Shown here piece by piece: positions 1 through 64,000 of a stretch of DNA of 64,000 nt (the stretch's first letter is position 1; every line of letters begins with the position of its first letter). Made by a program: the position numbers and the translations under genes. The notes below the pieces were generated by a model. That model was not told where the DNA came from. It saw nothing but the letters and a program-made list of their open reading frames with translations, and did no database searches. Source of the DNA: Solibacillus sp. FSL H8-0523 (GTDB taxonomy: Bacteria > Bacillota > Bacilli > Bacillales_A > Planococcaceae); contig NZ_CP150291.1 in assembly GCF_038051985.1 (NCBI RefSeq), positions 1,984,001 to 2,048,000 on the forward strand, in the 5' to 3' direction.

Positions 1-1
1 G

Positions 2-1288
2 ACGAACTGGTCAGGGAGCTATCTTTCTTATCCAAGTGCCTATTACGCACCAAATTCAATAGAAGAAGTTTGCGACATTGTGAAAGACCATGCGCTCCTA
101 AAACGTACGATTCGTGTAACAGGTGCCGCGCATTCGTTTAGCCCGGTTGCGTTACCAGAACAAACGGCGTTGTCCTTGCACAATATGCGCGGGCTGATTG
201 AAGTAGATAAGGAAAATCAAACGGCAACCTTTTGGGCAGGTACGTACTTATATGAAGTCGGACCACTTCTCGCTAAGTACGGATTTGCGCTTAGTAATAT
301 GGGCGATATTCAACAGCAAACGCTGGCTGGCGCGATTTCCACAGGAACACATGGGACAGGTCTTACATTTGGCTCATTTTCATCGATGGTGACGAAATGG
401 GGCTTTGTAAATGGTTTAGGGGAGTATACCGAGCATGTGCGCGGTGCCGATGCCTTATCAGAAAGCTTACATGTGTCTGTCGGGATGCTTGGGATTTTAG
501 TGAAGGTGACGATCAAAGTCGTGCCGCTCTACAGCCTCGCCTATACTTCAGAGCGTAGTAATTTTTATAGTGAGGTGGCATTGTTGCAGCAAACAATTCG
601 TGCGCATCGTAATGTCGAATGGTTTTATTTTCCGGGTAGCGAGCATATTCAAGTAAAGAAGATGGAGGCCGTGGCACCTATTGACCAGCCGAAATTCGAA
701 AAATACGCCGATCAAGTAAAAGTACAGGCGTTAGAAAACGGGCTATTTTATGTGGCATCAGAGCTGTGTAAATACGTCCCGAAGGCAAGCTTAGCGGTTA
801 GTAAGCTCGCATCAAAGGTTGTAGGCGGTGAGGCACGTACGGGAAAAAGCTACGAAATTTACCCATCACCTCGTAGTGTAAAGTTTGTCGAAGCAGAATA
901 TGCCGTGCCACTTACTAAGCTTGAAGCATGCATCGAAGAGGTACACACGATGTTTACTGAGCAAAAGTTTGATGTTCATTTTCCAATTGAAATTCGTACA
1001 ACAGCAGGGGAGCCCGGTTACCTGAGCCCAACGCAAGGACAGGAATGTGCGTTCATTGCATTTCATATGTATAAAGGAATGAACGAAGGGCCGTATTTTG
1101 ATTGGGTGCATGAAACCATGAAGAAATATAACGGTCGTCCGCATTGGGGAAAAATCAATCGCTACAACAAAGACAACATCGATACGTATTATCCAAACGC
1201 CCAAAAATTTAATGAAACTCGTCAACAGCAAGATCCAGCCAATGTATTTTTGACGCATTATTTCCGTAACATCTTTATGTATCACTAG
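2..1288 (+). CDS. FAD-linked lactone oxidase, 5' end outside window
   Basis: The reading frame is open from the first base, so the true start lies outside; GTG at 80 is only an internal start. The visible part begins NWSGSYLSYP, the usual N-terminal motif of FAD-binding_4 oxidases. GAAHSFSP, the region of covalent FAD attachment in this family, and STGTHGTG follow. The C-terminal half matches the D-arabinono-1,4-lactone oxidase/alditol oxidase type, with HWGK and a closing YPNAQKFNETRQQQDP segment. The family oxidises sugar lactones or alditols with oxygen; the substrate cannot be told here. The next gene, ilvD, has its own promoter, so no operon link is implied. The fold is sure, the substrate is not. 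Confidence 0.85.
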   Translation, partial: TNWSGSYLSYPSAYYAPNSIEEVCDIVKDHALLKRTIRVTGAAHSFSPVALPEQTALSLHNMRGLIEVDKENQTATFWAGTYLYEVGPLLAKYGFALSNMGDIQQQTLAGAISTGTHGTGLTFGSFSSMVTKWGFVNGLGEYTEHVRGADALSESLHVSVGMLGILVKVTIKVVPLYSLAYTSERSNFYSEVALLQQTIRAHRNVEWFYFPGSEHIQVKKMEAVAPIDQPKFEKYADQVKVQALENGLFYVASELCKYVPKASLAVSKLASKVVGGEARTGKSYEIYPSPRSVKFVEAEYAVPLTKLEACIEEVHTMFTEQKFDVHFPIEIRTTAGEPGYLSPTQGQECAFIAFHMYKGMNEGPYFDWVHETMKKYNGRPHWGKINRYNKDNIDTYYPNAQKFNETRQQQDPANVFLTHYFRNIFMYH

Positions 1289-1633
1289 AAAATTGAGGGA
1301 TTTGAAATAAATATTTTAAAAATTCAAATTTTCGAAAAATAGTAATAAAACAGCAAAAGTATGCAACAGTGACGATGAAAGCGATTTCAAGGTGAGTGAA
1401 CTTTTTGAATTGTATAAAAAATTCAAAAAATAGTGTTGACGTACTAGGTAAATCCGTACTATGATAACAACAATTTAGTACACCACTTCACGAAACATCA
1501 CAGCGATGTCAGTTTTCATGTGAAGCACGTTCGACACTTACAAAATGAAAAGTTCGAATATTTCGACCTTAGTCGAAAAGATCCATTAAAAGATACAGCG
1601 AGAGTAAATGCATTACGTTGAGGGGCGTTAAAA
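1289..1633 (+). promoter_or_regulatory. ilvD promoter and leader
   Basis: This 345-base gap holds a good SigA-type promoter: TTGACG at 1436-1441 and TATGAT at 1460-1465, 18 bases apart, giving a leader of about 160 bases. The leader contains a perfect 7-bp hairpin, TTTCGAC at 1561-1567 with GTCGAAA at 1572-1578, without a T-run. Upstream, 1327-1340 (AATTTTCGAAAAAT) resembles a CodY box with one base missing; CodY control of ilv genes is common in Bacillales, but this site is weak. No T-box motif was found ahead of ilvD. TGAGGGG before ATG 1634 is the ribosome binding site. Confidence 0.6.
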
Positions 1634-3304
1634 ATGAGAAGTGATATGATTAAAGTTGGGGTTGACCGAGCTCCACACCGTAGTCTTTTATACGCTACTG
1701 GTAAAGTAAAGGCGAAAGATTTAGAGAAGCCATTCATCGGGGTTTGTAATTCTTACATTGATATTATTCCTGGCCACGTTCACTTACGCGAATTCGCGGA
1801 CGTTGTAAAAGAGGCCATTATTGAAGCGGGTGGGATTCCATTCGAATTTAACACAATTGGCGTAGATGATGGCATTGCGATGGGACACATCGGGATGCGC
1901 TACTCATTACCATCACGCGAAATTATCGCAGATGCAGCTGAAACCGTAATTAACGCACACTGGTTAGACGGTGTGTTCTACATTCCAAACTGTGACAAAA
2001 TCACACCAGGGATGTTAATGGCGGCGGTTCGTACAAACGTACCATCTGTATTCGTATCAGGTGGCCCAATGGAGGCTGGTATATCGTCAACAGGTAAAAC
2101 ACTTTCATTAACAAGCGTTTTCGAAGGGGTCGGCGCACATAAAGCCGGTACGATGACAGCAGAGGAACTACTTGATATTGAAAACAACGCATGTCCAACA
2201 TGTGGCTCATGCTCAGGGATGTTCACAGCGAACTCAATGAACTGTTTAATGGAAATGCTTGGTTTAGCATTACCGGGTAACGGTACAATTGTTGCAACGA
2301 GCGACAAGCGTAAAGAATTAATCTACGAAGCTGCGAAACATTTAGTCCGTATGATTAAAGAAGACGTAAAGCCTCGTGATATCGTAACAAAAGAAGCAAT
2401 TGACGATGCATTCGCGCTAGATATGGCAATGGGGGGTTCTACAAACACAGTACTCCACACTTTAGCAATCGCAAACGAAGCAGAAATCGATTACAACATT
2501 GAAGATATTAACAAAGTCGCAGAGCGTGTACCGTATTTAGCGAAAATTATGCCAGCATCGGATATTTCGATGGATGACATCGCCAAAGCAGGCGGCGTGC
2601 AAGCGATTATTAATGAATTAACAAAAATTCCAGGTGCGATTCACCCAGACCGTCCAACGATTGCTGGTGTGAGCATGCGTGAACTTGTAAGTGATTATGA
2701 AATCTCAAACGACAAGGTCATTCGCACAAAGGATAATCCATATAGCCCAGTCGGTGGTTTATCCGTATTATTCGGAAACATCGCACCAGAAGGGTCAGTT
2801 ATTAAAGTAGGGGCCGTTGATCCTTCGATTAAGAAGTTTGTTGGCGAGGCAATCGTCTTCAACTCTCAAGAAGAAGCACAAGAGGCAATTGACGCAGGCG
2901 TTGTTCGTGAAGGGCATGTCGTAGTCATTCGTTATGAAGGGCCAAAAGGTGGTCCAGGGATGCCAGAAATGCTAGCACCAACGTCAGCAATTCAAGGGCG
3001 CGGGTTAGGAACGAAAGTCGCACTAATCACAGACGGACGTTTCTCAGGTGCATCACGTGGTATTTCAATCGGTCATATTTCTCCAGAAGCAGCTGAAGGC
3101 GGTCCAATCGCGTTAGTAAACAACGGAGATACAATCGAAATTGACTTACCAAGCCGTACAATCAATCTATTAGTAGACGACGCAGAGCTTGAAACGCGCC
3201 GTGCAGGGTTACCTGTATTTGAACCAAAAATTAAACGCGGCTGGTTAGCTCGTTACTCAGCATTAGTAACGAATGCTTCTAAAGGCGGCGTCATGAAAAT
3301 CTAG
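1634..3304 (+). CDS. ilvD: dihydroxy-acid dehydratase
   Basis: Dihydroxy-acid dehydratase converts 2,3-dihydroxy-isovalerate and -methylvalerate to the 2-keto acids of valine and isoleucine synthesis, using an iron-sulfur cluster. The 556 residues are the normal family length. Clear family signatures are NCDKITPGM at about 119-127 and [11 protein letters not shown] at about 187-197, which carry cluster cysteines, then GGSTNTVLH and the C-terminal GRFSGASRG. The ATG at 1634 follows a TGAGGGG site. It is separated from ilvB by a T-box leader, so it can be transcribed from its own promoter and may also read through into the rest of the ilv-leu block. Confidence 0.97.
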
Positions 3305-3324
3305 TTTGAAAAATTAAATCGTCA

Positions 3325-3706
3325 AATCGTTGATGAGGTTAAAGGTTACAGAGTCTTGTATTTACCAGAGAGCCGGTAGTGGTGGAAGCCGGCGATACAA
3401 CTGTATCCGACATCCCCTCGGAGTGAGCTATTAAACGCGTAAGCCATTAGATAGCTCCGGGCATAGTCGAAGTGCTCGTTATTAATGAACCAGTGCACAG
3501 TAGCCAGTTGCACAGCTTTCTCATATGAAAGCTACGGCTACTGTGGTCAACACGGTTCGCGAGGTAGCAAAGTTAAACCGGATGCTTTTATTAAAAGCAC
3601 CGATTTAGAGAGCTATAAACAAGGGTGGTACCATGAAAAGTCTTTTTCATCCCTACGTAAGAGTATTTCTTTTGCGTGCGGAGAAAAGGCTTTTTCTTTT
3701 TATGCA
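3325..3706 (+). ncRNA. T-box riboswitch, probably tRNA-Ile responsive
   Basis: The Stem I signature AGAGAGCCGG (3367-3376) and GGTGGAAGCCGG (3381-3392) are present, with arms TTGTAT (3356-3361) and ATACAA (3395-3400). The antiterminator T-box AAGGGTGGTACC lies at 3621-3632. A terminator follows: 3644-3660 pairs with 3672-3687 including GAAAA/TTTTC, then TTTTTCTTTTT. Aligning the GACATCCCCTCGGAGT stretch (3409-3424) to the usual layout of specifier codon followed by about six bases and GAGT gives ATC at 3412-3414, an isoleucine codon. The specifier is an inference; the T-box itself is sure. It would raise ilvBNC-leu transcription when uncharged tRNA accumulates. Confidence 0.93.
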
Positions 3707-3753
3707 AATTTCCAATTTAAAATAGATTTAACAAGAAGGAAGGAGAATTTTAC

Positions 3754-5508
3754 ATGAGTGCAAATGTTTCAGCGAGTCAGGAAATTGAACCACAAGAACA
3801 ACCAGAAGCACAAAAAATTAAAAAACCGCGTGATGGTGCTGATATTTTAGTTCAAGCGTTACACGATCAAGATGTAGATATTATTTTTGGTTACCCAGGT
3901 GGGGCTGTTCTTCAAATTTATGATGCGATTTATCGCAACCCAATTCGCCATATCCTTACTCGTCATGAGCAAGGGGCCATTCACGCAGCAGAAGGTTATG
4001 CACGTGTTATGAACAAACCGGGTGTTGTCATCGCAACATCAGGACCAGGTGCAACAAACTTAGTAACAGGAATTGCCGATGCGATGATCGACTCGATTCC
4101 ACTGGTAATTTTCACAGGTCAGGTTGCGACGTCAGTTATCGGAACAGACGCGTTCCAAGAAGCCGACATTATGGGGATTACAACGCCAATCACAAAGCAC
4201 AACTATCAAGTGCAAGATGTGCGTGACATTCCGCGCATTATTAAAGAAGCGTTCCATATTGCCAACACAGGTCGTAAAGGGCCCGTATTAATCGATTTCC
4301 CAAAAAATATTTCACAAACGGTGTTTCAAGATGATATTAAAACACCAGACGATATTTACTTACCGGGCTATCAACCAACAACAAAGCCGAACTACCTACA
4401 AATTCAAAAGGCGATTCAAGCACTTGGCTTAGCGAAAAAACCATTAGTTCTTGCTGGAGCGGGCGTATTATTCGCCGATGCACGCGAGCAATTAACTGAA
4501 TTTATAGAAAAATATAACTTACCAGTAGTCAATACGCTTTTAGGTCTTGGTAGTATTCACGGTGATCACGAGCAGTTCTTCGGCATGGCCGGGATGCACG
4601 GCTACGCAACAGCAAATGATGCCATTACAAAGGCTGACTTACTAATCAACATCGGCGCACGCTTTGATGACCGCTTAACAGGGAACTTAGCAACATTTGC
4701 TCCGAACGCAACGATCATTCATATCGATATTGATCCAGCAGAAATCGGTAAAAATGTGCCAACAGATATTCCAATCGTAGCGGATGCAAAAGAAGCATTA
4801 TATGCATTCCTGAAAAAAGATTTCCAAGGTCCTGATACAACCGACTGGATGAACTACTTAAAAGACAGCCGTGAAAAGTATCCATTATGGTACGAGGATG
4901 CAGGTGAGGAAATTTTACCGCAGCAGGCAATGGAAATTATCCACCGTTTAACAGACGGTGAAGCGATTGTGACAACAGACGTTGGGCAGCACCAAATGTG
5001 GGCAGCTCAGTACTACCGCTTAAACAATCCACATGGTTGGGTAACTTCTGGTGGCTTAGGCACAATGGGCTTCGGTTTCCCAGCAGCAATCGGCGCACAA
5101 TTTGCAAAACCTGAGAAGAAAGTTATCTCTATTGTAGGGGATGCCGGCTTCCAAATGACAAACCAAGAGCTTGCGTTATTAAAAGAATTCAACTTACCAG
5201 TAAAAGTAGTCATCCTAAACAACAGCTGTTTAGGCATGGTACGTCAGTGGCAAGAAACATTCTATGAAGAGCGCTATTCACAAAGCTTAATGCCAATCCA
5301 GCCTGACTTTGTCAAGTTAGCAGAAGCATATGGTGTCAAAGGGGTTCGCATTGAAAAGCTATCAGAAGCAGAGGAATTATTTGCAGAAGCACTAAATTCA
5401 GATGAGCCAGTCGTAATTGACTGCCGCATCAAACAGCTAGTGAGTGTATTCCCAATGGTAGCTCCAGGTAAAGGATTACATGAAATGATTGGAGTGAAAA
5501 AACCATGA
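3754..5508 (+). CDS. ilvB: acetolactate synthase large (catalytic) subunit
   Basis: Thiamine-diphosphate enzyme that condenses two pyruvates, or pyruvate and 2-ketobutyrate, in the first shared step of branched-chain amino acid synthesis. The 584 residues show FGYPGGAVL, the catalytic glutamate in TRHEQGA at about 69-75, the central FAD-linked domain, and the TPP motif [13 protein letters not shown] ~25-residue charged Glu/Lys-rich N-terminal tail precedes the conserved domain. GAAGGAAGGAGAA gives a strong ribosome site for ATG 3754. It is the first gene behind the T-box, and its stop overlaps the start of ilvN by four bases (ATGA), typical of translational coupling between the two subunits. 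Confidence 0.97.
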
Positions 5509-6020
5509 AACGTGTTATCACTGTAACCGTTATTAACCAAAGTGGTGTATTAAACCGCGTGACTGGTTTATTAATGAAGCGTCAATTCAACATCGAATCG
5601 ATTACGGTAGGTCAATCTGAGCAAGCAAACTTCTCGAAAATGACCTTCATCGTAAATGTTAAAGATGAAAGCAAAATTGAACAGTTGATCAAACAACTGT
5701 CAAAACAAATTGACGTATTAAAAGTCAATGATATTACTGAAAAAGCAATCGTGCTACGTGAATTAGCGTTAATCAAAGTCGTATCACCACCAAACTTACG
5801 CTTAGAAATGAACGCGATTGTTGAACCATTCCGCCCACAAGTCGTGGACACATCGAAAAATGTTGTGACATACGAAGTGGTCGGACATCCAGAAAAAATT
5901 GATGCCTTCATCGACTTAATTCGCCCATACGGCATTAAAGAATTAACACGTACAGGCGCAACAGCAGCAATTCGCGAAGCCCAAAAAGTAGAAGGCCCGC
6001 AGCTGTCGATTTTAAAATAG
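5505..6020 (+). CDS. ilvN: acetolactate synthase small (regulatory) subunit
   Basis: The regulatory subunit binds IlvB, raises its activity and senses valine. The 171 residues begin with an ACT domain ([18 protein letters not shown], about 2-19) followed by FNIESITVG, and continue with the family's C-terminal domain ([16 protein letters not shown]). It overlaps ilvB by four bases. The gene is also called ilvH in Bacillus; the naming is a matter of custom. Confidence 0.95.
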
Positions 6021-7115
<1,095 letters not shown>

Positions 7116-7116
7116 T

Positions 7117-8661
7117 ATGCGAAAAATTGACATTTTTGATACAACATTGCGCGACGGAGAGCAATCAGCCGGTATTAACTTAAATACCGCTGAAAAGCTT
7201 GAAATCGCTAAGCAGCTAGAGCGTTTAGGTGTCACAATTATTGAGGCGGGATTCCCTGCCTCATCTCCTGGTGATTTAGAGGCGGTATCATTAATTGCCA
7301 AAACGGTGAAAAACTCGATCGTTACAGGTTTAGCACGTGCGGTTAAAAGTGATATCGATGCGGTTTGGGAAGCGATTAAGCATGCACAGCAACCACATGT
7401 ACATACATTTATCGCAACAAGCCCAATCCATATGGAATACAAACTAAAGAAAAATCCAGATGAAGTTGTTGAGCAAGCAGTCGCAGCCGTGAAATATGCC
7501 AAAGAGAAATTCTCTTTAGTTGAATTTTCTGCTGAGGATGCCTTCCGCTCAGACAAAGAATTTTTAGTTCGCATTTGCCAAGAGGTCATCAAAGCAGGTG
7601 CGACAACAATCAACATTCCCGATACAGTTGGCTACGCGTCACCTGATGAGTACGGGGCACTGTTTAGCTATTTACGTGAAAACGTCATTGGCTCAGAAAA
7701 CATTAAGTTCTCTGCACACTGCCACGACGATTTAGGAATGGCGGTTGCGAACTCTCTTGCAGCGGTTCAAAACGGGGCCGACCAAGTAGAATGTACGATT
7801 AACGGAATCGGTGAACGTGCCGGTAACGCCGCTTTAGAAGAAATTGGTGTTGCACTTCATATCCGTAAAGACTTCTACGGAGTTGAATCGGGTCTAAACT
7901 TAAAGGAAATTAAGCGTACATCACAAATGGTTAGCCGTTTAACGAATGTATTAATCCAGCCAAACAAAGCAGTTGTCGGGAAAAATGCATTCGCCCATGA
8001 ATCAGGTATCCACCAAGATGGCGTCTTAAAAAATCCTGAAACGTACGAAATCATCTCACCTGCATTAGTTGGTGAAGACGAGGTGCCTTTAGTATTAGGT
8101 AAGCACTCTGGTCGTGCTGCATTCCGTGATCGTGCGGAAACAATGGGCTTCCAGTTATCGGATGATAAATTAAACAAAGCATTCGCCGAGTTCAAAAAAC
8201 TAGCGGACCGCAAAAAAGAAGTGACCGAAGAAGACTTAACAACGATTTTAACCGAGCAACAAGTGTCCACAGAAAACGTGCCACTATTCGAATTAAAATC
8301 CGTACAAGTGCAATACGGTACAGAAAATATCCCAACAGCGACAGCTTCGGTTGTCACACCTGAAGGCGATATTAAAACACTTGCCGCAACAGGCTCTGGT
8401 TCAGTAGAAGCCATCTTCAATACATTAGAGCAGCTCGTAAACGGCACAGTGAACATTTTAGATTACCGCGTACAATCAGTAGGTAAAGGGCGCGACGCAC
8501 TAGGGGAAGCCGTTATTAACTTAAAATATAATGGCTATACATCAACTGGTCGCGACGCAGCACAAGACGTACTAGAAGCGTCAGCAAAAGCCTACCTAAA
8601 CGCGATTAATCGCCACATAATCCAGCAGTATGTTCGCAACGAGCAAGCTGTGACAAACTGA
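7117..8661 (+). CDS. leuA: 2-isopropylmalate synthase
   Basis: First committed step of leucine synthesis: condenses 2-ketoisovalerate with acetyl-CoA. The catalytic TIM barrel starts with the DRE-TIM motif [13 protein letters not shown] (about 6-18), with [11 protein letters not shown] (metal-binding His pair) and NGIGERAGN further on. The C-terminal LeuA dimer/allosteric domain, about 390-500, usually mediates leucine feedback inhibition. The length of 514 residues is normal. It is placed between ilvC and leuB; the leuA-leuB gap of 205 bases carries a palindromic repeat. Confidence 0.96.
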
Positions 8662-8703
8662 TTCTTTATTGCAAAAACTAAGCTTTGTATTGAGTAAATC
8701 TTA

Positions 8704-8805
8704 GTTGATTGGAGTGTAGGGTCGACTCCTGCGGGAACAGCACGACGCCTGAGACTACAGGCTCAGGCCGTGCCCGCGGAAAGCGTACCCGAAACGGAAA
8801 TCAAC
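8704..8805. repeat. palindromic intergenic repeat of Bacillales type
   Basis: A 102-base imperfect inverted repeat lies between leuA and leuB. Its ends are GTTGATT (8704-8710) and AATCAAC (8799-8805). Inside are CCTGAG/CTCAGG and the pair CTGCGGGAACAGCACG / CGTGCCCGCGGAAAGCG. The ACTCCTGCGGGAACAGCACG and GCCCGCGGAAAGCG words recur as an intergenic repeat in many Bacillaceae and Planococcaceae genomes (recalled, not searched). It is likely a folded mRNA element inside the operon. Only one copy is seen in the window. Confidence 0.75.
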
Positions 8806-8866
8806 GGGTTCTAGTACAAAGCTTCTACTACAAGTAATTTCACGTCGAAAGAAAGGTGTTTTTCAA

Positions 8867-9967
8867 ATGGAAAAGAAAATTACAGTACTACCAGGTGATG
8901 GCATTGGTCCAGAAGTTGTTGCAAGTGCAGTAAAAGTACTACAAGTAATCGGGAAGCGTTTCAACCACACGTTTCATTTAGACTATGCGTTAATTGGCGG
9001 TGCAGCAATCGATCAACACAACAACCCACTACCAGATGAAACAATCGAAAAATGTGAAGCGAGCGATGCGATTTTATTAGGCGCAGTTGGCGGACCAAAA
9101 TGGGATAACAACCCACCAGAGTTGCGTCCAGAAAAGGGCTTATTACGCATTCGTAAACACTTCGACTTATTTGCCAATTTACGTCCGGTAAAAGCATTCC
9201 CAAGTTTACTTGCGTCTTCTCCATTAAAACGTGAAGTTGCGGAAAACGTAGACTTAATGATCGTCCGCGAATTAACAGGAGGGCTTTACTTCGGAGAGCC
9301 ACGTAAGAAAACAGATGCAGGTGCTATTGATACATGTGTGTATTCACGAGTGGAAATCGAGCGAATCGTAGACAATGCCTTCGAATTAGCAAGACTTCGC
9401 CGCGGCAAACTTTGCTCAGTAGACAAAGCAAACGTACTCGATACGTCACGTTTATGGCGTGAAATTGTTGAAGAAAAGAAAAAGCAGTACCCAGATGTAG
9501 AAACAGAACATAACCTGGTGGACTCAGTAGCAATGAAGCTGATCACAAACCCAGGTCACTATGATGTAGTCGTAACAGAAAACTTATTCGGCGACATTTT
9601 AAGTGATGAAGCATCTGTTATTACAGGTTCTTTAGGTGTATTACCTTCTGCATCAATTCGCGGCGACAACTTCGGCCTTTATGAGCCAGTACACGGCTCA
9701 GCACCAGAAATCGCAGGTCAAGGTGTTGCAAACCCTGCCGCTACAATTCTTTCTGTAGCGATGCTATTACAATACTCATTTGGCTTAAAAGAAGAAGCAG
9801 CAGAAATCGAACGCGCCGTAACAGCCGTATTCGACGATGGCTATTTCACAAAAGACCTAGCACAAGAACATACACGTGCATTGTCAACACAAGAATGGAC
9901 AGAGAAAGTACTAAACGAAATCGATGCAAGCTTCGTTTCGGATAGTATTATGATTTCATATAATTAA
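8867..9967 (+). CDS. leuB: 3-isopropylmalate dehydrogenase
   Basis: Oxidises and decarboxylates 3-isopropylmalate with NAD in leucine synthesis. The family signature is plain: VLPGDGIGPEVV at the N terminus, MIVRELTGGLYFGEPR (substrate arginine and loop), the metal-binding NLFGDILSDEASVITGSLG, and YEPVHGSAPEIAGQGVANP. The length of 366 residues is normal. The ribosome site is GAAAGAAAGGTG before ATG 8867. It follows the palindromic repeat and is seven bases from the first possible leuC start. Confidence 0.96.
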   Translation: MEKKITVLPGDGIGPEVVASAVKVLQVIGKRFNHTFHLDYALIGGAAIDQHNNPLPDETIEKCEASDAILLGAVGGPKWDNNPPELRPEKGLLRIRKHFDLFANLRPVKAFPSLLASSPLKREVAENVDLMIVRELTGGLYFGEPRKKTDAGAIDTCVYSRVEIERIVDNAFELARLRRGKLCSVDKANVLDTSRLWREIVEEKKKQYPDVETEHNLVDSVAMKLITNPGHYDVVVTENLFGDILSDEASVITGSLGVLPSASIRGDNFGLYEPVHGSAPEIAGQGVANPAATILSVAMLLQYSFGLKEEAAEIERAVTAVFDDGYFTKDLAQEHTRALSTQEWTEKVLNEIDASFVSDSIMISYN

Positions 9968-9982
9968 GGAACGGTGAAGACT

Positions 9983-11392
9983 ATGGGGAAAAATATCATT
10001 GAAAAAGTGTGGGAACAACACGTCGTACATCGTGAAGATGGCAAGCCAGATTTACTATATATCGATTTACACTTAATTCATGAAGTAACAAGCCCGCAAG
10101 CGTTCGAGGGACTACGCTTAGCTGGCCGCAAAGTGCGTCGTACAGACCTGTGCTTTGCAACAATGGATCATAACGTACCAACAAAAAACTTACCAACAAT
10201 TAACGACCCAATCGCGAAAAAGCAAATCATGACACTTGCTGAAAACGCAAAAGAGTTCGGTATTGAGCTAGCAGACATCGGCCATCCAGACCAAGGGATT
10301 GTTCACGTAATTGGGCCTGAGCTAGGATTAACACAGCCAGGGAAAACAATCGTTTGTGGTGACTCACATACAGCGACACATGGTGCATTCGGTGCAATTG
10401 CATTTGGTATCGGTACATCAGAAGTAGAACACGTATTATCAACACAAACGCTATGGCAATTAAAGCCACCAACAATGGAAATCCGTGTCAACGGTGACCT
10501 TGGTGTTGGCGTAACGGCGAAGGATATCATTTTAGCGATTATCGCAAAATGGGGCATTGGCGTAGGTACAGGGCATATCGTCGAGTACACAGGCGAAGCC
10601 ATTCGTAAGCTGTCAATGGAAGAGCGTATGACGATTTGTAATATGTCAATCGAAGCTGGCGCAAAAGCTGGTTTAATCTCACCTGACGAAACAACGGTGG
10701 AATTCCTACGTGGTCGTCGTCACGCACCAAAAGGCGAGACGTTTGAAGAAGCCGCGAAGTATTGGTTAAGTCTTGCATCAGACGCAGACGCAACGTATGA
10801 TGTGGTGCTTGAAATTGACGCAGCAGATATCGAACCAATCGTGACTTGGGGCACAAACCCCGCAATGGGTGTTGGCGTATCACAAACGGTACCAACAGCA
10901 ACTGATTACGATAGTGAAACAGACCGTCAAGCGTTAGAAAAAGCGCTTCAATACATGGATTTACAAGAAGGTCAAAAAATTACCGATATCGAAGTGCAAC
11001 ATGTCTTTATCGGCTCTTGTACAAACTCACGTATTAACGACCTGCGCGCAGCAGCAGAAATCGTCAAGGGTGAAAAGCTAGCAAAAGGTGTAACAGGCAT
11101 TGTTGTACCGGGTTCTTGGTCAACGAAAAAGCAAGCAGAAGAAGAAGGCTTACATGAAATCTTCCTAGCTGCAGGCTTTGAATGGCGCGAATCAGGCTGC
11201 TCGGCTTGTTTAGGGATGAACGAAGACGTGATTCCTTCAGGCGAGCGCTGTGCATCGACATCAAACCGTAACTTCGAAGGACGTCAAGGCGCGGGTGCTC
11301 GTACGCACTTAGTATCACCAGCAATGGCAGCAGCAGCGGCAATTCATGGTCGTTTCGTAGACGTTCGTCAACTACAAAAGCAAGAGGCGTAA
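9983..11392 (+). CDS. leuC: isopropylmalate isomerase large subunit
   Basis: The [4Fe-4S] subunit of isopropylmalate isomerase, which interconverts 2- and 3-isopropylmalate with LeuD. Signatures: [23 protein letters not shown] segment, the cluster motifs FIGSCTNSR and [12 protein letters not shown], and [21 protein letters not shown] 9983 is preferred to GTG 9974, because the GGTGA at 9973-9977 then serves as ribosome site; the GTG lies only three bases after AAGGA. It would be 469 residues, as usual. Confidence 0.95.
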
Positions 11393-11403
11393 GGAGAGAT
11401 TGT

Positions 11404-11994
11404 ATGGAACCGATTAATATCGTGAACAGCATTTACGCGCCACTAGATCGCAAAAATGTTGATACTGACCAAATTATATCAAAAGAATTTTTAAAACGAA
11501 TTGAACGTACAGGCTTTGGCGAGTTCGTATTCTATCACTGGCGCTTTGATAAGGACGGTAACCCAAATGCGGACTTCATTTTAAATAAGCCAGCTTATAA
11601 AACAGCAGAAATCTTAGTTGCGCAAGATAACTTTGGCTGCGGTTCATCACGTGAGCACGCACCATGGGCAATTTTAGACTACGGCTTCCGTGTCGTGATT
11701 GCACCGTCTTTCGCAGACATTTTCCACAATAACTGCTTCAAAAACGGCATTTTACCGATCAAGCTAACAGAAGCAGAGTGCGACGAGCTCCTTGAAAAAG
11801 GCTTAGCCGAAGCACAAGCAATCGAAGTAAACCTACAACAACAAACCGTGACGACAGGCTATGGTAAAACATATACATTTACCATTGACCCGTACTACAA
11901 AGAGATGCTACTAAACGGCTGGGATGAGATTTCGTTGACATTTAAATACGACGAGCAAATCACAGCATATGAAAGCAAACGTGTCGCGTATTAA
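11404..11994 (+). CDS. leuD: isopropylmalate isomerase small subunit
   Basis: Small subunit that forms the swivelling domain of isopropylmalate isomerase with LeuC. The 196 residues contain the family hallmarks DTDQIISKEFLKR, DNFGCGSSREHAPWAI, and SFADIFHNNCFKNGILPI. AAGGAGAG precedes ATG 11404, ten bases after leuC. It is the last gene of the ilv-leu block, closed by a hairpin terminator. Confidence 0.96.
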   Translation: MEPINIVNSIYAPLDRKNVDTDQIISKEFLKRIERTGFGEFVFYHWRFDKDGNPNADFILNKPAYKTAEILVAQDNFGCGSSREHAPWAILDYGFRVVIAPSFADIFHNNCFKNGILPIKLTEAECDELLEKGLAEAQAIEVNLQQQTVTTGYGKTYTFTIDPYYKEMLLNGWDEISLTFKYDEQITAYESKRVAY

Positions 11995-12012
11995 TTGAAT
12001 ATATAATAGAAG

Positions 12013-12052
12013 AAACTAGATTAGAGGCATCTGCTTTTAATCTAGTTTTTTC
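12013..12052 (+). terminator. terminator of the ilv-leu operon
   Basis: AACTAGATTA and TAATCTAGTT form a ten-bp stem followed by TTTTTT, directly after leuD. Confidence 0.9.
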
Positions 12053-12132
12053 CATAAATTACTATATTGTTGCTTGTACAGTAGAATGTTATAATTTGTT
12101 GTAATAGTGTAATTGGGATTAGGAGGGGTGTT

Positions 12133-12705
12133 GTGAATAATTTTTGGGGCATTTTTGGTGTAATTGTTGTCGTTTTATTAATTATTGGTTTTATCATGAG
12201 CTATTGGATGTATATCGTTGGTGCTATTGCGGCATTTTTCGGTGTGAAATGGTTGCTGAAATATAATAAGGAACAGCAATTACAAAAAATCGCGCTAGAG
12301 GAACGTAGACGTGAATTAGAACATCAATCAACGCTTGAGTTTAAAATGAAACGTTTATTAGAACTTGCAAAATATGATACAAAAAATTTAAATGTGCGTC
12401 ACGCATATAAAACGAAGTCCGCATTAAATTTACAGGATTACTGGCATAAATATTTGGATTTACGCGCAAAACTTGCTTTGAATGATACGAATACATATCG
12501 TGAAGAAGGTGTCATCGATTTAATGTGCGATGAGCTGTTAAATCGTTTAGATAATGCGGAATATGAAACAACCGATGAGATCAAGAAGGAATTTATTGAG
12601 TCGAATTTAACGCCACTGTTACGAGATGTTGTCGATATTATGGATGGGATTAGTCCTGAAATGACCATAAATATTGACGCATATCAGTTGTTAAAAGCTA
12701 AGTAA
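12133..12705 (+). CDS. N-terminally membrane-anchored protein of unknown function
   Basis: Not recognised. 190 residues: two adjacent hydrophobic segments at about 5-22 and 24-44 (WGIFGVIVVVLLIIGFIM and a stretch ending FFGVKWLL), then a charged, probably helical cytoplasmic part with a KEQQLQKIALEERRREL coiled-coil-like stretch. The start is GTG 12133 behind AGGAGGGG. It stands alone between two terminators, so it is a single-gene transcript. The sequence gives no enzymatic motif. Confidence 0.75.
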   Translation: MNNFWGIFGVIVVVLLIIGFIMSYWMYIVGAIAAFFGVKWLLKYNKEQQLQKIALEERRRELEHQSTLEFKMKRLLELAKYDTKNLNVRHAYKTKSALNLQDYWHKYLDLRAKLALNDTNTYREEGVIDLMCDELLNRLDNAEYETTDEIKKEFIESNLTPLLRDVVDIMDGISPEMTINIDAYQLLKAK

Positions 12706-12734
12706 AAGACAAGTACCACTTTTATATGAGACAA

Positions 12735-12793
12735 GCTCCCCATAGGCTAGACAGATTAAAGTTGAATCTGTTTAGCCAGTGGGGAGTTTTTTT
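12735..12793 (+). terminator. hairpin terminator
   Basis: A long stem, CTCCCC with GGGGAG closing an inner GACAGATT/AATCTGT pairing, is followed by a run of seven T. It ends the 12133 gene. Confidence 0.9.
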
Positions 12794-12916
12794 CTGAAAT
12801 TATGTTTTGACAATAATTGAATCTTTTGATCGTGTTAAATAGTCCTTGTCGGAGAAATTAGCATGTTGCCGACTTAGCTCCGCATAGCTTCATTACTGAA
12901 TAACAGCGATGTAGTT

Positions 12917-14884
12917 TCAAATTGATCCTATGGCATAGGTTCGGTATAAATGCAATGCCAATGTTAGCTCTAAAAACTGGTCTGGGTTATTTAACGAGCG
13001 CATCGTCAGTTGCTCAATACGCTGTAATCGGTGATAGAGCGTGTTTTGATGAATATGCAGCTGTTCGGATGCTTTTGTAATCGAGCGATTGTGTACAATG
13101 TAGCATTGTAACGTTTGCAGTAAAATCGTATCCTTTTGCATAGTTAACGGGGCCAATACTTGCGAAACAAAGTGCTGGATATCACTACTTGTTTGCTTGG
13201 CAAATAGCCGATTAATGCCGATTTCCTCATAGCAATTTATCGCAATGTTCGTACCTTGCTTTTGGTGATGGCATAGTGCGTGCTCACTTTCTGTAAAGCT
13301 AGCCGCTATCTGTAATAAGTTATCCTGAATGGTACCCACGCCAATTGTGATAAGCTGCTGGTGAAATTGTAACCAGCTCTCAAGAATAGTCGGTAAACGT
13401 TGCACTAACGATTCACGAAACGTTTCATTTCCTTGTACGACCCAAACAACCTGATCGCTTTGCGTAAAGATAAACGGATGTGAAGGGTAGTAATGTGTTA
13501 AATGCTCTATAAATTGCATCACATGCCAGTTTGTGAAATGGCTAAATTTCATGACGACACAAAAAGTAGGCTCATAAACGGCCAACTGTAAATCCTCATA
13601 GCGCGGATCAAGTAGCGGTGCTTGCCCAGCTAAAAGATGCTGAAATAATTCAAAGCGTTCCTTATAGCTAATCTGGCTTTTTGCTTGAAATTGAATTGCC
13701 TTTAACGCTAAACTGATGCCCGCATTTTCTATAATTCGTTTTTCAGAAGCTTCAATAGGCTCTGTTGTTGTGAATAACAGATAGCCAAAAATTTGCTGCT
13801 CATTTTTAACAGGATATATATATGTTTGTTCATAAAGAGTGTGGATGCCAGGTACAGTAATCGTTTTTAATTGATTTAATACAGCGTTTTCAGGAAAAGT
13901 ATCACGGTCAAGTAAATTGACATAGTGAACGGGGTGCCCCAAGAGACGCGTCGTTTGCTCTAAAATGAGCGCCTCGTCAGCATTTTGAAACGTCAGCTTT
14001 AAAAATAGCTGATGAATCTCGTTATTTTGAACGTAATCAAAGTTCAACTGTTCGATTTGTTCATAGGCTTCAGCATTTTTTAAGGCAACTGCTGCCTGAG
14101 ATGCAAAGCTTTTTAATAGCTGTAAATCTCGATTTTGGAAAGGCATTTTATTCGAATACTGATGCACAATCATAATGCCAAATTTTCTTGTATCTGAAAA
14201 GATCGGCACGGCCATTGTTAACAAGTTTTTTGAAGGGTTTCTACTAAGTGCATGTTCAAGCGCTTCCGCATTGTCTTTTGTAACATTCCACATAATCTTG
14301 AGCGCGGCATTTAGGTCATAGATGCCAGACGTCCCTGTTTCAAATGTATAACCCGCGATTCCTTCACCGCTAGAAGGTGCATAGTTATAGATGGCATCAG
14401 TTGTCCCTTTTTTCGCAACCGTAAATAAACGCTGCTTTGTGTTGTCATACAACATCACGAAGCCACGGTCGATGGACGGGATGGCCTCAAGGGAATAATC
14501 AATGATTTTTTGGAGCAACGGCTTAATTTTTAAATCGGAATTGAGCGCAATCATAATTTCGGAAGTAGCAAGCTGCTGCTCCTGCTGCTTCATGTACAAC
14601 TGCTCGAAAAAGATTTTTTCAGCTTGAAGTTGAATATTTGTTTCATCTATCCCTCTTAAATCAAGTGAAATTTGACAAAAAACGACGTATCGCTCAGGAA
14701 GAGAAGTTTCAAATGTCGAAGAAAAAAACCCTGTGCGCGTATCAAAAACATTTTTTGATGGAAGCGTCTCCACAATGGTAGGTGTCCCACTAAATAAAAA
14801 CCATTCATTTGTAGCGCTGTAAATGTAAAACGTGCAATAATGCTGTTCTATTTTAATGTGCTTTTGTCCACTCAGAAAAGACAC
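12917..14884 (-). CDS. GAF-domain PucR/CdaR-type transcriptional regulator
   Basis: A 655-residue regulator. A GAF sensor domain lies at about 100-270 (IDRGFVMLYDN, GEGIAGYTFETG, MAVPIFSDTRKFGIMIVHQ). A central PucR-like part follows. The C terminus has the HTH_30 domain of the PucR/CdaR group (LQCYIVHNRSITKASEQLHIHQNTLYHRLQRIEQL, given here by its ends: LQCYIVHN to RLQRIEQL). It is divergent from an MFS transporter and an amidohydrolase, which it probably controls in response to their substrate. GTG 14884 is the only plausible start, but AAGGAG lies very close to it, so the start is uncertain. Confidence 0.85.
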   Translation of the reverse strand: MSFLSGQKHIKIEQHYCTFYIYSATNEWFLFSGTPTIVETLPSKNVFDTRTGFFSSTFETSLPERYVVFCQISLDLRGIDETNIQLQAEKIFFEQLYMKQQEQQLATSEIMIALNSDLKIKPLLQKIIDYSLEAIPSIDRGFVMLYDNTKQRLFTVAKKGTTDAIYNYAPSSGEGIAGYTFETGTSGIYDLNAALKIMWNVTKDNAEALEHALSRNPSKNLLTMAVPIFSDTRKFGIMIVHQYSNKMPFQNRDLQLLKSFASQAAVALKNAEAYEQIEQLNFDYVQNNEIHQLFLKLTFQNADEALILEQTTRLLGHPVHYVNLLDRDTFPENAVLNQLKTITVPGIHTLYEQTYIYPVKNEQQIFGYLLFTTTEPIEASEKRIIENAGISLALKAIQFQAKSQISYKERFELFQHLLAGQAPLLDPRYEDLQLAVYEPTFCVVMKFSHFTNWHVMQFIEHLTHYYPSHPFIFTQSDQVVWVVQGNETFRESLVQRLPTILESWLQFHQQLITIGVGTIQDNLLQIAASFTESEHALCHHQKQGTNIAINCYEEIGINRLFAKQTSSDIQHFVSQVLAPLTMQKDTILLQTLQCYIVHNRSITKASEQLHIHQNTLYHRLQRIEQLTMRSLNNPDQFLELTLALHLYRTYAIGSI

Positions 14885-15007
14885 ACTCCTTTACTTCTCC
14901 GTATTTTAGAACTTCCCACAATTCCATTCTACTAAAATTGTAACTTATTCCAATGAAATTGTCTTATATTTTTCGTAATATTTAGATAATTAAAAGGAGG
15001 CGATTAC

Positions 15008-16231
15008 ATGGAAAGTACATTAAAAAATAGAAGTACTTGGATAATGGTTGTATTGTATTTTGGATGGATTGTATCTTATGTAGATCGAACGGCGATTACA
15101 CTTGCGTTAACAAGTATTGGTTCGGATTTAACTCTGACTGCTACACAGCTCGGCTTTGTGCTCAGTGCGTTTTTCATGGGGTATGCACTCATGCAAATTC
15201 CTGGTGGTTGGTTGGCTGACCGCTTTGGTATTATAAAAATTTTAATCATTGCCGTTGCTTTTTGGTCCGTTTTCACTGCGTTTACGGGCTTAGCTTGGTC
15301 ACTAGTTGTTTTAATACTGATTCGCTTTTTATTTGGAATCGGCGAGGGTGGCTATCCTGCTGCAAGTACAAAGGCAATCGCCACTTATTATGAGAAATCA
15401 CAGCGTACAAAGGCGCAATCTACGATGATGTCATCAAATATGGTGGGGGCAGCACTGGCACCGATTATTTGTGCACCGTTACTCATCGTGTTTGGCTGGC
15501 GTACTGTATTTTTCATTATTTCGGCACTTGGGATTATTTTTATCATCGGTTTGCTGTATTTCACACGTAATGCAAAGACCTACATTGAAGAACAACAAGA
15601 CAAACCAAAGGGCTCGTTTAAGGCCGTTTTAACGAATCCGTATCTTGTAAAAGTACTAATGATTTTCTTCTTTGTGAATCTAGCGAGCTGGGGCTTAAGC
15701 TCTTGGATGCCAACGTATTTAATGCAGGAGCACAATATTAATATGGCGAGTATCGGCATTGTTGCGGCGATTCCTGCATTATTTGCAGCGGTTGGCATGA
15801 TTATTAGTGGGCGTATCATTACAACACTAGGTGCAAAATCAAAGTATGGTGTCATTTTAGGAACGTCTGTTTTAGCGATTGCGCTTATTTTAATGGCAAA
15901 TACCACTTCGATTGTGTTAATTATTGTGTATCAATGTGTGGCGTTCTCATTTATGTCATTCGTGAGCGCATTTATTTTCACAACACCACACCGTGTGGTA
16001 GAAGAAAGCAATGTGGCGACGGCATTTGGCATTGTCAATTTTGGAGGACAGGCTGCAGGGATTTTAGCACCTACAATTATGGGCTATTTAATTACCGCAT
16101 CAGGTGGCTCATTTAATACATCATTTATTTTCTTAGCAATTGTATGTGGGATAGCGGCTTGTATTGCGATGCTGTTACCTGTAAAGAAAACAGAAGTAGA
16201 AGAAATTCAATTGAAAGTTGTGGAGGGGTAA
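15008..16231 (+). CDS. MFS transporter, ACS/phthalate-like family
   Basis: A 407-residue major facilitator with about 12 membrane segments. The loop motif GGWLADRFGIIKI follows helix 2, and the N-terminal SYVDRTAITLAL pattern is that of the anion:cation symporter (ACS) branch that imports organic acids. The ATG is preceded by AAAAGGAGGCGATTAC. Its stop is one base before the amidohydrolase start, so the two form an operon. A regulator is divergent. The pair suggests import and hydrolysis of an acylated amino acid or p-aminobenzoyl-glutamate-like compound (inference). Confidence 0.88.
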   Translation: MESTLKNRSTWIMVVLYFGWIVSYVDRTAITLALTSIGSDLTLTATQLGFVLSAFFMGYALMQIPGGWLADRFGIIKILIIAVAFWSVFTAFTGLAWSLVVLILIRFLFGIGEGGYPAASTKAIATYYEKSQRTKAQSTMMSSNMVGAALAPIICAPLLIVFGWRTVFFIISALGIIFIIGLLYFTRNAKTYIEEQQDKPKGSFKAVLTNPYLVKVLMIFFFVNLASWGLSSWMPTYLMQEHNINMASIGIVAAIPALFAAVGMIISGRIITTLGAKSKYGVILGTSVLAIALILMANTTSIVLIIVYQCVAFSFMSFVSAFIFTTPHRVVEESNVATAFGIVNFGGQAAGILAPTIMGYLITASGGSFNTSFIFLAIVCGIAACIAMLLPVKKTEVEEIQLKVVEG

Positions 16232-16232
16232 C

Positions 16233-17651
16233 ATGAAACAGCAATTATTTACGTTAATGGAGCAACAGGAAGCAACATTTGCAAAAATGGCGAAGGCAAT
16301 TTGGAATCACCCACAAGTGGGCTATGAGGAAACCTATGCATTTGAGCTACAAAAAAACTTTTTATCTGAGCAAGGCTTTACGATTTCAACAGGTAGCGGT
16401 GGTGTCGAAACGGCATTTGTGGCGCAGTGGGGAACAGGTACACCGATAATCGGTTTATTAGGGGAGTTTGATGCATTACCAGGCTTAAGCCAAGAGACAA
16501 CTGTAACACAAACACCAATTATAGCGGGTGGTCCAGGCCATGGCTGCGGGCATAATTTACTTGGCACAGCTGGTGTCGAGGCAGTGGTGGCATTGAAGCA
16601 GCTAATGGAAAGGGGAAATATTGCAGGGACTATTCGTTATTACGGCTGTCCTGCGGAGGAATTATTATCAGGAAAATCGTATATGGCACGCGACGGTGTG
16701 TTTGATGATTTAGATATCGTTTACACATGGCATCCAGGAACATTTAATATGGCAGTGCATCCGTCAATGCAGGCGTTAACAGGGGTGGAATTTTTCTTTC
16801 ATGGTCGTACAGCACATGCAGCCGCCTCACCACATTTAGGACGTAGTGCACTTGACGGTGTTGAAATTATGAATGTTGGGGCCAATTATTTACGTGAGCA
16901 TGTGCCAGAAGGATCGCGTATTCATTATCAAATTACGAACGGTGGTTTGGCGCCAAACATCGTACCAGAAGATGCAAGTGTGTATTACTTCCTGCGCGGT
17001 GCAAGTCGTGATGCAGTAGACGATTTACTGCTCCGCTTAATCCGTGTGGCAGAAGGGGCAGCACATATGACGGAAACGTCGGTGCACTGGAAAATCCGTT
17101 CTGGCTGCTACGACTCGCTGCCAAACATGACGTTAAACAACCAAATGTACGCACAGTGGCAAGAGCTTCCACCGCTTGAATTTACGGACGAAGAGCAGAC
17201 GTATGCGAGGGCATTACAGCAATCGATAGATCCGTCTGTTCTAGCGGGGGCAAATCATCAGCTATCTATGATGGGGGTTGATGTTAGCCAAACGTTTATT
17301 AAAGAGCAGCTTAATATTCCACAACTGTTCCGTCAATCGATGCCTGGTTCCAGTGATTTAGGTGACGTGTCGTGGATTGCACCCCTAGGACAAGTAACAA
17401 CAGTATGCGCACCACACGGGGTACAGGTCCACACATGGCAGGCGACGTCGTCATTTGGCACATCAATTGGCATGAAAGGGATGCATTATGCTGCCAAAAC
17501 AATGGCAGGTGCGGCACTGGATTCGTTGTTAAATCCAGAAGTGATTCAAGAAGCAAAGGCAGAATTTCATCGTTTGCGTGATGGAAAAGACTATGTTTGT
17601 GCGATTCCAGCCGATATATTACCGCCGAAGCCAACGCCTGAAAAAGTGTAA
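16233..17651 (+). CDS. M20-family amidohydrolase, AbgB-like
   Basis: A zinc peptidase/amidohydrolase of family M20, closest in pattern to AbgB (p-aminobenzoyl-glutamate hydrolase subunit B). Seen: GEFDALPGLSQE, the metal-binding GPGHGCGHNLLG, GCPAEELLSGK (catalytic/bridging glutamates), and the dimerisation-domain motif GRTAHAAASPHLGRSALD. ATG 16233 is chosen since TGGAGGGG precedes it; the open frame continues upstream to 16218 inside the transporter gene. 472 residues, normal for AbgB. It lies one base after the MFS gene. The true substrate is unknown. Confidence 0.88.
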   Translation: MKQQLFTLMEQQEATFAKMAKAIWNHPQVGYEETYAFELQKNFLSEQGFTISTGSGGVETAFVAQWGTGTPIIGLLGEFDALPGLSQETTVTQTPIIAGGPGHGCGHNLLGTAGVEAVVALKQLMERGNIAGTIRYYGCPAEELLSGKSYMARDGVFDDLDIVYTWHPGTFNMAVHPSMQALTGVEFFFHGRTAHAAASPHLGRSALDGVEIMNVGANYLREHVPEGSRIHYQITNGGLAPNIVPEDASVYYFLRGASRDAVDDLLLRLIRVAEGAAHMTETSVHWKIRSGCYDSLPNMTLNNQMYAQWQELPPLEFTDEEQTYARALQQSIDPSVLAGANHQLSMMGVDVSQTFIKEQLNIPQLFRQSMPGSSDLGDVSWIAPLGQVTTVCAPHGVQVHTWQATSSFGTSIGMKGMHYAAKTMAGAALDSLLNPEVIQEAKAEFHRLRDGKDYVCAIPADILPPKPTPEKV

Positions 17652-17688
17652 GTTTGGCGGATTCGACGGAACAATAAATCCATTAAAA

Positions 17689-17721
17689 AAGATTCTCGGC
17701 AATAATCACGCCGAGAATCTA
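17689..17721. terminator. bidirectional terminator
   Basis: AGATTCTCGGC and GCCGAGAATCT form an 11-bp stem; an A-run on the left gives the T-run for the minus-strand ABC gene. It sits between two convergent genes. Confidence 0.85.
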
Positions 17722-17725
17722 TTAC

Positions 17726-19462
17726 TTATTGTGCTACCCAATGCCCTGTACTTACCTCAACAAGCTTCGTATTCTCCACATCAAAGCGGTTACTTACAAG
17801 CTCTTCATCTGTCAGGACCGCACGTTTTTTCTGCTTTTCAATCTGTGGATCAGGAATGGGGATCGAATTCAGCAGCATTTTCGTATACGGGTGCTGTGGG
17901 TTACTATACAGTTCTTCACTCTCCGCAAGCTCGACTATTTTCCCACCGTACATTACCGCGACTCGGTCACTAATATGCTTCACCATCGATAAGTCATGAG
18001 CGATGAATAAGTACGTTAAGCCTAGGCGTTGCTGCAGGTCTTTTAATAAATCAACAACCTGCTTTTGAATCGACACGTCAAGTGCAGATAAGGGCTCGTC
18101 ACATACAATAAACTGTGGCTCGACCGCGAGTGCACGGGCAATCCCGATACGTTGACGCTGGCCACCACTAAATTCGTGCGGGTAACGCAGGGCATGCTCC
18201 TTATTCAAACCGACAAGCTCTAACAATTCTTCTACGCGAGCGCGGCGCTGTTCTTTTGATTTTGTAAGCTTATGTAAATCAAGTGCTTCACCGATAATAT
18301 CTAGCACCTTTTTGCGCGGATTTAAGCTTGAATACGGGTCTTGGAAAATAATTTGCATATGGCGACGCATGCTTTTTAGCTCGTTTTTTGTTAAACGGCT
18401 AACCGGCACGCCTTTGTACAACACTTCACCGTCCGTTGGTTCATGCAGTTGCAGTAGGGTACGTCCCGTTGTAGACTTCCCAGAACCAGATTCCCCAACA
18501 AGTCCAAGCGTTTCCCCAGGATAAATTTGAAACGATAAATCATCAACAGCTTTTAAAACATGGCCTTTTGCACCGTCAAAGTGCTTCGAAATGTTTTTTA
18601 CTTCAACAAGCGGTACATTGATATTTAAATCAGCGGCTAAATTGGGCATTACTTTCGGTTCTTTTTTTTCATGGAGCTTAGGTAGGGCATTCAATAAACG
18701 CTTCGTGTAGTCGTGCTGTGGGTTGGCAAAAATTTCTTCCGTCGTACCTTGCTCGACAACTTCGCCTTCCTTCATTACAATAACTCGGTCACACATGCCG
18801 GCAACAACACCTAAATCATGGGTAATTAAAATAATCGATGTCCCGAGCTTTTCTTGCATTTGCTTCATTAACGAAAGAATTTGGGCTTGAATCGTTACGT
18901 CAAGCGCGGTTGTTGGTTCATCGGCAATGAGCAGGGAAGGGTTACAAGCAAGTGCCATCGCAATCATGACACGCTGACGCATACCACCGCTAAATTCATG
19001 AGGGTATTGATTGTAGCGTTCCTCACTATTTTTGATACCAACAAGCTTTAATAATTCAATCGTTTTCGAACGCGCATCTGCCTTAGATAAACCTTGGTGC
19101 TTAATAAGACCTTCTGCAATCTGATCTCCGATGCGAATCGTTGGGTTTGTAGATGTCATCGGATCTTGGAAAATCATACTAATGTCTTTACCGCGAATCG
19201 CTTCCATTTGTTTTTCGCTTTGCATGACTAAGTTCTTGCCTTGGAATTCAATCGTACCAGATTTTAAGAACGAAGGTGGGGACGGTAACAAACGCATAAT
19301 TGAACGGGCTGTCACACTTTTCCCGGATCCTGATTCGCCAACAATTCCGACTGTTTCACCTGCATTTACATGGAAGCTAACACCTTTCACTGCTTCAAAT
19401 TCTGATTCTTCCATTAAAAATGACACACGTAAATCCTTTACTACCAGTAGTTGTTCACTCAT
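17726..19462 (-). CDS. oligopeptide ABC transporter ATP-binding protein, two fused ATPase domains
   Basis: 578 residues hold two complete ABC ATPases in tandem, equal to OppD/DppD and OppF/DppF in one chain. Each half has a Walker A (GESGSGKS, twice), a signature (FSGGMRQR in the first, FSGGQRQR in the second), and Walker B ([12 protein letters not shown] and [12 protein letters not shown]). The second half ends with a peptide-transporter C-terminal motif region. It is divergent from two permeases and a binding lipoprotein at 19625-24385, and almost certainly powers them. The fused layout resembles GsiA-type proteins. The start ATG 19462 is behind AAAGGATG. Confidence 0.93.
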
Positions 19463-19624
19463 ATAGTAATCATCCTTTAAAGTTTTTGAATATTTGATAT
19501 TGACGAAATGATGTATCTATTTAATAATATACTATACAGGTAGGAATTATACAATATTTACTGCGTTATATTCCTTTCATACAAACATCATCCAAGACTG
19601 AGAAATATTGAAAGGAGTGATTTT

Positions 19625-21046
19625 GTGCGAAGTGACAAAAATCAAGTAGATTTAACACTATTTACAGACAGCTTTCGCAAAAACGCGTCAAAGAAAAGTT
19701 ACGTAGCCGCGTACTATGTGCTCGGAATTATCGTACACATTTTTTCGTACTTCTATTATGTAATGACAAAAAAGCGTAATACATATGAAGCACGTGCAAT
19801 TGAACTAAAACAAACGCTGCTCACAGAAGATATGCGCTTGCAGTGGCAGCAGGAATACGAGCAGCAAGAACGTACCAAGGCCCAGTTTTTCAACCAAACG
19901 ATTGATGAAGCCAAAATACAACAGGTGGCTAAAAAGCTAGCGGAACAAAAAATGCACAAGCAAATCAATCAGGAGCTTACTAAAACAGGCGTTGAAAAAA
20001 ATACTTATGCGCATTTCTTCACACAACTGTTAAAAAATCCAGCCTTTATTGCGATTAGTTTCATTCCGGCCTTACCAATGTATGTGTTGCTTCTTATTAC
20101 AAGTAACCCGTTCATCCGTTTTATCTTTGAACGGTTGCTACAAAGTATTTTCGTCATTATTGGGGTGGCGACACTGGTGTTTACGATTTTGTACATCTCG
20201 CCATTTGACCCAGCACGCAATTTACTAGGTGTCGAATCAACACCAGAGCAGGTCGCAAACTTTAACAAATTATATGGATTAGATCAGCCGTATCTTGTAC
20301 AGCTATGGCACTCACTATCTGGGTTGTTTACGTTTGATCTTGGAACGTCGTTTGCCGGGAAGGAAGATGTGACACAAAGCATTTTAAATAAATTCCCTGT
20401 GACACTTGAAATTGCGCTGTTTTCATTATTAATGGCGGTGGCGATTGCGATTCCAGTCGGGATTATTTCAGCAGTCCGTCCGAATTCATTTGTTGATTAC
20501 ATCTTTATGTTTATTGCGTTAATTGGACTTTCGATTCCGAGCTTTTGGCAAGGATTAATTTTCATTTTAACGTTCTCACTCGAATTAAAATGGTTCCCAG
20601 CGACCTATAACCCGAATAACTGGATGTCACTGGTGCTTCCAATCGTTGTACTTGGAACATCAATCACAGCCTCGATTGCGCGAATGACGCGTTCAAGTAT
20701 GCTTGAGGTTATTCATGAAGATTACATTATTACCGCGAAAGCGAAGGGCTTATCAGAGCGCAAGGTCATTACAAAGCATGCGATTCGTAATGCGATGATT
20801 CCGATTATTACGGTTATCGGCTTACTATTTGGCGGGATGCTTGGTGGTTCAGCGGTAACAGAGAAGGTCTTCAATATTAGCGGGATTGGTAGTTACATTG
20901 TCGATAAGCAGTTTATTCCCGATATTCCGGCGATTTTAGGTGGGGTTGTCTATATTGCGATTACCATCTCGATTGTCAATATGCTCATTGATATTTTATA
21001 CGCGTTCTTTGATCCGCGTATCCGTTCAAAAATGAAAAAGTCTTAG
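19625..21046 (+). CDS. peptide ABC transporter permease (DppB-like) with N-terminal extension
   Basis: The last ~310 residues (from about 165) are a normal DppB/OppB permease: RFIFERLLQSIFVIIGV, the FNKLYGLDQPYLVQLW segment and the EAA loop VIHEDYIITAKAKGLSERKV. Ahead of it are ~160 extra residues: a membrane segment at about 25-47, a hydrophilic Gln/Glu/Lys-rich stretch of ~90 residues that may be coiled, and a second membrane segment at about 139-159. Start is GTG 19625 behind AAAGGAG. A possible promoter (TTGACG at 19500-19505, TAATAT at 19525-19530, wide spacing) lies upstream. It is the first gene of a three-gene operon. Confidence 0.9.
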   Translation: MRSDKNQVDLTLFTDSFRKNASKKSYVAAYYVLGIIVHIFSYFYYVMTKKRNTYEARAIELKQTLLTEDMRLQWQQEYEQQERTKAQFFNQTIDEAKIQQVAKKLAEQKMHKQINQELTKTGVEKNTYAHFFTQLLKNPAFIAISFIPALPMYVLLLITSNPFIRFIFERLLQSIFVIIGVATLVFTILYISPFDPARNLLGVESTPEQVANFNKLYGLDQPYLVQLWHSLSGLFTFDLGTSFAGKEDVTQSILNKFPVTLEIALFSLLMAVAIAIPVGIISAVRPNSFVDYIFMFIALIGLSIPSFWQGLIFILTFSLELKWFPATYNPNNWMSLVLPIVVLGTSITASIARMTRSSMLEVIHEDYIITAKAKGLSERKVITKHAIRNAMIPIITVIGLLFGGMLGGSAVTEKVFNISGIGSYIVDKQFIPDIPAILGGVVYIAITISIVNMLIDILYAFFDPRIRSKMKKS

Positions 21047-21059
21047 GAGAGGGTACCAC

Positions 21060-22556
21060 GTGAAATTTATTTCGGATGTCAAGCTACTGTTAAAAATCAC
21101 ACAAGAATACATCAATGCCCAATTTACCATTGCTTTTTCTGCGATTTTTTCATTGCTGTTTTTACTTTATAGCTATAACTTCGATGCACAAAATTGGCGC
21201 GGAAATGTACTGTTACTGTTCACGGTTTATCTTGTGACGACACTTCATGTTGTGCTTATTCGCATACTGATAAAAAAGGATTTACAAAACAAGGGCGAAA
21301 TTTCAAAGCGCACGCGTATGATAGGCTTACCACTCATTTTAACGATTTTTGTTGGAAATGTGTTTGCAGCCGGCTTTGGCTTTATGCTGCTAACAAAAAA
21401 CAAAACAGCGGAATATACATTTGCTGTTTATGCATTTAATACTCAAATTTTTGTATTGCTCATTTCGAGTTTAAATATGTTTAAGCCGTACGTTGTCGAT
21501 ACCTTTTTACTGGCGATGGGGGCGTTTATCTTCCTTTCGCTATTGTATTTAGTGACAGCGATTTTAGTAGCGAATTACAATACGTCAAGCTTTGCACCGA
21601 AATGGATGCTGGGTCTTGGGGTTGTGCTACTTATCCCGATTGTAACGGGGAACTTTTTCTCGCTACTGGCAGGGATTACACTCATTCGCAAGGCACGTAA
21701 CGCGGATGCATCAGCAGTAGAAAAGTGGCAAAAAACGTGGAATAAAATTTTACGTAATACGATGGCACTGTTTGGTTTATTTATCATCGTCTTTATGTTT
21801 AGCTTATCGGTTGTGAGCGCATGGACATTTGACTATGACTTCGCAGTTGAAAATAACTACGGTGCACTATTACTTGGGCCAACACTGGAATACCCGCTTG
21901 GTACGGATAACTTCGGACGTGATCTGTTCTCACGAATTGTGTTCGGTGCACAAATTTCACTCATCGTTGGCTTTAGTGCAACGATTATCCCAGCGTTAAT
22001 CGGTGGGGCGCTCGGTGCAATTTCGGGTTATTACGGCAAAAACACTGACAATATCATTATGCGCGCACTCGATATTTTATATGCGATTCCTGGTATTTTA
22101 CTAGCGATTGCGATCATCGCGGCATTTGGTGCCAACACATTGAACTTAATCATCGCCCTAAGTGTGGGGGCAATCCCGACGTATGCGCGTACGATGCGTG
22201 CGAACGTTCTACAAATTTCTAACTACGAATATGTCGAATCCGCTCGAGCACTTGGCGCGAGTGATACGGCCATTATTTTTAAGCATATTGTGCCAAATGC
22301 AATGGCACCAATGATTGTAAAAGCAACATTAACAATCGGTGGCGCTGTAATTTCTACAAGTAGTTTAAGCTTCCTAGGCCTTGGTATTGAACCACATATT
22401 CCCGAGTGGGGCAATATTTTAAAAGTCGGAAGCACGTATTTAGAGTCGCATTCGTATTTAGCTATTTTCCCAGGGCTGTGCATTATGCTATTAGTTTTAT
22501 CGTTTAACTTCTTTGGCGATGGCTTACGCGATGCATTAGACCCAAAATCAAATTAA
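21060..22556 (+). CDS. peptide ABC transporter permease (DppC-like) with six-segment N-terminal extension
   Basis: The part from about residue 227 is a standard DppC/OppC permease: LRNTMALFGLFIIVFMF, PTLEYPLGTDNFGRDLFSR, and the EAA loop YVESARALGASDTAIIFKHIVPN. The first ~220 residues are extra and contain about six hydrophobic segments (near 23-40, 49-68, 88-112, 122-140, 147-172, 184-208). Typical DppC proteins are about 300 residues; this is 498. Start is GTG 21060 behind AGGAGAGGG, 13 bases after the partner permease. Both permeases in this system carry extensions, which is unusual. Confidence 0.9.
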   Translation: MKFISDVKLLLKITQEYINAQFTIAFSAIFSLLFLLYSYNFDAQNWRGNVLLLFTVYLVTTLHVVLIRILIKKDLQNKGEISKRTRMIGLPLILTIFVGNVFAAGFGFMLLTKNKTAEYTFAVYAFNTQIFVLLISSLNMFKPYVVDTFLLAMGAFIFLSLLYLVTAILVANYNTSSFAPKWMLGLGVVLLIPIVTGNFFSLLAGITLIRKARNADASAVEKWQKTWNKILRNTMALFGLFIIVFMFSLSVVSAWTFDYDFAVENNYGALLLGPTLEYPLGTDNFGRDLFSRIVFGAQISLIVGFSATIIPALIGGALGAISGYYGKNTDNIIMRALDILYAIPGILLAIAIIAAFGANTLNLIIALSVGAIPTYARTMRANVLQISNYEYVESARALGASDTAIIFKHIVPNAMAPMIVKATLTIGGAVISTSSLSFLGLGIEPHIPEWGNILKVGSTYLESHSYLAIFPGLCIMLLVLSFNFFGDGLRDALDPKSN

Positions 22557-22570
22557 CTGGAGGCATTAAC

Positions 22571-24385
22571 ATGAACAAGAAATTATTTACGTTAGCATCA
22601 ACTGCAACTGTAGCAGCCGTGGCATTAGCTGGCTGTGTCGAAACAAAATCAGATGTGAAAGAAAACGATGGCAATACAAATGAAGCAACGGGTGACAAAG
22701 TAGTTATCGAGCTTTTAGGGATGGCGTCATCTGAACAAGATTTAAACATCGTACGTGACCAATTAGTGAAAAACGGCTTTGACGTAAAATTAAATATCCA
22801 ACCAGATTACGGTTCATTTAAAGCGCAGCAAGATGCAGGGAACTATGATATCGCAGCATCAAGTTGGACGACTGTAACAGGTAACCCAGATTATGCAGTG
22901 CGCGGATTATTCAAATCGGACGGTGCGTCTTCAAACGTAGCCGATGAAACAATCGACAAGCTAATCGACGAAGCAAGTACATTAGTTGGTGATGAAGCAA
23001 AAGAGAAATACAAAGAGCTTGAGCAAACGCTTGTATTCGATAATGCGTACATCGCACCACTTTACATTTCTCAAAAGTTCCAAGGGATTTATAAAAATGA
23101 AGTAAATCCAGATACAGTGCGCCTGCCAAAATCTCGTGCGCAAGCTTGGGAAGCCATTTCATTTAACGATGTGGCAAAAAATGCATCAGAAACATTAGTA
23201 TTACACCAAACAATGGGCTCGTTAACATCACTAGATCCTGTAAAAGGAAATGACGGTTCGATTAACACTTTAAACACAAATATGTACGTACGTTTAGTGA
23301 ATTTATCGGATACGGATGAAGTCGTATCAGACGGTTCATTATCATATGACCACGCGATTGCTGAAAACAATGAAGAATTCTACTTCGTGCTACGCGATGA
23401 CATTAACTTCGCAAAAGTGGAAGGCGAAAAAGCAGTAGATACAGGCGATTTAGTATCGGCTGAGGATGTTGTCTTCTCATTAAATCGTGCGAAAGATCAA
23501 AACGCTGTACCAGATCACCGTACGTATTCTTTACATGAAAACATCGAAACAGTAGAAGTTGTTTCAGATTTAACAGCTTTAGAGTCAGTGAAAACAGCAG
23601 GCGGCAAATCAATTTTAGAAGAGTTATCAGATAAAGTACCAGCAGCAATTTCTGAAGCGGTAACAGCTGAAGGCGATGTAGATAACGCGGCGGGTAAATA
23701 CCAAGTGGTGAAAATCACAACACCAAAAGCATTCCCACAAGTATTAAACTACTTAGCACACCAATCTGGCGGTATTGTGTCAGAGGCAGCGGTAACAGCA
23801 GTAAATACATTTGACGTAGCAAGCTATGATCCAAACAAGGACATCGCATATGGTGACCAAGCGGCTGTAACAGAAGGTGCGACTTACGCGAACCACCTAG
23901 CAGCATCGGGTCCCTACATTTTAGTGAAGAAAAACGATTATGAAGCAACATTCGTGAAAAACCCGGCATATCTTGCAGGCACTGAAAATGAGCCAAAAGT
24001 AAATGACATTTCAGTACGCTTCATCGCAGATAACGACAGCGCACTTTCAGCATTACGTAACGGCGAAATTCACGTACTACAATCTGTTCCTGAAACTAAA
24101 ACAGATGTTGTCGAAGGTGATGCAAACTTAGTGCTGAAAACAGCAGATAGTAACGCCGTTTCTTATTTACTATTCAATACAAAAGAGGATCGCGTGACTG
24201 CTTCAGCGGATTTACGAAAAGCGGTACTTCACTCAATTAACCAAGAAGAGTTTATCAGCTTCTACCAAGGTAAGAAAAAACCTGCAGTATCAACAGTGAC
24301 ACCTTTAATCGATACAGGCCTGAAGCTACAAGCTGATCAAGCAAAAGTAAAAGAATTTATAAACGCTTATAACGCGTCGAAATAA
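22571..24385 (+). CDS. solute-binding lipoprotein, SBP_bac_5 family, circularly permuted domain order
   Basis: A lipoprotein: signal with lipobox LAGC (Cys22). Residues about 43-197 read like the end of a normal family-5 peptide-binding protein (a QLVKNGFDVKLN strand pair, GNYDIAASSW, NPDYAVRGLF, then a ..DKLIDEAS..EKYKELEQTLV..IAPLYI tail). From about 208 the sequence reads like the usual beginning (LVLHQTMGSLTSLDPVKG, FVLRDDINF, LVSAEDVVFSLNRAKD). It ends with the usual middle (LRKAVLHSINQEEFISF, then AKVKEFINAYNASK). Total length fits a single permuted domain rather than a fusion. It should feed the adjacent extended permeases. Peptide specificity is unknown. Confidence 0.88.
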   Translation: MNKKLFTLASTATVAAVALAGCVETKSDVKENDGNTNEATGDKVVIELLGMASSEQDLNIVRDQLVKNGFDVKLNIQPDYGSFKAQQDAGNYDIAASSWTTVTGNPDYAVRGLFKSDGASSNVADETIDKLIDEASTLVGDEAKEKYKELEQTLVFDNAYIAPLYISQKFQGIYKNEVNPDTVRLPKSRAQAWEAISFNDVAKNASETLVLHQTMGSLTSLDPVKGNDGSINTLNTNMYVRLVNLSDTDEVVSDGSLSYDHAIAENNEEFYFVLRDDINFAKVEGEKAVDTGDLVSAEDVVFSLNRAKDQNAVPDHRTYSLHENIETVEVVSDLTALESVKTAGGKSILEELSDKVPAAISEAVTAEGDVDNAAGKYQVVKITTPKAFPQVLNYLAHQSGGIVSEAAVTAVNTFDVASYDPNKDIAYGDQAAVTEGATYANHLAASGPYILVKKNDYEATFVKNPAYLAGTENEPKVNDISVRFIADNDSALSALRNGEIHVLQSVPETKTDVVEGDANLVLKTADSNAVSYLLFNTKEDRVTASADLRKAVLHSINQEEFISFYQGKKKPAVSTVTPLIDTGLKLQADQAKVKEFINAYNASK

Positions 24386-24393
24386 TTAATTTA

Positions 24394-24427
24394 GCCGAAA
24401 CCACGAGCGCGTGTGTTTCGGTTTTTT
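24394..24427 (+). terminator. terminator of the peptide transporter operon
   Basis: CCGAAAC and GTTTCGG arms around CGAGCGCGTGT are followed by TTTTTT. Confidence 0.88.
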
Positions 24428-24600
24428 GCATTGTATGGGACGTGGCGGGAGCGCGTTATGGAGTTGGAAAGTGTTGAAATTTACTAATTTACATACAATT
24501 TAACTGAGTAATTATTCATAAAATAAGGAAAAATAAACAAAGCCTTCTAAATTCGTGATACACTACAACTACATAGAACATGCAGGAAAGGTTGATGAAC

Positions 24601-26442
24601 ATGAACTTAAAAAAATCAGCATTATTAGTATCATTAGCGGCGATTCCAGCCATTACCATGATCGCGGAAGATACGTCGGCAAATACATATTATCCAAACT
24701 ATTCTTATGACCAGACGCAAGTATCGAAGGTTATTCAATTAATTAATAACATAGATCCTGCGAGCTCATCGTATTCATATTATGTACAAGAAGCGTTTAC
24801 AGCGTATTACAATTTAAATGAATATGAACAACGTGGTGTAACTAATATAAATACCTTATTTTATTACTACAATTACACAACACCGAATGGTAATTATTAT
24901 TTAAATGTCGTGCAAACTTTCGTTAATAAAATGAATTCGATTTCAACAACGAAGTCGTCATTTTTACGCGATGTACAAGAGGCCAATCGTTATTATGATT
25001 CATTAACCGTATCTGAAAAGTCATCGATACCTTATTATTTAGTTACCCAATTAAGTACATACAATGACAATATTGCAAAAATGCGTGCCGTTGAAAATAG
25101 TTTTAAGATACTATCAACAGTCGATGTCAATTACACAACGAACTATTTAGCGGCGCTACGTGATTTCAACGCACTTCCATATAGCTACCGTTTACTGATT
25201 CAAACGATTGCAGACGAAAAAGCACTGCAATACAGTCAGTACCATTCGGTGGAATATAACCGTGCAACTGCACAAAAAGTCGTATCGGCCATTTCAAATT
25301 TAACATCATCTTCAAGCACGACAGCTGTTGGTGATGTGCGCACCATGTACAACAATCTAACGACGCTACAGAAAAGCTACGTAACGAATGTACGCGAATT
25401 ACTTTACATTGAGGACGTGCAAAAAAACGTTGAAAACGGTTGGAACCCATACTATTACGATGAAAAAGAAAATGAAGATGATTATGAAGTAGATTATTCA
25501 AACATTACCGTAAATCAGCGTGGTTCGACGTATTACATTAACATGCCTGTCTCGGAAATGGATAAGCATACACCAACTTTAATCAGCGTCTCAGATTCTA
25601 TTTCTCTTAAAATTCCTCGATTTGCCGTACCGGTATCCCAAAAAAATGCCGTTGTAGCTATGACAATTGAGGAGAATGATAATTACGGTCTAGCGTTTTC
25701 AGCAAGCCTATTCGATGAGGGTTTTGAATTCGCTTCTTATATTGATATAGAAGTGAAGGGTTTAAGTTCGACTGATGTCCTTATGCGTATTGGGGACCAA
25801 GGCGAATACCTTGCAGCGCCTTTTGCCCGCAAGTTAAATAAGCATGTTATTAAAACGAAAACTTCTTCGGAATATATCGTAAAAAATGAAACACCATTAT
25901 TCTATGATATTCGAGCAGATGGCCACCGTTATGAAATCTTACAATTAGCAAAACGTAAAATTGTATCTGGTGTAGAACCAAATTATTATAAGCCAAACGC
26001 CAGTGTGACAATTTCCCAATACGCGGCAATGATTAGTCGTGCGATGGATTTAACAGCAAAAAACCCATCAACCTATATGGATGTCCGAGGTAAATGGTTT
26101 GAAGATTCGATTGAAGCCCTCATTGAGGCAGATATACTCGATGAGAAAAAATCAAATTATTTCAATACAGAACAAGTCGTAACGCGTAAGCAAGCTGCAC
26201 AAATGTCCATTCGTATGCTAGAGCATGCAGGGGTAGACATTTCAGACCCAGATTATAAAGGTATTCCATTTAAAGACTTCTCAAAACTGACAGCCAGTGA
26301 ACAATACTTTGTGGCCATTGCCTATGAATATGGTATTTTTGGCGGCAAAGCAAACGGCCGCTTTGATCCAAACGCCAAACTGACGCGCTCACAAATGGCA
26401 AAAGTACTACATCGTACACTACAAGTTGCAAGAATGATGTAA
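24601..26442 (+). CDS. SLH-domain surface protein with N-terminal helical repeats
   Basis: A 613-residue exported protein. A signal peptide (LKKSALLVSLAAIPAITMIA) comes first. Residues about 30-280 form three or four helical repeats with Tyr-rich, Asn-rich spacing (QVSKVIQLINNID, VVQTFVNKMNSIST, ATAQKVVSAISNLT, each followed by a ~50-residue unit). A beta-rich middle part follows. The last ~160 residues are S-layer homology domains (KPNASVTISQYAAMISRAMD; VTRKQAAQMSIRML; FDPNAKLTRSQMAKVLHRTL), which bind secondary cell wall polymers. ATG 24601 is preferred over the upstream in-frame 24580 and 24595, for spacing to AGGAAAGG. Single-gene unit. Confidence 0.88.
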   Translation: MNLKKSALLVSLAAIPAITMIAEDTSANTYYPNYSYDQTQVSKVIQLINNIDPASSSYSYYVQEAFTAYYNLNEYEQRGVTNINTLFYYYNYTTPNGNYYLNVVQTFVNKMNSISTTKSSFLRDVQEANRYYDSLTVSEKSSIPYYLVTQLSTYNDNIAKMRAVENSFKILSTVDVNYTTNYLAALRDFNALPYSYRLLIQTIADEKALQYSQYHSVEYNRATAQKVVSAISNLTSSSSTTAVGDVRTMYNNLTTLQKSYVTNVRELLYIEDVQKNVENGWNPYYYDEKENEDDYEVDYSNITVNQRGSTYYINMPVSEMDKHTPTLISVSDSISLKIPRFAVPVSQKNAVVAMTIEENDNYGLAFSASLFDEGFEFASYIDIEVKGLSSTDVLMRIGDQGEYLAAPFARKLNKHVIKTKTSSEYIVKNETPLFYDIRADGHRYEILQLAKRKIVSGVEPNYYKPNASVTISQYAAMISRAMDLTAKNPSTYMDVRGKWFEDSIEALIEADILDEKKSNYFNTEQVVTRKQAAQMSIRMLEHAGVDISDPDYKGIPFKDFSKLTASEQYFVAIAYEYGIFGGKANGRFDPNAKLTRSQMAKVLHRTLQVARMM

Positions 26443-26446
26443 ACAA

Positions 26447-26504
26447 AAAGAAAACAGACCTTAGTTTCACAATTATTTGTGAGAAAGGTACTGTTTTCTT
26501 TTTT
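26447..26504 (+). terminator. hairpin terminator
   Basis: AAGAAAACAG with CTGTTTTCTT closes an inner TTTCACAA/TTGTGAGAA pair, followed by TTTTT. It ends the SLH protein gene. Confidence 0.88.
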
Positions 26505-26533
26505 AGTATTGCCAAACTGCGAACTGCAAAGTA

Positions 26534-26576
26534 AAAATGTTTAGGCGCGGTGAAAACCAAGCCTAAACATTTTTTC
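26534..26576. terminator. bidirectional terminator
   Basis: AATGTTTAGGC and GCCTAAACATT form an 11-bp stem, with TTTTT on the plus side and AAAA on the other. It probably serves the minus-strand lipoprotein at 26611. Confidence 0.85.
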
Positions 26577-26610
26577 TCGTTCTTTAAACCTATACAAACG
26601 GATCTACTAA

Positions 26611-27078
26611 TTATTGTGTACGTCGATATTCCTTTTTCGTGCCATCCGCAAATTGAATGTCAATTTCAACCGATATAAAATTATTCGGCTGACCGAACTT
26701 TTGCAGGACTTCATCAATGACCGTATCCGGATCAGTGTTGGCATCGAATGTGAAGCTTTCAAAAATCGGAATTAATGTGTTGGTTGCTTCGTTGCCTTGT
26801 ACGACGCTATTGTTCACTTCATCCTCAATTTTTACCTCGGCTCCATTTGCTTCGTTTTCATAGCTTACTTCGTAGCTTTTATTGTCTACATATTCAATAT
26901 CTAAATCAAAATGGGTAAAGTTAAATGCGGCATCTACTGTCGTTGTCGTTGTATTGGATGTACTTTGCTTTTGATTTTGCTCGACAGGTGCGTTGTCGGG
27001 GACATTGTTTGCTTCGTCCTTATCTCCACAAGCGACAAGTAGTGCACTTGAGGCTACTAAAAATGCTAGTTTTTTCAT
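26611..27078 (-). CDS. YusW-like lipoprotein
   Basis: A 155-residue predicted lipoprotein: MKKLAFLVASSALLVACG, with lipobox LVAC. A low-complexity Asn/Gln/Thr linker follows, then a domain of the YusW-like type (FTHFDLDIEYVDNKSYEVSYENE, quoted only in part as FTHFDLDIEYVDNKSYEVSY; QFADGTKKEYRR at the end). Function of this family is unknown. ATG 27078 is preferred to an upstream GTG because GAAAGGTGG precedes it. It is transcribed on its own. Confidence 0.75.
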   Translation of the reverse strand: MKKLAFLVASSALLVACGDKDEANNVPDNAPVEQNQKQSTSNTTTTTVDAAFNFTHFDLDIEYVDNKSYEVSYENEANGAEVKIEDEVNNSVVQGNEATNTLIPIFESFTFDANTDPDTVIDEVLQKFGQPNNFISVEIDIQFADGTKKEYRRTQ

Positions 27079-27255
27079 TTGAATTCCACCTTTCGTTTTT
27101 AAGGTACCCATACGACAATCATTTTAATCGTCTGATAATTATTAGAAAAAACAATCAATTTACTGTTACACTCACAAGAAATCGACCAAACGTCCGATAG
27201 AAACACGTACAAATGTTTGGTAAACTGGTAAGAGTTAAATTAGGGGGCACAATGA

Positions 27256-27708
27256 ATGAATTTATTTATGAAAAGAGCAATTGAATTAGCATTAGCCAAT
27301 TTAGAAGAAGGCGGTCAACCGTTTGGCGCGGTTCTAGTAAAGGACGATGAAATTATTGCAGAAGGTGTAAACGAACTGCATGTCGTACATGACATTAGTG
27401 GCCATGCGGAGCTATTAGCCATTCGTCGCGCACAGCAGCAATTACATACAAACGACTTATCAGGCTATACAATGTACGCAAGTGGAGAGCCATGCGCTAT
27501 GTGTTTATCAGCGATGTATTTCGCCAATATTAAAGACATTTTCTACGGTGAATCTGTAGAACAAGCAGCAAACTTAGGTCTTGGCACGTCAAAGTTTATT
27601 TACAATGAACTAAAATTAGACAAACAAGATCGTACGGTAACGATGCAGCAGTTGCCGATTGATGATAAAGCATTTAGCCCAATGCACAATTGGAAAGATA
27701 ACCAATAA
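27256..27708 (+). CDS. nucleoside/guanine deaminase-like cytidine deaminase fold enzyme
   Basis: 150 residues with the zinc-binding signature of the cytidine/deoxycytidylate deaminase superfamily: HAE (GHAELLAIRRA) and PCAMC. The arrangement FGAVLVKDDEIIAEGVNE and the C-terminal PMHNWKDNQ place it with guanine-deaminase-like or tRNA-adenosine-deaminase-like relatives; B. subtilis GuaD is similar in length (156). A tRNA TadA is less likely. Ribosome site TAGGGGG before ATG 27256. Single gene, closed by a terminator. Confidence 0.82.
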   Translation: MNLFMKRAIELALANLEEGGQPFGAVLVKDDEIIAEGVNELHVVHDISGHAELLAIRRAQQQLHTNDLSGYTMYASGEPCAMCLSAMYFANIKDIFYGESVEQAANLGLGTSKFIYNELKLDKQDRTVTMQQLPIDDKAFSPMHNWKDNQ

Positions 27709-27712
27709 TCAG

Positions 27713-27752
27713 TAAACTACTATGCAGATCCGATGCGTAGTAGTTTTTTTGT
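27713..27752 (+). terminator. hairpin terminator
   Basis: AACTACTATGC and GCGTAGTAGTT arms, then TTTTTTT, directly after the deaminase gene. Confidence 0.9.
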
Positions 27753-27872
27753 AAACAAAAAATTGTATAATTAACCCAAATATTTAACTAAATATACAAA
27801 ATATTCAATGTTATTTGTGCTATAATTTATTATGAAAGTTGTATTTTTATAAATTAATAAGGGGATGGGACA

Positions 27873-29225
27873 ATGAGTAAATTCACAAAAACAGCCTTTG
27901 CCACGACACTTGGTGCGTCGCTTATGCTAACTTCAATCGTACCTGCTGTAAAAGCAGAGCAAGCGGGGCCAGATGTAAGTAACTGGGCAATTGAAACGTT
28001 AAATGAAGGTGAAAAATTTGGGATCTTCCCGCTTGAATGGTACTATGAAGATTTCCAAACAGCAATTTCACAAGAACGTTTAAATAGTTTAATTGAGTTA
28101 ACAGAGAAAAAAATTGCTTCACTGGAATTAACGAAAAATACTGCATTCACACCAGCAGTCGTAAAAGGGGATAACACGCGCGGGGACGTCATTAACCGCT
28201 TATACAATATCGTGGCGCAATATGAAGTCGGTGCAGGTACGGATGCTGTCAAATACCTTCAGGAGCGCACTGTATTACGTGGCTCTGAAAAAGGATTAAT
28301 GCTAGAAGAGGCTGCCACAACACAGCACGCGGTTATTTTTGCGATTCGTTTAATTCAGGATACATATGAGCAAGCGAATGCTGGTTCAAAAGGTGTTGCC
28401 TGGGTTGTAGCGGATGAGGATACAACGATTTACTTGCTTGGCTCGATTCATTTAGGTGTGCCTGATCTATATCCAATGCACAAAAAGCTAACGAATGCCT
28501 TTAACGATTCACAGGGCTTATTTGTTGAAGCCAACATTATAGATCCAAATGGTATGGAATACTATATGGAAAAAGCGATTTACGAGGAAGGCAAAACGAT
28601 TAAAGAGGATATTAGTGAAGAAACGTTCACAAAGCTTGAGAAAGTAGCGGACAAATTAGGGATGCCAATGGAAGAGGTTGTCACAATGAAGCCATGGCTA
28701 CTTGCTAATAATTTCTCGTTGTCAGCGATGGAGGGTGCATTTGGTTTAACAATCGAGGAAATGTCGATGCACGGGGTAGATATGCAGTTTTTACTTGGCG
28801 CTTATTTACAACAAAAACCAATCTATGAGTTAGAGGGTATAAATGCACAGGTTGATATGTTTGAAGGCATTTCCAAAGAAGCACAGGAAGAATCGCTTGC
28901 AGCTGTGCTTGATAGCATTTTAGAGCCAGCTGTACAAACAGAAGAAGACATCGCATTACTTTCTGATTGGTTCATGAACTGGAAGATTGGCGATGTGGAG
29001 AACTTTGCGAAAAGCTTAGAGGAAATGGAAGGCGAAGACACGGAATATAGCAATATGCTATTTGGTCAGCGCGACGAGGATATGGCAAAATCAATTATCG
29101 AGGTACTGGAAACAGAGCCAGGTAAATTCTTCGTTGTTGTTGGCGCCGGCCATTTCTTAGTGGATAAAAACATTCGCTACCACCTAGAGCAAAGCGGTTA
29201 TAAAGTAACGCCATTTTTTGAATAA
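27873..29225 (+). CDS. exported TraB/GumN-domain protein
   Basis: 450 residues. A signal peptide (about 1-28, ending VKAEQA) is followed by an N-terminal region of ~140 residues with no recognised domain. From about 170 to the end is a TraB/GumN domain: YLLGSIHLGVPDLYPM and FVEANI at its start, and FFVVVGAGHFLVDKNIRYHL at its end, with the conserved histidine and glutamate typical of this putative metal-binding fold (related to the Tiki protease group). Many bacterial members lack assigned roles. AAGGGGATGG precedes ATG 27873; a TATAAT is seen just upstream. Terminator after it. Confidence 0.82.
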   Translation: MSKFTKTAFATTLGASLMLTSIVPAVKAEQAGPDVSNWAIETLNEGEKFGIFPLEWYYEDFQTAISQERLNSLIELTEKKIASLELTKNTAFTPAVVKGDNTRGDVINRLYNIVAQYEVGAGTDAVKYLQERTVLRGSEKGLMLEEAATTQHAVIFAIRLIQDTYEQANAGSKGVAWVVADEDTTIYLLGSIHLGVPDLYPMHKKLTNAFNDSQGLFVEANIIDPNGMEYYMEKAIYEEGKTIKEDISEETFTKLEKVADKLGMPMEEVVTMKPWLLANNFSLSAMEGAFGLTIEEMSMHGVDMQFLLGAYLQQKPIYELEGINAQVDMFEGISKEAQEESLAAVLDSILEPAVQTEEDIALLSDWFMNWKIGDVENFAKSLEEMEGEDTEYSNMLFGQRDEDMAKSIIEVLETEPGKFFVVVGAGHFLVDKNIRYHLEQSGYKVTPFFE

Positions 29226-29232
29226 TTAATCT

Positions 29233-29275
29233 TAATTCAGCACTTTTCCTTTTTAGGAAAGGTGCTGAATTTTTT
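29233..29275 (+). terminator. hairpin terminator
   Basis: AATTCAGCAC and GTGCTGAATT arms with CCTTTTTAGG in the loop region, followed by TTTT. Confidence 0.88.
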
Positions 29276-29429
29276 CGCTATTTTTAATAAAAGACGTTAA
29301 TTAAAACATATGTTGAGATGTAGATTATTTTACCGCAGTAAGGATACTTCTATAATTTTGTCGTCCAAAGGAAAATAGTATGAATTTATCGAACATAATA
29401 GTGAAGACAATTATGAATGGAGGTTTTTC

Positions 29430-29915
29430 ATGTTAAATAAGGCTAAATATAGTCTATTCACTTTATTAATGATTATGGTTTTGTCAGCCTGCACATCAAA
29501 TGAAAGCATGGAAGATAATTTGGTGAGTCCTACTTTTGCAATTCCGGTGATGTTTGATGGTGAAGAAGGCCAAAATATTTTACGCGGAGAACAAGGGAAA
29601 TTAGGTTTTCTAATAGGATCTGGTTTAGAAAAAGAGGAAGTCGAATTATTACCGCTCGTAGCAAACGAACCAAATAAATACATGTGGCACTTTTGGGGGC
29701 AAGATTTAAATGGGAAATCATTAAAAGTGATTGGCACTAATATAGAGACAAACGAAGAAGCAGTTATTATTGATAATTATAATATAGCGGGAGCGTTAAA
29801 TGGGGCAGATGCACATGTACCAAGTTCGATGGTTTTTCCTAATTCCGGAATATGGGAGTTAGATGTTTATGTTGAGAAAGAGCTGTTTGGAAATGTTGTT
29901 GTGGAGGTTCAATAG
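29430..29915 (+). CDS. small lipoprotein, DUF4871-like
   Basis: A 161-residue lipoprotein: signal MLNKAKYSLFTLLMIMVLSA with the lipobox LSAC. The mature part is a probable beta-sandwich; HVPSSMVFPNSGIWELDVYV and ELFGNVVVEV at the C-terminal end resemble the DUF4871 family of Bacillus (recalled, not searched). Role unknown. Ribosome site GGAGG before ATG 29430. It stands alone. Confidence 0.7.
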   Translation: MLNKAKYSLFTLLMIMVLSACTSNESMEDNLVSPTFAIPVMFDGEEGQNILRGEQGKLGFLIGSGLEKEEVELLPLVANEPNKYMWHFWGQDLNGKSLKVIGTNIETNEEAVIIDNYNIAGALNGADAHVPSSMVFPNSGIWELDVYVEKELFGNVVVEVQ

Positions 29916-30022
29916 CGGTTAAATTGGGGTCGCGAATAGTGCCCTTTGGTATGCGTTCAACCAGCGTTGGTATTAAACTTAGTTTTCAGCCGTAAAGCTG
30001 ATTTAGCATGTTGATAGACATT

Positions 30023-30066
30023 AAAAGCCGCAAAACATTGTAAAAACAGTGTTTTGCGGCTTTTTC
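30023..30066. terminator. bidirectional terminator
   Basis: AAAAGCCGCAAAACA and TGTTTTGCGGCTTTT form a 15-bp stem between convergent genes. Confidence 0.9.
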
Positions 30067-30071
30067 AAGTA

Positions 30072-31439
30072 CTATATTAATTTATTCGGATTTAGTATAT
30101 TATTCGGGTCTAACGCGAGCTTAATCGCTTTCATCACTGCTAGTGCGTTACCATGTTCCTGCTGCTGATATTCCATTTTACCAACACCAACGCCATGCTC
30201 ACCTGTACACGTACCACCAACTGCTAGAGCAAATTCAACGATTTTTTTATTGTAAGCTTTCGCACGTGCCATTTCCTCCGCGTCTTGTAAATCAAACATT
30301 AAAATCGCATGGAAATTTCCATCACCAACATGACCGGTAATCCCACCAATTAAGTTCATCGCCTCTAGCTCTTTACGGGCAAATTCAATTGCATTTGCGA
30401 GTTCATTGATCGGCACGCAAACGTCAGTAGACATTAGCTTTTTACCTGGATTTGCATGAATAAAAGCATAGGCTAAATTATGGCGTGCATTCCACAATTG
30501 GTTGCGTGCCGCTGTATCTTTTTCAAATTGAATTTGGTCACAGCCAAAGTCTTGTAAAATTTCCGTCGCAAAATCTATGTCTTGCTGTAGACCCGCTTCA
30601 TTGCCGTGGAACTCTAAAAAGAGTGTAGGCTGTTCGGGATATTCGGTATCACTGTAATGATTGACCGCACGAATGGAGGCAGGGTCGACAAATTCCACAC
30701 GGCCAATAGGAATGCCGGCTTGTTTAATGGCCGTTACTGCTTGCACCGCAACGTCTGTGGAAGCAAATACGGCGCGTCCTGCCACTTCATGTTCGGGAAT
30801 CCCGTACACACGTAGCGTCAATTCCGTAATACAACCTAATATTCCTTCAGAGCCAACGAACAGTCCATTTAAGTGTAAGCCAGATGAAGACTTCGCCGCT
30901 GAATTGCCTGTATGAATTACTTCACCATTTGCCAGCACAACCTCTAAATCACGCACTTGATCGCGCATAACACCGTAACGAACAGCTGTTGTACCACTTG
31001 CATTCGTCGCAGCCATCCCGCCAAGCGTGGCATCTGCACCAGGATCGACCGAGAAAAATAATCCATGCTTTTTCAGCGCTTGATTGAGCTGCATACGCGT
31101 CACACCGGGTTGTACTTTTACAAGTAAATTTTCCGGCTCAATCGCTAAAATGGCATTCATTTCATTAAAATCAATCGAAATGCCCCCATCATAAGGAATA
31201 ATATGGCCTTCAAGACTAGAGCCACGACCAAAAGGAATAACAGGCACTTTATATGTATCGGCCAACTTTAAAATTTCACTCACTTCGGTTGTCGTACGAG
31301 GGAAAACAACTAAATCAGGTAGCGCCGGTTCATGATAAGATTCGTCCTGTCCGTGCTGGGTACGGATAATGTCATTGTCTGAAACTTGCTCAGCTGCTAA
31401 AAATGTAAGGAGCTGTTGTTTAATTTGTGAATAAGGCAT
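30072..31439 (-). CDS. FAD-binding oxidase, glycolate oxidase GlcD / D-lactate dehydrogenase type
   Basis: 455 residues. The FAD-binding_4 domain comes first (VIPFGRGSSLEGH, VQPGVTRMQLNQAL, FVGSEGILGCIT), then the FAD-linked oxidase C-terminal domain with its GITGHVGDGNFH metal-binding motif and CTGEHGVGVGK. These are the hallmarks of GlcD/D-lactate dehydrogenase (cytochrome) enzymes that oxidise 2-hydroxyacids. Substrate cannot be fixed without its partner subunits, which are absent here. It is transcribed divergently from metNIQ. Confidence 0.88.
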   Translation of the reverse strand: MPYSQIKQQLLTFLAAEQVSDNDIIRTQHGQDESYHEPALPDLVVFPRTTTEVSEILKLADTYKVPVIPFGRGSSLEGHIIPYDGGISIDFNEMNAILAIEPENLLVKVQPGVTRMQLNQALKKHGLFFSVDPGADATLGGMAATNASGTTAVRYGVMRDQVRDLEVVLANGEVIHTGNSAAKSSSGLHLNGLFVGSEGILGCITELTLRVYGIPEHEVAGRAVFASTDVAVQAVTAIKQAGIPIGRVEFVDPASIRAVNHYSDTEYPEQPTLFLEFHGNEAGLQQDIDFATEILQDFGCDQIQFEKDTAARNQLWNARHNLAYAFIHANPGKKLMSTDVCVPINELANAIEFARKELEAMNLIGGITGHVGDGNFHAILMFDLQDAEEMARAKAYNKKIVEFALAVGGTCTGEHGVGVGKMEYQQQEHGNALAVMKAIKLALDPNNILNPNKLI

Positions 31440-31529
31440 ATGAAAATCTCCATTCTGTATTAATGTACGTCAAGAATAGCGAAATTCCCTTGAATTGTAA
31501 ACAAAATTCTGAATCTTATTACTAGTGTG

Positions 31530-31592
31530 TTGACTTTTAGTTCAGGAAAAACTACTATTAATTAATTCGTTGAATAAATCTCATTATTCAAC
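31530..31592 (+). promoter_or_regulatory. metNIQ promoter and adjacent inverted repeat
   Basis: A near-ideal SigA promoter: TTGACT at 31530-31535 and TACTAT at 31553-31558, spaced 17. A perfect 9-bp inverted repeat, GTTGAATAA (31569-31577) and TTATTCAAC (31584-31592), lies between it and the GGAGG at 31601. It lacks a T-run, so it is more like an operator or a leader hairpin than a terminator. No S-box, the usual methionine riboswitch, was seen. Confidence 0.75.
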
Positions 31593-31610
31593 TAGGTTTT
31601 GGAGGTTTAT

Positions 31611-32621
31611 ATGATAGAAATCCGAGATGTTTCGAAAATATACGAGACGAAAAAACGCAAGGTAACAGGGGTGGATGCTGTTACATTAACAATACATAAA
31701 GGTGATATTTTCGGGATTGTTGGTTATTCAGGCGCGGGGAAAAGCTCGCTCCTACGCTGTATTAACTTACTGGAAAAGCCGTCATCAGGTGAGATTTTGG
31801 TGGATGGCCAAAATTTAACAAAATTATCGAGTAGTGCATTACGAAAAGCTCGTTTAAAAATTGGTATGATCTTTCAGCATTTTTACTTGATCAATCAAAA
31901 AACAATTGCCGATAATATTCGCTTTGCCTTAAAAGCTGCGAATTATCCAGTAAATCGAATGGATGCTCGCATTGATGAGCTCCTTGAAATGGTAGGTTTA
32001 TCCGAAAAACGCGATGTCTTTCCAAGTCAGCTATCAGGTGGTCAAAAGCAGCGTGTTGGTATTGCCCGTGCACTTGCGAATAATCCGTCTGTCTTATTAT
32101 GCGACGAAGCGACAAGCGCACTTGACCCAAAAACGACCTTATCGATTTTACAATTGTTAAGGGATATTAACGTAAAGCTTGGTATTACGATTGTCCTGAT
32201 TACACATGAGATGGATGTTGTCAAAGAAATTTGTAACCGCATGGCGATTATGCAGGACGGACGTGTTATTGAATCAGGTGATGTGTATGATTTATTCGCC
32301 AGTCCTCAGCAGCCACTCACACAAGAGTTTATTAAGTCAGTCGTATCCTTTGATATTCCATCGTCGATTTTAAATGAAGTGAACGGCGAAATTGTGAAAA
32401 TCATTTTTAAAGGAGACATTGCAGGGGAAGGCATTATTTCCGATATGCTACAGCGCTATGCGATTCAAGGGAATTTCCTGCATGGCACAATTGAATACAT
32501 ACAAGAACGACCACTTGGTATTTTCATTATGGAACTACTAGGGGAGAAACAACTTGTAGCTACGGCCAAAAATTATTTACTTGAGCGCGGTACGATTGTG
32601 GAGGTGATTCGCCATGTTTGA
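31611..32621 (+). CDS. metN: methionine ABC transporter ATP-binding protein
   Basis: ATPase of the MetNIQ methionine importer. The N-terminal ABC domain has Walker A (GYSGAGKSS), signature LSGGQKQR and Walker B (LLCDEATSALD). The C-terminal ~80 residues are a NIL/ACT-like domain that binds methionine and inhibits transport in the family. ATG 31611 has GGAGGTTTAT before it; a TTG twelve bases upstream is unlikely. 336 residues, normal. Overlaps metI by eight bases. Confidence 0.93.
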   Translation: MIEIRDVSKIYETKKRKVTGVDAVTLTIHKGDIFGIVGYSGAGKSSLLRCINLLEKPSSGEILVDGQNLTKLSSSALRKARLKIGMIFQHFYLINQKTIADNIRFALKAANYPVNRMDARIDELLEMVGLSEKRDVFPSQLSGGQKQRVGIARALANNPSVLLCDEATSALDPKTTLSILQLLRDINVKLGITIVLITHEMDVVKEICNRMAIMQDGRVIESGDVYDLFASPQQPLTQEFIKSVVSFDIPSSILNEVNGEIVKIIFKGDIAGEGIISDMLQRYAIQGNFLHGTIEYIQERPLGIFIMELLGEKQLVATAKNYLLERGTIVEVIRHV

Positions 32622-33282
32622 TTTCGCCCACTTTGTATCGATGATTCCAGATATTTTGAAGGCATTTAAAGAAACAATCATTATGATCAGTATATCAACC
32701 GCAGCGGCACTATTAATTGGATTGCCTCTTGGCGTGTTAATGTTTATTACGGATAAAGGGATGTTCTGGGAAAACCGTTTTGTGAAGACGGTGTTTGGCT
32801 TTACGGTCAATTTAGTACGTTCGATTCCTTATATTATTTTACTTGTGGCACTATTCCCGTTAACAAAGCTCATTGTCGGCAGTACGATTGGTCCAATTGC
32901 AGCCAGTGTCTCGCTATCGATTGCTGCAATTCCATTTTTCGCACGACTTGTAGAAACGTCGCTACGTGAAATTGACCCAGGGATTATTGAAGCAACGATT
33001 GCGGTAGGTGCAACACCGTGGATGATTGTCAAAGACGTCTTGTTCCCAGAGGCGCGTTCAAGCATTATTCAGGGGATTACACTAACAATTATTAGTTTAG
33101 TCGCGTATTCTGCCATGGCCGGTGTTGTTGGCGGTGGGGGTATCGGGGATTTAGCCATTCGTTTTGGTTATTACCGTTACGATAACACGATTATGATTTC
33201 AACCATTGCAATATTAGTTATATTCGTCCAGCTGATTCAAATCGGTGGAGATTTAATAGCAAAAAAAGTAGATAAGAGATGA
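32614..33282 (+). CDS. metI: methionine ABC transporter permease
   Basis: 222-residue MetI permease with five or six membrane segments; the ETLREIDPGIIEATIAVGATPWMIV-type cytoplasmic loop is the family's contact to the ATPase (partial motif EIDPGIIEATIAVGATPW). GGGGIGDLAIRFGYYRYDN near the end is characteristic. The start ATG 32614 lies inside the end of metN (coupling). Sometimes called metP in Bacillus. Confidence 0.92.
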   Translation: MFDFAHFVSMIPDILKAFKETIIMISISTAAALLIGLPLGVLMFITDKGMFWENRFVKTVFGFTVNLVRSIPYIILLVALFPLTKLIVGSTIGPIAASVSLSIAAIPFFARLVETSLREIDPGIIEATIAVGATPWMIVKDVLFPEARSSIIQGITLTIISLVAYSAMAGVVGGGGIGDLAIRFGYYRYDNTIMISTIAILVIFVQLIQIGGDLIAKKVDKR

Positions 33283-33298
33283 TAAGGAGATTAATGAA

Positions 33299-34120
33299 AT
33301 GAAAAAATGGTACTTGTTCGTATTATCAGCATTACTAGTCGTAGTTTTAGCCGCATGTGGCGATGATAAGGAAACATCAGGCGATTCAAAAGACATTAAA
33401 CTAGGCGCAACTGCAGGCCCATATAGCGACATGCTGAAAAAAGCAATCATTCCACAATTAGAGGAAAAAGGTTATACAGTTGAGCTAACTGAATTCAGTG
33501 ATTATGTTCAACCGAACGTCGCATTAGACAATGGTGACATTGACGCCAACTTATTCCAGCACACAATTTACTTAGAAAACTTTGAAGAGCAAAACGATAT
33601 GGATTTAGAAGCGTTAATTATCGTACCAACTGCACCAATGGGCTTCTTCTCTAACAACTTAACATCAGTTGAGGATATTAAAGAAGGTGCAGCAATCGCA
33701 ATTGCAAACGATCCATCAAACGCAGCACGTACACTGAGCACGTTAGCAAAACAAGGCTTAATCGAAATTAGCCCAGATGTTGAAGAGTTAAAAGCATCTG
33801 AAAAAGATATCGTGAAAAACGACTTAAACTTAGTGTTCCACCCAGTAGAAGCAGCGTCTCTACCACGCCAAATCGATTCAGTGAATATTTCTTCTGTACC
33901 AGGTAACTTCGCTTTAGCAGCGGGTCTTGACTTAATGGACGCGTTATTTTTAGAAGACATGCCAGACCAATATCGTAACGTAGTCGCGGTAAAAGCAGAC
34001 AATAAAGACACACAATTAGCAAAAGACTTAATCGAAATTGTGGAATCGGCAAAATTTGAGGAAACTATCGATGCAGACTTCCAAGGCTTTGGGAAACCAG
34101 AGTGGATGGTAAACCGCTAA
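33299..34120 (+). CDS. metQ: methionine-binding lipoprotein
   Basis: Lipoprotein with signal MKKWYLFVLSALLVVVLAAC, then a NlpA/MetQ binding domain: LGATAGPYSDMLKKAI, YTVELTEFSDYVQPN, ANLFQHTIYLENF. It catches methionine (or methionine analogues) outside the cell for MetNI. 273 residues, normal for MetQ. AAGGAGATTAATGAA gives the site; ATG 33299 lies 16 bases after metI. Confidence 0.93.
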   Translation: MKKWYLFVLSALLVVVLAACGDDKETSGDSKDIKLGATAGPYSDMLKKAIIPQLEEKGYTVELTEFSDYVQPNVALDNGDIDANLFQHTIYLENFEEQNDMDLEALIIVPTAPMGFFSNNLTSVEDIKEGAAIAIANDPSNAARTLSTLAKQGLIEISPDVEELKASEKDIVKNDLNLVFHPVEAASLPRQIDSVNISSVPGNFALAAGLDLMDALFLEDMPDQYRNVVAVKADNKDTQLAKDLIEIVESAKFEETIDADFQGFGKPEWMVNR

Positions 34121-34129
34121 TAACTTGCA

Positions 34130-34168
34130 GCACCTGATTAGAGCATTTTCTAATTAGGTGTTTTTTTT
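34130..34168 (+). terminator. terminator of metNIQ
   Basis: CACCTGATTAGA and CTAATTAGGTG arms with TTTTTTTT. Confidence 0.9.
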
Positions 34169-34228
34169 ATTGCCTAGTATTGTGTAAGTTGTTTTTGTTA
34201 TAATTTACATAAAAAGGTGGTGTTTGTG

Positions 34229-34909
34229 GTGGAATATCTTTGGCTTAGCCAGAACGACACACCGATTTTACAGCAAGCAGGTCCATCATTTCGCTCGGCT
34301 GCACTCCTGTTTCACCCGTTCGTTCAAATGCCAAACAATTGGGCAAAAAATAAACGGCAACACCCACACGAACATGTTTATCCGAGCACACAAGAGCAGC
34401 TAACACTCGGCACACCGATTCGCTGGCAGGACATGCTGAAGAAAACCGGGCTCGGCTCGTATCAGCAGCTTGCGGTTAGTCTGCTCACATCGATTTCCGC
34501 ATTGAATGAAGCCAGTGCCAATGAACAGTGGGCTACGCAATTAAATGAAGCATTAAACGAAGACTTGTTTTACCCGACAGAAGACACGATTTCAGTCTTT
34601 TTATTCGAGCCTATCATTGCTCTATTTCAGCAAATTGGTAGCACGCATATTCATTACAGTAATCCTATTCTTGGTGTAAACGGTGCGATTGAACTTACAT
34701 CGGCCATACCCGAGCGTTTAGCTGAGGTTACAAGGAATGTTTGTTTATTTACCGATGAGCTAGAGCGGCTTGTGTTTATTAGTTCCTTTGATACGTTTGT
34801 AACCGTAATGCTGTCGAAGGAGGAACAGATTGAGCGGTTGATTGGAGAGCGGTTTGAGTATTTGGTTTGTGATGAAACTACGAGTATGAGTTGGTGGTAT
34901 CAGAAATGA
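34229..34909 (+). CDS. DUF2711-like protein
   Basis: About 227 residues without membrane segments or a signal. The start MEYLWLSQNDTPILQQ and SAALLFHPFVQMPNNW, with a YPSTQEQ and LGSYQQLAVSLLTSI segment, resemble DUF2711 proteins of Bacillus (recalled, not searched). No catalytic motif recognised. Several in-frame GTGs lie at 34217, 34220, 34226 and 34229; AAGGTGG (34214-34220) best fits 34229. Function unknown. Confidence 0.6.
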   Translation: MEYLWLSQNDTPILQQAGPSFRSAALLFHPFVQMPNNWAKNKRQHPHEHVYPSTQEQLTLGTPIRWQDMLKKTGLGSYQQLAVSLLTSISALNEASANEQWATQLNEALNEDLFYPTEDTISVFLFEPIIALFQQIGSTHIHYSNPILGVNGAIELTSAIPERLAEVTRNVCLFTDELERLVFISSFDTFVTVMLSKEEQIERLIGERFEYLVCDETTSMSWWYQK

Positions 34910-34957
34910 GTTTTTGCAAGATCCATAAAAATATCCATATTTAAAAAGGAGCGCGGT

Positions 34958-36211
34958 ATGAAAACTTTACAAACTGAAGAATTATCACCAGACGTTATCA
35001 AAAAATTATATAAACGTGTATTAATCGTCGTTAGTATTTCGCAAATATTTGGTGGTGCGGGATTAGCAGCTGGTATTTCTGTTGGCGCATTACTTGCCCA
35101 GGACATGATTGGCGATAGCTCGCTTACGGGCATGCCTTCCGCTTTATTCACAATCGGCTCAGCATTTGCAGCCTATAGTGTAGGGAAGCTATCGCAAAAG
35201 TATGGTCGGCGGGTCGGCTTATCGCTCGGATTCTTCGTTGGAGGCATCGGTGCGCTTGGTGTCATTGTAGCAGCGGTTATACATAGTGTTGCGTTGTTAT
35301 TTATCGCGCTCTTTATTTACGGCGCGGGGACGGCAACAAATTTACAGGCACGTTATGCGGGAACAGATTTAGCATCAAAAGAGCAGCGTGCACGCGCGAT
35401 TAGTACAACAATGGTGATGACCACGTTTGGTGCGGTCGCTGGCCCGAATTTGATTTCTACAATGGGCGACGTCGCACAGAGCATTGATTTACCTGCATTA
35501 ACAGGGCCATTCATTTTGTCGATGGTGGCGTATTTACTGGCAGGGGCGACCTTATTTTTCATGCTCCGACCAGATCCACTACAAATTGCGCGCCTTCTTG
35601 CACAAAAGGAACAACAAACGCAGCCGGTGTTATCAGAAGCTTCACTGCAATACGATAAAACCGGCATCTTTGTTGGTACGAGTGTGATGATTTTAACGCA
35701 AGTGGTTATGGTGGCGATTATGACAATGACTCCAATTCATATGATGCATCACGGTCATACGTTGGCAAGTGTGGGTGTCGTGATCGGTTTCCATGTCGGC
35801 TTTATGTATTTGCCATCATTAGTGACGGGGATGTTAGTTGATAAGCTTGGTCGTAATGTGCTTATCGTAGCAGCAGCAGCTACGTTATCTGCAGCCGGTT
35901 TACTTGCGGCTTATGCACCAACGGATTCCCTCACGTTACTCATTATTGCATTAGCTTTATTAGGTTTAGGCTGGAATTTTGGCTTAATTAGTGGCACGGC
36001 CTTAATTGTCGATCATACAACCATTCATAATCGGGCGAAAGTACAAGGTTCAGCGGATGTGTTTATTGCGGTATCTGGGGCAACAGCCGGTCTGTTATCA
36101 GGGCTCATGGTAGCAAGTACAAGTTATGCGGTGCTAGGAATTACCGGTTGCATTATTTCGCTCGCATTACTGCCGCTTGTCGCATGGATGAAGAAACGAA
36201 GAGCCGTGTAA
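34958..36211 (+). CDS. MFS transporter, drug-efflux type
   Basis: 417 residues with about 12 membrane segments. The loop motif is GKLSQKYGRRVGL after helix 2, with GAGTATNLQARY and TMTPIHMMHHGH. Relatives are multidrug or YfmO/YdhP-type exporters, but no substrate is evident. ATG 34958 follows AAAAGGAG. A terminator ends it before the sigma factor unit. Confidence 0.82.
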   Translation: MKTLQTEELSPDVIKKLYKRVLIVVSISQIFGGAGLAAGISVGALLAQDMIGDSSLTGMPSALFTIGSAFAAYSVGKLSQKYGRRVGLSLGFFVGGIGALGVIVAAVIHSVALLFIALFIYGAGTATNLQARYAGTDLASKEQRARAISTTMVMTTFGAVAGPNLISTMGDVAQSIDLPALTGPFILSMVAYLLAGATLFFMLRPDPLQIARLLAQKEQQTQPVLSEASLQYDKTGIFVGTSVMILTQVVMVAIMTMTPIHMMHHGHTLASVGVVIGFHVGFMYLPSLVTGMLVDKLGRNVLIVAAAATLSAAGLLAAYAPTDSLTLLIIALALLGLGWNFGLISGTALIVDHTTIHNRAKVQGSADVFIAVSGATAGLLSGLMVASTSYAVLGITGCIISLALLPLVAWMKKRRAV

Positions 36212-36242
36212 CTCATTAGCATAGGCATACATGAAAATTTTC

Positions 36243-36281
36243 ACCATTTGATTAGATATTTTTCTAGTCAGATGGTTTTTA
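36243..36281 (+). terminator. hairpin terminator
   Basis: ACCATTTGATTAG and CTAGTCAGATGGT arms with TTTTTATTTT after. Confidence 0.75.
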
Positions 36282-36334
36282 TTTTCAACCAACGAACCCG
36301 CAGCATCGTTATACAAGAGAAGGGAGTGAACAAA

Positions 36335-36847
36335 GTGGATGAACAGCAACTTGATGACTATATGAAAGCCAATAGCGCAAGGCTACTACGGCTTGCCTAT
36401 TACTACACGAAAAATTTACATACCGCAGAAGATCTTGTGCAGGATGTATTTATTAAGTTTTATCACATAAACCGACCGCTTGAAAAAGCCGATGCTGAGC
36501 GTTATTTAACAACAATGACTGCCAATAAAGCAAAGGATTACTTAAAAAGCTGGCATTATAAACGACTAGTATTTCAAGAAAAATGGCTCTCGCTAAAAAG
36601 TCCTGAGCAAGACGCACTCGTGAAAAGAGACGAGGAGGACCTCATTAGTGATGCGGTGTTAGGCTTACCGACGAAAGAACGAGAAGTCGTGGCGTATTAC
36701 TATTTAGAGGGCTTTACATTAAAGGAAATGGCGGCGCTACTTGAAGTAAACGAAAATACGTTAAAATCAAGGCTTGTGAAGGCGCGGAAGTTACTTAAAG
36801 AACAGTTACAAAACGTTGAATGGGAGGTGTTAAAGGATGACGTATAA
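36335..36847 (+). CDS. ECF-type RNA polymerase sigma factor
   Basis: 171 residues. Region 2 has LLRLAYYYTKNLHTAEDLVQDVFIKF, a typical sigma2 pattern (partial: HTAEDLVQDVFIKF), and region 4 has LPTKEREVVAYYYLEGFTLKEMA with a helix-turn-helix (LEVNENTLKSRL). Start GTG 36335 is chosen behind AGAAGGGAG; the frame is open back to 36248 but the upstream codons have no good site. It overlaps the next gene, its likely anti-sigma partner, by 11 bases, as usual for ECF/anti-sigma pairs. Confidence 0.88.
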   Translation: MDEQQLDDYMKANSARLLRLAYYYTKNLHTAEDLVQDVFIKFYHINRPLEKADAERYLTTMTANKAKDYLKSWHYKRLVFQEKWLSLKSPEQDALVKRDEEDLISDAVLGLPTKEREVVAYYYLEGFTLKEMAALLEVNENTLKSRLVKARKLLKEQLQNVEWEVLKDDV

Positions 36848-38084
36848 ATTAAAGCAGGTGCAAAATACGGATGAGATTGAAAAATGTATGCGCCGCAATG
36901 TCTCACAGCAACTCAATAAACCGAAGCGTAAAAAAATAATTCATATTCCAATTCTTACCGCCATCATCACCATCGCAACAATCTTTTTAGTCATGCAATT
37001 AATGTCACCAAACTCATCAATGAAAACTGCTTCACCAGCACTAATGAATGTATTCACTGAAATCGATGGAAATGGGATTGTTTACTCTCAAGATTATTAT
37101 GAGCTTGATATGCAACATATTCGAACATTGAAGTATTATCGAGAGGTGCCGCTAGCAACATTTTTACAAGTAAATCATGTGGAATTGACGCAACTACCCG
37201 CACCATTTTCCATTGAAGACGGTACGGTGATTGCTGTTAATGATGGCTATTTAACAGAGTTACAGCTACATTTTAAGAAAGATGATGCGTTTATTAATAT
37301 TTCGATGGCTAAATCATACGGCAGTCAAATCGAGTATGCGACGTTTGCTGAAATAAAACAAGATGCTTACGGAACACCGATTGAACTTGAACGGTTAAAT
37401 CCATCAACAACAATGGCGAAAAAGTTTATTCAGGGGGATGGTGGGCTCGTTTATCATTATTATCATTACAATGAAAAAAATGATGAGGTGAATGTTACAG
37501 CTACTATTGCCAATGAAATTTACAGCATAGAGGATAGCTTTATTTATCACCTCGGCTTTAGTCAAAACAGCTCACTAACAAAAGAGCAAATGACTGATTT
37601 CGCGAAGGAATTCATTTTAAATAATGAGTTGAAAACGCTGAATTTTGAAGAAGTAACGTATGTAAGTACATGGCTAACGCGCGGAGGAAAGGCAATGCTA
37701 GTTTGTTTAGTCGTGGCAGTGATGAGCTTTGTCTTGTTTGTGCCATTATTACGTGAGCGCTCTCCAAAAGTGCAAAAAATTATCTGGTCGCTCATTTGGA
37801 TTTTCCTACATGCGCCAATTTTAACGTGGCTCATTTCCTTTAGTGTTGGTACACTTTACCGCGACGGCTTTGCGGCAGTTGGCATGCTGTTCATTGCGTA
37901 CCCAGCACTGTTTGTTGTTGGAATATTAATTATTTGGCTCGTGAAAAGCCGGGTGAGATGGATTGTTGTACTACATGTACTCGCTTTCATCTTTACTGTT
38001 AGCGTGTCGATTTGGAACGGGTATTATATCGAATCTGAGCAGCAAGTAAGTCACGAGGTTAAGGCCGAACAAAAGATTAGCTAA
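36837..38084 (+). CDS. membrane protein, probable anti-sigma factor
   Basis: 415 residues. A cytoplasmic N-terminal tail (about 1-40, DEIEKCMRRNVSQQL) is followed by a membrane segment near 42-60, then an extracellular domain of ~220 residues, and about four membrane segments in the C-terminal third. Overlap with the sigma gene and the topology (cytoplasmic tail, outer sensor) make it the likely anti-sigma factor (inference). No conserved zinc anti-sigma motif (HxxxCxxC) is seen. Family not recognised. Confidence 0.7.
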   Translation: MTYKLKQVQNTDEIEKCMRRNVSQQLNKPKRKKIIHIPILTAIITIATIFLVMQLMSPNSSMKTASPALMNVFTEIDGNGIVYSQDYYELDMQHIRTLKYYREVPLATFLQVNHVELTQLPAPFSIEDGTVIAVNDGYLTELQLHFKKDDAFINISMAKSYGSQIEYATFAEIKQDAYGTPIELERLNPSTTMAKKFIQGDGGLVYHYYHYNEKNDEVNVTATIANEIYSIEDSFIYHLGFSQNSSLTKEQMTDFAKEFILNNELKTLNFEEVTYVSTWLTRGGKAMLVCLVVAVMSFVLFVPLLRERSPKVQKIIWSLIWIFLHAPILTWLISFSVGTLYRDGFAAVGMLFIAYPALFVVGILIIWLVKSRVRWIVVLHVLAFIFTVSVSIWNGYYIESEQQVSHEVKAEQKIS

Positions 38085-38121
38085 TGATTTTGAGTGATTT
38101 TTTATGTGTGAAATTTCATAC

Positions 38122-38166
38122 ACGAGGTGGGTAATCAATTTTAAATTGTTTATGCACCTCTTTTTT
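38122..38166 (+). terminator. hairpin terminator
   Basis: GAGGTG and CACCTC arms with AATTTTAAATT in between, and TTTTTT after. It ends the sigma/anti-sigma unit. Confidence 0.75.
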
Positions 38167-38241
38167 ACGCTAGAAAGCGCTTAAATACAGGATGTTTGAA
38201 CATTATTAAGGGAAGGCACTGGAAAAAAATTCAGAAAAAAC

Positions 38242-38284
38242 TTGCATAATAAATTTTTTTGACTTATATTTTTCCTTAAGGAAA
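38242..38284 (+). promoter_or_regulatory. mnt promoter with MntR box
   Basis: TTGCAT (38242-38247) and TATATT (38265-38270), spacing 17, form the promoter. Directly after it is the perfect 14-bp palindrome TTTCCTTAAGGAAA (38271-38284), which matches the Bacillus MntR operator core (TTTGCCTTAAGGAAA type). Its position at the likely transcription start fits manganese-dependent repression of the following operon. Confidence 0.85.
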
Positions 38285-38290
38285 CTTTTA

Positions 38291-38340
38291 TTCGTTCGTG
38301 AAATATACTTTTATATACGCAATACACTTTCGCGAATGAA
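38291..38340 (+). promoter_or_regulatory. leader hairpin of the mnt operon
   Basis: TTCGTTCGTGAAA (38291-38303) pairs with TTTCGCGAATGAA (38328-38340): 13 continuous RNA base pairs with two G-U pairs, loop of 24. No T-run follows. It lies in the 5' leader, 26 bases before the mntA start. Confidence 0.6.
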
Positions 38341-38366
38341 AAATAATAACAAAAGGGAGTTTTAAC

Positions 38367-39287
38367 ATGAAAAAGTGGATTGGTCTTGCAGCTTTGACAT
38401 TAATGCTTGCTGCATGTAACGAGGATGAGGCGAAAAATGCAAATGCAGACAAGGAAGGAAACGTGGTCGCAACAACAGGTCAAATTGCCGATGCGGTGAA
38501 AGTGATTAGCGGCGAAAAGCTTAACGTCACAACATTAATGGGCCCAGGCGTAGACCCGCACCTTTATAAAGCAACACAAGGAGATATGACGACATTAGAA
38601 AACGCTGAAGTGATTTTTTATAACGGGCTTCATTTAGAAGGACAGCTTCAGGACATTTTTGATCAAATGGGCAAAGACAAAACCGTATTTGCCGCAGCAG
38701 AGGTATTAAAAGACGAGCAGCTATTAGTGGATGAGGAGGATGCTTCATTAAATGATCCACACGTATGGTTTGATATCATGCTGTGGAAAGAAGTTGTAGA
38801 CGGCATTGGCGATACCCTTGTTGAAGAATACCCTGAATATAAAAAGGACTTCGAAAAAAATGAACAAGACTATTTAGCAAAGCTTGATGAATTAGCAGCC
38901 TATGCAAAAGAGCGTGTGGCAGAAATTCCACAAGAGCAACGTATTTTAGTAACAGCACACGATGCATTTAACTATTTTGGTGAGAGCTTAGGCTTTGACG
39001 TAAGTGGCTTACAAGGGTTAAGCACAGAATCTGAGTACGGCGTGAAAGATGTAGAAGATATGGTTACTTACTTAGTTGAAAACAACATTAAAGCCATTTT
39101 TGTTGAATCAAGTGTCTCGGATAAAGCGATGAACGCTGTCATTGAGGGCGCGAAAGAAAAGGGCCATACGGTAATAATCGGTGGTGAGCTTTTCTCTGAC
39201 GCAATGGGCGCTGAAGGAACAGAAGAAGGCACATACTTAGGCATGTATAAACATAACATCAACACGATCGTCGACTCCTTAAAGTAG
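38367..39287 (+). CDS. mntA: manganese ABC transporter, metal-binding lipoprotein
   Basis: A 306-residue lipoprotein (signal ending LMLAAC) of the zinc/manganese-binding ZnuA/TroA family. Visible metal ligands or nearby motifs: DPHLYKATQGD, LNDPHVWFD, TAHDAFNYFGESLG and EGTYLGMYKHN. No His-rich loop is present, which favours manganese over zinc. AAAGGGAG precedes ATG 38367. An MntR box upstream and the mntBCD genes downstream match the B. subtilis mntABCD layout. Confidence 0.9.
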   Translation: MKKWIGLAALTLMLAACNEDEAKNANADKEGNVVATTGQIADAVKVISGEKLNVTTLMGPGVDPHLYKATQGDMTTLENAEVIFYNGLHLEGQLQDIFDQMGKDKTVFAAAEVLKDEQLLVDEEDASLNDPHVWFDIMLWKEVVDGIGDTLVEEYPEYKKDFEKNEQDYLAKLDELAAYAKERVAEIPQEQRILVTAHDAFNYFGESLGFDVSGLQGLSTESEYGVKDVEDMVTYLVENNIKAIFVESSVSDKAMNAVIEGAKEKGHTVIIGGELFSDAMGAEGTEEGTYLGMYKHNINTIVDSLK

Positions 39288-39296
39288 GTGAAACAC

Positions 39297-40037
39297 ATGG
39301 AAGCTTTATCCGTCGAGCAGTTACAAGTTGCTTATGACAAAAAAAGGGTGCTGACAAACATTAATGTAAATGTACCAACAGGTCAATTAACTGCGATTAT
39401 TGGTCCAAATGGTGCTGGGAAATCGACCTTACTAAAGGCGATTTTAAACCAGCTCCAAAATAAACAAGGCACGGTTCAAATATTAGGAAAGCCTTACAAG
39501 CCTAAAGAAGGTATTGTTGGCTATGTCCCGCAGCGCAATGCCGTCGATTGGGATTTTCCAACAACAGCGCTTGATGTTGTGCTAATGGGCAGATACGGGC
39601 ACCGCGGCTTATTGAAGTGGATGACCAAAAAAGATCACCAAAAAGCGTTCGATGCACTAGCAAGTGTCAATATGCAGGAGTATGCGAACCGCTCCATTGG
39701 TCAATTATCAGGTGGTCAACAGCAGCGTGTTTTCCTAGCAAGAGCGCTAGCGCAAGATGCACAAGTCTATTTTTTAGATGAACCGTTTGCTGGAGTCGAT
39801 GTGGCGACAGAAAAAATGATTATCGACATTTTAAAGGGATTACGTGATGAAGGCAAAAGCATCTTTGTGGTGCATCATGATTTACAAACAGTAGAAGACT
39901 ATTTTGATTATACAGTGCTACTGAACGAAACAATCGTAGCAGCAGGGCCAATCAAGCCGACGTTTACGGCTGAAAATCTCCAAAAAACGTATGGTGGCCG
40001 TCTTGTTTTATTTGAAAAAGAAGGCGTCGTCGTATGA
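39297..40037 (+). CDS. mntB: manganese ABC transporter ATP-binding protein
   Basis: 247 residues of an ABC ATPase: Walker A GPNGAGKST, signature LSGGQQQR, Walker B YFLDEPFAGVD, switch histidine FVVHHDL. ATG 39297 fits the site TAGGTG better than GTG 39288. Ten bases after mntA, and overlapping mntC by four bases (ATGA). Confidence 0.92.
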   Translation: MEALSVEQLQVAYDKKRVLTNINVNVPTGQLTAIIGPNGAGKSTLLKAILNQLQNKQGTVQILGKPYKPKEGIVGYVPQRNAVDWDFPTTALDVVLMGRYGHRGLLKWMTKKDHQKAFDALASVNMQEYANRSIGQLSGGQQQRVFLARALAQDAQVYFLDEPFAGVDVATEKMIIDILKGLRDEGKSIFVVHHDLQTVEDYFDYTVLLNETIVAAGPIKPTFTAENLQKTYGGRLVLFEKEGVVV

Positions 40038-40912
40038 TTAGTGGGAATTTACTTTGGATTTTACTAGGGACGATGCTACTTGGGCTTGCAGCGGGTGTGA
40101 TTGGTACCTTTTCATTTTTACAAAAACAAAGCTTAATCGGGGATGCGGCTGCACATGCTGCATTACCTGGTGTGGCGCTAGCCTTTTTAGCAACAGGCGA
40201 AAAAGATTTACCGATTTTAATGCTCGGAGCGGTTATTACGTCTACATTAGCGGTCTATAGTATACAAGGGATTGTCAATTATTCGAAGCTAAAAGCGGAT
40301 GCTGCAATTGGCTTAGTGCTTTCCGTTTTCTTTGGAATGGGCATTGTGTTTTTAACGATTGTCAATCGTCAACCAGGTGGCAATCAAAGTGGTCTTAGTG
40401 ATTTTATATTTGGGAAAGCTGCAGCGATGACAAAAAGTGATTTGTATTGGTTATTTATCTGTGCGGGGTTAATTTTAATTGTCAGTGTGCTGTTGCAAAA
40501 GCAATGGAAGCTCATGATTTTTGATCCTATTTACGCTAAAAGTATTGGTCTACCAGTAACATTTTTGAAAATCATGCTAACCGCGCTCATCGTGCTGACG
40601 ATTGTTACCGGCATTCAGGCAGTTGGGGTCATCTTAATGTCTGCGCTGTTAATTGTGCCAGCAGCTACAGCAAAGCTCTGGACCAAAACTGTGGCGACGA
40701 TGCTCATATTCAGTGGCGCACTAGGTGGCATATCAGGACTTGTCGGAACGTATATAAGTTCGTTAAAAACAGGCTTATCAACGGGTCCAATCATTGTATT
40801 AGTATCCGCATTTGTCTTTGTCATTTCATATTTGATTAGTCCAAAAGCAGGGCTAGTAAGTAAGGTCATGTACAAAAGACGTCTTCAAAGTGAGGTGACA
40901 CCGCGTGATTGA
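40034..40912 (+). CDS. mntC: manganese ABC transporter permease
   Basis: 292 residues with about eight or nine membrane segments, ABC-3 family: LIGDAAAHAALPGVALAFL at the start (coupling), and AVGVILMSALLIVPAATAKLW near the end are typical of MntC/ZnuB-type permeases. It starts within the last bases of mntB and overlaps mntD by eight bases. Confidence 0.9.
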   Translation: MISGNLLWILLGTMLLGLAAGVIGTFSFLQKQSLIGDAAAHAALPGVALAFLATGEKDLPILMLGAVITSTLAVYSIQGIVNYSKLKADAAIGLVLSVFFGMGIVFLTIVNRQPGGNQSGLSDFIFGKAAAMTKSDLYWLFICAGLILIVSVLLQKQWKLMIFDPIYAKSIGLPVTFLKIMLTALIVLTIVTGIQAVGVILMSALLIVPAATAKLWTKTVATMLIFSGALGGISGLVGTYISSLKTGLSTGPIIVLVSAFVFVISYLISPKAGLVSKVMYKRRLQSEVTPRD

Positions 40913-41768
40913 ATTTTGGGTCATTTTGACTGGGATACTTGTAGGCATCACATGTAGTATTGCAGGTGTGTTTTTAGTGCTACGTAAAATGTCGATGATT
41001 GCTGATGCAATCAGTCATACCGTGCTATTTGGTATCGTCATTTCATTTTTAGTGACACAGGCACTTACAGGCGTATCGATGTTTATCGGAGCAGCCTTAG
41101 CAGGGTTACTCACTGCATTTTTAGTGCAATATTTACGTTCGAATGGCATTCAAGAGGATGCGGCAATCGGCATAATTTTCACCACGCTGTTTGCGATTAG
41201 TGTGTTACTCATTACGATTTTTGCAGGCGACGTCCATTTAGATGTCGAGCATGTGTTAATGGGGGAAATTGCCTTTGTACCGTGGGATAAATTAACATTA
41301 TTTGGTTTTGAGATGCCGAAAGCGATTTGGATGCTAGGCATTGCGTTAATACTCAATGTACTTTTGTTAATTGTCTTTTTTAAGGAGTTTAAATTATCCA
41401 CATTTGACCCCGTTTATGCGGCATCAATTGGGATTCCAATTGTGTTTATGCATTATTTATTTATGATGATGATCTCACTAACAACTGTGTCTGCATTTGA
41501 CAGTGTAGGAGCAATTTTAGTCATTGCGATGCTTATCGGTCCAGCTGCAACGTCTTATTTAATAAGTCGTTCGTTAAAGCAAATGTTTGGCTTTGCAATC
41601 AGTTTTGGTGTAATGGCTGCAATCGGTGGCTATTACGTAGCGAAATGGCTCGACACATCGATTGCCGGCATGATGGCAGTGATGGTTGGGTTCCTATTTA
41701 TTTTCGTATTCATCGGTCAATTGGTGAATAAAAAGCGTGTAAAAAACCATTTACAATCAAACGTATGA
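40905..41768 (+). CDS. mntD: manganese ABC transporter permease, second subunit
   Basis: 287 residues, ABC-3 family, about eight membrane segments. MIADAISHTVLFGIVISFLV and AILVIAMLIGPAATSYLIS are the equivalent motifs. GTG 40905 lies inside the end of mntC. Together MntC and MntD form the membrane channel. Last gene of the operon, with a terminator 104 bases on. Confidence 0.9.
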   Translation: MIEFWVILTGILVGITCSIAGVFLVLRKMSMIADAISHTVLFGIVISFLVTQALTGVSMFIGAALAGLLTAFLVQYLRSNGIQEDAAIGIIFTTLFAISVLLITIFAGDVHLDVEHVLMGEIAFVPWDKLTLFGFEMPKAIWMLGIALILNVLLLIVFFKEFKLSTFDPVYAASIGIPIVFMHYLFMMMISLTTVSAFDSVGAILVIAMLIGPAATSYLISRSLKQMFGFAISFGVMAAIGGYYVAKWLDTSIAGMMAVMVGFLFIFVFIGQLVNKKRVKNHLQSNV

Positions 41769-41871
41769 GCTTGAAAAAAAGGACCACCTCCCTGGAACTT
41801 TTCTAACAACATCTATACGTTTTGGTTGTATTAAGGTTTATATAATTGAAAAAATTTGAGTTATAAACGAC

Positions 41872-41910
41872 AAGCGGAGAAGGTGCTACAGACACTTTTT
41901 CCGCTTTTTA
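41872..41910 (+). terminator. terminator of mntABCD
   Basis: AAGCGGAGAAGGTG and CACTTTTTCCGCTT arms, then TTTTT. Confidence 0.85.
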
Positions 41911-41948
41911 AATTAAATTTATGTAAAATAATTGAAAATAAAGCATCC

Positions 41949-41996
41949 ATACTGTATCATACACAGTATAACTATATACTGTACGTCATACAATAC
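41949..41996 (+). promoter_or_regulatory. two tandem palindromes before padR
   Basis: ATACTGT (41949-41955) - 7 bases - ACAGTAT (41963-41969) is a perfect palindrome. A second, imperfect copy is ATACTGT (41976-41982) - 7 bases - ACAATAC (41990-41996). They are 27 bases apart and end just before the ribosome site, as expected for an autoregulated PadR operator. Confidence 0.7.
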
Positions 41997-42015
41997 TGGG
42001 AGGTGAAATGAGTGG

Positions 42016-42366
42016 ATGAGTAATTTATTGCAATCCTTAATTACGGAGCTTCGGAGGGGAACGCTAATATTAGCGGTATTAAGCCAGCTTAGGACGCCTC
42101 AGTATGGCTATTCGCTTGTGCAGCTGTTAGAACAGTCAGGCGTCACAATCGACCAAAGTACGCTTTATCCACTTTTGCGACGCTTAGAAAAGCAAGAACT
42201 TGTAACGAGTAGTTGGGATACAACGGAAACAAGACCGCGAAAATATTATGTGCTTAGTGATTATGGCTTAGAAATTTTTCTGCAATTGAAAAAGGAATGG
42301 CTTAGCAATTCGAAGGAACTTTATTCTTTAATAGGAGATGATGAGGAAGATGGCATTAACGGATAG
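42016..42366 (+). CDS. PadR-family transcriptional regulator
   Basis: 116 residues with the PadR winged helix: LRRGTLILAVLSQLRTPQYGYSLVQLLE and VTIDQSTLYPLLRRLEKQEL, plus PRKYYVLSDYGLE. PadR proteins of this length often regulate the adjacent membrane protein gene. ATG 42016 follows GGGAGGTGAAATG. The gene overlaps the next by 17-29 bases, so they are one unit, controlled by the palindromes above. Confidence 0.92.
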   Translation: MSNLLQSLITELRRGTLILAVLSQLRTPQYGYSLVQLLEQSGVTIDQSTLYPLLRRLEKQELVTSSWDTTETRPRKYYVLSDYGLEIFLQLKKEWLSNSKELYSLIGDDEEDGING

Positions 42367-43351
42367 TTATATTCATGAGGTGACCCGTCGATTACCTGAA
42401 AATATGAGGACAGATATTGCGCTTGAGCTACGTTCGACAATAGACGATATGTTACCGGATAATTTTAGTGAAGAAGATGAAAAAGGGGTACTCAATCAAC
42501 TTGGAAACCCCGTCATTTTAGCCAATGGTTATGCAGATCGCCCGATGCATTTAATTGGCCCGCGCTACTATGATGTCTATGTAACGCTTCTAAAAATGAT
42601 CGTTCCAATCGCAGCGGCTATTTCACTTCTTTCAATCGTTACGAAATATATTATTAGTTACAAGCCAAATGAAGCCATTTTATCGTTCATTTTAGGTATT
42701 GTAGGAAGCGGTTTTGTTACGATGCTTGAAGTGGGGATGGCAGTCTTTTTCTGGTTAACACTTATTTTTGCCGTAGCTGAAAGAATCAATAAAGATAGTG
42801 ACCAACAGCCTTTAACATTTAACTTAACAAAGTGGACGGCCGATGATTTAAAACATATTGTACCGATTCCAAAGAAAAAGGAAATTTCAAAGCTCTCGGT
42901 GTTTACGAACTTAATGTGGATTGCCATTTTTACCACGCTTTATTTTTATGCGAACCAGATCGTTGGGATTTATATGACAATCGCGGATCGTTTAACATTT
43001 GTCATGCCAGCAATCAATCAGGAGGTTTTACAATTTTACGGGCCATTCGTTATTTTTGTAATTGTTCTTGCCGTTATTTTTGAAATCTATAAGCTATTAA
43101 AACACCAATGGACAAAACGGATGGCTGTTATGAATTTACTATTACAAACAGTTTCAACGGTTCTATCTATCGTGATTATAAAGAACGCGAATTTTCTAAA
43201 CCCAGAATTTATTACGTTTATATCAGAGCAGTTTAATCTGACAAACTGGCAATTTAACACATGGATTATTGGTGGTGTCGTGCTTACTGTAATTATTAGT
43301 GCCATTTTAGGAGTATATGAGGGCTTTAAAAAGGCAAGTATTCGTTTGTAA
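42350..43351 (+). CDS. HAAS-domain membrane protein, PadR partner
   Basis: About 333 residues. The N-terminal ~60 (YIHEVTRRLPENMRTDIALELRSTIDDML, partial: HEVTRRLPENMRTDIALELR) form the HAAS signalling motif often found next to PadR regulators. About six membrane segments follow. Start may be 42338, 42341 or 42350; none has an ideal site, and the overlap with padR is strong. Role is unknown but likely regulated with or by PadR. Confidence 0.72.
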   Translation: MALTDSYIHEVTRRLPENMRTDIALELRSTIDDMLPDNFSEEDEKGVLNQLGNPVILANGYADRPMHLIGPRYYDVYVTLLKMIVPIAAAISLLSIVTKYIISYKPNEAILSFILGIVGSGFVTMLEVGMAVFFWLTLIFAVAERINKDSDQQPLTFNLTKWTADDLKHIVPIPKKKEISKLSVFTNLMWIAIFTTLYFYANQIVGIYMTIADRLTFVMPAINQEVLQFYGPFVIFVIVLAVIFEIYKLLKHQWTKRMAVMNLLLQTVSTVLSIVIIKNANFLNPEFITFISEQFNLTNWQFNTWIIGGVVLTVIISAILGVYEGFKKASIRL

Positions 43352-43380
43352 AGAGGGCTATTTACTGCACAAAAAAATGA

Positions 43381-43417
43381 ACCGCGCTACTCACTTTCGA
43401 GCAGCGCGGTCTTTTTA
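43381..43417. terminator. bidirectional terminator
   Basis: ACCGCGCTACTC and GAGCAGCGCGGT arms, T-run to the right; the left A-run serves the minus-strand gene at 43415. Confidence 0.85.
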
Positions 43418-43753
43418 ATGCTGTAGCATCGTCATAATCGGTTTTCCAATCACCATAAACACCGCATAAATCGCCAATGCACATAGGACGGCTTGTCCCG
43501 GTTTCCACATACTTGAGAAATAGAAAACGAGACTCGTAAACAGCACCATTCCAATTGCCCCGAAAATCGCATTTTGCTGCACAACATGAAACGTTTCATC
43601 GGTCATCGCCTTCATTTGCAAGCGCATATTGAGAAGCGTCAAAATAGGCAATAAGGTAATAATGGCCGATAAATAATGAAGATTTGAACGGCTTAGCCAC
43701 GAAGCAAGTAACATGACCGTACCGCCAATAATAAATTGAATGACATAAAACAC
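43415..43753 (-). CDS. GlpM-like small membrane protein
   Basis: 112 residues, four membrane segments. The region with HYLSAIITLLPILTLLNM and an amphipathic loop (MKAMTDETFHVV) resembles GlpM of Enterobacteria in pattern and length (109). Function unknown. GTG 43753 has AGAGGGA seven bases before it; ATG 43759 would leave only one base, so GTG is preferred. Confidence 0.65.
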   Translation of the reverse strand: MFYVIQFIIGGTVMLLASWLSRSNLHYLSAIITLLPILTLLNMRLQMKAMTDETFHVVQQNAIFGAIGMVLFTSLVFYFSSMWKPGQAVLCALAIYAVFMVIGKPIMTMLQH

Positions 43754-43768
43754 GCACATTTCCCTCTA

Positions 43769-43803
43769 TTCCACTAAGGTAACGTTACTATACCGTAGTG
43801 GAA
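43769..43803. repeat. nested inverted repeat ahead of the GlpM-like gene
   Basis: TTCCACTA (43769-43776) and TAGTGGAA (43796-43803) enclose a perfect 10-bp palindrome, GTAACGTTAC (43779-43788). In the 326-base gap 43760-44085 nothing else clear is seen besides a weak YidC promoter (TTGTAG 44024, TACGAT 44048). Confidence 0.5.
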
Positions 43804-44085
43804 ATGTTTCGACAATAGCATTTCAAGCAAAATAGAAACAATATCCACACAAAAGAATTATCCGCCCATAGTAAAGCAATAACGAGTCTATATATATCCA
43901 GCCAATATGGACAAAATCCACTTTTTTCTAAACAAACTTTGTTACGATAAAGTGTGCGTAAATTATCAGAATTGAACAAAACCAGGTCGTTTTATGTAAA
44001 TACCTAATTAACAGAGTGATTATTGTAGAAAAATCAAAAAGTAGTGTACGATAAATAGCGTACAAATCTTGCAAGCAGGTGGAAT

Positions 44086-44847
44086 ATGAAAAAATTACAA
44101 CTCAGCTTACTCTTACTAAGCACAACTATTTTATTAGCCGGCTGTGAATCCGTTGAAAACAAAGAAGGCTTCTTCTATTCAACATTCGTTAAGCCAATGA
44201 ACTGGGCACTTGATACACTAGGTAATGCCTTTGACGGTAGCTACGGTTTAGCCATTATCGCGATTACATTAATTATTCGTCTCGTATTACTACCATTTAT
44301 GTTGAAATCCTATAAGAGTCAATCAGAAATGAAAGTAAAGATGGACAAGGTACGTCCGCAAATGACTGATATTCAGGCGCGTATGAAGGCAGCATCTACA
44401 CAAGAAGAGAAAATGGAAGTTCAGCAAGAAATGATGGCCTTATACAAAGAGAATAATTTAAATCCTCTTAATATGGGCTGCTTGCCAATGCTGATTCAAA
44501 TGCCAATCGTCATGGGCTTATACTTTGCGATTTTATATTCGACAGAAATCAAAACGCACTCATTCCTATGGTTTGACCTCGGTTCAACGGATATTATCAT
44601 GACTGCAATTGCGGGGATTATTTACTTCATCCAAGCAAAAGTGTCATTGCAAACCGTTCCGGAACAGCAAAAGGCACAGATGAAATTAATGATTTACATT
44701 TCACCAATTATGATCGTGTTCATTTCACTGTCATCGATGGCTGCATTGCCACTTTACTGGGCAGTCGGCGGGGCATTCTTAATCGTTCAAACCTATATTG
44801 GACGTAAATTATATCCACCCGCACCAGTCACACAAGAAAAAGAATAA
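44086..44847 (+). CDS. YidC/OxaA-family membrane protein insertase
   Basis: 253 residues. A lipoprotein signal (lipobox LLAGC) leads to the 60-kDa inner membrane protein family fold: YGLAIIAITLIIRLVLLPFML with the arginine in the first membrane segment that lies in the insertion groove, NPLNMGCLPMLIQMPIVMGLY, and five membrane segments. Gram-positive YidC proteins are lipoproteins (SpoIIIJ, YqjG). B. subtilis YqjG is preceded by the arrest peptide MifM; no such leader was found here. Start ATG 44086 behind GCAGGTGGAAT. Confidence 0.9.
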   Translation: MKKLQLSLLLLSTTILLAGCESVENKEGFFYSTFVKPMNWALDTLGNAFDGSYGLAIIAITLIIRLVLLPFMLKSYKSQSEMKVKMDKVRPQMTDIQARMKAASTQEEKMEVQQEMMALYKENNLNPLNMGCLPMLIQMPIVMGLYFAILYSTEIKTHSFLWFDLGSTDIIMTAIAGIIYFIQAKVSLQTVPEQQKAQMKLMIYISPIMIVFISLSSMAALPLYWAVGGAFLIVQTYIGRKLYPPAPVTQEKE

Positions 44848-44856
44848 AATCCATCG

Positions 44857-44886
44857 GCTACTGGCAATACTGTCAGTAGTCTTTTT
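44857..44886 (+). terminator. hairpin terminator
   Basis: GCTACTG and CAGTAGT arms, then CTTTTT, directly after the YidC gene. Confidence 0.75.
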
Positions 44887-44934
44887 ATGTAAAAAAAAGA
44901 TGGTTACTTTTTGTAAGTTTTGTATTGACGCAAT

Positions 44935-44993
44935 GTTTTCTACATGGTATATTTATCTCGAATTCAAAACAAACGAATTCAAAGTATTTATTT
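44935..44993 (+). promoter_or_regulatory. promoter and direct repeat before the FMN reductase gene
   Basis: TTGACG (44935-44940) and TATATT (44958-44963), spacing 17. Just downstream, the ten-base word CGAATTCAAA occurs twice within about 30 bases, around 44968-44993, spanning the likely transcription start. That is a possible regulator site; the regulator is unknown. Confidence 0.65.
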
Positions 44994-45048
44994 GGGGTAT
45001 ACAATGTAAGGTGATTCAATCACCAGATAATTTTAGGAGGATGGGAAA

Positions 45049-45582
45049 ATGACAGTAAATATTGGAATTATAATCGGATCAACACGTGAAGGGCGCGTAT
45101 CACCACAGGTAGCACAGTGGGTGAAGGACGTCGCGGACAAGCGCGGTGATGCGAACTATACAATTATCGACATCGCAGAGTACAACTTACCATTTTTAGG
45201 GACAGCCGATGCACCAGGCGCGGCGGATTGGTCAAAAGCAGTAGCAGCACAAGACGGTTTCGTATTTATCGTACAAGAATATAACCACTCGATTACAGGT
45301 GCACTGAAAAATGCACTCGATTATTTACGCGCTGAGTGGAACAACAAAGCAGCGGGCATCGTATCGTACGGTTCAGTTGGCGGCGCACGTGCAGCCGAAC
45401 ATTTACGCGGCATTTTAGGGGAACTATTAGTCGCTGATGTGCGTGTACACCCAGCATTATCATTATTCACAGATTTCGAAAACGGCACAAAATTTACACC
45501 AAAAGACGTGCAAGCGGATTCAGTGAACCAAATGTTAGATCAAGTTATTTCTTGGTCAACGGCGTTAAAAACAATTCGTTAA
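45049..45582 (+). CDS. NADPH-dependent FMN reductase family protein
   Basis: 177 residues of the flavodoxin-like NADPH-dependent FMN reductase/azoreductase family: GIIIGSTREGRVSPQVA (phosphate-binding) and VQEYNHSITGALKNALDYL, SYGSVGGARAAEHLR. These enzymes reduce FMN, quinones or azo dyes. AGGAGGATGGGAAA is before ATG 45049. It is followed at 81 bases by a nitroreductase, which suggests a shared redox or detoxification role. Confidence 0.88.
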   Translation: MTVNIGIIIGSTREGRVSPQVAQWVKDVADKRGDANYTIIDIAEYNLPFLGTADAPGAADWSKAVAAQDGFVFIVQEYNHSITGALKNALDYLRAEWNNKAAGIVSYGSVGGARAAEHLRGILGELLVADVRVHPALSLFTDFENGTKFTPKDVQADSVNQMLDQVISWSTALKTIR

Positions 45583-45591
45583 ACTAAAATA

Positions 45592-45626
45592 AGAAATGTA
45601 CAAGTCATACGACGTTGTACATTTCT
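45592..45626. repeat. 12-bp inverted repeat without T-run
   Basis: AGAAATGTACAA (45592-45603) and TTGTACATTTCT (45615-45626) are perfect arms with an 11-base spacer, between two flavin oxidoreductase genes. It could be a weak terminator, a shared operator or an mRNA stem. Confidence 0.6.
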
Positions 45627-45663
45627 ATACTTACATACTATGAAACTAAAGTGAGGGCTTTCC

Positions 45664-46293
45664 ATGGACTTTGAACAACTAGTCAATTCACGTCATTCTG
45701 CAGTTAACTTTGAAAAGGACTTCAAAATGACAGAAGCAGATTTCGAAAAAATTTTTAACCTAACAAAAACAGCGCCAAGTGCCTACAACCTGCAATTTAC
45801 GAATTATTTAGTCGTGATGGATGAGGACAAAAAAGAGCGTGTACGCGCATTAAACTATGATCAATACAAAATTCATACAGCAAGCGCGGCAATCATTGTG
45901 ATGGGCAATCGTAACGCCATTGAAATGGAAAACGTCGAGAAAGTATACGGCCCGCTGAAAATGTTGAAAATGATGGATGACCAAGACTACGACATGACTA
46001 TGGATTTAATTAAAGGCTATGGAGATGGCTTAAAAGCAAATCAAGCCGTAAAAGAGGAACTGCTTCGTAACGCAGGGATTCATGCGATGCAATTTATGCT
46101 AGCAGCGAAGCATTACGGTTTTGATACATGTCCGATGCATATTCATAACATCGATGAAGTGAAAAAGGAATTCAATATCCCAGCCCATTTAGAGCCAATG
46201 ATGCTTATTACAATTGGGAAAAGTGTAGATAAAACACGCCCGCGTGGCTACCGTAAGCCTGTTGGGGAATTTGTACAATTTAATAGTTTCTAA
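45664..46293 (+). CDS. nitroreductase family protein, YdgI-like
   Basis: 209 residues of the FMN-dependent nitroreductase family: RHSAVNFEKDFKMT (phosphate contact at RHSA), KTAPSAYNLQFTNYLVV, and a C-terminal LMLITIGKSVDKTRPRGYRKP-type end (partial IGKSVDKTRPRGYRKP). Length and pattern fit B. subtilis YdgI. Start ATG 45664 behind GTGAGGGC. Two terminators follow. Confidence 0.87.
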   Translation: MDFEQLVNSRHSAVNFEKDFKMTEADFEKIFNLTKTAPSAYNLQFTNYLVVMDEDKKERVRALNYDQYKIHTASAAIIVMGNRNAIEMENVEKVYGPLKMLKMMDDQDYDMTMDLIKGYGDGLKANQAVKEELLRNAGIHAMQFMLAAKHYGFDTCPMHIHNIDEVKKEFNIPAHLEPMMLITIGKSVDKTRPRGYRKPVGEFVQFNSF

Positions 46294-46299
46294 TATTAG

Positions 46300-46338
46300 A
46301 AACTAACTGTAGCTGAACTGCTCCGGTTAGTTTTTTTA
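46300..46338 (+). terminator. hairpin terminator
   Basis: AACTAACTG and the CGGTTAGTT arm, then TTTTTTT. Confidence 0.85.
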
Positions 46339-46413
46339 TTACAATAATTGGGAGGGTGATATAGTTAGAGAAACAAAGTGAGGTAAGGGTGGGATTAAAA
46401 AAGGCAGCAGCTT

Positions 46414-46443
46414 AAGTCACGTAGACAATGCGTGACTTTTTTA
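46414..46443 (+). terminator. hairpin terminator
   Basis: AAGTCACG and CGTGACTT arms, then TTTTTTATT; a second terminator behind the nitroreductase. Confidence 0.7.
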
Positions 46444-46462
46444 TTGTAATTTTAAAATATTG

Positions 46463-46476
46463 GTGTAAAATTACAC
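46463..46476. promoter_or_regulatory. palindrome before XRE regulator
   Basis: GTGTAAAATTACAC, perfect, 5 bases before the ribosome site of the XRE gene: possible autoregulatory operator. Confidence 0.5.
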
Positions 46477-46495
46477 TAAAAGGGAGGTTGTACAT

Positions 46496-46945
46496 TTGGA
46501 ACAGCAACAATTTATTCGATTGATTTCTGAAAAAATGAAACTCGTGCGTAACGAGCATGGGTATTCGCAAGATAAAATGGCTGAAATCCTTGGCCTATCG
46601 AAAAAAACACTCTTGCAAATTGAAAAGGGGCGCAATGAAGCCGGCTGGACGACCGTAGTAGCGTTTTGTGCCATTTTTAATCGTAGTGAATTATTACAAA
46701 CGATTTTAGGTGATGAGCCTCTGTATTTTGTCCAGCTTTTAACGGAGAAAAATGAGCTGACACCGAAGGATAAAACGCTCGGCGGTAAGGTATGGTGGAA
46801 GGAAATCGAAGTGCGCGGCGAGTTTCGACTGCAGCAAAACGTCATCAGTAGCCATTTCCGTATTTTAGACGGAGCACATTATCGGATGTATAGCTCGTTT
46901 GATTTGGAAGATGCGAAAAAACGCTTGCAGGAATTAGCGCAGTAG
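46496..46945 (+). CDS. XRE-family transcriptional regulator
   Basis: 149 residues. An N-terminal HTH: KLVRNEHGYSQDKMAEILGLSKKTLLQIEKGRNEAG (partial: YSQDKMAEILGLSKKTLLQ), then a small C-terminal part of ~80 residues of unknown fold. TTG 46496 is the start, eight bases after AGGGAGG. It lies 18 bases before a membrane protein gene and is probably its regulator or partner. Confidence 0.85.
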   Translation: MEQQQFIRLISEKMKLVRNEHGYSQDKMAEILGLSKKTLLQIEKGRNEAGWTTVVAFCAIFNRSELLQTILGDEPLYFVQLLTEKNELTPKDKTLGGKVWWKEIEVRGEFRLQQNVISSHFRILDGAHYRMYSSFDLEDAKKRLQELAQ

Positions 46946-46963
46946 ATAAGTCGGAGGTAAGTA

Positions 46964-47740
46964 ATGAAAAAAGCAATTGTAGCAATGTTAGGTTATGCAT
47001 GTCCATTTGTTTTTGGGGCGATGTTTATAGATTATTCGAGATGGCCGCCGATGGTTGGATTCGCATTAATGCTTGTAGTAACATCCATATTAGCAGTCAT
47101 TATAAGTAAAGCTTGGGGCATAAAGGCGGTAATCCTTGGCAATATACTAACATTTGTCGTGTCGTATTATTTCGTAGGCAGCATGGAGGATGTGGATCGT
47201 TGGGGTTCCTATTTTAAACCACTAACACCCGTACAGATGCTTGTTTTTGTTAGTGTGTGTTTGGTTCTATTTCAGCTAGTTGTTGTAAAAATTAAGCTGA
47301 GAAAGGATAGTTTTATGAATAAAAAAAGAATCTATTTTACGTTAATTGTTCTGCTAGCTTTCACGATGAATTTAGTGCCGGCTCTTATGTATCCAGATAT
47401 AAAAATGACAATTTTCCATTTTATCATTTCGGTAGCTGCACTGTTTTCAATCGCGCTGTTAACGGCCAAGCAAAGGAAAATAGTTTTTGTTGGTGGAGCG
47501 CTTGCGGGACTGCTCATTTTTGTTATTAATTTAACATTTCTTAGTGATGCGCGTCTAAATTTTGCCGTACTAGATATACTGCTTTCCATTGAGTATCCAC
47601 TCTATTTGTTAATTGTAACACCATTATTTGGCTTAAATTATGTATTTTCACTCGACTATGACATGTTTGCGCTGTTAGTAACAGCTGTTTTCACGATGCT
47701 ATTTCTAATTGGGAAAATGTTCATAAGAGATGCTACCTAA
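46964..47740 (+). CDS. polytopic membrane protein of unknown function
   Basis: 258 residues with about eight membrane segments. Not recognised. It follows the XRE gene by 18 bases (GGAGGTAAGTA before ATG 46964), which resembles many two-gene XRE plus membrane protein modules. It ends with a positively charged tail. Confidence 0.72.
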   Translation: MKKAIVAMLGYACPFVFGAMFIDYSRWPPMVGFALMLVVTSILAVIISKAWGIKAVILGNILTFVVSYYFVGSMEDVDRWGSYFKPLTPVQMLVFVSVCLVLFQLVVVKIKLRKDSFMNKKRIYFTLIVLLAFTMNLVPALMYPDIKMTIFHFIISVAALFSIALLTAKQRKIVFVGGALAGLLIFVINLTFLSDARLNFAVLDILLSIEYPLYLLIVTPLFGLNYVFSLDYDMFALLVTAVFTMLFLIGKMFIRDAT

Positions 47741-47750
47741 CAAAAAACTG

Positions 47751-47820
47751 ACCAAAACTGATGATGAACGGTTTCTAGGATTCGCTTTTCCCTAGTGTTC
47801 ATAATCTGGTTTTGGTCAAT
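47751..47820 (-). terminator. long hairpin, terminator of the minus-strand gene
   Basis: TGACCAAAAC and GTTTTGGTCA arms enclose ATGAAC/GTTCAT and CTAGG/CCTAG pairs. A T-run is found only in the minus orientation. Confidence 0.75.
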
Positions 47821-47835
47821 ATGTGTGGTGAAAAG

Positions 47836-48354
47836 CTAATCCAGCATTTTCACCATAATATAATCGAGCTGTGCCTCGTTCCCCATCATAAATGTATGTG
47901 TCGTCGTTTTGACGAAGCCCTGACTTTCATAGAAGGCAATGGCATTTACATTTTTCTCCCATACACCAAGCCAAATACTCGATTTATGTAACTGTTGTGC
48001 AATGAGAATCGCTTCACTCATTAAAATTTTACCAAGCCCCATCTTTTGAAAGGCATTTAAAATATAAATTCGTTCAATTTCTATAGCATCCTCAGCTTTT
48101 CCTTCTGTTTGAGCATTACCTTCATTAACCTTTACATAACCAGCTAATTCATGATCAACGTACAGTAATTTGATGATGGATAGCGGGTTTTTTATTTCTG
48201 CCAATAACTTTTCAGGTGCAAAGGCTCGTTGTAAATATTGTTGCATCGTCTGTTCATCATTTTGTTCATGAAAGGTTTCGTAAAATGTTTCACGCCCAAT
48301 TTGCTGTAACTTCTCGACATCGAGTACTGTTGCGCGTTTTAATGCAAAATTCAA
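47836..48354 (-). CDS. paiA: spermidine N-acetyltransferase PaiA-like
   Basis: 172 residues, GNAT acetyltransferase fold. KVNEGNAQTEGKAEDAIEIERIYIL (partial: AEDAIEIERIYIL), FQKMGLGKILMSEAI with the Q/R-x-x-G-x-G CoA motif, and WLGVWEKNVNAIAFYESQGF are close to B. subtilis PaiA, which acetylates spermidine and spermine. Start ATG at 48354 behind GGGAGGGCTCC. Confidence 0.87.
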   Translation of the reverse strand: MNFALKRATVLDVEKLQQIGRETFYETFHEQNDEQTMQQYLQRAFAPEKLLAEIKNPLSIIKLLYVDHELAGYVKVNEGNAQTEGKAEDAIEIERIYILNAFQKMGLGKILMSEAILIAQQLHKSSIWLGVWEKNVNAIAFYESQGFVKTTTHTFMMGNEAQLDYIMVKMLD

Positions 48355-48490
48355 ATGGAGCCCTCCCTTACCATTATTAAAGCGCTAAATCGACAAGAAA
48401 TCAACTACTCTATGGTAATTTTTAGCAAATAAGGTTATCTATATGAATATTAGCTCTTACTAGTATAGGTGACATAAAAATTCGTAACAC

Positions 48491-48667
48491 TTATAAGGAT
48501 AGTTTTTTTATCGTAAGCTGCGTTAATAACAGGACGACGAATAAAAAAAATAGTGAAACAAGTAAATTCAGTGCATTCGAAGGCAATGAAATCAGGGAAT
48601 TAACAACAGTAAAAAGCATAAAGAAATATAAAAGAAAAACGGCGAAAAATTGCAGTATTTTTTTCAT
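48491..48667 (-). CDS. 58-residue, two-segment membrane protein
   Basis: A small protein with two hydrophobic segments (about 5-24 and 30-52: FFAVFLLYFFMLFTV; LLVSLFFLFVVLLLT) and a basic C-terminal end (TIKKLSL). CTAGGAGGTTTTTGC directly before ATG 48667 is an excellent ribosome site; the longer upstream open frame has none. It is divergent from the Rgg-like regulator at 48755 and may be its target (inference). No family recognised. Confidence 0.78.
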   Translation of the reverse strand: MKKILQFFAVFLLYFFMLFTVVNSLISLPSNALNLLVSLFFLFVVLLLTQLTIKKLSL

Positions 48668-48686
48668 GCAAAAACCTCCTAGACAC

Positions 48687-48739
48687 TTCCATTTTATATG
48701 GAATAATGAGAAAATTGAAAAAGTATTCAAAATTGAATA
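48687..48739. promoter_or_regulatory. two palindromes between the divergent small protein and Rgg-like genes
   Basis: TTCCAT - 5 bases - ATGGAA at about 48687-48703, and TATTCAAAATTGAATA (48724-48739), a perfect 16-bp palindrome four bases before the AAGGAGG of the regulator gene. Likely operator sites. Confidence 0.55.
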
Positions 48740-48754
48740 TTGAAGGAGGATTCT

Positions 48755-49612
48755 ATGGAAAACTATGGTGCAACGATTAAACAAATCCGCATCGGTAAAG
48801 GGATGACGCAAAAAGAAGTTTGCATGGGGATTATTTCGCAGGGCAATTATTCGAAATTTGAAAGCGGCGAAAACCCCGATATCAAAGTGACGATTTTACA
48901 AGCCCTATTACTGCGCTTAAATTTACCGATGGACGAATTCTTTTATATACACAATGGCTATAAAAACCATGAAAAAATTGCCATCCAGCGGGCACTTTAT
49001 GAGTCACTCTATAACGACCCGGAAATGCTTGAAGGTCATTTACAGCGAGCGAAGCACTATTTACAGCACGAGCCGAACGACCAAGATATGCAAATTTTTG
49101 CTCAAATGATCAAGGGACTCATCGTGCTAGCGAAAACAGGTGATTTCGAACAAACGTGCAAATTAGTGGAACCTATTTGGGAAAAGCTAAGTAAGCGTAA
49201 TGAGCTCCTTGTTTCGGATATTTATATATTAAACAATATTTTATTTGTGTTTCCACTTGAAACAGCCATGGACATTTTACAATTTTTACTTCGTCAAATC
49301 GAGCGCTATGGTAATTACCGCCAGGTCAAGCGGATTTACTATAGCCTCGTACTGAATGCAAGTTTGCTACAAATCCGAGCGCAACAATTTTCTGAGGGCA
49401 CTGCATTATTAGATACGGTATTGCCGAATTTACAACAACAGAGGTTATATGCACACTTGGCAGTAGGTTATATACGAAAAGGCATTTGCTTACACAATTT
49501 ATCAAAGGATGGCACGGCGTGGATTGAAAAAGGAAAGCACATTTTGCTGGCTGTGGAGCTGAATAAAATGTGGAACACACTGGAAGAAGAAATAAAAAAA
49601 TACACAAATTAA
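48755..49612 (+). CDS. Rgg/MutR-like (RNPP-type) transcriptional regulator
   Basis: 285 residues. An XRE HTH (ENYGATIKQIRIGKGMTQKEVCMGIISQGNYSKFESGE, partial: IRIGKGMTQKEVCMGII), then a helical repeat domain of about 200 residues with TPR-like pattern, like Rgg/GadR/MutR or PlcR-type quorum-sensing regulators. ATG 48755 fits AAGGAGGATTCT best; a TTG at 48740 is unlikely. It is divergent from a 58-residue membrane protein with palindromes between. No peptide gene was identified, so a ligand is not claimed. Confidence 0.85.
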   Translation: MENYGATIKQIRIGKGMTQKEVCMGIISQGNYSKFESGENPDIKVTILQALLLRLNLPMDEFFYIHNGYKNHEKIAIQRALYESLYNDPEMLEGHLQRAKHYLQHEPNDQDMQIFAQMIKGLIVLAKTGDFEQTCKLVEPIWEKLSKRNELLVSDIYILNNILFVFPLETAMDILQFLLRQIERYGNYRQVKRIYYSLVLNASLLQIRAQQFSEGTALLDTVLPNLQQQRLYAHLAVGYIRKGICLHNLSKDGTAWIEKGKHILLAVELNKMWNTLEEEIKKYTN

Positions 49613-49838
49613 AACCTAGACGTAAAAAGCTATGCCAACCTTCAAGGAGAGCAGCAGCTCGTGGCACCACTTTAATGAATGCAATGACGGATCTTGAAAC
49701 CATCCAGCAACAGGAAAAACTCGGCTATTTAGGTAAACAGTGGCAGACTATATAAATGCTGCGCAAAAATGGGCGGTTGAAACCGGGGCTGAAAAGAACC
49801 AGCATTTAGAAAATTCTAAAACAAACTACAGAATTACA
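49613..49838. other. gap without an intact gene
   Basis: No complete gene is seen. Short open frames lack ribosome sites. A 60-residue open frame at 49570-49755 overlaps the regulator gene and is unlikely to be real. The stretch looks like decayed coding sequence, but I cannot name a parent gene. Confidence 0.45.
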
Positions 49839-49868
49839 TTGACAAAATATTCTATTAACAGGTATAGT
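49839..49868 (+). promoter_or_regulatory. promoter of the leader peptide and RsgA-like gene
   Basis: TTGACA (49839-49844) and TATAGT (49863-49868), spacing 18. Transcription would start near 49875, 26 bases before the leader peptide start. Confidence 0.8.
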
Positions 49869-49900
49869 TAGCATAATAAATTTTGAGAGAAGGTGAGCAT

Positions 49901-49969
49901 ATGACAATTTTAGAGACTGTATTCATGCAATGGCACTTGTCATATGTCAATCACCACCCGTCTGCCTAA
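49901..49969 (+). CDS. 22-residue leader peptide in an attenuator
   Basis: A short ORF starting MTILETVFMQWH and ending NHHPSA, stop TAA at 49967. GAGAGAAGGTGAG is the ribosome site, five to six bases from ATG. Its start region can fold: CATATGACAA (49898-49907) is fully complementary to TTGTCATATG (49937-49946). It lies 117 bases upstream of the GTPase gene start, with a terminator in between. This is the architecture of translation-controlled attenuation. Too short to be recognised by homology. Confidence 0.75.
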   Translation: MTILETVFMQWHLSYVNHHPSA

Positions 49970-50001
49970 AAAGCTTTGGGCTTCTTAAACGTGCGTGATA
50001 T

Positions 50002-50041
50002 GCCTTATGATGAGCGACCATTGCCTATCATAAGGCTTTTT
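50002..50041 (+). terminator. attenuator terminator before the RsgA-like gene
   Basis: GCCTTATGAT (50002-50011) and ATCATAAGGC (50027-50036) form a perfect ten-bp stem with a 15-base loop, then TTTTTG. The loop word CCATTGC (50018-50024) is complementary to GCAATGG inside the leader ORF (49927-49933), a possible antiterminator partner. Confidence 0.78.
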
Positions 50042-50086
50042 GTTTGCCTAAAAAACAAAAATCACACGCCTAGGAGGCAAACGGAA

Positions 50087-51142
50087 TTGAATTTACAACA
50101 ATTAGGATTTACTGAATTTTTTGAACAACAATACCAATCATACGAAACGAATAATAAATTAGTAGGACGCGTCATGCTGGAACATAAGCATTCGTACCGT
50201 GTTATGACAGAAGAAGGCGAATTGTTAGCGAGCGTGTCAGGCAACTTCGCGTTCCATGCATTTTCACGCAAGGACTATCCTGCTGTAGGTGACTTTGTAT
50301 TAGTAGAAAAAATGCAGGGTGAGGCGCGTGCGATTATTCATGAGCTGTTCGAGCGCAAATCTAAATTTACACGGAAAATGGCAGGCAATGAAATTGACGA
50401 GCAAATCGTCGCGGCGAATGTAGACATTGTATTTTTAGTCATGAGTGTCAATGCTGATTTTAATGTGCGCCGTTTAGAGCGTTATTTAGTCGCTGCATGG
50501 GATTCTAGTGCAACACCTGTCATTGTGTTAACAAAAGCGGATATTTGTGATGATGTGGAACACTACAAAAAAGAAGTCGAAGCCATTGCTTTTGGGGTAG
50601 AAATCGTAGTCGTTAGTGCCGTATCAGGACAAGGAATCGATGAACTACAAGCATTGTTAAGAGAAGGTAAAACCGCCGCACTTCTTGGTTCTTCTGGTGC
50701 TGGAAAGTCGACGCTTACAAATGCGTTACTTCTTAGTGAGCAAATGAAGGTTTCCCATATTCGTGAGGACGATGCAAAAGGGCGCCACACAACAACACAC
50801 CGTGAACTAGTGGTGTTAGCAAGCGGGGCGTGTTTAATCGACACACCAGGGATGCGTGAATTACAACTTTGGGATCAAAGCGATAGCTTAGCAACAAGCT
50901 TTTCAGATATAGAAGCACTTGCTAAAGAGTGCCGTTTCCGCGATTGCACGCACAAAAAGGAGCCACAGTGCGTGGTTCAACAAGCAGTAGCAAGCGGGGA
51001 GTTAGAGCAAGCCCGCCTTACAAGCTATTTCAAGTTACAACGTGAACTCCTCTATATCGAAAAGAAAGCAAATACCGATGCTCTCTTAGCCGAAAAACGA
51101 AAGTGGAAACAAGTTTCAAAGCAAGTGAAGAAGATGAAATGA
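50087..51142 (+). CDS. RsgA/YjeQ-like ribosome-associated GTPase
   Basis: 351 residues. An OB-like N-terminal domain is followed by the circularly permuted GTPase order of RsgA: VLTKADICD (G4), LLGSSGAGKSTLTNALL (G1), GRHTTTHREL (G2), DTPGMRELQLW (G3), and the zinc motif CRFRDCTHKKEPQC near the C-terminal end. RsgA proteins help the small ribosomal subunit mature. TTG 50087 is the start, nine bases behind TAGGAGG; the longer frame to 49976 runs through the attenuator. It may be a second copy, longer than the 298-residue housekeeping protein. The leader implies regulation by translation stress. Confidence 0.9.
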   Translation: MNLQQLGFTEFFEQQYQSYETNNKLVGRVMLEHKHSYRVMTEEGELLASVSGNFAFHAFSRKDYPAVGDFVLVEKMQGEARAIIHELFERKSKFTRKMAGNEIDEQIVAANVDIVFLVMSVNADFNVRRLERYLVAAWDSSATPVIVLTKADICDDVEHYKKEVEAIAFGVEIVVVSAVSGQGIDELQALLREGKTAALLGSSGAGKSTLTNALLLSEQMKVSHIREDDAKGRHTTTHRELVVLASGACLIDTPGMRELQLWDQSDSLATSFSDIEALAKECRFRDCTHKKEPQCVVQQAVASGELEQARLTSYFKLQRELLYIEKKANTDALLAEKRKWKQVSKQVKKMK

Positions 51143-51191
51143 TAAAAAGAGGCTCCTGAATATTAACGGGTTCGGTTGGGAGAAAACATAA

Positions 51192-51410
51192 AAAACACAG
51201 TGTATTGAGTTTTCACTCAACAGCTATGAGTTCAGAGTTTCGGAAGGAAAAGGTTATCCGAAATCTTTCGGGATGATTGGCACAGCAGATGAACACCAAC
51301 GCATCGCCTATTTGTACTTCTATGATTTTGATTTGGACAAAATCGGTGAGCCAGGTGACCAAAAACGTATGTCAAAATTTGTGGAAAGCTATTTCGACTA
51401 TGATTTCTAA
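51192..51410 (+). pseudogene. 3' remnant of an unidentified gene
   Basis: Open frame without start or ribosome site; about 72 residues, ending KFVESYFDYDF. The well-formed sequence (FSLNSYEFRVSEGKGYPKSF) suggests the tail of a real protein, not recognised. A stop lies right upstream at 51189. Confidence 0.5.
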
Positions 51411-51509
51411 TCTCTTATTGCAAGTCTTCCTATTTCTATGTACGTCCGAAAAGGTGATTTGCCTCTTTAGTTCAATAAGGATAGAAAAATATTGCCGGTT
51501 TGAGAAGGT

Positions 51510-51545
51510 TGTACTTCAACTATGCAGCAGGTTAGTTGAAGTACA
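51510..51545. repeat. 12-bp inverted repeat
   Basis: TGTACTTCAACT (51510-51521) and AGTTGAAGTACA (51534-51545) are perfect arms with no T-run on either side. Confidence 0.55.
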
Positions 51546-51548
51546 TAA

Positions 51549-51577
51549 AAAAAGACCAATTAGATGGTCTTTTTTAA
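51549..51577. terminator. bidirectional terminator
   Basis: AAAAGACCA and TGGTCTTTT arms with T-runs both ways; it ends the minus-strand gene at 51574. Confidence 0.8.
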
Positions 51578-51993
51578 AAGGAAAAATCTATAGTCTTTAG
51601 TAGCGTATCCATTTCTGTTTTAATGGTAAAAAAATGAGGTTTATTTTCATTATCAATTATGAGTAAATAAGGCTTTTCATCTTCGGGAATAATAATGATA
51701 ACTTCATCAATCGAAGTGTTCACCCATTTATTTTTTAATTGAAGAGATGGTGTTAAGGGGATTTTAACTAGATAGCCTTTGTCTGGAATAGGGTTGAATT
51801 TTGTGACAATATTATCAATTTCTTTAATAATTTTTTTGGTCTCCAATTGTATTTTTGGATTTTTTTGGATCTTTATTATCTTATTTTTTTCAATATCAAA
51901 AATTTCAATTTCCGTAATGCTTTGTGCACTTACTATAAGTAGATTAAATAGGAAAAATACAGGAATTGACGAAAACAAAATTTTGCGAATCAC
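51574..51993 (-). CDS. small exported protein of unknown function
   Basis: 139 residues with a signal peptide (MIRKILFSSIPVFFLFNLLI, followed by VSAQS). The rest is Lys/Ile-rich and probably beta-rich (TEIEIFDIEKNKIIKIQKNP; DEVIIIIPEDEKPYLLIIDN). GTG 51993 is chosen since GAGGTG is seven bases before it; a longer frame to 52089 has no site. The region has lower GC than neighbours, which hints at a different origin. Not recognised. Confidence 0.7.
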   Translation of the reverse strand: MIRKILFSSIPVFFLFNLLIVSAQSITEIEIFDIEKNKIIKIQKNPKIQLETKKIIKEIDNIVTKFNPIPDKGYLVKIPLTPSLQLKNKWVNTSIDEVIIIIPEDEKPYLLIIDNENKPHFFTIKTEMDTLLKTIDFSF

Positions 51994-52178
51994 ATTTATC
52001 ACCTCAGATTTAGTCTTACCAAAGATTATTTTGTTATGAGTTACGCGTTCAACTAAACGGTGCTTTAGTGTAACAAGCATGAACTGCATCCCAATTGATT
52101 ACATATACCTTGTGCAGAGCGTGCAACATTTTACCACATATTCCGTCTTTTTCATCAGCAGGGAAAAGGAGGGTGTAT

Positions 52179-52586
52179 GTGAAGATATTTATAAAAATAA
52201 ATTTCATTAGTATCTTATATGCTTTGTCACTATTTATTGCAATTGAACTTATAATCAACGTATATCGCATTAGCAGGGTAACTGAATGGAATCTGGATGT
52301 TGTTATGGTTATTATTCCTGTAATTATCTTAGTAGAACTTATCTTGTCGACACTATTAGTTATTCACCTTACCAAAAGATGGATGTTAAATAAAAAAATC
52401 GCTTACTGGTTAGCCCTTATCTGGTGTCCATATTTCATTCTTTTTTATTATCTATTTACCTATTTGTTTCCTCTAAGTTCTGGTGAAACATTGTTTCCAA
52501 TCTTTAATATATTGATTTATGGCAGTATAGTTTTATATCCGTTCTATATAGTAATTATTAGCCAATATGTTACATCAGAAAATTAA
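52179..52586 (+). CDS. four-segment membrane protein of unknown function
   Basis: 135 residues, Ile/Leu/Phe/Tyr-rich, about four membrane segments. GTG 52179 is preferred behind AAAAGGAGGG; the frame runs to 52095 with no site. It is divergent from the exported protein at 51574, and both are AT-rich. No family recognised. Confidence 0.62.
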   Translation: MKIFIKINFISILYALSLFIAIELIINVYRISRVTEWNLDVVMVIIPVIILVELILSTLLVIHLTKRWMLNKKIAYWLALIWCPYFILFYYLFTYLFPLSSGETLFPIFNILIYGSIVLYPFYIVIISQYVTSEN

Positions 52587-52610
52587 ATCTAATGTTTTTT
52601 TTCAAAATAA

Positions 52611-52648
52611 AGCTCTAAATGCTGATTTAATGGTATTTAGAGTTTTTT
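52611..52648 (+). terminator. hairpin terminator
   Basis: CTCTAAAT and ATTTAGAG arms, then TTTTTT. Confidence 0.85.
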
Positions 52649-52651
52649 AGT

Positions 52652-52900
52652 GTTGTATTGATGGTCATTGACGATGAGGTTGCTACGATTGGGACGACAA
52701 ATATTGTTGTACGCAGCTTTAACTTAAATTTTGAAATAAATGCGCTTGTTTATGATGAGGCGATTGCCATCGAATGTCGTAAGTTATTTGAACTTGACCA
52801 AGAAGGCAACTTTGAAATGACGCCTGAGCTTTACGAGCAGCGCGGCAAATGGACAAAGGTACGTGAAGCAGTTTCTCGTTTGATTTCACCGATTTTATAA
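52652..52900 (+). pseudogene. truncated cardiolipin synthase, C-terminal fragment
   Basis: About 80 codons match the end of cardiolipin synthase of the phospholipase D superfamily: VIDDEVATIGTTNIVVRSFNLNFEIN is the second PLD-type region (partial: DDEVATIGTTNIVVRSFNL), followed by a typical end (RKLFELDQEGNF; REAVSRLISPIL). The usual residue after TTNI is Asp and is Val here. The first ~400 residues and any start with a ribosome site are missing. Confidence 0.85.
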
Positions 52901-52906
52901 TAAGAT

Positions 52907-52938
52907 TGCTAGCTTCTATATGGGACTAGCATTTTTTT
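52907..52938 (+). terminator. hairpin terminator
   Basis: TGCTAG and CTAGCA arms, then TTTTTTT; likely the old terminator of the cardiolipin synthase gene. Confidence 0.8.
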
Positions 52939-53028
52939 ATTTCAAAAACCGAAGTAAATTCGAGATTTTTTCTCTTAAATTTAGTAAAATAGGAATTGTA
53001 TCATTATTCTGAAAGTGAGGCTAACAAC

Positions 53029-54822
53029 ATGACAACTACATATCCACAAGTATGGGATTTAGACGTATTTTTCCCAGGAGGCTCTGCTTCTCCTGAACTG
53101 AAGGCACATATCGAAAATTTAAAACCAAAATTTGAAGGCTTGAAACAGCAAGTTGATAGTTTAGCAGTACCAACTTCTACAGAGGCAGCACCAGCCATAT
53201 TAGCAATTTTAGAGAGCATTAAAGAAACATTAATGCATATGTCGCAAGCAGGTGCCGTGCTTTCTTGTTTAACAGCGCAGGACACGACAGACCGTGAAGC
53301 ACTTTTATTACAGGGGCAATTATCAGGTTTAGGAGCAAACTTCTCGCCAATTTTAGAAAGCTTTCACCAAAAGCTTGGTAAAATCGAGCAGCCAACATTT
53401 GATACATTAGTAAACGACACGGACTTAAATGAGTTCAAATTCATCTTAACGGAATGGCGCGAACAATCAAAAGAGTCATTATCGGAAGAAGAGGAAGCGT
53501 TAATTTCGGCACTTGGCGTAGATGGTTATAGCTCATGGGGGCAAATGTACAGCATGCTGATTTCGGATATTAAAGTGGACGTGGTAGTAGACGGCGAGAC
53601 AAAAACGCTTTCTGTCGGTCAAGCAAACAACTTAGCGTCTCACAAAGACCGCGCTGTACGTAAAGCGGCATTTGATGCATTAGAAACAGTGTTCACAGAG
53701 CGCGAGGAGTTCTTCGCAAAAACGTTAAATCACTTAGCGGGCTTCCGTTTAGCGGTCTACAAAAAGCGCGGCTGGGAATCAGTAACAAAAGAGCCACTTG
53801 AAATTAACCGCATGAAGCAGGAAACAATTGACGCGATGTGGGGTGCAATCACATCTCGTAAAGTAACATTTGCGAATTATTTAACGCATAAAGCGAAAAT
53901 GCTTGGTACGGAAAAATTAGATTGGTTTGATTTTGATGCACCGGTAACGGATTCAACAGCGACACTGGATTACCAACAAGGTGCGGAGTTCATCTTAAAG
54001 CATTTCGGCCGTTTCGGTAAGGAAATGGAAAGCTTCGCACGTACAGCATTTGAGGATGGATGGATTGAAGCAGAAGATCGTGACAACAAACGTCCTGGTG
54101 GCTTCTGTACAGGCATGCCTTTGTCTGAGCAATCACGTATTTTCATGACGTACTCAGGCTCGATGTCGAACGTATCAACATTAGCGCATGAGCTTGGTCA
54201 CGCATTCCATAGCTATGCACTACGTCCAGTACACCCATTAAACCGTCGCTATGCAATGAACGTTGCTGAAACGGCATCAACATTTGCGGAAATGATTGTG
54301 GCAGATGCAGCGGTTGAAGAAGCAACGAACGAGCAAGAAAAAATCGCGTTACTAGAAGATAAAATCCAGCGTTCAGTGGCGTTCTTCATGAACATCCACG
54401 CACGTTACTTATTCGAAACTCGCTTCTATGAAGAGCGTAAAAACGGCGTTGTTTCAACAAAACGCATCAACGAAATTATGGAAGAAGCGCAAGTAGAAGC
54501 ACATGCAGGTGGCTTAGGCGAAACACATCCACACTTCTGGGCATCAAAAATGCACTTCTATATTACAGGCGTGCCGTTCTATAATTTCCCGTACACATTC
54601 GGTTACTTGTTCTCTTTAAGCATTTATGCAAAAGCAAAAGAAGAGGGCACAGGCTTCGAGGAAAAATACATGGCGCTACTACGCGACACAGCCGTGATGA
54701 CCGTAGAAGAACTAGCAATGAAGCATTTAGGCGAAGATATTACAAAAGAAGATTTCTGGTTAAAAGGGATCGCGTTATGTGAAAAAGACGTGGAAGAGTT
54801 TATCACGTTAACATCGAAATAA
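53029..54822 (+). CDS. pepF: oligoendopeptidase F, M3 family
   Basis: 597 residues, zinc metallopeptidase of family M3B that cleaves short peptides in the cytoplasm. The zinc site HELGHAFH lies at about 390-400 (LAHELGHAFHSYALRP), with ETASTFAEMIVADAAVE downstream carrying the third ligand, and RYLFETRFYEERKNG. ATG 53029 behind AAAGTGAGG; the open frame reaches 52996. Closed by a terminator. Confidence 0.92.
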   Translation: MTTTYPQVWDLDVFFPGGSASPELKAHIENLKPKFEGLKQQVDSLAVPTSTEAAPAILAILESIKETLMHMSQAGAVLSCLTAQDTTDREALLLQGQLSGLGANFSPILESFHQKLGKIEQPTFDTLVNDTDLNEFKFILTEWREQSKESLSEEEEALISALGVDGYSSWGQMYSMLISDIKVDVVVDGETKTLSVGQANNLASHKDRAVRKAAFDALETVFTEREEFFAKTLNHLAGFRLAVYKKRGWESVTKEPLEINRMKQETIDAMWGAITSRKVTFANYLTHKAKMLGTEKLDWFDFDAPVTDSTATLDYQQGAEFILKHFGRFGKEMESFARTAFEDGWIEAEDRDNKRPGGFCTGMPLSEQSRIFMTYSGSMSNVSTLAHELGHAFHSYALRPVHPLNRRYAMNVAETASTFAEMIVADAAVEEATNEQEKIALLEDKIQRSVAFFMNIHARYLFETRFYEERKNGVVSTKRINEIMEEAQVEAHAGGLGETHPHFWASKMHFYITGVPFYNFPYTFGYLFSLSIYAKAKEEGTGFEEKYMALLRDTAVMTVEELAMKHLGEDITKEDFWLKGIALCEKDVEEFITLTSK

Positions 54823-54831
54823 TGAGTAGAG

Positions 54832-54865
54832 GGCTATCCGAGATTGTTCGGATAGCCTTTTTTCT
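54832..54865 (+). terminator. hairpin terminator of pepF
   Basis: GGCTATCCG and CGGATAGCC arms, then TTTTTT. Confidence 0.9.
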
Positions 54866-54883
54866 ATGGATAGAAATAATAAA

Positions 54884-54920
54884 ACAGGCTACTTTTGCTT
54901 CGTTAGCGAAAGTAGCCTGT
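54884..54920 (-). terminator. terminator of the nucleoid-associated protein gene
   Basis: ACAGGCTACTTT and AAAGTAGCCTGT arms, 12 bp, with a T-run in the minus orientation. Confidence 0.8.
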
Positions 54921-54928
54921 ACTGTTGT

Positions 54929-55993
54929 TTATAACGTTTTCTTACGTAATTTAAAGTCCACAGCATCTGCATCATGAATCGTAATTGTAAACGTACCATT
55001 CACCTGATCATGTTGCACCTCAATTTTATCGTCTAAACGCTTATCATAGCGGAAGAAAATTTCGCCTTCTTCAGATTTATAAATGACATTTAAATCATCA
55101 CGCTTCACTTCAAATGTCGGGGTGAAGTCTGGGTTACGATCAGTAAATTCATTTATAAAGAGCTTGGCACCATCTTCAACAAAGCTTTCCTGGTTATGTT
55201 CAGGCGCAATCGCTGTATAAATATTGTGCACAGAAGCGTCCAGCTCGACGTATTTGCCATTTTCAAATTCATCGTCAATGACACGTTGTAAGCGCGGCTT
55301 TTCTTCGTCCTCCATCGATTCGGCGATTTTTTCATACAATTCCTTCATTAGCATCTTTGTTTTCTTTTTATCCGATGCAATCGGTGTTGCTTGTAGGAAA
55401 GTTTCCATAAAAAACTTTGCGGGCTCGCCATCTGATTGCTTATCAAGCACATAGACATTTTCCTCTAACGGGTTGTAGTTCATACGAATAAGCGCACATT
55501 TTTGCACGCGACTTGAAGCATCCGGTAAAATGTTCTCGATCGTAGACAGTTCCAATGTCTCTAAATCGATTTGCACTGCGTCTTTTGGATCAAGCTTTAA
55601 TAGCAGAATATAATCCTCGCCAATCATTTCAATATGTGCTACAAACACCGAGCCATTTGAGCTTGAGACGTTTTGCATAATTTGATAAAGCTTGTTTGAA
55701 AGGTCATTCGCAAGTGATAAAAAGTGCGTATCATCTGTATATTCGATGTAGCGGTTCATTTTCGTTAAAATGTCATTATCACGGTCTAAAAACTTACAAG
55801 CGACTGATTTGGGGCTGTTCATTGTCGCATCAATATAGCTTTCGAAAAACTCGCTGTATACGCCTGATTCTAGTTGTGTTAGGTCCATCGTTTGGCTTGC
55901 AGAGACAAAACGGCTTTGCTGCATATCGAGTAATGTCACGGCCATGCGCTTCATTTTAATAGCTAAAGTTGTTTCTTCAAGTAATTCTGTCAT
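54929..55993 (-). CDS. nucleoid-associated protein, NdpA/YejK-like
   Basis: 354 residues. The pattern HIEMIGEDYILLLKLDPKD, ..KCALIRMNYNP..NVYVLDKQ and ..FFMETFLQATPIASDKKKTK is that of the 37-kDa nucleoid-associated protein family (YejK/NdpA, Pfam 37kD_nucleoid). The C-terminal domain is charged and beta-rich. The family binds the bacterial nucleoid; role unclear. ATG 55993 behind GAACAAAAAGGAGAACGG. Confidence 0.82.
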   Translation of the reverse strand: MTELLEETTLAIKMKRMAVTLLDMQQSRFVSASQTMDLTQLESGVYSEFFESYIDATMNSPKSVACKFLDRDNDILTKMNRYIEYTDDTHFLSLANDLSNKLYQIMQNVSSSNGSVFVAHIEMIGEDYILLLKLDPKDAVQIDLETLELSTIENILPDASSRVQKCALIRMNYNPLEENVYVLDKQSDGEPAKFFMETFLQATPIASDKKKTKMLMKELYEKIAESMEDEEKPRLQRVIDDEFENGKYVELDASVHNIYTAIAPEHNQESFVEDGAKLFINEFTDRNPDFTPTFEVKRDDLNVIYKSEEGEIFFRYDKRLDDKIEVQHDQVNGTFTITIHDADAVDFKLRKKTL

Positions 55994-56057
55994 TTATCCG
56001 TTCTCCTTTTTGTTCGCATTTTACTAGTATAACGAACAAATGACTTTAGCTCAAACC

Positions 56058-56378
56058 TTTACAAATACGAACGTCTATGCTATTATAAGTAAGTGCTATT
56101 TTAGGTAGTACTATAAATAAATTGGCATTTCTGCTAGTGTTTTTGAGGATACTTATTCACACTGGCGCAAGCTTAAGGGCTGCAAGGACATAGTAGCAGG
56201 TAGGGACTATGTTGCTTAAGTTAGAAAAGATTAGTAGAATTTTACCGCGGTTAAAACTGAAAGTACGAACTTTCGAATGATATAATTCCCCGGATGATCG
56301 GGTTGAGACTTTCATTTATTTATAAAACTATCTATTAAATACTAGAGGGGACCCCGTTTTCAATGGGGTCCCCTTGTC
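56058..56378 (+). ncRNA. candidate structured RNA with own promoter and terminator
   Basis: A promoter with TTTACA (56058-56063) and TATTAT (56081-56086), spacing 17, drives no open frame. A strong stem at 56347-56373 (GGGGACCCC / GGGGTCCCC) ends the unit, giving about 280 bases. Long-range pairing is seen: TATAAATAAA (56112-56121) with TTTATTTATA (56315-56324), plus GGTAG (56104-56108) with CTATC (56328-56332). Inner hairpins: ACATAGT/ACTATGT inside a GCTTAAG pair near 56170-56220, and CCCG/CGGG near 56288-56302. The closing stem with branched interior recalls 6S-like architecture, but no known family was recognised. Confidence 0.55.
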
Positions 56379-56466
56379 CAATTTATAAAACAAATGGTTT
56401 AGATTTTTGGAAATATGTGAAAATAAATACCATCCAAAAAACTTTGGATGGCGGAAAAAATAAGTA

Positions 56467-56538
56467 TTAGTCCGTGAAGCATAATGAAGTCATGTAACCA
56501 AGCATACATAATAAACCTAGACCCATAGCGATAGTCAT
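56467..56538 (-). CDS. 23-residue hydrophobic peptide
   Basis: A tiny gene: begins MTIAMGLGLLCMLGY and ends TSLCFTD. It has a full promoter (TTGAAT / 17 bases / TACAAT, 56583-56611 on the minus strand), a GGGAGG ribosome site ten bases before ATG, and a downstream CCATCCAAA/TTTGGATGG hairpin with weak T-run. The one hydrophobic segment makes it a candidate small membrane peptide. Not recognised. The ncRNA candidate lies head to tail beside it. Confidence 0.6.
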   Translation of the reverse strand: MTIAMGLGLLCMLGYMTSLCFTD

Positions 56539-56582
56539 ATTTTACAAACCTCCCTTAAACAACTCACAATATCTTCCTTTTT

Positions 56583-56611
56583 ATTGTACAATGTTTGTTA
56601 GAAAAATTCAA
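56583..56611 (-). promoter_or_regulatory. promoter of the 23-residue peptide gene
   Basis: Minus strand TTGAAT (56606-56611) and TACAAT (56583-56588), 17 bases apart. Confidence 0.7.
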
Positions 56612-56769
56612 ATTGCGCCAAAATAGTGCAATTTCAAATTTTTCTTATGTGGATATAATAATAGTTCCTATTTAATATCTACCAAAAAAAGATGAAACCT
56701 TTTCTTGTTATAGACGTATGTAGTTATAAGAGAAGTTTAAATATACATAATTTAAGGTAGGTGGAAACG

Positions 56770-57363
56770 ATGAAAAAATGGCTTTATAAATCACTTGTTG
56801 TATCGGTTGCATTATTGACATTTGGCGTGATTACGCCAAATCATGAAATTTGGACAAACTTTGACGAGGAGCGCGGCATAAAATCCGCTTTAGATCGCCA
56901 AGATGATAACCAAATTTCATCGGCATACCAGCTAGACGATATTTTAATTGCCGAGCAGCCGCAACCAACGATCGATACGTTCGTAGAAGCAGCGAAGGAA
57001 CAAGCATATTTGAAGTTCGGTACGCGCATTGGGCCAGTCATTGAAGACGAGTTCGAAACAAAGATTTTCCCGAAAATCGGAGAAGCAATTGCGATGACCG
57101 TGGACCGACTTGGGCACGACACATTAACAAACTTAAGCATTACTGAAAAACCAAGCGGCGAATACTCGGAGAAAATTTTCCACATCGTCGATAAAGACGC
57201 AAAAAAAGATGTCATCCGCTTTCATGTACGTACGGAAAACCGCCCGTTCGAAGGGTTCTACTACAATTTCCATTACCACACATTTGAAGACAACTATCAA
57301 ACACACTACGACCTTGGCGACATTTACTGGTCCAAAAACACACCGCCTAAATGGTTGAGTTAA
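56770..57363 (+). CDS. ypjP: YpjP-like exported protein
   Basis: 197 residues with a signal-like segment (MKKWLYKSLVVSVALLTFGV). The end FYYNFHYHTFEDNYQTHYDLGDIYWSKNTPPKWLS (partial: YQTHYDLGDIYWSKNTPPKW) matches YpjP of Bacillus. B. subtilis ypjP lies next to thyB-dfrA; here it is 4 kb upstream of thyA-dfrA. Function unknown. ATG 56770 behind AGGTGG. Confidence 0.8.
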   Translation: MKKWLYKSLVVSVALLTFGVITPNHEIWTNFDEERGIKSALDRQDDNQISSAYQLDDILIAEQPQPTIDTFVEAAKEQAYLKFGTRIGPVIEDEFETKIFPKIGEAIAMTVDRLGHDTLTNLSITEKPSGEYSEKIFHIVDKDAKKDVIRFHVRTENRPFEGFYYNFHYHTFEDNYQTHYDLGDIYWSKNTPPKWLS

Positions 57364-57373
57364 ATACGAACGA

Positions 57374-57404
57374 TACACCCGTTTAATTGACGGGTGTTTT
57401 TTTG
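57374..57404 (+). terminator. hairpin terminator
   Basis: ACACCCGT and ACGGGTGT arms, then TTTTTTT. Confidence 0.9.
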
Positions 57405-57432
57405 TGCTTAAAACTTCGAACATGACCAAAAA

Positions 57433-57455
57433 AGAGAGCACAAAATTGTGCTCTC
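57433..57455 (-). terminator. terminator of the small minus-strand gene
   Basis: GAGAGCACAA and TTGTGCTCTC arms with a six-T run in the minus orientation. Confidence 0.82.
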
Positions 57456-57461
57456 CAATTC

Positions 57462-57638
57462 CTAACGACGATGCTCTACAAGGTCAATTGCACCTAATAC
57501 GATGTGCGCTAAACCGAAACCAAATACAGTGTTTGCTATCATATCATTCGAACTGCTTTTTTGCTTGAGTGCAATTCCGACCGCAGTAACAGCTGACCCT
57601 AGAATAGCTGGGATTAAACCTTCACGAATGTTGTTCAT
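57462..57638 (-). CDS. conserved small protein, 58 residues
   Basis: A small protein beginning MNNIREGLIPAILGSAVTAVG and ending GFGLAHIVLGAIDLVEHRR. The pattern of a short hydrophobic part, GFGLAHIVLG, then a basic end recalls a small Bacillales protein that databases sometimes label asparagine synthase by mistake (recalled). Ribosome site CGGAGGG seven bases before ATG 57638, terminator right after. It probably sits at the membrane. Function unknown. Confidence 0.78.
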   Translation of the reverse strand: MNNIREGLIPAILGSAVTAVGIALKQKSSSNDMIANTVFGFGLAHIVLGAIDLVEHRR

Positions 57639-57910
57639 AAAAAATCCCTCCGTCGCAGTTTTTTTGGTGCTCGCACACCACTCTTACTATTTGCAAATAA
57701 GCAAGATGCTATACTTTTGTAATTTTTTATTGGAAAACTATAGCGGTCTAAATCAGTGTTTTCACTGGATATTTTATCCAAAAACGCATATGAATTGAGA
57801 GAGGGTTTCTCGTTAAATTTGCCGAATACAATACACTGTGGAAAGAAAGCTCTAAAACGTAACTTTGAAATTTGCCCGGTTTATTGAAAAATATAACAGG
57901 AGGTAATTAA

Positions 57911-58177
57911 ATGGATGCTTTGATGTTAGAGGGATGGACTCCTATATTGCTTTGCGGCATTGTCTTTGCAATTGGGATGTATATTACGTCCCAAAAAGTT
58001 TCAAGAAATTCTTTATTTGCGACCGCTATCGTATTAAGTCTGATTTGTTTAGGGGTAATCATTTATAGCTTGATTGGAGTTCGTGGTTGGGATGGTGTGG
58101 GATTGGGTTTCTTAACCATTACTATTTTTGTAGGAGTATGGGTAGGTACTTTTATCGGAGCTATTTCAAAGAACTAA
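57911..58177 (+). CDS. YesK-like membrane protein
   Basis: 88 residues with three membrane segments, ending GVWVGTFIGAISKN. It resembles YesK-like proteins of Bacillus (recalled). CAGGAGGTAATTAA precedes ATG 57911. Function unknown; single gene. Confidence 0.7.
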   Translation: MDALMLEGWTPILLCGIVFAIGMYITSQKVSRNSLFATAIVLSLICLGVIIYSLIGVRGWDGVGLGFLTITIFVGVWVGTFIGAISKN

Positions 58178-58311
58178 ATAAAAAAATTCATACATTTTAG
58201 GCGAATTAGAGTGAAATTTTTTCGGTAAACGGGTAAAATAAAGGTATAAACATTTTTTGCGTTAATTTTTATGCGCTAAAATGTAAAATTATACCACAAG
58301 GGGGACTGCCG

Positions 58312-58503
58312 ATGATAACCGGTCAGTTAGAGCGAGCGTTTAAATTAGCTGAAAAGCATAAGCTCGACGTAAATACAATTTTAGAGTTGAATAAAGTAAT
58401 TGCAAAAGAAGTAAACAATTCACCAAAAGTGGAGGAAAAGATTTTACTGCAGATCATTCAGTTACTTGAAAACAACAAAATGATTCTTAAGGAGGCAACA
58501 TAA
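58312..58503 (+). CDS. small helical protein, 63 residues
   Basis: Charged, probably all-helical (LERAFKLAEKHKLDVNTIL; EEKILLQIIQLLENNKMIL). AAGGGGGACTGCCG before ATG 58312. No hydrophobic segment. Not recognised. Its tail contains an AAGGAGG, 12 bases upstream of a TTG-started 15-codon frame (58508-58555), which I do not call as a gene. Confidence 0.6.
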   Translation: MITGQLERAFKLAEKHKLDVNTILELNKVIAKEVNNSPKVEEKILLQIIQLLENNKMILKEAT

Positions 58504-58552
58504 AAAATTGGGCAAAACTATTGAACTCTTCGATGATTTAGACACATTTGAA

Positions 58553-58594
58553 TAAAGGCGCTACTCAACCCACAGTATAACGAGTAGCGCCTTT
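58553..58594. terminator. bidirectional terminator
   Basis: AAAGGCGCTACTC and GAGTAGCGCCTTT arms, 13 bp, between convergent genes. Confidence 0.88.
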
Positions 58595-58621
58595 TAATAT
58601 GCCCATTTTTAGGTCTGCAAA

Positions 58622-58999
58622 TTACTCAATCTCTAAAATGAGGTTTTGTAAATCAAGTTCTGCGTGAAGCGGATCGGGTTTAAAAATAAACGTCCACGGC
58701 ATACTTGTAAATGGTGGTATTGACAGTGTTGGAATCGTAAACACCTGCTCCTCCATATAGTCCCCGCAACGAATGAAAACAGAACGGTTCGCAAAACGTA
58801 CGCTATGATGCGTAAAATTGTGTACAAGCGCGGTAATGAGTAATTCCCCCTTATAATTAAACGCAGTGCGGACAATTGGACTCATAATCACATCGTCTAC
58901 CTGATTGTATGTAGTCTCAAAAACATGCTCGATTAGGGCAAGATCCTTCTGACTAACTGCTTTCTCCCACGTAGGGTGTAAATATAATTGTTGTATAAT
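58622..58999 (-). CDS. SLAP-domain protein with non-standard start
   Basis: About 125 residues. The frame reads QQLYLHPTWEKAVSQKDLAL, then FNYKGELLITALVHNFT, and ends TSMPWTFIFKPDPLH-ILEIE: a SLAP domain as in accessory Sec/SLAP proteins of Bacillales (QTLxFExxWDK ... WTFIFP). The family's methionine aligns with ATA 58996 or ATT 58999, seven to ten bases behind AAAGAGG; no ATG, GTG or TTG is in frame before 58891, and a stop lies upstream. Either a rare ATT/ATA start is used or the start has mutated. Role unknown. Confidence 0.75.
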   Translation of the reverse strand: MIQQLYLHPTWEKAVSQKDLALIEHVFETTYNQVDDVIMSPIVRTAFNYKGELLITALVHNFTHHSVRFANRSVFIRCGDYMEEQVFTIPTLSIPPFTSMPWTFIFKPDPLHAELDLQNLILEIE

Positions 59000-59179
59000 A
59001 AACGCCTCTTTCTACAGATCCTTCTCCCTTAGTATACGGATATTTCGGTGAATTGAAAATTCCTATACCCTTATACAATACATATAAAATTATTATCGTT
59101 CGAAATTTCTAACCATTAATCTAGAGGGATTTCATTATTTCGTATAGAATTTATACTAATAGAGAGAGGAGAGGATTAC

Positions 59180-61225
59180 ATGAATCCACCAATTGCAAAG
59201 AAAATCCGAACAACATTTGAAAATCACGGGGATATTCGCCATGATGATTACTATTGGTTAAATGAGAAGACCAATCAAGAAGTACTGGCCCATTTGGAGG
59301 CTGAAAATACGTATTTTGCTGATGTAATGGCACCGTTGAATGCGATGACAAATGATATTTACGAATCAATGATTGCTCGTATTCCGCAAGAGGAAATCGC
59401 TGTTCCGATTCAGCGTGGCCCTTATTTTTACTACACACGTCAAGAAAAAGACTTACAATACCCGATTTACGCACGTAAATTTGCCTCAACACGTGCAGCG
59501 CTTGCGGAATCAAAAGAAGAAATCATTTTAGATGTCAATGTACTAGCAGCAGGAGATGACTACTTAAATACGTCGGATATTCGACTAACGGATGATCATC
59601 ACTTGTTAGCGTATTTAGAAAACCGTGATGGGACCGACAGCTATACACTGTACATAAAGGATTTGCAAACGGGTGCACTTTTAGACGATGTTATTCCGAA
59701 TGTATATATTTCTAGTAGTATCGAGTGGAGTGCATGTGGGCACTATTTATTTTACGTAACGATTAATGAGCAACAACGTCCGTATCAACTTTGGCGCCAC
59801 AAACTCGGCACAGCGATCACAGAAGACGAACTGTTATATGAAGAACAAGACGTGACATTTAATTTATATGTAGCGAAGTCACAAAGCAGTGCCTATATTT
59901 TTGTCATTGCCCAAGCGACGACAACGACTGAAATTCGCTACATCGATGTGACAATGCCTTTAAATCCACTTACGCTATTTGATGCACGCGAGCCAGGAAT
60001 TGAGTATGATGTGGAGCACTGGGAACATGATTTTATTATCATGACAAATAAAGATGCGATAAATTTCAAGCTCTTACGATGCCCAGTAGAAAATATTGCT
60101 GAACGTTCCATATTGGTACCATATGATGAAACGTATTTTATTGAATCAATTTATCCATTTAAGCATCAAATTTACATTTCAGGACGCGCGAATGGCTTAG
60201 AGCAAGTATTTCGTATTGAAAATAATGAATTGATTCCACTTGAATGGGACGAGCCGATCTATTCGGTGTCGATTGCTAGTAACCAAGACTACAACGTAGA
60301 TGAAGTGCTAGTTCATTACGAATCGTTTGTCACACCAAAAACAACATTTGGCATTCAATTAGTGAATGGGGAAAAGACAAAGATACAGCAAGCGGAAGTA
60401 ACAGGCGATTATGATGCCAAAAACTATGTCCAGCAGCAGCTTTGGGCAACTGCGCCAGATGGGGTGAAAGTGCCGGTACTACTTCAATATCAAAAGGATG
60501 CATTCGCAAGAGGACCAGCTCCAGTGATTTTGACTGCTTACGGCTCCTATGGTTATAGCAGCGATCCTTTCTTTAGTGCGTACCGTTTACCTTTACTTGA
60601 TAAAGGCGTTGTTTTTGCGACAGCGCAAGTGCGAGGCGGCTCAGAACTTGGGCGTACCTGGTATTTTGAAGGGAAAATGAAACACAAACGCAACACATTT
60701 ACAGACTTTATTGCAGCTGCCGATTTGTTAGTACAACAAGGGCTCACAACAAATGAGTTGCTCATTGGCCGAGGTGGTAGTGCCGGTGGATTATTAATCG
60801 GTGCGGTAGCGAATATGGCAGGGGAGAAATTTAAAGTGCTCGTGCCAGAAGTACCGTTTGTAGATGTATTAACGACGATGCTCGATGACACTATTCCACT
60901 TACAACGAGTGAGTATGATGAGTGGGGCAATCCAAACAACGCCGAAGACTATCACACGATGCGCACTTACAGCCCGTATGAAAATGTCGAAGCAAAAGCC
61001 TATCCGCATATGTATGTAACAACTGGCTTGAATGATCCGCGCGTTGGCTATTGGGAGCCTGCCAAATGGGTAGCACGCTTACGAGAACTAAAAACTGATG
61101 ACAACAGCTTAGTGATGAAAACGAATATGGGTGCAGGTCATTTTGGCGCGTCCGGTCGATTCAATCAACTGAAAGAGTTAGCTGAGTTTTATGCGTTTGT
61201 GTTAAATAAAGTAGGCGTGAACTAA
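59180..61225 (+). CDS. ptrB: oligopeptidase B
   Basis: 681 residues of a serine peptidase of family S9A. A beta-propeller (about 80-400) precedes the alpha/beta-hydrolase part: the nucleophile in GRGGSAGGLLIG, aspartate in GLNDPRVGYWEP, histidine in GAGHFGASGR. It cuts after basic residues in short peptides. AGAGAGGAGAGGATTAC before ATG 59180. Stands alone with a terminator. Confidence 0.92.
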   Translation: MNPPIAKKIRTTFENHGDIRHDDYYWLNEKTNQEVLAHLEAENTYFADVMAPLNAMTNDIYESMIARIPQEEIAVPIQRGPYFYYTRQEKDLQYPIYARKFASTRAALAESKEEIILDVNVLAAGDDYLNTSDIRLTDDHHLLAYLENRDGTDSYTLYIKDLQTGALLDDVIPNVYISSSIEWSACGHYLFYVTINEQQRPYQLWRHKLGTAITEDELLYEEQDVTFNLYVAKSQSSAYIFVIAQATTTTEIRYIDVTMPLNPLTLFDAREPGIEYDVEHWEHDFIIMTNKDAINFKLLRCPVENIAERSILVPYDETYFIESIYPFKHQIYISGRANGLEQVFRIENNELIPLEWDEPIYSVSIASNQDYNVDEVLVHYESFVTPKTTFGIQLVNGEKTKIQQAEVTGDYDAKNYVQQQLWATAPDGVKVPVLLQYQKDAFARGPAPVILTAYGSYGYSSDPFFSAYRLPLLDKGVVFATAQVRGGSELGRTWYFEGKMKHKRNTFTDFIAAADLLVQQGLTTNELLIGRGGSAGGLLIGAVANMAGEKFKVLVPEVPFVDVLTTMLDDTIPLTTSEYDEWGNPNNAEDYHTMRTYSPYENVEAKAYPHMYVTTGLNDPRVGYWEPAKWVARLRELKTDDNSLVMKTNMGAGHFGASGRFNQLKELAEFYAFVLNKVGVN

Positions 61226-61239
61226 TTTTTACACACATA

Positions 61240-61275
61240 CTGTAATGAGACGTGTTGTTTCATTACAGTTTTTTT
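61240..61275 (+). terminator. terminator of ptrB
   Basis: CTGTAATGA and TCATTACAG arms, then TTTTTTT. Confidence 0.9.
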
Positions 61276-61352
61276 GCTTTTCTGACGAAGGACATGGCAA
61301 TAAAAAAAATTACCTATATAATAGAGCGTGACAGAATTAAGGAGTGAACATT

Positions 61353-62333
61353 TTGACAAATCCAGCAGATCAAGCGTATTTACAACTACTTCAACACATT
61401 TTAAACAATGGCACAGACAAATCAGACCGCACAGGGACAGGCACACGCAGCGTATTTGGTTATCAAATGCGTTTTGATTTAGCAAAAGGTTTCCCACTTT
61501 TAACAACTAAGCGCGTCGGGTTTAAAACGATTACGAGCGAGCTGTTATGGTTCATAAAAGGCGATACAAACATTCGCTACCTCTTACAAAACAACAACCA
61601 CATTTGGGATGAGTGGGCGTTTAAAAAATGGGTAGAATCCGATGAATACAACGGCCCAGATATGACTGATTTCGGCAATCGTGCATTAGTAGACGAAGCA
61701 TTTAACGAGCAGTATCAAGTAGAATTAGCCTCATTTTGCGCGCGCGTATTAAACGACGATGATTTTGCCGTGAAATACGGTGATTTAGGTAATGTTTACG
61801 GTAAACAATGGCGCAACTGGACAACTTCAGAGGGCGAATCACTCGATCAGTTGCAAGATGCCATCAACCAAATTAAAAACAACCCGGATTCACGCCGTAT
61901 TATCGTCAATGCGTGGAATCCAGAAGACGTCATTAACGCTGGTGCGAAGGGCAGTAAAGCGGCTTTACCACCATGTCACGCAATGTTCCAATTTTACGTA
62001 ACGAACGGCAAATTAAGCTGTATGCTGACGCAGCGTAGTGGGGATACTTTCCTTGGTATTCCATTCAACATCGCGAGCTACGCGCTTTTAACGCATTTAA
62101 TCGCACATGAATGTGGCCTAGAAGTCGGGGAATTCGTGCATAGTATTGGGGATGCGCATATTTATGCCAATCACTTCGAGCAAGTTAAAGAGCAGCTTGC
62201 ACGTGAACCAAGAGCATTACCAACACTGAAATTAAATACAGAGAAAAAATCGATTTTTGATTTTGAGTTAGCAGACATTTCAGTAGAAGACTATAATCCA
62301 CATCCAAGTATTAAAGCGCCGATTGCGGTATAG
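61353..62333 (+). CDS. thyA: thymidylate synthase
   Basis: Makes dTMP from dUMP with methylene-tetrahydrofolate. 326 residues: [18 protein letters not shown], the catalytic cysteine in [32 protein letters not shown]. It carries the ~50-residue insert ([20 protein letters not shown]) found in the longer ThyA of lactobacilli and staphylococci, unlike the 264-residue type. TTG 61353 is the start, eight bases behind AAGGAG; GTG 61344 is too close. It forms an operon with dfrA. Confidence 0.95.
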
Positions 62334-62345
62334 GGAGGACAAATT

Positions 62346-62816
62346 ATGATTTCACTTATCGTCGCACATGATAAAAACTACGTTATTGGCTATGAAAACG
62401 GTATGCCGTGGCATTTACCTGGAGACTTGAAATATTTTAAAGACATGACAATGGGGAAGCCAATCATTATGGGGCGGAAAACGTTCGAATCAATCGGTCG
62501 TCCATTACCAGGTCGTCGTAACATCGTCATTACGCGTAATGATAAGTACCACGCACAAGGCATTGAAACCGTGTCAAGCCTAGATGCCGCACTAGCACTT
62601 GTCAAAGATGTCCCAGAAATTATGGTAATTGGCGGGGCACAAATTTTTGAACAGGCCATGCCTTTAGCGGATAAATTGTATATCACACTAATCAACCATG
62701 AATTCAAGGGGGACACGTACTTTCCACGCTACGATGGCTGGCGTTTAACGTCAAGCCAGCAGGCAATTGATTCAGGAGAAGGGTATACATTCCGCTATTG
62801 TATATTTGAAAAATAA
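62346..62816 (+). CDS. dfrA: dihydrofolate reductase
   Basis: 156 residues. Reduces dihydrofolate with NADPH, regenerating the cofactor that ThyA consumes. Motifs: MISLIVAHDKNYVIGYENGMPWHLPGDL, quoted partly as GYENGMPWHLPGDL, IIMGRKTFESIGRPLPGRRNIV-type segment (partial MGRKTFESIGRPLPGR), and VIGGAQIFEQ. AGGGAGGACAAATT before ATG; 12 bases after thyA. Confidence 0.95.
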   Translation: MISLIVAHDKNYVIGYENGMPWHLPGDLKYFKDMTMGKPIIMGRKTFESIGRPLPGRRNIVITRNDKYHAQGIETVSSLDAALALVKDVPEIMVIGGAQIFEQAMPLADKLYITLINHEFKGDTYFPRYDGWRLTSSQQAIDSGEGYTFRYCIFEK

Positions 62817-62818
62817 AG

Positions 62819-62853
62819 AAGGAGTGCTGAATTTTTCATTCAGCACTCCTTTA
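62819..62853. terminator. terminator after thyA-dfrA
   Basis: AAGGAGTGCTGAAT and ATTCAGCACTCCTT arms, 14 bp. In the minus orientation it also ends the chemotaxis receptor remnant. Confidence 0.88.
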
Positions 62854-62859
62854 AATTTG

Positions 62860-62913
62860 TTACATCTTAAATCGTTTTACAAAATCATTTAAGTTCATCG
62901 ACAGCTCTTGCAG
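62860..62913 (-). pseudogene. tail of a methyl-accepting chemotaxis protein (remnant)
   Basis: Seventeen codons, LQELSMNLNDFVKRFKM and stop, look like the C-terminal end of a chemotaxis receptor (ELQxLVxRFK type). An in-frame TAG precedes them. They sit between the 62930 gene and a terminator, so the rest of the receptor gene has been lost. Confidence 0.5.
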
Positions 62914-62929
62914 CTAATTACGAATCCAT

Positions 62930-63580
62930 TCATTTGTTTTCTTTCATAAATAGGTATTGCGAATAGGTAGCGCCGTGGTTCATTTGCTGTAACAGTTCTT
63001 GCTGTGACACTTGTTGTTGCTTTTTCGTGACGAAATCATCCACAAGCGCTACATTATTCGTCATTTTTTCTAAGCGTAGTTTTTCAGCCTCAGTAGGTTG
63101 ATCACCAATAGTTTCTTTAAAGGCATCTAGCTTATTTGATAAATTTAATTTCGCATCGGCTAAAAGATCAAGCTGCTTTGCTACAAAATTGTTTTGTAAA
63201 TAGTTTGAATACGTCGTTTTCATTGCCTGCTCATCGAAATTACTCGGGTTCATGCCACCTGCGTTTAAATACGATGTGATGAGTGCTGGGTTATTCGGGT
63301 TATTGCGCAGTAAAGTTGCAAGCGCGGCCGAGCTACCAAAGCCTGATAAATCTTTATAGAGTGCATTTGTGTTGGATGGCTTTTGTTTTTTTTCATACGC
63401 CTTTAGCACGTAATCTTCAAAATTACCAAAAACTTGTGTGTTTGCTGTGTTTGGAAGTCCAACATTCTTCACTGTTTTCATCGCTAGGATTTCTGGAATA
63501 GAGTTTGATATAGGAATCACCTCTATTAGATTATCGGATAATTTCTGCAAAATTGAAAGAAAACGATCTACAAAATCCAC
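62930..63580 (-). CDS. protein of unknown function, Asn/Gln-rich helical
   Basis: Up to 216 residues. No motif recognised. The middle has SGFGSSAALATLLRNNPNNPALITSYLNAGG and ends with helices rich in Lys/Gln/Leu. The start is unclear: GTG 63580 has no ribosome site. AGAGGTGATTCC lies ahead of an ATA codon, with the next in-frame ATG (MKTVKNVGLPN) eight codons further and no site. So the gene may start internally. It replaced most of a chemotaxis receptor gene (inference). Confidence 0.5.
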   Translation of the reverse strand: MDFVDRFLSILQKLSDNLIEVIPISNSIPEILAMKTVKNVGLPNTANTQVFGNFEDYVLKAYEKKQKPSNTNALYKDLSGFGSSAALATLLRNNPNNPALITSYLNAGGMNPSNFDEQAMKTTYSNYLQNNFVAKQLDLLADAKLNLSNKLDAFKETIGDQPTEAEKLRLEKMTNNVALVDDFVTKKQQQVSQQELLQQMNHGATYSQYLFMKENK

Positions 63581-63703
63581 CAGTAATGGTGTAGTAAAAA
63601 ACTTTATTGTTATGAAAGGTGCATATTCACTTATGAATAAAAGGGTCTTTTGGTAAATATTCCTTTATAATAAAAGGAACTTTGTTTGATGAAAGGGAAT
63701 CAT

Positions 63704-64000
63704 ATGAAAAAATTACTCATCGTTCTCGCCTTATTAGGTATTTTTCAAATCGGTAGTACGTTGTATTACGAATCAAAAAAGCTCAATGAACCAATAGTGA
63801 TTGCGAGTGTGGTCGATTTAACGAACGCTCGTATGGATGTTTCCTACATTACAAATCGCCTTACTCCGGCAGAAGTGCAGATCATTGAAATTAGTGGCGT
63901 GCACTATTATCCACAACCACATGAAATGAATCCATTTGATACTGAACAAAAGTTCCTTGAAACCTTCGCGAATTATACGTATTATTCGATTGTTTCGCCT
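63704..64000 (+). CDS. exported protein of unknown function, 3' end outside window
   Basis: At least 99 residues visible. A signal-like segment MKKLLIVLALLGIFQIGSTL begins the protein, then a region rich in Tyr/Asn (NRLTPAEVQIIEISG; MNPFDTEQKFLETFANYTYY). GAAAGGGAATCAT precedes ATG 63704. A TATAAT lies at 63666-63671 inside TTCCTTT/AAAGGAA arms. Not recognised. Confidence 0.7.
   Translation, partial: MKKLLIVLALLGIFQIGSTLYYESKKLNEPIVIASVVDLTNARMDVSYITNRLTPAEVQIIEISGVHYYPQPHEMNPFDTEQKFLETFANYTYYSIVSP

Follow-up and report, generated by a model that had tools for sequence, protein, structure and literature searches.

The closest described counterpart of the locus analysed here is GisABCD-Ggt of Staphylococcus aureus (SAUSA300_0200-0204). 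Transposon mutants in each of its five genes grew poorly with GSSG or GSH as sole sulfur source, and complete Gis systems were reported, as far as the text of that paper goes, only in the S. aureus-related complex (PMC10355420). In another account of S. aureus, SACOL0185-0188 are listed as permease, permease, RGD-containing lipoprotein and ggt (PMC4207797). The main text of the Gis paper contains no word with the stem 'permut' (PMC10355420). A naturally circularly permuted, membrane-tethered ABC binding lipoprotein has been described from Treponema pallidum, TpMglB-2 (Tp0684), placed in 'Cluster Bc', and its authors consider that the permuted topology might be an adaptation to attachment at the membrane (PMC4990184).

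The window (the whole stretch of DNA analysed, 64,000 nucleotides of Solibacillus sp. FSL H8-0523) carries at genome positions 2001726-2008385 a cassette with the same four components in the same order as in the staphylococcal loci: a divergent ATPase, PermB, PermC and, as the last gene, a lipoprotein (Table 1). Unlike in S. aureus, no ggt adjoins the cassette; the lipoproteins are 40% identical, and of the extension carried by the window PermC about the first 110 residues are missing from the staphylococcal protein. With canonical cluster C proteins (DppA, GsiB (YliB, 1uqw), AppA and 5u4o) the window lipoprotein shares the sequence family and the fold, including domain Ib, but it differs in segment order, in anchor position and in two dipeptide-gripping residues of DppA, which are not conserved. 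The canonical segment order with an N-terminal anchor on lobe I is absent, which makes it a permuted member of solute-binding protein family 5. Like TpMglB-2 it is a permuted, lipid-anchored ABC binding lipoprotein; judged by its description, TpMglB-2 is set apart by a cluster B sugar-binding fold with N-lobe strands moved to the C-terminus, whereas the window protein belongs to cluster C and has another breakpoint. We consider it likely that the locus encodes a permuted cluster C fold of the GisD family, acting as a flytrap tethered through lobe II in a four-gene Bacillales importer for sulfur compounds with extended permeases. The earlier note held that natural permutations in this family are not common knowledge. 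For cluster C this stands, no report of a natural permutation in cluster C or in GisD having been found in the open-licence literature, but permutation as such is already known in cluster B from TpMglB-2 (PMC4990184).

Table 1. Features of the cassette and of the permuted lipoprotein (positions in the window).
Feature	Position	Strand	Basis
Double ABC ATPase of 578 aa with both ATPase domains in a single chain, divergent from PermB	17726..19462	-	Pfam ABC_tran (two stretches), oligo_HPY
Conserved operator-like motif TATACTATACAGGTAGGAATTAT in the divergent promoter region	19528..19550	+	Motif count over promoter regions, genome scan
PermB, OppB-type permease, 473 aa	19625..21046	+	Pfam BPD_transp_1, BPD_transp_1_N
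PermB N-terminal extension, ~162 aa	19625..20110	+	Pfam, hydropathy, genome profile search
PermC, OppC-type permease, 498 aa	21060..22556	+	Pfam BPD_transp_1, OppC_N
PermC N-terminal extension, ~218 aa, no Pfam family; five membrane segments predicted from hydropathy	21060..21713	+	Pfam, hydropathy, genome profile search
Circularly permuted family-5 solute-binding lipoprotein (GisD-like), 604 aa	22571..24385	+	ORF, Pfam, profile rotation
Signal peptide, lipobox (Cys22) and low-confidence linker, residues 1-41	22571..22693	+	Sequence; pLDDT <50 at residues 1-40
Residues 42-203, canonical C-terminal third placed first: rest of lobe II and C-terminal strand region	22694..23179	+	phmmer, rotation, homologue frames; weak fold match of the piece alone
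Seam, residues 196-208, canonical C- and N-termini joined	23156..23194	+	Best rotation cuts 182-212
Residues 204-604, canonical N-terminal two thirds: domains Ia, Ib and first part of lobe II, ending in helix 590-603	23180..24382	+	Pfam, AlphaFold2, rotation, VIA-align

In the translation of 22571-24385, the lipobox (...ALAGC22) and a linker are followed by the canonical C-terminal third (about residues 42-203) and then by the canonical N-terminal two thirds (about 204-604). The landmarks GNYDIAASSW, NPDYAVRGLF, DKLIDEAS, KYKELEQTLV and IAPLYI precede LVLHQTMGSLTSLDPV, FVLRDDINF and LVSAEDVVFSLNRA, in the order in which they had been read before. Against Pfam SBP_bac_5 the native chain scored 128.1 bits (curated cut-off 32.4) in two stretches, the stronger of which placed residues 264-582 on profile positions 13-253. 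After rotation (residues 205-604 followed by 42-204) the score was 134.2 bits, in one stretch covering 13-366 of the 368 profile positions. The genome search found, in one open frame, profile positions 298-366 (28.7 bits, a match that taken alone is below the family cut-off) upstream of positions 13-254 (104 bits). The permutation explains this piecewise matching of family profiles to the lipoprotein. The best solved relative, 5u4o, was matched by phmmer in reversed pieces, with residues 429-563 on chain 184-315 and residues 59-164 on chain 380-489. Rotation gave one piece over chain 184-489, with a small gain in total score from 51.5 to 54.3 bits.

A rotation scan was performed against a profile of length 545 made from ten normal paralogues of the same genome. 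In native order the lipoprotein reached 104 bits (positions 62-355). With cuts placed at residues 182-212 and the pieces rejoined, it reached 139-140 bits, the cut at 202, for example, covering positions 64-524. The normal controls L002 and L008, each omitted from its own scoring profile, peaked in native order, and a third, L006, scored 203 bits in native order and 204 one 20-residue step further. Since controls peak at or within one step of their native order, the gain on rotation is not due to chance. The rotated score exceeded the native one in all 27 family rows, among which P0094 and L062 score identically and are probably one protein; in no row did a cut in the wrong place (400) outscore the correct rotation, though some rows scored higher with it than in native order. 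Together with the reversed pieces on 5u4o, the scan bears out the circular permutation proposed in the earlier note, and the lipoprotein is confirmed as a complete family-5 (cluster C) binding protein in permuted order.

The same order was found in homologues, whose collection had been suggested before. With a profile of rotated proteins, 10 of 121 genomes held a permuted gene, recognized by two matches per gene (from 1 or 2 to 400-412, and from 384-397 to 562-563), while normal proteins gave single matches that span the seam near 402, such as 241-526. No close relative in normal order was seen in the 121 genomes, the top normal match having 104.9 bits. Of 346 stretches picked up in a scan of GTDB species genomes, 330 were confirmed as lipoprotein matches. 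All of the best 80 of these 330 loci have the permuted order, with the moved segment inside the open frame (163 residues in 79 of them, 149 in L145).

The whole protein was predicted by AlphaFold2 with a mean pLDDT of 83.2 and a pTM of 0.81. In each of the 50 entries listed by VIA-align, the aligned part of the model starts at residue 195-208, stops at 601-604 and falls on the first part of the chain only, ending at chain position 322-397 (DppA, for example, 1-342 of 507) and leaving an unmatched chain end of about 160 residues, the size of the moved segment. These entries are other binding proteins, titled peptide-, nickel-, opine-, sialic-acid- and similar binding proteins; Pfam puts the window protein in family 5. 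Order-bound Foldseek matches had a TM on the query of at most 0.43 among those listed. The model ends in helix 590-603, and its C-terminal end is aligned by VIA-align at SapA 396-397. As SapA domain II comprises residues 313-531 (PMC8519434), this end places the new termini inside lobe II. In the predicted model the break falls in a lobe II loop, between helix 590-603 and strand 45-51. Other oligopeptide-binding proteins have both termini near each other in domain I (PMC10924461), so that joining them is feasible.

By these computations the lipoprotein is a single cluster C fold with the canonical termini joined and new ones opened in a lobe II loop. With the new N-terminus in lobe II, the lipid anchor would shift from lobe I to lobe II, and from the alignments the tether would leave lobe II and not lobe I; in the other solved members of the family both termini are in lobe I. 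The lipid-anchored flytrap would still feed a type I ABC importer, and the moved tether may alter the way in which a lobe is turned towards the transporter. GisD carries the annotation of an ordinary peptide-binding lipoprotein, and the permutation calls for a different way of modelling it. In this family nature offers a conserved experiment on how ABC import depends on segment order and on the point at which a flytrap is tethered.

Both permeases carry N-terminal extensions. That of PermC gave no Pfam match at E 0.1 and that of PermB only matches under the family cut-offs. Hydropathy indicated five candidate membrane segments in PermC before residue 218 and one in PermB before residue 164. 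Nine membrane regions are more than usual for the permease class of GisB and GisC. This number is predicted for both of these proteins (PMC10355420). The PermC extension was present in 34 of 398 Bacilli genomes, exactly the 34 with a full-length permuted gene, and no genome among the 398 had it without that gene; in three genomes near Staphylococcus only its second half matched, weakly (E 9e-8 to 6e-4). The PermB extension was found in 31 of the 34 genomes, the three missed being those near Staphylococcus, with weak matches (E 5e-6 to 9e-4) in three other genomes. Among the 79 complete named loci from the best 80 of 330, and with the limits set here, 79 have the PermB extension and 77 that of PermC.

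One could picture a distinct type I importer in which the permuted protein, tethered via lobe II, would be held on the translocator by the extra membrane-embedded permease N-termini, as one co-adapted solution spread through the Bacillales including S. aureus; we regard this coupling as possible but rather unlikely. With a chance somewhat short of even, the permutation is real but neutral, a product of chance duplication and deletion that was fixed once and has no effect on docking, the permease extensions being unrelated companions in the operon. The cassette genes are adjacent, so their co-occurrence shows that the block is inherited together and not that its parts are mechanically coupled; even perfect co-occurrence needs no such coupling. 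Permuted TpMglB-2, moreover, retains ligand binding and ligand-induced change (PMC4990184). The lack of a close normal-order relative in the 121 genomes, and of a PermC extension apart from the permuted gene in the 398, speak against neutrality, but both are compatible with it too.

The substrate of the importer with the permuted protein was approached through its relatives and its promoter. A search with the most diverged member (L092) returned, among the best 120 of 219 matches, an S. aureus cluster at 80% identity with 4289 members (P0122), which is 40% identical to the window lipoprotein and, like it, scores higher when rotated. In the staphylococcal loci L092-L094 a double ATPase diverges from permease, permease and lipoprotein genes as in the window. 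In L092 a 669-residue frame that matches the gamma-glutamyl transpeptidase family directly follows the lipoprotein, and such a neighbour is present in all three genomes near Staphylococcus. On the basis of 40% identity and gene order, the window lipoprotein very probably belongs to the staphylococcal GisD family, with P0122 taken as GisD. No ggt stands beside the window cassette, the one Ggt-family match of the genome lying far off (C1:149268-150752). Among 16 non-staphylococcal cassette holders searched, 12 have a Ggt-family gene and, by comparison of positions, none has it adjoining the cassette.

A GGAAT core with flanks occurs in 86 of 110 divergent promoter regions. The pattern [AT]NGGAATT was counted in 58 of the 110, compared with 5.6 on average and at most 12 when the letters were shuffled 200 times; by the criterion used the motif was not found in 24 of the 110 regions, which include all three staphylococcal ones. 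In the window genome TATACTATACNNNTMGGAATTAT occurs four times with up to three mismatches (reversed control: 0), the match at 19528-19550 being exact. A second copy (L220:1837-1859) precedes a DszC/SfnB-like oxidoreductase with an SsuA-like transporter, a sulfonate-type operon. A third (L222:2451-2473) lies about 50 bases before a gene that reads as DsbA-like, followed by a cystine-type binding protein and permease, and is on the strand opposite to these genes; the fourth (L221) is inside a reading frame. The sulfur family names of these neighbours are best NCBIfam matches below the curated cut-offs. We take the motif at 19528-19550 to resemble a CymR box, and this putative operator is probably one of sulfur control (CymR-like). 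Its sharing between the cassette and the sulfonate-type and cystine-type operons supports a sulfur role; glutathione is less well supported. For S. aureus one source assigns the ATPase gene SA0198 to the CymR regulon and, in the same text, gives no such mark to either permease gene or to the lipoprotein gene; sulfide represses all four (PMC5480029).

The system thus probably imports glutathione or a related sulfur compound under control by sulfur supply, with glutathione itself a candidate substrate. A permuted protein with another substrate, be it a peptide, a metal chelate or another thiol compound, appears a doubtful alternative. It would fit the identity of only 40% with the S. aureus protein, the ggt that is not adjacent in the window genome, and the many ligands bound by family-5 proteins (PMC8519434); the cassette and gene order common to the staphylococcal loci and the motif common to sulfonate- and cystine-type operons argue against it. 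There is a further objection. Arg383 and Asp436 of DppA grip the dipeptide ends (PMC12136057); in the lipoprotein Asp436 faces Val102 and Arg383 faces Glu55, the latter pairing bordering a gap, so a DppA-like grip on the dipeptide ends is not kept.

It is very improbable that residues of about 40-200 are an extra N-terminal domain fused ahead of a complete binding protein, although many family-5 proteins are shorter than the lipoprotein by about 100 residues (473-571 aa in PDB chains). On the paralogue profile residues 204-604 cover only positions 62-355 and residues 42-203 supply 356-524, and the frame holds no other canonical C-terminal third. Residues 204-604 were accordingly found to be without that third and not a complete fold. 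They correspond to the first 320-400 residues or so of solved family-5 proteins and residues 42-203 to the remainder, which upholds the earlier preference for a permutation over a duplication or fusion. Modelled alone, segment 42-204 folded poorly (pLDDT 66.4, pTM 0.40), whereas its ten-residue blocks average a pLDDT of 78-97 in the whole model. An assembly or gene-calling artefact is refuted by independent genomes and has a negligible probability, the window genome being closed (4.14 Mb) and the same order recurring in 57 of 150 genomes of the order and in 80 of the best 80 named loci of 330.

The single cluster C fold in permuted order is widespread together with its cassette. Near full-length lipoprotein matches were found in those 57 genomes, one of them with an internal stop; a draw of 398 genomes from the class (Bacilli) gave 34 full-length matches and one partial match, and a draw from the phylum four positive genomes of 398, all from the same class. 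Homologues named among the best 120 of 1354 came from Solibacillus, Lysinibacillus, Metasolibacillus, Ureibacillus and Chryseomicrobium, and the best 80 of the 330 GTDB loci from Solibacillus, Lysinibacillus, Ureibacillus, Sporosarcina, Psychrobacillus, Cytobacillus, Bacillus, Paenibacillus and others. All four genes are present in 79 of these 80, the record of the 80th being short, and among the 79 the canonical cassette order is kept in 77 and the ATPase exceeds 500 aa in 78. The cassette of divergent double ATPase, two permeases and lipoprotein recurs in the Bacillales, and Gis-type importers extend past the staphylococci to many members of this order, as seen in the best 80 of the 330 confirmed stretches.

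Several variants were observed. At L096:6892-13792 all genes are on one strand and two separate 327-aa ATPase genes, in place of the divergent double one, lie between PermC and the permuted lipoprotein. The ATPase is split into two frames at L061:1731-4958, where PermB is short (358 aa), and this copy may be decaying or differently organised. Genome G472 (L095:7186-7833), the one with the partial match in the class draw, retains a lipoprotein remnant in which only about residues 392-601 are matched and the cassette is gone, a lost system. In S. aureus the chains P0124-P0126, of 873 residues, consist of a permease domain and, behind it, the permuted binding protein, apparently through natural deletions that fused adjacent genes. 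A locus titled Arthrobacter (L146) has a lipoprotein gene that falls at 65% identity among the Bacillales members, possibly from a mislabelled genome. In the window, the gene following the cassette (24580-26442) is by reading unrelated to it. On the other side (12917-17651) are a PucR/AdeR-like regulator, an MFS transporter and an M20-type amidohydrolase, with no recurrence beside the cassette elsewhere. A match to the Rfam small RNA BsrC was found at 56137-56225 on the reverse strand, with 49.9 bits (gathering score 38).
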